From: Candidatus Latescibacterota bacterium
GTDB taxonomy: Bacteria > Latescibacterota > 4484-107
DNA: 10,599 nt
Direction of reading: 5' to 3'
Assembly: GCA_030613045.1 (NCBI GenBank)
Contig: JAUWMS010000038.1
Span: 1 to 10,599 of the forward strand
In this document: positions 1 through 10,599 of the stretch, in pieces
Position numbering within the stretch: position 1 is the first letter of the stretch
How the letters are laid out: each line of letters opens with the position of its first letter
Made by a program: the position numbers and the translations under genes
Notes under the pieces: model-generated
Databases searched by the model: none
What the model saw: only the letters and a program-made list of their open reading frames with translations
Told to the model about the DNA's origin: nothing

Positions 1-1
1 G

Positions 2-1303
2 AAGTCCTGCGACGGACGCCGCAGTTGGCAATCTCCAAAGTGCATCTGGAAGGGCTATACGGGCGCGCTCAACTCCGTGATCCAACTCCGAAGCGGGCGG
101 ATTCTGCTTCCCTTCGCGCGCTATGCGAATCGGACGTGGGGGAATCGCGGCGAGGGACTCGATGCCTACACCTTTATGGGGGAGCACGACTGCACGCTGG
201 TCTATTCCGACGATGCGGGAGCGTCCTGGCAAGATTCACCGGCCGCGCTCAGGGTGCCGACTCCGCATATAAGGGCATTCGGCGCGATTGAGCCGGCGGT
301 CCTCGAATTGAAGGACGGCCGGGTCTGGATGGTGATGCGCACTCAGCTCGGCCGTCTGTACGAGTCCTTTTCCGAAGACGGGATCGTCTGGTCCGGGCCT
401 CAGCCGACCTCCTTGCTGTCGTCGGACTCCCCGGTGGGCTTGGTGCGCCTGTTGGATGGGCGGATCGTTCTGTTGTGGAATAACTGTCTTCGATACCCCT
501 ACGCCGTCGGGGGCAGGCACGTGCTCCACGCGGCCCTGTCCGTAGATGACGGGCGTTCGTTTTGGGGTGTTCGTGAGGTGGTTCGCGATCCCCGCCGCGA
601 TGAACCGCCTCCGCCGAGTGGCGATCATGGGACCGCGTATCCCTTCCCCGCGCTGACGAAAAATGGGCAGGTTATTTTCACCACGGGACAGGGCAAAGGC
701 CGGATCGCCGTGGTGCGCTTCGATCCCGAATGGTTGAATGAGACGCGCCAGAAGGAAGATTTCTCGGCCGGTCTGGATGCATGGTCCACGTTTGCGACGC
801 GGGGGGTCGAACTGATTCCTCATCCCGAAGAGGAAAACTCGAACGTTCTTTGGATTCGCAAGCCCCACGAGCATTGGCCCGCCGCGGCTGTCTGGAATTT
901 TCCCCTCGGTGCGCGGGGACGTCTCCGACTGCGCTTGCTGTGCCGCTCCGGTTTTTCCGGTGTGCACATAGGGCTTACCGACCACTTCTCAACGCCCTTT
1001 GATCGGGAAGCTGTTTTCTACAATTTGTTCAACTTTGCGATAAGCGCTGACTGCGAATTGCCGAATGGGAGCAAACTGGCGGCGGATCGCTGGCATATCC
1101 TGCAATTTGACTGGGACTGCAAACAACGTGCGTGCCGCGTAAGGTTGGATGAGCAAGAGGCTCTTGTCTTGCCGCAATTGAGAGAAAGTTCCGGAGTCTG
1201 CTACCTCCGGCTGTGCGCTACGGCGGAAGAGACGGACGAAGCGGGATTTCTTATAGACTTCGTGGAATGTGAGGTGGGGAACCGAAGCGCCTCGATGAGA
1301 TAA
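2..1303 (+). CDS. Sialidase-fold (BNR/Asp-box) glycoside hydrolase-like protein, 5'-partial, with C-terminal jelly-roll-like domain
   Basis: The reading frame is open to the left edge, so the start lies outside the window. The GTG at 77 is inside the conserved fold and is not a credible start. About 433 residues are present. Asp-box motifs of the six-bladed sialidase propeller are visible: SDDAGASW (about residues 69-76), a shortened SEDGIVW (124-130) and SVDDGRSF (180-187). Segments such as EPAVLELKDGRVWMVMRT match the strand pattern of BNR-repeat exo-alpha-sialidase-like proteins. After about residue 245 the Asp boxes stop and a beta-rich region of roughly 180 residues follows, alternating hydrophobic and polar, resembling a LamG/concanavalin-type domain that could bind sugar. 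The family cleaves terminal sialic acids or related sugars, but the arginine triad and Tyr/Glu pair cannot be assigned by eye, so the substrate is open. Secretion cannot be judged because the N-terminus is missing. A terminator follows at 1465-1490. Confidence 0.85.
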   Translation, partial: KSCDGRRSWQSPKCIWKGYTGALNSVIQLRSGRILLPFARYANRTWGNRGEGLDAYTFMGEHDCTLVYSDDAGASWQDSPAALRVPTPHIRAFGAIEPAVLELKDGRVWMVMRTQLGRLYESFSEDGIVWSGPQPTSLLSSDSPVGLVRLLDGRIVLLWNNCLRYPYAVGGRHVLHAALSVDDGRSFWGVREVVRDPRRDEPPPPSGDHGTAYPFPALTKNGQVIFTTGQGKGRIAVVRFDPEWLNETRQKEDFSAGLDAWSTFATRGVELIPHPEEENSNVLWIRKPHEHWPAAAVWNFPLGARGRLRLRLLCRSGFSGVHIGLTDHFSTPFDREAVFYNLFNFAISADCELPNGSKLAADRWHILQFDWDCKQRACRVRLDEQEALVLPQLRESSGVCYLRLCATAEETDEAGFLIDFVECEVGNRSASMR

Positions 1304-1364
1304 GGTATCCGCACTTCGTAGGACAAGATTCAGAGCGAACAGCACCTCTTTGGATTGGACTTAA

Positions 1365-1548
1365 TGCTCCTTGTCAGAAATTCAGATACCCTTCAATTCC
1401 TGTGCAACGCCGAGCTAAAGCTGGCCCTTGGAAAATCATGAACTCTCTGAAGGGACTGCTCTCCAGCCTCTTTAGAGGCTTTTTGTCTTTGCCAGTGCCG
1501 AGTTTACTCCGGCTTTTCAGGACAAGCAAAGTTTTTTGACAAGGAGCA
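1365..1548 (+). promoter_or_regulatory. Inverted repeat that includes the ribosome binding site of the 1556 gene
   Basis: TGCTCCTTGTCA (1365-1376) is the exact reverse complement of TGACAAGGAGCA (1537-1548). The right copy contains the AAGGAG Shine-Dalgarno sequence (1541-1546), 9 bases before the ATG at 1556. If both arms are on one transcript, pairing would hide the ribosome binding site. The terminator at 1465-1490 sits inside the 160-base loop, and CCCTTCA (1389-1395) can pair with TGAAGGG (1448-1454) inside it. The repeat is directly seen; a regulatory role is inferred, and no known riboswitch class was recognised. Confidence 0.4.
1465..1490 (+). terminator. Intrinsic terminator downstream of the first sialidase-like gene
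   Basis: A perfect 6-base stem, AGCCTC (1465-1470) and GAGGCT (1475-1480), closes a TTTA loop and is followed by the T-rich tail TTTTGTCTTT. This is the classic rho-independent layout on the + strand. It lies 160 bases after the first gene's stop and 65 bases before the next gene. It could end the upstream transcript or act as an attenuator in the leader of the hydrolase gene at 1556. Confidence 0.75.
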
Positions 1549-1555
1549 CTCAACC

Positions 1556-2521
1556 ATGACCACAGAGTATATTGTTACAGTAACCGGTGATATTCCAGCC
1601 GACCAATTGGGAATGACGTCTGCCCACGAGCACCTGGTTTGCGACATTTCCGTCAGCTCAGGTAAGAAAGACCACCCCCTCAGCGACGTCTCCCTGATCG
1701 CCCTGGAATTGGGATATTTTCGTGAGGCTGGCGGACAATCCATTATTGAGTTAACGCCATCGGACTTAGGCCGTGATCCCGTCAAGCTGAAAGCCATCAG
1801 CGAAGACAGCGGCGTACAAATAGTAAGTGGCATCGCTTTTTATGACCAGAAAACCTGTTCTGACTGGGTACGCCAGGCCACTGTTGATCAGATCGCCGAC
1901 TACTTCGTGCGCGGGATCGAAGAAGGAACGGGCGGTATTCGAGCGGGATTGATTGGTGAGCTGGCAAGTCACAATGAATCGCAACCCAATGCTTCCAAGT
2001 ATAAGCTACAGGCGTTCGAGACCCTTGTTTTCCAGGCCGCCGCCAGAGCACAACGGCGCACGGGCGTTGCGATCTCAACCCATGCCTGTCTGGGCCGGGC
2101 CGGCCATGCTCAATTAGAGGTCCTCGAGCAAGCCGGCGCCGATATCGAAAAAGTGGTCATTGGTCACTGCGATACGCACTGGCACGAAGATCCGGAAAAA
2201 GACATGGGATACTATCTCCCTATTTTGGAACGTGGGGCAACCTGCGGGTTTGACCTGATCGGGTGGAAAGAATGGATGCCTGGCGAGATTCGGGCCGAGC
2301 GGATAGCGGCTCTGATCGAACTTGGATACGAAAGGCAATTGCTATTGGGAACCGATACCTGCCGTCTTTCTCAGCTTCATGAGAATGGGGGACGGGGATT
2401 CGACTTTCTCTGGACGTCCTTTCTACCTCGCCTTCGTGAACTGGGTGTCGTCCCTTCTCAGATACAGTCTATGTTGGTTGAAGCACCACGAACGTTGTTA
2501 GCAAGGGCAAAGAAACTGTAG
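1556..2521 (+). CDS. Phosphotriesterase-family metal-dependent hydrolase (amidohydrolase superfamily, COG1735 type)
   Basis: The protein is 321 residues long, normal for phosphotriesterase homologues. The ATG is supported by AAGGAG at 1541-1546. The metal ligands of the family can be placed: His24 and His26 in the SAHEHL motif, a bridging Glu135 in GLIGEL where classical phosphotriesterase has a carboxylated lysine, His176 in STHACLG, His204 in VIGHCD, and Asp267 in LLGTDTCR. A bridging Glu is known from the E. coli Php branch. Characterised COG1735 members hydrolyse sugar lactones, lactone phosphates, other lactones or organophosphates; in this glycan-degradation neighbourhood a sugar-lactone or related ester is the most natural guess, but that is inference. 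No signal peptide is seen, so the protein should be cytoplasmic. The stop lies only 7 bases before the attC-like site at 2529, so the gene may itself be, or have been, part of an integron cassette. Confidence 0.88.
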   Translation: MTTEYIVTVTGDIPADQLGMTSAHEHLVCDISVSSGKKDHPLSDVSLIALELGYFREAGGQSIIELTPSDLGRDPVKLKAISEDSGVQIVSGIAFYDQKTCSDWVRQATVDQIADYFVRGIEEGTGGIRAGLIGELASHNESQPNASKYKLQAFETLVFQAAARAQRRTGVAISTHACLGRAGHAQLEVLEQAGADIEKVVIGHCDTHWHEDPEKDMGYYLPILERGATCGFDLIGWKEWMPGEIRAERIAALIELGYERQLLLGTDTCRLSQLHENGGRGFDFLWTSFLPRLRELGVVPSQIQSMLVEAPRTLLARAKKL

Positions 2522-2528
2522 AACAGAC

Positions 2529-2588
2529 ACCGAACAAGTGGCTGCAGAACGACGCCATAAACCGCGCACCTCTGCCGCACCGTTAGCC
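2529..2588 (+). other. attC-like integron recombination site (60 bases), left border of the cassette
   Basis: The right end is GTTAGCC (2582-2588), matching the R' core seen in many attC sites. The left end is ACCGAAC (2529-2535), a slightly degenerate R'' box. Inside, GTG (2538-2540) pairs with CAC (2578-2580) and GCAGA (2544-2548) pairs with TCTGC (2571-2575), with G2541 left unpaired, like the extrahelical base that guides integrase binding. Total length is 60 bases, the classic '59-base element' size. R'' has G where a pyrimidine is usual, so the match is good but imperfect. Confidence 0.6.
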
Positions 2589-2640
2589 GGTGCCCAGAAC
2601 GCTGAATCGCGATATCCACTTAATACGAAAGCAAGAAGAT

Positions 2641-2645
2641 GGAGG
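2641..2645 (+). promoter_or_regulatory. Ribosome binding site that sets the cassette gene start
   Basis: GGAGG lies 12 bases before the ATG at 2658, slightly long spacing. The frame is open further upstream to a GTG at 2538, but that start would put the reading frame through the attC site, so 2658 is preferred. Confidence 0.55.
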
Positions 2646-2657
2646 ATACGGTATTCT

Positions 2658-3245
2658 ATGGATGACTTACTGCTTCGAGCTGAGAAACGCCAAGAACGAG
2701 CACTGAGCGTGATCGAAAGGCTTGGACTCTCAGAGAGATGGTCATGCTATGGGAGTCCAGTTCTTGGAGGTGCAATTAGATACGGGCTGATGGTTGCGTT
2801 AGATATTGATATGGAGATCTATTCTGACGACCCAAAGATTGAGTATGGGTTTGAGCTGATGTCGGAAGTGGCACGTTTACCAGGTGTCTGGAAAGTTCGT
2901 TTTTCGAATAAACTGGAAGGCCCAGATCAAGGTCTGTATTGGCAGATTCGCTATCGTGACGAGGAAGGGGAGGTGTGGAAAGTAGACAATTGGTTAGTGA
3001 GTCACGATCATCCTCACGCTCACTGGGGGGAGAAATTTGCGGATGCGATGCAGAGGGCGCTCACAAATGAGACGAGGCGTGCGATTCTTGAAATCAAAGA
3101 ATCTTTGCTGGGCGAAGCTGGGGTACGAGGGATCGATATATACAGGGCAGTGTTAGAAGGTGGTGTTCGGCGGCTGGATGAGTTCAAAGATTGGCTTGCG
3201 GAGCACGAACCATCTGGCATCATTCTGTGGCTGCCGTCAGCCTAA
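2658..3245 (+). CDS. Cassette-borne protein of unknown function with nucleotidyltransferase-like pattern
   Basis: The product is 195 residues, with no signal peptide and no membrane segment. I do not recognise a named family. The region around residues 32-51 has Gly32-Ser33 followed after a short helix by LDIDMEI, with Asp49 and Asp51, and a later hydrophobic strand carries Asp110 in WKVDNW. A G-S turn, then D-x-D, then a third acidic residue on a strand is the minimal active-site layout of the Pol-beta/MNT nucleotidyltransferase fold, which includes aminoglycoside and lincosamide adenylyltransferases, kinases' relatives and MNT antitoxins. A His-rich stretch HDHPHAHW (116-123) follows, then helices. 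The gene stands alone between two attC-like sites, which fits an accessory trait such as resistance or modification of a small molecule. The enzyme assignment is tentative; the fold could be wrong and no substrate can be named. Confidence 0.8.
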   Translation: MDDLLLRAEKRQERALSVIERLGLSERWSCYGSPVLGGAIRYGLMVALDIDMEIYSDDPKIEYGFELMSEVARLPGVWKVRFSNKLEGPDQGLYWQIRYRDEEGEVWKVDNWLVSHDHPHAHWGEKFADAMQRALTNETRRAILEIKESLLGEAGVRGIDIYRAVLEGGVRRLDEFKDWLAEHEPSGIILWLPSA

Positions 3246-3273
3246 TCTGATTGTGAAAGTCGTGTGGGAGGCC

Positions 3274-3405
3274 GCCCAACAAGCGCATGCGCCCAACCAC
3301 TCTAATTGCGCGCCGAATTCGATGTCGGTTTCGTTATTGTGGCGCGTCTTGCACAGAGAAGCCCGCTGCAAACCCGCGTGGCGGGTAATGCGCGAGCCGT
3401 TAGCC
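3274..3405 (+). other. attC-like integron recombination site (132 bases), right border of the cassette
   Basis: The left end GCCCAAC (3274-3280) fits the R'' consensus RYYYAAC and the right end is GTTAGCC (3399-3405), the same core as the other site. Next to them GCGCAT (3283-3288) pairs exactly with ATGCGC (3388-3393), and CCC (3292-3294) pairs with GGG (3383-3385), with G3289 a likely unpaired base. The R/L spacers are unpaired, as in real attC hairpins. The 94-base interior is long but within the known size range of attC sites (about 57-141 bases). It begins 28 bases after the cassette gene's stop. Confidence 0.65.
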
Positions 3406-3447
3406 TGAAATGCACAAGAGCATTTTTGATTTAAGGAGCTTGAAGAC

Positions 3448-4587
3448 ATGAATGTAAACATCCTCGATGACGTGGCGGTTTCGCCCAATTTGGACGAAGA
3501 CGCTCAAAATGATGTCTGCGTTTATCCGCTTCCGTGCCGGCTCAATAATGGCGACCTGCTGTGCGTTTATCGCCGTGGTAAAGAAAAACATTCCCTCGAT
3601 GGAATCCTCATCGCTCAACGGTCCACGGATGGCGGAGCCACCTGGTCTGAGCAAATCATTATCCATGATGGTACGCACAAGAAGCTTCCCGAGTCCGTGC
3701 TCACCGGCGCCCTTTGCCAGGTCGCCGATGGAACGATCCTGGCGATGTTCACGGCGGTTGATGCAAAGAAGCCGGATGTCTACATTTTCAGTGAGGAGGG
3801 AAGGAAACTCCGCCAACAGCTTTGCGTTGTCAGAAGTAAAGATGGAGGAAAAACCTGGCCCATCCTTGAGACCCATAAGCTTGTTGGAGCGCCGCGAAAC
3901 GTTTACATTGGGAGCAGGCCGTTTCTTTTGCCCAACGGGGATTTGTTTGTCCCGGTGGAAGCAACCGGGGAGCACGGCCAACAAATTATTCTCGCCACCA
4001 TTTCATCCGATGGAGGCCAGACATTCCAGCCCGTGATCACTTGCGCCGAAGATAAAGAGGGTACATTCAGTTATGGAGATCCCAGATGTACACTGCTTCC
4101 CGACGGGCGCATCGTCATGTTGATCTGGGCCTTCCTGAATGCCACGGAGGAAACGATTCCGGTTCACCGGTGTGTCTCTATGGACCGGGGCCAAAGCTGG
4201 TCTCCGCCCGTCAGTACGCACGTTCAAAGCCAGATTATGACGCCGCTGGCGTTGGATTCCAACCGGTTGATCGCCGCCAGTACCGTGCGGACAGTTCCCG
4301 CGGGGATACGACTTTGGTTTTCCTCCGATGCCGGTGAAACGTGGAACACAGATTCCCCGGTGCAAATGTGGGATGCCCGGGAGGAGAAGATGAAAGGAAT
4401 CTTGCTGACGGTGGAAGACAAGCCTTCAAAAAGTGCGTCCGAAGAAGTCTGGAATGCACTTCCAAGCTTTTCCTTCGGGACTCCCGATCTGGTGCTTTTG
4501 GAAAAGAATACGATACTACTAACCTACTACGCCATCCTTCGTGGAATCACCCATGTTCGCGCCTGTCGGTTCGAAGTAGAACTATAA
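3448..4587 (+). CDS. Sialidase-like protein with five Asp-box repeats
   Basis: The protein has 379 residues. The start ATG is preceded at 9 bases by AAGGAG (3433-3438). Five Asp boxes mark the blades of a complete six-bladed propeller: STDGGATW (59-66), SKDGGKTW (130-137), SSDGGQTF (186-193), SMDRGQSW (244-251) and SSDAGETW (292-299). Arg-containing strands before the first box (CVYRRGKEKHS, 39-49) and at YIGSRPFLLPNG resemble positions where sialidases hold substrate carboxylate, but a canonical RIP motif is not obvious, so it may be a sialidase or a relative acting on another sugar. No signal peptide or lipobox is visible at MNVNILDD, so it is probably cytoplasmic. The gene starts 42 bases after the attC-like site and is not itself followed by one. 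It is clearly diverged from the other two sialidase-like proteins in the window, so a recent duplication is unlikely. Confidence 0.9.
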   Translation: MNVNILDDVAVSPNLDEDAQNDVCVYPLPCRLNNGDLLCVYRRGKEKHSLDGILIAQRSTDGGATWSEQIIIHDGTHKKLPESVLTGALCQVADGTILAMFTAVDAKKPDVYIFSEEGRKLRQQLCVVRSKDGGKTWPILETHKLVGAPRNVYIGSRPFLLPNGDLFVPVEATGEHGQQIILATISSDGGQTFQPVITCAEDKEGTFSYGDPRCTLLPDGRIVMLIWAFLNATEETIPVHRCVSMDRGQSWSPPVSTHVQSQIMTPLALDSNRLIAASTVRTVPAGIRLWFSSDAGETWNTDSPVQMWDAREEKMKGILLTVEDKPSKSASEEVWNALPSFSFGTPDLVLLEKNTILLTYYAILRGITHVRACRFEVEL

Positions 4588-4651
4588 GAATGAAAAGCGA
4601 TTGGGAGGCGCTGGTTCGGTTGCGCGGAATTTTTTAGCGAGTTTTTGATCT

Positions 4652-4753
4652 CGTTCCCACGCTCCTGCGTGGGAATGCCGTCCTGACGCTCTGCGTCAAG
4701 CACGTAGCCACAAGACGCCGAGCGTCTAAACATGCATTCTGACGGAGACCGTC
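4652..4753. repeat. Four-hairpin palindromic intergenic repeat element
   Basis: The gene-free stretch 4588-4889 is dominated by this element. Four hairpins follow in about 100 bases: TTCCCACGC/GCGTGGGAA (4654-4662 with 4667-4675, extendable to 4652-4677), TGACGC/GCGTCA (4684-4689 with 4693-4698, loop TCT), AGACGC/GCGTCT (4713-4718 with 4722-4727, loop CGA) and GACGG/CCGTC (4741-4745 with 4749-4753, loop AGA). Elements that start with a similar 'cgttcccacgct' hairpin are dispersed in many environmental bacterial genomes. The rest of the stretch (4754-4850) shows no gene, promoter or terminator I can support. The element may act as an mRNA stabiliser or terminator after the sialidase gene. Confidence 0.7.
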
Positions 4754-4852
4754 GAAACGTGCCGACGGAATACTTCCCTATTGCTCACTGATCAGGAAAG
4801 GGTGATTATGGCACTCGAAATAGGCGCGTAACGAAGCACCTTGTAACACCTG

Positions 4853-4873
4853 AAACGTAAAACGTAAAACGTG
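4853..4873 (+). repeat. Three-copy tandem repeat AAACGTR before the sulfatase gene
   Basis: Three 7-base units AAACGTA, AAACGTA and AAACGTG run directly into the AAGGAG (4875-4880) Shine-Dalgarno sequence of the sulfatase gene. The copy number could vary by slippage and change the leader length. No regulator is known to me for this motif. Confidence 0.6.
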
Positions 4874-4889
4874 AAAGGAGCGCATCCTT

Positions 4890-6197
4890 ATGAAATGCCC
4901 GAACATCCTGTATATTCATTCCCACGATACCGGCCGGTACGTGCAACCTTACGGATATGCCATCCCCACGCCGAATATCCAGCGGCTCGCCGGACAGGGC
5001 GTCCTGTTCCGACAGGCTTTTTGCGCCGCGCCGACGTGCTCCCCGAGCCGCGCCGCCTTGCTGACCGGTCAGTGCGCCCATAGCAACGGGATGATCGGCC
5101 TGGCTCACCGCGGCTTTTCGTTGCGTGATTATAAGCAGCACATCCTGCACACGCTCCGCACCGTCGGCTATGACTCCACGTTGATCGGGGTGCAACACGT
5201 CGCCAAAGCCCCCGACATCATCGGGTACGATCAGATCGTGAAGGTTCAAAACAACCGTGTCGAACACGTTGCCCCGGCCGCGGTGGATTTTCTGAATCAC
5301 GCGCCGTCCCAACCTTTTTTCCTCTCCGTGGGATTTAGCGAAACCCACCGCGAATTCGCCGCTCCCGGTCCCACCGAAGACCCGCGCTATTGCCGACCTC
5401 CGCATCCCATACCCGATACCCCTCAGACCCGGCAGGATATGGCCGCGTTTAAAGCCAGCGCCCGGGTTTTTGATCAGGGCGTCGGCGCGGTGCTCGATGC
5501 GCTCGACACGAACGGCCTGACCGAGGATACACTGGTGATCTGCACCACCGACCATGGCATTGCCTTCCCGGGGATGAAGTGCAACCTGACCGACCACGGC
5601 ATCGGCGTGATGCTGATCATGCGCGGTCCCGGCTTTGACGAAGGGCTGGTCTGCGATGCAATGGTCTCCCACGTGGATCTGTTTCCTACGATCTGCGAAT
5701 TTCTAAACATCGAGCCTCCCGTCTGGTTGCAGGGCAACTCGATGGTGCCCCTGATCCGGGGTGAGGCGGAACAGATAAACGACGAGATCTTCGCCGAAGT
5801 TACCTACCACGCCGCATACGAGCCTCAGCGCGCCGTGCGCACCCGGCGGTGGAAGTACATCCGCCGGTTTGAGGATCATTGCGGACCGGTTTTGCCCAAC
5901 TGCGACGATAGCTTCAGCAAGGACGTGTGGATGCAGCACGGCTGGCGGGATCGGCCTGTGGCGTCGGAACAGCTCTACGACCTGATTTTCGATCCCAACG
6001 AAGCCCACAATCTGGCGGACGATTCCTCCATGGTGCCGGTGCTCGATGAGATGCGCGGCCGTCTCGACCGGTGGATGCACGCCACCGACGATCCGTTGTT
6101 GCGCGGGCCGGTTCCTGCTCCTCCCGGCGCCAGGGTCAACGATCCGGACGGCCTGTCGCCTCGGGAAGCACCGCGAGTCGGTTCTCCTCGTGCCTGA
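4890..6197 (+). CDS. S1-family sulfatase, heparan N-sulfatase (sulfamidase, SGSH)-like
   Basis: The protein has 435 residues, and its start is supported by AAGGAG at 4875-4880. The formylglycine signature is CSPSR at 50-54 (Cys50 becomes formylglycine), followed by AALLTG. Similarity to human N-sulfoglucosamine sulfohydrolase runs along the chain: the CSPSRA-LLTG and H-NGM-GL block, the FFLSVGFSETHR block (His153), TLVICTTDHGIAFPGMK (Asp221, His222, Lys230) and the AVRTRRWKYIRRF block near 320. The family removes N- or O-linked sulfate from glycosaminoglycan-type sugars. The usual N-terminal Asp-Asp metal pair reads His12-Asp13, and the usual Lys of the GK-H motif is replaced in GVQH (100-103). 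No signal peptide is present, so it would act in the cytoplasm, needing a sulfatase-maturing enzyme (for example anSME) that is not in the window. It sits between two sialidase-like genes, pointing to degradation of sulfated, sialylated or uronate-rich glycans. Confidence 0.92.
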   Translation: MKCPNILYIHSHDTGRYVQPYGYAIPTPNIQRLAGQGVLFRQAFCAAPTCSPSRAALLTGQCAHSNGMIGLAHRGFSLRDYKQHILHTLRTVGYDSTLIGVQHVAKAPDIIGYDQIVKVQNNRVEHVAPAAVDFLNHAPSQPFFLSVGFSETHREFAAPGPTEDPRYCRPPHPIPDTPQTRQDMAAFKASARVFDQGVGAVLDALDTNGLTEDTLVICTTDHGIAFPGMKCNLTDHGIGVMLIMRGPGFDEGLVCDAMVSHVDLFPTICEFLNIEPPVWLQGNSMVPLIRGEAEQINDEIFAEVTYHAAYEPQRAVRTRRWKYIRRFEDHCGPVLPNCDDSFSKDVWMQHGWRDRPVASEQLYDLIFDPNEAHNLADDSSMVPVLDEMRGRLDRWMHATDDPLLRGPVPAPPGARVNDPDGLSPREAPRVGSPRA

Positions 6198-6289
6198 CCA
6201 GGGATTTTACGACCGCTCCGAGGCCATCTAAATGGGTGGGCAAAATTTACTTCATAAAATTTCACCGAAGAGCACGCTATTAGGAATCC

Positions 6290-6356
6290 AGGAAGCCAGG
6301 AGAGACCTGCGATAAATGGCGTAGGAATTGCTTTTTTCCTGGTTTCCTGGCTTCCT
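6290..6356. repeat. Perfect 12-base inverted repeat in the sulfatase-sialidase spacer
   Basis: AGGAAGCCAGGA (6290-6301) and TCCTGGCTTCCT (6345-6356) are exact reverse complements separated by 43 bases. The right arm is preceded by a second partial copy, TTCCTGGT. It lies between the sulfatase stop and the next gene's ribosome binding site and looks like a dispersed palindromic element. No T-tract follows the right arm, so it is not a standard terminator. Confidence 0.6.
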
Positions 6357-6422
6357 TATAAGGCTGAACATCGTTTTTCCCAGAGACTTACCAACACTCA
6401 AAAAAGAGGAGGAACAAGAGCA

Positions 6423-7706
6423 ATGAAATCAATCTGCACCATCGAGCGGGAATTGGTTATCCCTTCACCCGGGCCGTGCATGGCAACTACGGCAAGTATC
6501 CAGTATATAGGGGAGGGATTGCGGCGCGAAGAGATCCGGTCGAACATCTCTTCGAGTGACTGGCATGATACGGTGCGCAGACGCACCTCAGAGGATAACG
6601 GCCGCACGTGGTCCGAGTGGAAGCAGATCTACAAGGAAGCGCCGGAACAGGGCGGATTTACGCAATCGGGAGGGCCTTCACAGGGCGGGAGCGGTCCGGT
6701 TGATCCGGTATCCGGCATGCTGATCAAGACGGTATTCCAGCGGATCATCGAGGGAGATCCCAAGGTGGCGATGCACGTTATCTGGGAAGGCAAGCGGCTC
6801 TTCAGCGATCACGGATTCTACCAGCTTTCGCGGGATAACGGAAAAACCTGGGGACCGGGCCATCTCCTCAAATACGAAGAGGGACCTGATTTCGATCCGG
6901 AGGACTGGGGGAATCCCGCGTATTACCGAAGCAATGAGATGTATATCGGGGACAAGCTTGTGCTCTCGAACGGAAGTGTGGTCATCAGCTCGACCATTCC
7001 CGTCGAGTACCGCGATGAAGAGGACGAGAAGACGCCGGTCGCATTTCCAAATATGTACAGAGAAGGCTGTGTCGCAGGCGCCGTGTGCTTTGTAGGCCGG
7101 TGGGACGCCAACAGGCAGGATTATGAGTGGGAGACCTCGAACCGCATCTTCCTGCCGCGCCATATCTCCAACCGGGGGTTGGTGGAGCTGACGCTGAGCG
7201 AGTTGAAAAACGGGAATCTCCTGCTCCTCATGCGCGGGTCGAATAGAGAGCTGGATCCGATTGCATGTCCCGGAAGGAAATGGATGTCGGTCTCCGAAGA
7301 CGGCGGCATGACGTGGAGTCCCGTCACCGACCTCCGGTACGATACCGGCGAGCCGTTCTATTCGCCTGCGTCTATTTCCAGAACGCTCCGTTCGTCGAAA
7401 ACGGGGAAGCTCTACTACTTTTTGAATATCTCGGATACCCCGCCGGAAGGGAACGAGCCGAGGTATCCGCTGCAGGTCGCGCAAATTGATGAGGGAAAAT
7501 GCGCGCTCATCAAAGATACGGTAACGGTGATTGACGATCGTAATTCCGAAGAGGATTCAGAGCATCTGTCCCTTTCCAATTTCGGTCTGTTGGAGGATCG
7601 CGAGACCCACGTGGTGGAGCTTACGATGACCCGTCTCGGCGCGAAAGGGCCGATGCCGGATTTGTGGGAGGCGGATACGTACAAGTATTTGATTGACTTT
7701 ATTTGA
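6423..7706 (+). CDS. Sialidase-like (exo-alpha-sialidase superfamily) protein with three Asp boxes
   Basis: The protein has 427 residues. The start is supported by AGAGGAGG (6405-6412), 10 bases before the ATG. Asp boxes are SEDNGRTW (56-63), SRDNGKTW (136-143) and SEDGGMTW (291-298). A segment RGLVELTLSELKNGNLLLLM followed by RGSNR (251-275) just before the third box matches the Glu...Arg strands found in BNR sialidase-like families of glycan-degrading bacteria. No signal peptide is seen at MKSICTIERE; a cytoplasmic location is inferred. The spacing of Asp boxes and the sequence differ strongly from the genes at 2 and 3448, so the three are separate subfamilies within one neighbourhood and probably act on different linkages. 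True sialidase activity is not proven; several related families act on other acidic sugars. The 115-base gap to the next gene contains a structured leader. Confidence 0.9.
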   Translation: MKSICTIERELVIPSPGPCMATTASIQYIGEGLRREEIRSNISSSDWHDTVRRRTSEDNGRTWSEWKQIYKEAPEQGGFTQSGGPSQGGSGPVDPVSGMLIKTVFQRIIEGDPKVAMHVIWEGKRLFSDHGFYQLSRDNGKTWGPGHLLKYEEGPDFDPEDWGNPAYYRSNEMYIGDKLVLSNGSVVISSTIPVEYRDEEDEKTPVAFPNMYREGCVAGAVCFVGRWDANRQDYEWETSNRIFLPRHISNRGLVELTLSELKNGNLLLLMRGSNRELDPIACPGRKWMSVSEDGGMTWSPVTDLRYDTGEPFYSPASISRTLRSSKTGKLYYFLNISDTPPEGNEPRYPLQVAQIDEGKCALIKDTVTVIDDRNSEEDSEHLSLSNFGLLEDRETHVVELTMTRLGAKGPMPDLWEADTYKYLIDFI

Positions 7707-7717
7707 AGGAGAGTAGT

Positions 7718-7797
7718 CCTGCCGTGCGATAAACCGCACGGTTCGGTCACTGAAGCTGAAAACGGCCCCCGAACCGTGATGTTCACGTCACGGCGGG
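7718..7797 (+). ncRNA. Structured, switch-like RNA leader upstream of the VIT-like transporter gene
   Basis: Two alternative folds are directly readable. Fold 1 is a short hairpin, CCGTGCG (7722-7728) with CGCACGG (7735-7741). Fold 2 combines CACGGTTCGG (7737-7746) with CCGAACCGTG (7769-7778) and an outer stem CCTGCCGTG (7718-7726) with CACGGCGGG (7789-7797, one G-U pair). Fold 1 shares bases with both fold 2 stems, so they exclude each other. Such a layout is typical of ligand-controlled leaders, and the gene that follows encodes a metal transporter. No known class is matched with confidence, and no clear sequestration of the AAGGA site at 7808-7812 is seen. Confidence 0.45.
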
Positions 7798-7821
7798 AGA
7801 GGAGATGAAGGAAGACTCAGG

Positions 7822-8298
7822 ATGAAACATTCACTAAAAACGGGATTCAGTTTCGGTTCGACCTCCGGCATCATCACCACCCTCGGATTGATGGTGGGAT
7901 TGCATGCCGGCACTCAGTCGAAACTCGCGGTGCTTGGCGGCATCCTCACCATCGCCGTAGCAGACGCTTTTTCGGACGCGCTCGGCATCCACATTTCCGA
8001 GGAGTCGGAGAACAAGCACACGACGAAGGAGATCTGGGAATCCACCGCCGCTACGTTTCTGTCCAAGTTTGTTTTTGCCATAACCTTCCTCGTTCCGGTG
8101 CTGTGGCTTCCACTTCCGACGGCGATTGTGGTCAGTGTGGCTTGGGGCCTGTCTTTATTGGGATTGTTCAGTTTTTTCATCGCCAAAGCGCAGCACGCAA
8201 AAGCCTGGCGGATCATCGCGGAACACCTGATTATTGCGTGGGTCGTTATCGTGATCACGCATTATGTCGGCGTCTGGATCAAGTCGGGATTTGGGTAG
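7822..8298 (+). CDS. VIT/CCC1-family-like integral membrane protein, probable Fe/Mn transporter relative
   Basis: The protein has 158 residues, with AAGGA (7808-7812) 9 bases before the ATG. About five membrane helices are seen, near 11-29, 34-57, 78-98, 100-121 and 130-150, the number in VIT1. The first pair carries the family pattern: SGIITTLGLMVGL in helix 1 and a small-residue helix 2 with FSDALGIHISEESE, corresponding to the VIT 'SMA-GEY-S' motif. The family moves ferrous iron or manganese across membranes. Two features differ: helix 1 has Ser15 where VIT1 has a translocation Asp (DG-TT), and helix 2 has Asp52 where VIT1 has Met, plus Asp48. The cytosolic metal-binding loop between helices 2 and 3 is nearly absent, so the protein is shorter than the usual 230 residues. 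A structured leader precedes it and a strong hairpin follows, so it is probably transcribed as a single unit. Metal specificity is unknown. Confidence 0.82.
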   Translation: MKHSLKTGFSFGSTSGIITTLGLMVGLHAGTQSKLAVLGGILTIAVADAFSDALGIHISEESENKHTTKEIWESTAATFLSKFVFAITFLVPVLWLPLPTAIVVSVAWGLSLLGLFSFFIAKAQHAKAWRIIAEHLIIAWVVIVITHYVGVWIKSGFG

Positions 8299-8307
8299 GC
8301 GGGCCAA

Positions 8308-8351
8308 AGATTTCCAAAGTCTCGAAGACTTTGGAAATCTGTTTCTCTTTT
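8308..8351 (+). terminator. Strong hairpin terminator after the VIT-like gene
   Basis: AGATTTCCAAAGTCT (8308-8322) and AGACTTTGGAAATCT (8326-8340) form a perfect 15-base stem with a three-base loop CGA, followed by the T-rich GTTTCTCTTTT. It starts 10 bases after the stop codon. The stem is A/T-rich and the T-tract is interrupted, so efficiency may be moderate, and it may also be a member of a dispersed palindrome family. Confidence 0.65.
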
Positions 8352-8396
8352 CCCAAAACTCAAGTGCGATCCGTATAAAATCCAATCCCCTCAAAA

Positions 8397-8402
8397 AAGG
8401 AG
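8397..8402 (+). promoter_or_regulatory. Ribosome binding site that sets the 8411 start
   Basis: AAGGAG ends 8 bases before the ATG at 8411. The frame stays open upstream to 8264, but that would run through the terminator hairpin and the end of the previous gene. Starting at 8411 places a clean signal peptide at the N-terminus. Confidence 0.75.
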
Positions 8403-8410
8403 ATTCTTCC

Positions 8411-9076
8411 ATGTCTCAGTTCTTTTTCCCGCGCTTCCTTTCGACCGCGCTCAAAGCAAACATTTGCGCGTTCATTCTGCTCGGCTGCGGCGCTATCGCT
8501 CAGGCCGCTGATGTTCCGGATAGGGACGCAAAATTCCCTACGGATCTGGAGTTTGTGCAGGGCATCGTTTCGGATTCCTTTCTAAAGGTGCTTGAAGACT
8601 TGCCTCTGGAAAAGGCACTGAGCGTTGCGGTGGTGAGCGATCCTTCGCAGGAAGACGACTGGATCGTCCGGGATGCGCTCGTTCGGACACTGTTGGCGGA
8701 GGGCTATACGCTGGTTCAGGCGGAGCAGGATTCGCTCTCCGAAGTGAAAGAGAAGGCCTCCCACACGCTCACTTTTCGTCTTATCGACCTTCGTCTAAAA
8801 TGCGAAATGAGTGGGAGCAAGCTTCGGAGGCATAGAAAGTTGATGCGCCGGGGGCTGGTGGATTTCGCGCTCCGACTGACGGACAACCAGGACGGAGCCG
8901 TGATCTGGGCGAAACAGGTGAGCGATCAGACGGAGGACGTGGTTCCGGCCTCGCAGAGTCGGAAGTTGGAAGTGCCGGACGCCATTGTGCGCGAGATGAT
9001 CGAGAAGGAGAGCCATTGGCTCGAAGGAATCGCTGTGGTGGGGATCATCGCCAGTTTGGTTTATCTGTCGTTCTAA
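8411..9076 (+). CDS. Exported protein of unknown function with N-terminal signal and C-terminal membrane helix
   Basis: The protein has 221 residues. A signal sequence spans about residues 9-33: it contains LLGC (23-26), which could be a lipobox with Cys26, and AQA (30-32), which could be a signal peptidase I site, so the processing route is ambiguous. The mature part alternates strands and helices; the segment TFRLIDLRLKC followed by RRGLVDFALRLTDNQDGAVIWAKQVSDQTEDVV resembles the 'R-x-a-x-l-x-l-D-x-x-t-G-x-v-lW' pattern of periplasmic/envelope proteins of the CsgG/FlgO-like type, but I cannot name a family. The last 16 residues (206-221) form a hydrophobic helix ending at the stop, so the protein would be anchored at its C-terminus. 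It has its own ribosome binding site and lies between a metal transporter and a sugar-phosphate mutase, a context that suggests envelope maintenance but proves nothing. Confidence 0.8.
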   Translation: MSQFFFPRFLSTALKANICAFILLGCGAIAQAADVPDRDAKFPTDLEFVQGIVSDSFLKVLEDLPLEKALSVAVVSDPSQEDDWIVRDALVRTLLAEGYTLVQAEQDSLSEVKEKASHTLTFRLIDLRLKCEMSGSKLRRHRKLMRRGLVDFALRLTDNQDGAVIWAKQVSDQTEDVVPASQSRKLEVPDAIVREMIEKESHWLEGIAVVGIIASLVYLSF

Positions 9077-9094
9077 AAAAATGGACGCGGAACA

Positions 9095-9155
9095 CCACGG
9101 ATGTACGCGGATTTCCCCTTTTTTTGATCCGTGTTTGTCCGTGTTTATCCGTGTC
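9095..9155. repeat. Tandem and inverted 10-base 'ATCCGTGTTT'-type repeat
   Basis: Units of 10 bases (GATCCGTGTTT, GTCCGTGTTT, ATCCGTGTCC) run in tandem at about 9126-9155, and the opposite orientation, ACCACGGAT and ACGCGGAT, lies at about 9096-9114. Together they can fold into a hairpin with a T-rich loop. It occupies nearly all of the 97-base spacer before the mutase gene and looks like a dispersed repeat family. Confidence 0.55.
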
Positions 9156-9159
9156 CCGG

Positions 9160-9166
9160 AAGGGGG
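9160..9166 (+). promoter_or_regulatory. Ribosome binding site that sets the mutase start
   Basis: AAGGGGG ends 7 bases before the ATG at 9174. The frame is open back to 9081 but the upstream part is the repeat, and the family's N-terminal pattern (FREYDVRG) begins just after 9174. Confidence 0.75.
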
Positions 9167-9173
9167 TCATGCT

Positions 9174-10568
9174 ATGAATCCACAGATTTTTCGGGAGTAC
9201 GACGTGCGCGGGATCGCGGACGAGGATTTGACGGATGAGGTCGCGGAGAATTTGGGATGGGCTTTTGGAAGTCTTATTCGCGATGAAGGCGGAACAAAGG
9301 TGGTCGTTGGACGGGACGTGCGTCTGAGCTCCGAGCGGCTGCGCGATGCGCTTTGCCTCGGCATACGCAAGAGCGGCTGCGACGTGACGGACGTGGGCCA
9401 GGTTCCCACGCCCACGCTTTATTTTTCCATCCTTCATCTGAATATGGATGGCGGCGTGATGATCACCGGGAGCCACAATCCGCTGGAATATAACGGCTTC
9501 AAATTGTGTCTCGGCATCGCTTCGATCTACGGTGAGGCTATTCAGCGGCTGCGGGAGCGCATAGAGAAAGGCAATCTGGTTCGGGGCAGCGGCGGATTTT
9601 CGCAAGCGGATGCGCTGCCTGCTTACATGGAAGCGATCACGGAGCGGATTCATCTAAAACGGGGGCTGAAGGTCGTGCTGGATGCGGGCAACGGCGGAGC
9701 CAGTGAGATCGCGCCGGAGTTTTTTCGAAGGCTGGGCTGCGAGGTGATCCCGCTGTATTGCGAGATTGACGGGCGCTTTCCCAATCATCTTCCGGATCCG
9801 ACGGTGCCGAAATACGTGGTGGATCTGCAGCGCAAGGTTCTTGAGACCGGCGCGGACGTGGGCATCGGATTCGACGGCGACGTGGATCGGATCGGGGTCA
9901 TCGACGATGAGGGGAAGATTCTGTACGGAGATCGGCTGCTTGCACTCTATGCCCGCGATGTATTGTCCCGGAAACCCGGAAGCCCGATTATCTTCGACGT
10001 GAAATGCTCGCAGGCTCTGGTGGAGGACATCGAGGCGCACGGAGGCCGGCCTTTGATGGGACGCACCGGGCACTCGCTGATCAAGGCGCGGATGAAGGCG
10101 GAAAATGCTCCGCTGGCCGGAGAAATGTCCGGGCACATGTTTTTCGCGGACGAGTATTTCGGATACGACGATGCGCTCTACGCCTCGGCCCGATTGGTTC
10201 GGCTCCTTGCAGGGACTTCGGAGAAGCTCTCTGAAATCGCAGCCGGGCTGCCCCAGTATGTGGCCACTCCGGAGATCCGGATCGCATGTTCGGACGAGGA
10301 AAAATTCGACGTGGTGAAAGCGATCACCGAGCACTTCCGGGCACGATACGCGGTGCGGGAGGCAGATGGCGGGCGCGTGCTCTTCGGAGATGGATGGGGC
10401 TTGGTGCGGGCGTCCAATACGCAGCCGGTGCTGGTGCTTCGGTTCGAGGCGAGCACGCAGGAGCGGCTTGGGGAGATTGCGCGGACGATGCTTGAGGAAC
10501 TGAAGCGCTATCCCGCGGTCTCCGGCATAGAGGAAGTGCTCCGGTCGGTGAGGGGAGGAGAGGGTTAG
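9174..10568 (+). CDS. Phosphomannomutase/phosphoglucomutase (alpha-D-phosphohexomutase family, ManB/AlgC type)
   Basis: The protein has 464 residues, full length for the bacterial PMM/PGM group. All four active-site elements are present: FREYDVRG at the N-terminus; the phosphoserine loop TGSHNP with Ser100; the magnesium loop DGDVDR at 234-239; the sugar-binding loop GEMSGH at 316-321; and the phosphate-binding loop RASNTQP at 412-418, with Gln where many relatives have Glu or another residue. It interconverts mannose-6-phosphate and mannose-1-phosphate, or the glucose pair; the sequence alone does not settle the preference, so symbols such as manB or algC are not assigned. It acts in the cytoplasm and feeds GDP-mannose or UDP-glucose for surface polysaccharides. 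A sampled line (9301-9360) is about 68% GC, higher than the genes around the cassette. The first 30 bases after its stop, to the window end, hold nothing recognisable. Confidence 0.96.
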   Translation: MNPQIFREYDVRGIADEDLTDEVAENLGWAFGSLIRDEGGTKVVVGRDVRLSSERLRDALCLGIRKSGCDVTDVGQVPTPTLYFSILHLNMDGGVMITGSHNPLEYNGFKLCLGIASIYGEAIQRLRERIEKGNLVRGSGGFSQADALPAYMEAITERIHLKRGLKVVLDAGNGGASEIAPEFFRRLGCEVIPLYCEIDGRFPNHLPDPTVPKYVVDLQRKVLETGADVGIGFDGDVDRIGVIDDEGKILYGDRLLALYARDVLSRKPGSPIIFDVKCSQALVEDIEAHGGRPLMGRTGHSLIKARMKAENAPLAGEMSGHMFFADEYFGYDDALYASARLVRLLAGTSEKLSEIAAGLPQYVATPEIRIACSDEEKFDVVKAITEHFRARYAVREADGGRVLFGDGWGLVRASNTQPVLVLRFEASTQERLGEIARTMLEELKRYPAVSGIEEVLRSVRGGEG

Positions 10569-10599
10569 TGCTGTTCAGTTCTCCGACCCCTGCGCCGAA

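Follow-up and report, generated by a model that had tools for sequence, protein, structure and literature searches.

Two attC-like sites around a single gene suggest a relic of an integron cassette array in a Latescibacterota genome

The window, by which we mean the whole stretch of DNA analysed, is the entire 10,599-bp contig C412 of a Latescibacterota metagenome-assembled genome (G000; 3.14 Mb in 580 contigs, 78.1% complete, 2.8% contaminated). The genome is incomplete and fragmented, and binning errors are possible for single contigs; the best named match of the phosphomannomutase of the window is a Latescibacterota protein with 87% identity. Nine genes lie on the plus strand. The first three encode a sialidase-like protein, a phosphotriesterase-family protein and a 195-aa ORF, and are followed by a second sialidase-like gene, a sulfatase gene, a third sialidase-like gene, a gene for a VIT1-like protein, an unassigned ORF and the phosphomannomutase gene; the sialidase-like label of the three genes derives from BNR matches. 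Intergenic repeats are found at 4588–4890 and 6198–6423. The AAACGTAAAACGTGAAA repeat units of the intergenic regions are present on several contigs, and a 133-bp element among these repeats is also found in contig C492. A scan of the window with Rfam gave no match at E ≤ 1.

A first-pass annotation of this DNA had proposed that positions 2529–3405 constitute a lone integron gene cassette, with two sites of 60 and 132 bases that both end in GTTAGCC and flank one gene with its own ribosome binding site. The two sites, the single ORF between them and the GGAGGA sequence 5′ of its ATG are all present (Table 1). The limits of the putative cassette were deduced from the two GTTAGCC borders and from the cleavage rule as given in an extract of PMC2727003. 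The 588-bp ORF lies within an 817-bp unit, in agreement with a cassette that carries one or few ORFs and little other DNA. The first-pass annotation had also noted that no integrase is nearby, and tblastn with eight IntI queries found none in the window (best E 0.041, within the sulfatase gene).

Table 1. Coordinates of the features discussed, in the window and on other contigs of the same genome (R2 and R3 are covariance models described in the text)
Feature	Contig	Coordinates	Strand	Details
Dispersed repeat with inverted ends	window	1360–1551		Directly 5′ of the phosphotriesterase gene; ~190 bp
Phosphotriesterase-family gene	window	1556–2521	+	Pfam PTE, 3.7e-55
attC-like site 1	window	2529–2588	+	R″ ACCGAAC; left half AACAAGTGGCTGCAG; R′ GTTAGCC at 2582–2588
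Putative cassette	window	2583–3399	+	From after G|TT of site 1 to the G of GTTAGCC of site 2
Nucleotidyltransferase-fold gene (195 aa; predicted)	window	2658–3245	+	Open throughout, inside a longer frame; GGAGGA 5′ of ATG
attC-like site 2	window	3274–3405	+	R″ GCCCAAC; left half AACAAGCGCATGC; R′ GTTAGCC at 3399–3405
Relic	C304 (L250)	2463–1124	−	IntI fragment, APH-family gene, attC of 33.8 bits (R3, E 1.3e-5)
Relic	C101 (L249)	4410–3182	−	IntI fragment, NucS-like nuclease gene, site of 17.1 bits (R3, E 0.19)
Relic	C459 (L248)	4175–5638	+	IntI fragment, URO-D gene, degenerate site of 13.6 bits (R3, E 1.4)
Lone attC	C403 (L247)	1467–1600		R3 23.8 bits; overlaps a metallophosphoesterase stop
attC candidate	C547 (L253)	5076–5135	−	R3 29.2 bits, R2 22.3 bits; after a 383-aa ORF

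The 195-aa protein matched no Pfam or NCBIfam family, a sequence search of the PDB returned nothing useful and PADLOC gave no match. An AlphaFold2 model of the protein (pLDDT 93.1) was matched by Foldseek to TdT, Cid1, NF45/NF90 and OAS3, with probabilities of 0.99–1.00 and TM scores by query of 0.36–0.60 among the 50 matches listed. In an alignment of 34 sequences D51 and D110 are invariant and D49 is nearly so; position 37, which is V in at least 90% of these sequences, is G in the cargo protein. The model and the alignment together predict a polymerase-beta-type nucleotidyltransferase fold with DxD...D acidic residues. The GC3 of the gene (0.48) is the lowest of the nine, the other eight ranging from 0.556 to 0.745, and its codon usage is the most distant of the nine, with the VIT1-like gene close behind.

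We identified 109 homologues of the protein, with identities of up to 95% and many of them on short contigs. The first-pass annotation had reasoned that conservation of the gene in all relatives, with invariant GTTAGCC borders, would speak against a cassette; a homologue was found in just 4 of 60 genomes, the host genome included. It had also called for a search for the same locus without the cassette, and no such empty allele emerged from the 60 genomes, as the flanking genes match their own genome only (E ≤ 1e-60; one genome of 60 each). Homologue loci in named genomes number 32, and at the seven of these where we read the flanks by eye no attC was seen, from which we conclude that the gene is not always cassette-borne. 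A weak attC-like site (13.0 bits, E 0.72) comes after the end of a paralogue on contig C492. In phylum genome G057 a homologue with 31% identity is the first gene after a tRNA-Val gene and is preceded by GTTAGCC; 3′ of it stands a GGCTAAC...GTTAGCC site whose stem pairs perfectly over 11 bp, and the array continues with further sites and with genes matching APH (below the Pfam cut-off) and DUF402. A similar place exists in G033. Homologues on plasmids (15 records) were all below 36% identity, the DNA implied by the N-terminal extensions of 17 homologous proteins held no trace of a site, and 76 pattern matches to homologues in viral contigs were rejected because none was confirmed.

The consensus of attC sites is RYYYAAC for the R″ box and GTTRRRY for the R′ box. 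The R″ box of site 2 fits this consensus and that of site 1 does not, and the R′ box shared by both sites departs from it at the sixth base, which is not a purine. GTTAGCC also terminates sites in G057, G033 and G041. Each R″ box of an array can further be compared with the start of its own cassette: five of seven positions agree in the window, three of those five being fixed, and in the array of G059 the agreement is 5–7 of 7 positions, with all seven in 7/10 cassettes. The GTTAGCC heptamer occurs exactly twice in the window against 0.59 expected; taken alone it is weak evidence, since 20 of 200 shuffled windows also contained it two or more times.

Inspection of the sites by eye gave a mixed picture. 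At site 1 the L″ and L′ boxes pair at 9/10 positions with one extra G, as the first-pass annotation had described for both sites, though the 3′ spacer is ~2 nt shorter than in control sites. The description fits site 2 only in part: GCGCAT/ATGCGC alone pairs (6 bp), there is no bulge and the spacer is ~2 nt too long. A pairing score was 6.25 for site 1 and 6.55 for site 2; random DNA 5′ of GTTAGCC reached 6 in 2.9% and 6.5 in 1.8% of 3,000 trials. The score was revised after the sites had been seen and is post hoc, the first version of the scanner having had no room for a spacer as short as that at site 1. Control sites of the phylum, fifteen in number, scored 6.95–12.85, values that lean high given that the sites came from that first version, and seven class 1 plasmid control sites, located by gene ends, scored 6.55–12.85.

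Neither site folds into an outstanding bottom-strand hairpin (z −0.32 for site 1 and −1.21 for site 2), and shuffled sequences folded as well in 73 and 22 of 200 cases, respectively. All 14 control attC sites gave z values of −1.90 to −7.12. Two of three candidate sites from the host genome likewise lack a strong fold (C403, +1.11; C260, +0.92; the third, C492, −2.07). We then used three small home-made covariance models: R1, from seven sites of G033 and G057; R2, from eight sites of G059; and R3, from 14 sites of class 1, cyanobacterial-plasmid and phylum origin in 16 rows. A covariance-model match at both sites, which the first-pass annotation had named as its check, was not obtained. With filters off, R1 and R2 detected neither site, and R3 detected site 1 only, at 7.3 bits and E 6. 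R3 recovers five of the eight G059 sites, on which it was not trained (E 3e-5 to 0.19), and none of the seven training sites of R1, so its failure in the window is no proof of absence. The failure of the covariance models fits decay or divergence of the sites as well as it fits absence.

These results bear on the possibility that the gene was acquired in some ordinary way and that two GTTAGCC heptamers happen to have flanks resembling attC. The frequency of heptamer pairs in shuffled windows, the lack of covariance matches at both sites, their unremarkable folds and the seven homologue loci without attC are all compatible with such a chance resemblance. The evidence against it comes from a sequence profile of the left half of attC. 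The profile spans 24 nt and was built from 23 attC sites, each scoring 23 bits or more and belonging to another genome of the phylum, drawn from R3 matches in the phylum and 19 stretches of other genomes. The idea of the profile arose after the likeness of site 1 to canonical left halves had been noticed; the training set is independent, and no parameter derives from the window.

Across both strands of the window, the profile ranks position 3274 first (19.7) and position 2529 second (12.2), with the next position at 5.8; both sites therefore begin with a left half of the type found in attC sites of the same phylum. Among 138,758 positions of the host genome the two starts rank 5th and 8th. This background is enriched in integron contigs, and we therefore took 40 contigs by number, with C305 in place of C304, a known attC carrier, and C361 in place of C360. 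In the 415,318 strand positions of these contigs four scored 12.17 or more and none reached 19.7. The likeness of both left halves to attC thus exceeds background. A corresponding right-half profile gave 12.3 for site 1 (p 6.5e-5) and 4.8 for site 2; 12.29 was reached seven times and 4.78 in 321 places of the same sample, which leaves site 2 with a weak right half.

Pairs were scored only if the left half reached 10 or more and the length was 48–160, and the threshold was set at 24.5, the value of the window itself. Both window sites reach this score, as does one place in the 40 other contigs. That place (L280, G000:C192, 542–662, minus strand) has a pair score of 32.5 and is itself an R3 attC candidate (19.2 bits, E 0.13). 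At the sampled rate of one per 207,659 bases, 0.05 such sites would be expected in the window, where two were seen. When training sites were left out one at a time their scores ran from −12.4 to 29.6, with 19/23 above 14; the profile is insensitive to shifted sites, and 2/23 fell below zero. It is the independent profile, which singles out exactly the two starts, together with the excess over the sampled rate, that leads us to consider chance resemblance unlikely.

We also considered that IntI inserted a single cassette at a secondary, attG-type site, such that site 2 alone would be a true attC and site 1 would be recipient DNA. The first-pass annotation had offered capture at a secondary site as one of its two explanations. 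There is one gene only between the borders, and places with a single attC do exist in the phylum: 12 of the 20 stretches fetched around R3 matches had one match at E ≤ 1. Insertion at attG (Loot et al. 2024, as cited in another paper) would likewise yield single dispersed cassettes; the upstream border of the putative cassette differs in looking like attC. Site 1 carries an attC left half as well as a right half, which makes such a capture the less likely of the two explanations, and the GTTAGCC of the recipient would have to be a coincidence. We regard this explanation as quite improbable.

The remainder of the host genome was searched for integron components. No intact intI was found over the family cut-off. 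Short fragments of the C-terminal (intI 3′) part of IntI are present on three contigs: C304 (32 residues, 78% identity), C101 (56 residues, 52%) and C459 (52 residues, 62%). On all three, fragment, gene and site share one strand and one layout, and on C304 the R″ box of the attC, GTCTAAC, complements a GTTAGAC ahead of the APH-family gene. In reverse integrons the cassette lies 3′ of the intI 3′ end on the same strand, and the layout of the three contigs is like theirs in this respect. In the 40 sampled contigs no intI fragment was found at E ≤ 1e-3. The R3 search of the genome covered 150 of 624 candidates and did not pick up C304, which makes the counts it gave minimum values. On 15 stretches of the genome R1 gave no match at E ≤ 1. 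The pattern AACAAG..GTTAGSC had three matches against 17 for a reversed control, and exact patterns thus show no enrichment in the genome. C398 was rejected as an integron integrase, being XerD. The gene that follows the lone attC of C403 reads by eye as a sulfatase.

Intact and decayed integrons occur elsewhere in the phylum. Of the phylum genomes, 7/64 encode an integrase that exceeds the cut-off of the IntI family, including G002, which belongs to the same class as the host genome, and R3 matches at E ≤ 0.2 under strict filters occur in 15/64, the host genome included. R2 found an integron with IntI and 11 attC sites in G059 (C7, L069). Beside tRNA-Val(GAC) genes we observed cassette arrays in G057 (L072, 6735–9269, minus strand) and G033 (L071, 4024–5541, minus strand). 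Their attC-like sites have long perfect stems, are mostly bulge-free, mostly have a 3′ spacer longer than the 5′ one and are invisible to R3; R1 adds four places in L072. G015, a genome 97% complete with no intI at E ≤ 1e-50, has seven attC sites (R3, 35.6–47.5 bits) on seven contigs (L228–L234). In G061 (C80, L244) an IntI N-terminal piece with an internal stop (6337–6528, minus strand) adjoins a single attC (7148–7219, plus strand), and this is another decayed integron. The pattern CTAACAAG..GTTAGGC occurred in none of the 64 genomes, and GGCTAAC..CGTTAGCC in three, with fewer matches than the control. A scan of viral contigs with GGCTAAC..CCGTTAGCC returned at least 120 stretches and two further scans 2 and 5; none was used as evidence.

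The diversity of sites in the phylum raises the question of whether the window could hold an active cassette, its sites being a lineage variant recognised by an integrase encoded outside the recovered 78% of the genome. Such an integrase could lie in the missing part, and the bulge-free sites of G033 and G057 demonstrate that a variant can escape R3. R1, however, was built on that very variant and finds neither window site, the intI copies seen in the host genome are short fragments and the stems of the window sites are broken. We find an active variant hardly credible.

Our preferred interpretation, to which we assign a probability of about 0.74, is that positions 2529–3405 are the relic of an integron cassette array. 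Both sites are most likely derived from attC and decayed. The first-pass annotation had suggested, as its other explanation, that the gene is what remains of a larger array in a lineage with little-studied integrons, and the attC left halves, the three intI fragments of the host genome and the intI and attC of the phylum support this. Of the traits of an integron cassette, the compact unit and the left-half profile are borne out, R-box consensus, fold and covariance are not, and the window has no intI.

The first-pass annotation had called the cassette lone, and this may be wrong. A second cassette may have preceded it with the phosphotriesterase gene as cargo: only 7 bases separate the stop codon of that gene from site 1, and its GC3 of 0.556 is the second lowest of the nine genes. 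In 1304–1555, where its 5′ cassette border was sought, no GTT exceeds 4/7 complementarity to R″. This stretch includes the dispersed repeat, which has 16-nt arms at 1365–1380 and 1533–1548 (94% complementary) and a second copy of 193 bp with 78% identity in contig C472 (L290), and which may now stand where a first cassette once had its 5′ border.

In the sequence of events that we envisage, an integron integrase would have cut between the G and the TT of an R′ box and integrated there a circular cassette with the nucleotidyltransferase gene. The integrase gene would have been lost after insertion. The attC sites, once unselected, would then have drifted, keeping their left-half sequence and GTTAGCC ends and losing the stems of the R and L boxes, on which recombination of the bottom strand depends. 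The cargo gene is still open and retains the acidic residues predicted for a nucleotidyltransferase, so that it probably continues to be expressed and kept for a function of its own.

The best reading of the relic is an array of one or two cassettes, of a known kind (CALIN) in a new host phylum. Like a CALIN, the window has two sites, most likely attC-derived, around single genes on a contig without intI. A CALIN by default needs two recognised attC sites; the left-half profile finds two, whereas none of the covariance models used recognises both. According to an extract of PMC9024848, IntegronFinder 2.0 by default leaves single attC sites unreported. In Xanthomonas, as described in part of PMC12444791, intI is inactivated in many strains and CALINs stand at other loci, with a two-cassette CALIN without intI in X. 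citri pv. citri. These relic integrons resemble the window in that cassettes outlast intI, and differ from it in that IntegronFinder recognises their sites; those of the window are decayed and belong to another phylum. Sections of PMC3607928 report that Treponema phagedenis retains attC without intI and that T. brennaborense has one attC adjoining intI with GTTAGGT between them; in the host genome here, by contrast, all that is seen of intI is short 3′ fragments, which lie on other contigs. The taxon-specific attC models listed in an excerpt of PMC8352920 are for six orders of Gammaproteobacteria and five other groups, and Latescibacterota is not among them.

Among the matches listed in a full-text literature search for integron with Latescibacter or Latescibacterota, none dealt with integrons in this phylum. 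Integrons are known mainly from Proteobacteria. Because intact integrons, relics invisible to covariance models and intI stubs occur together in Latescibacterota, this phylum allows one to follow how an integron decays until a single fixed gene is left. A half-site profile trained on the lineage found what three covariance models missed, which suggests that covariance searches undercount old cassettes. More speculatively, Latescibacterota may have many small integrons, some of the reverse type, that time and again collapse until a 3′ stub of intI and one cassette are left beside ordinary genes. This is a tentative idea that we hold to be possible though doubtful, and the same caution applies to the proposal that the window, C304, C101, C459, C403 and the seven single sites of G015 represent stages of that collapse. 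If it were true, lone cassettes would be a regular route by which this phylum fixes foreign genes.
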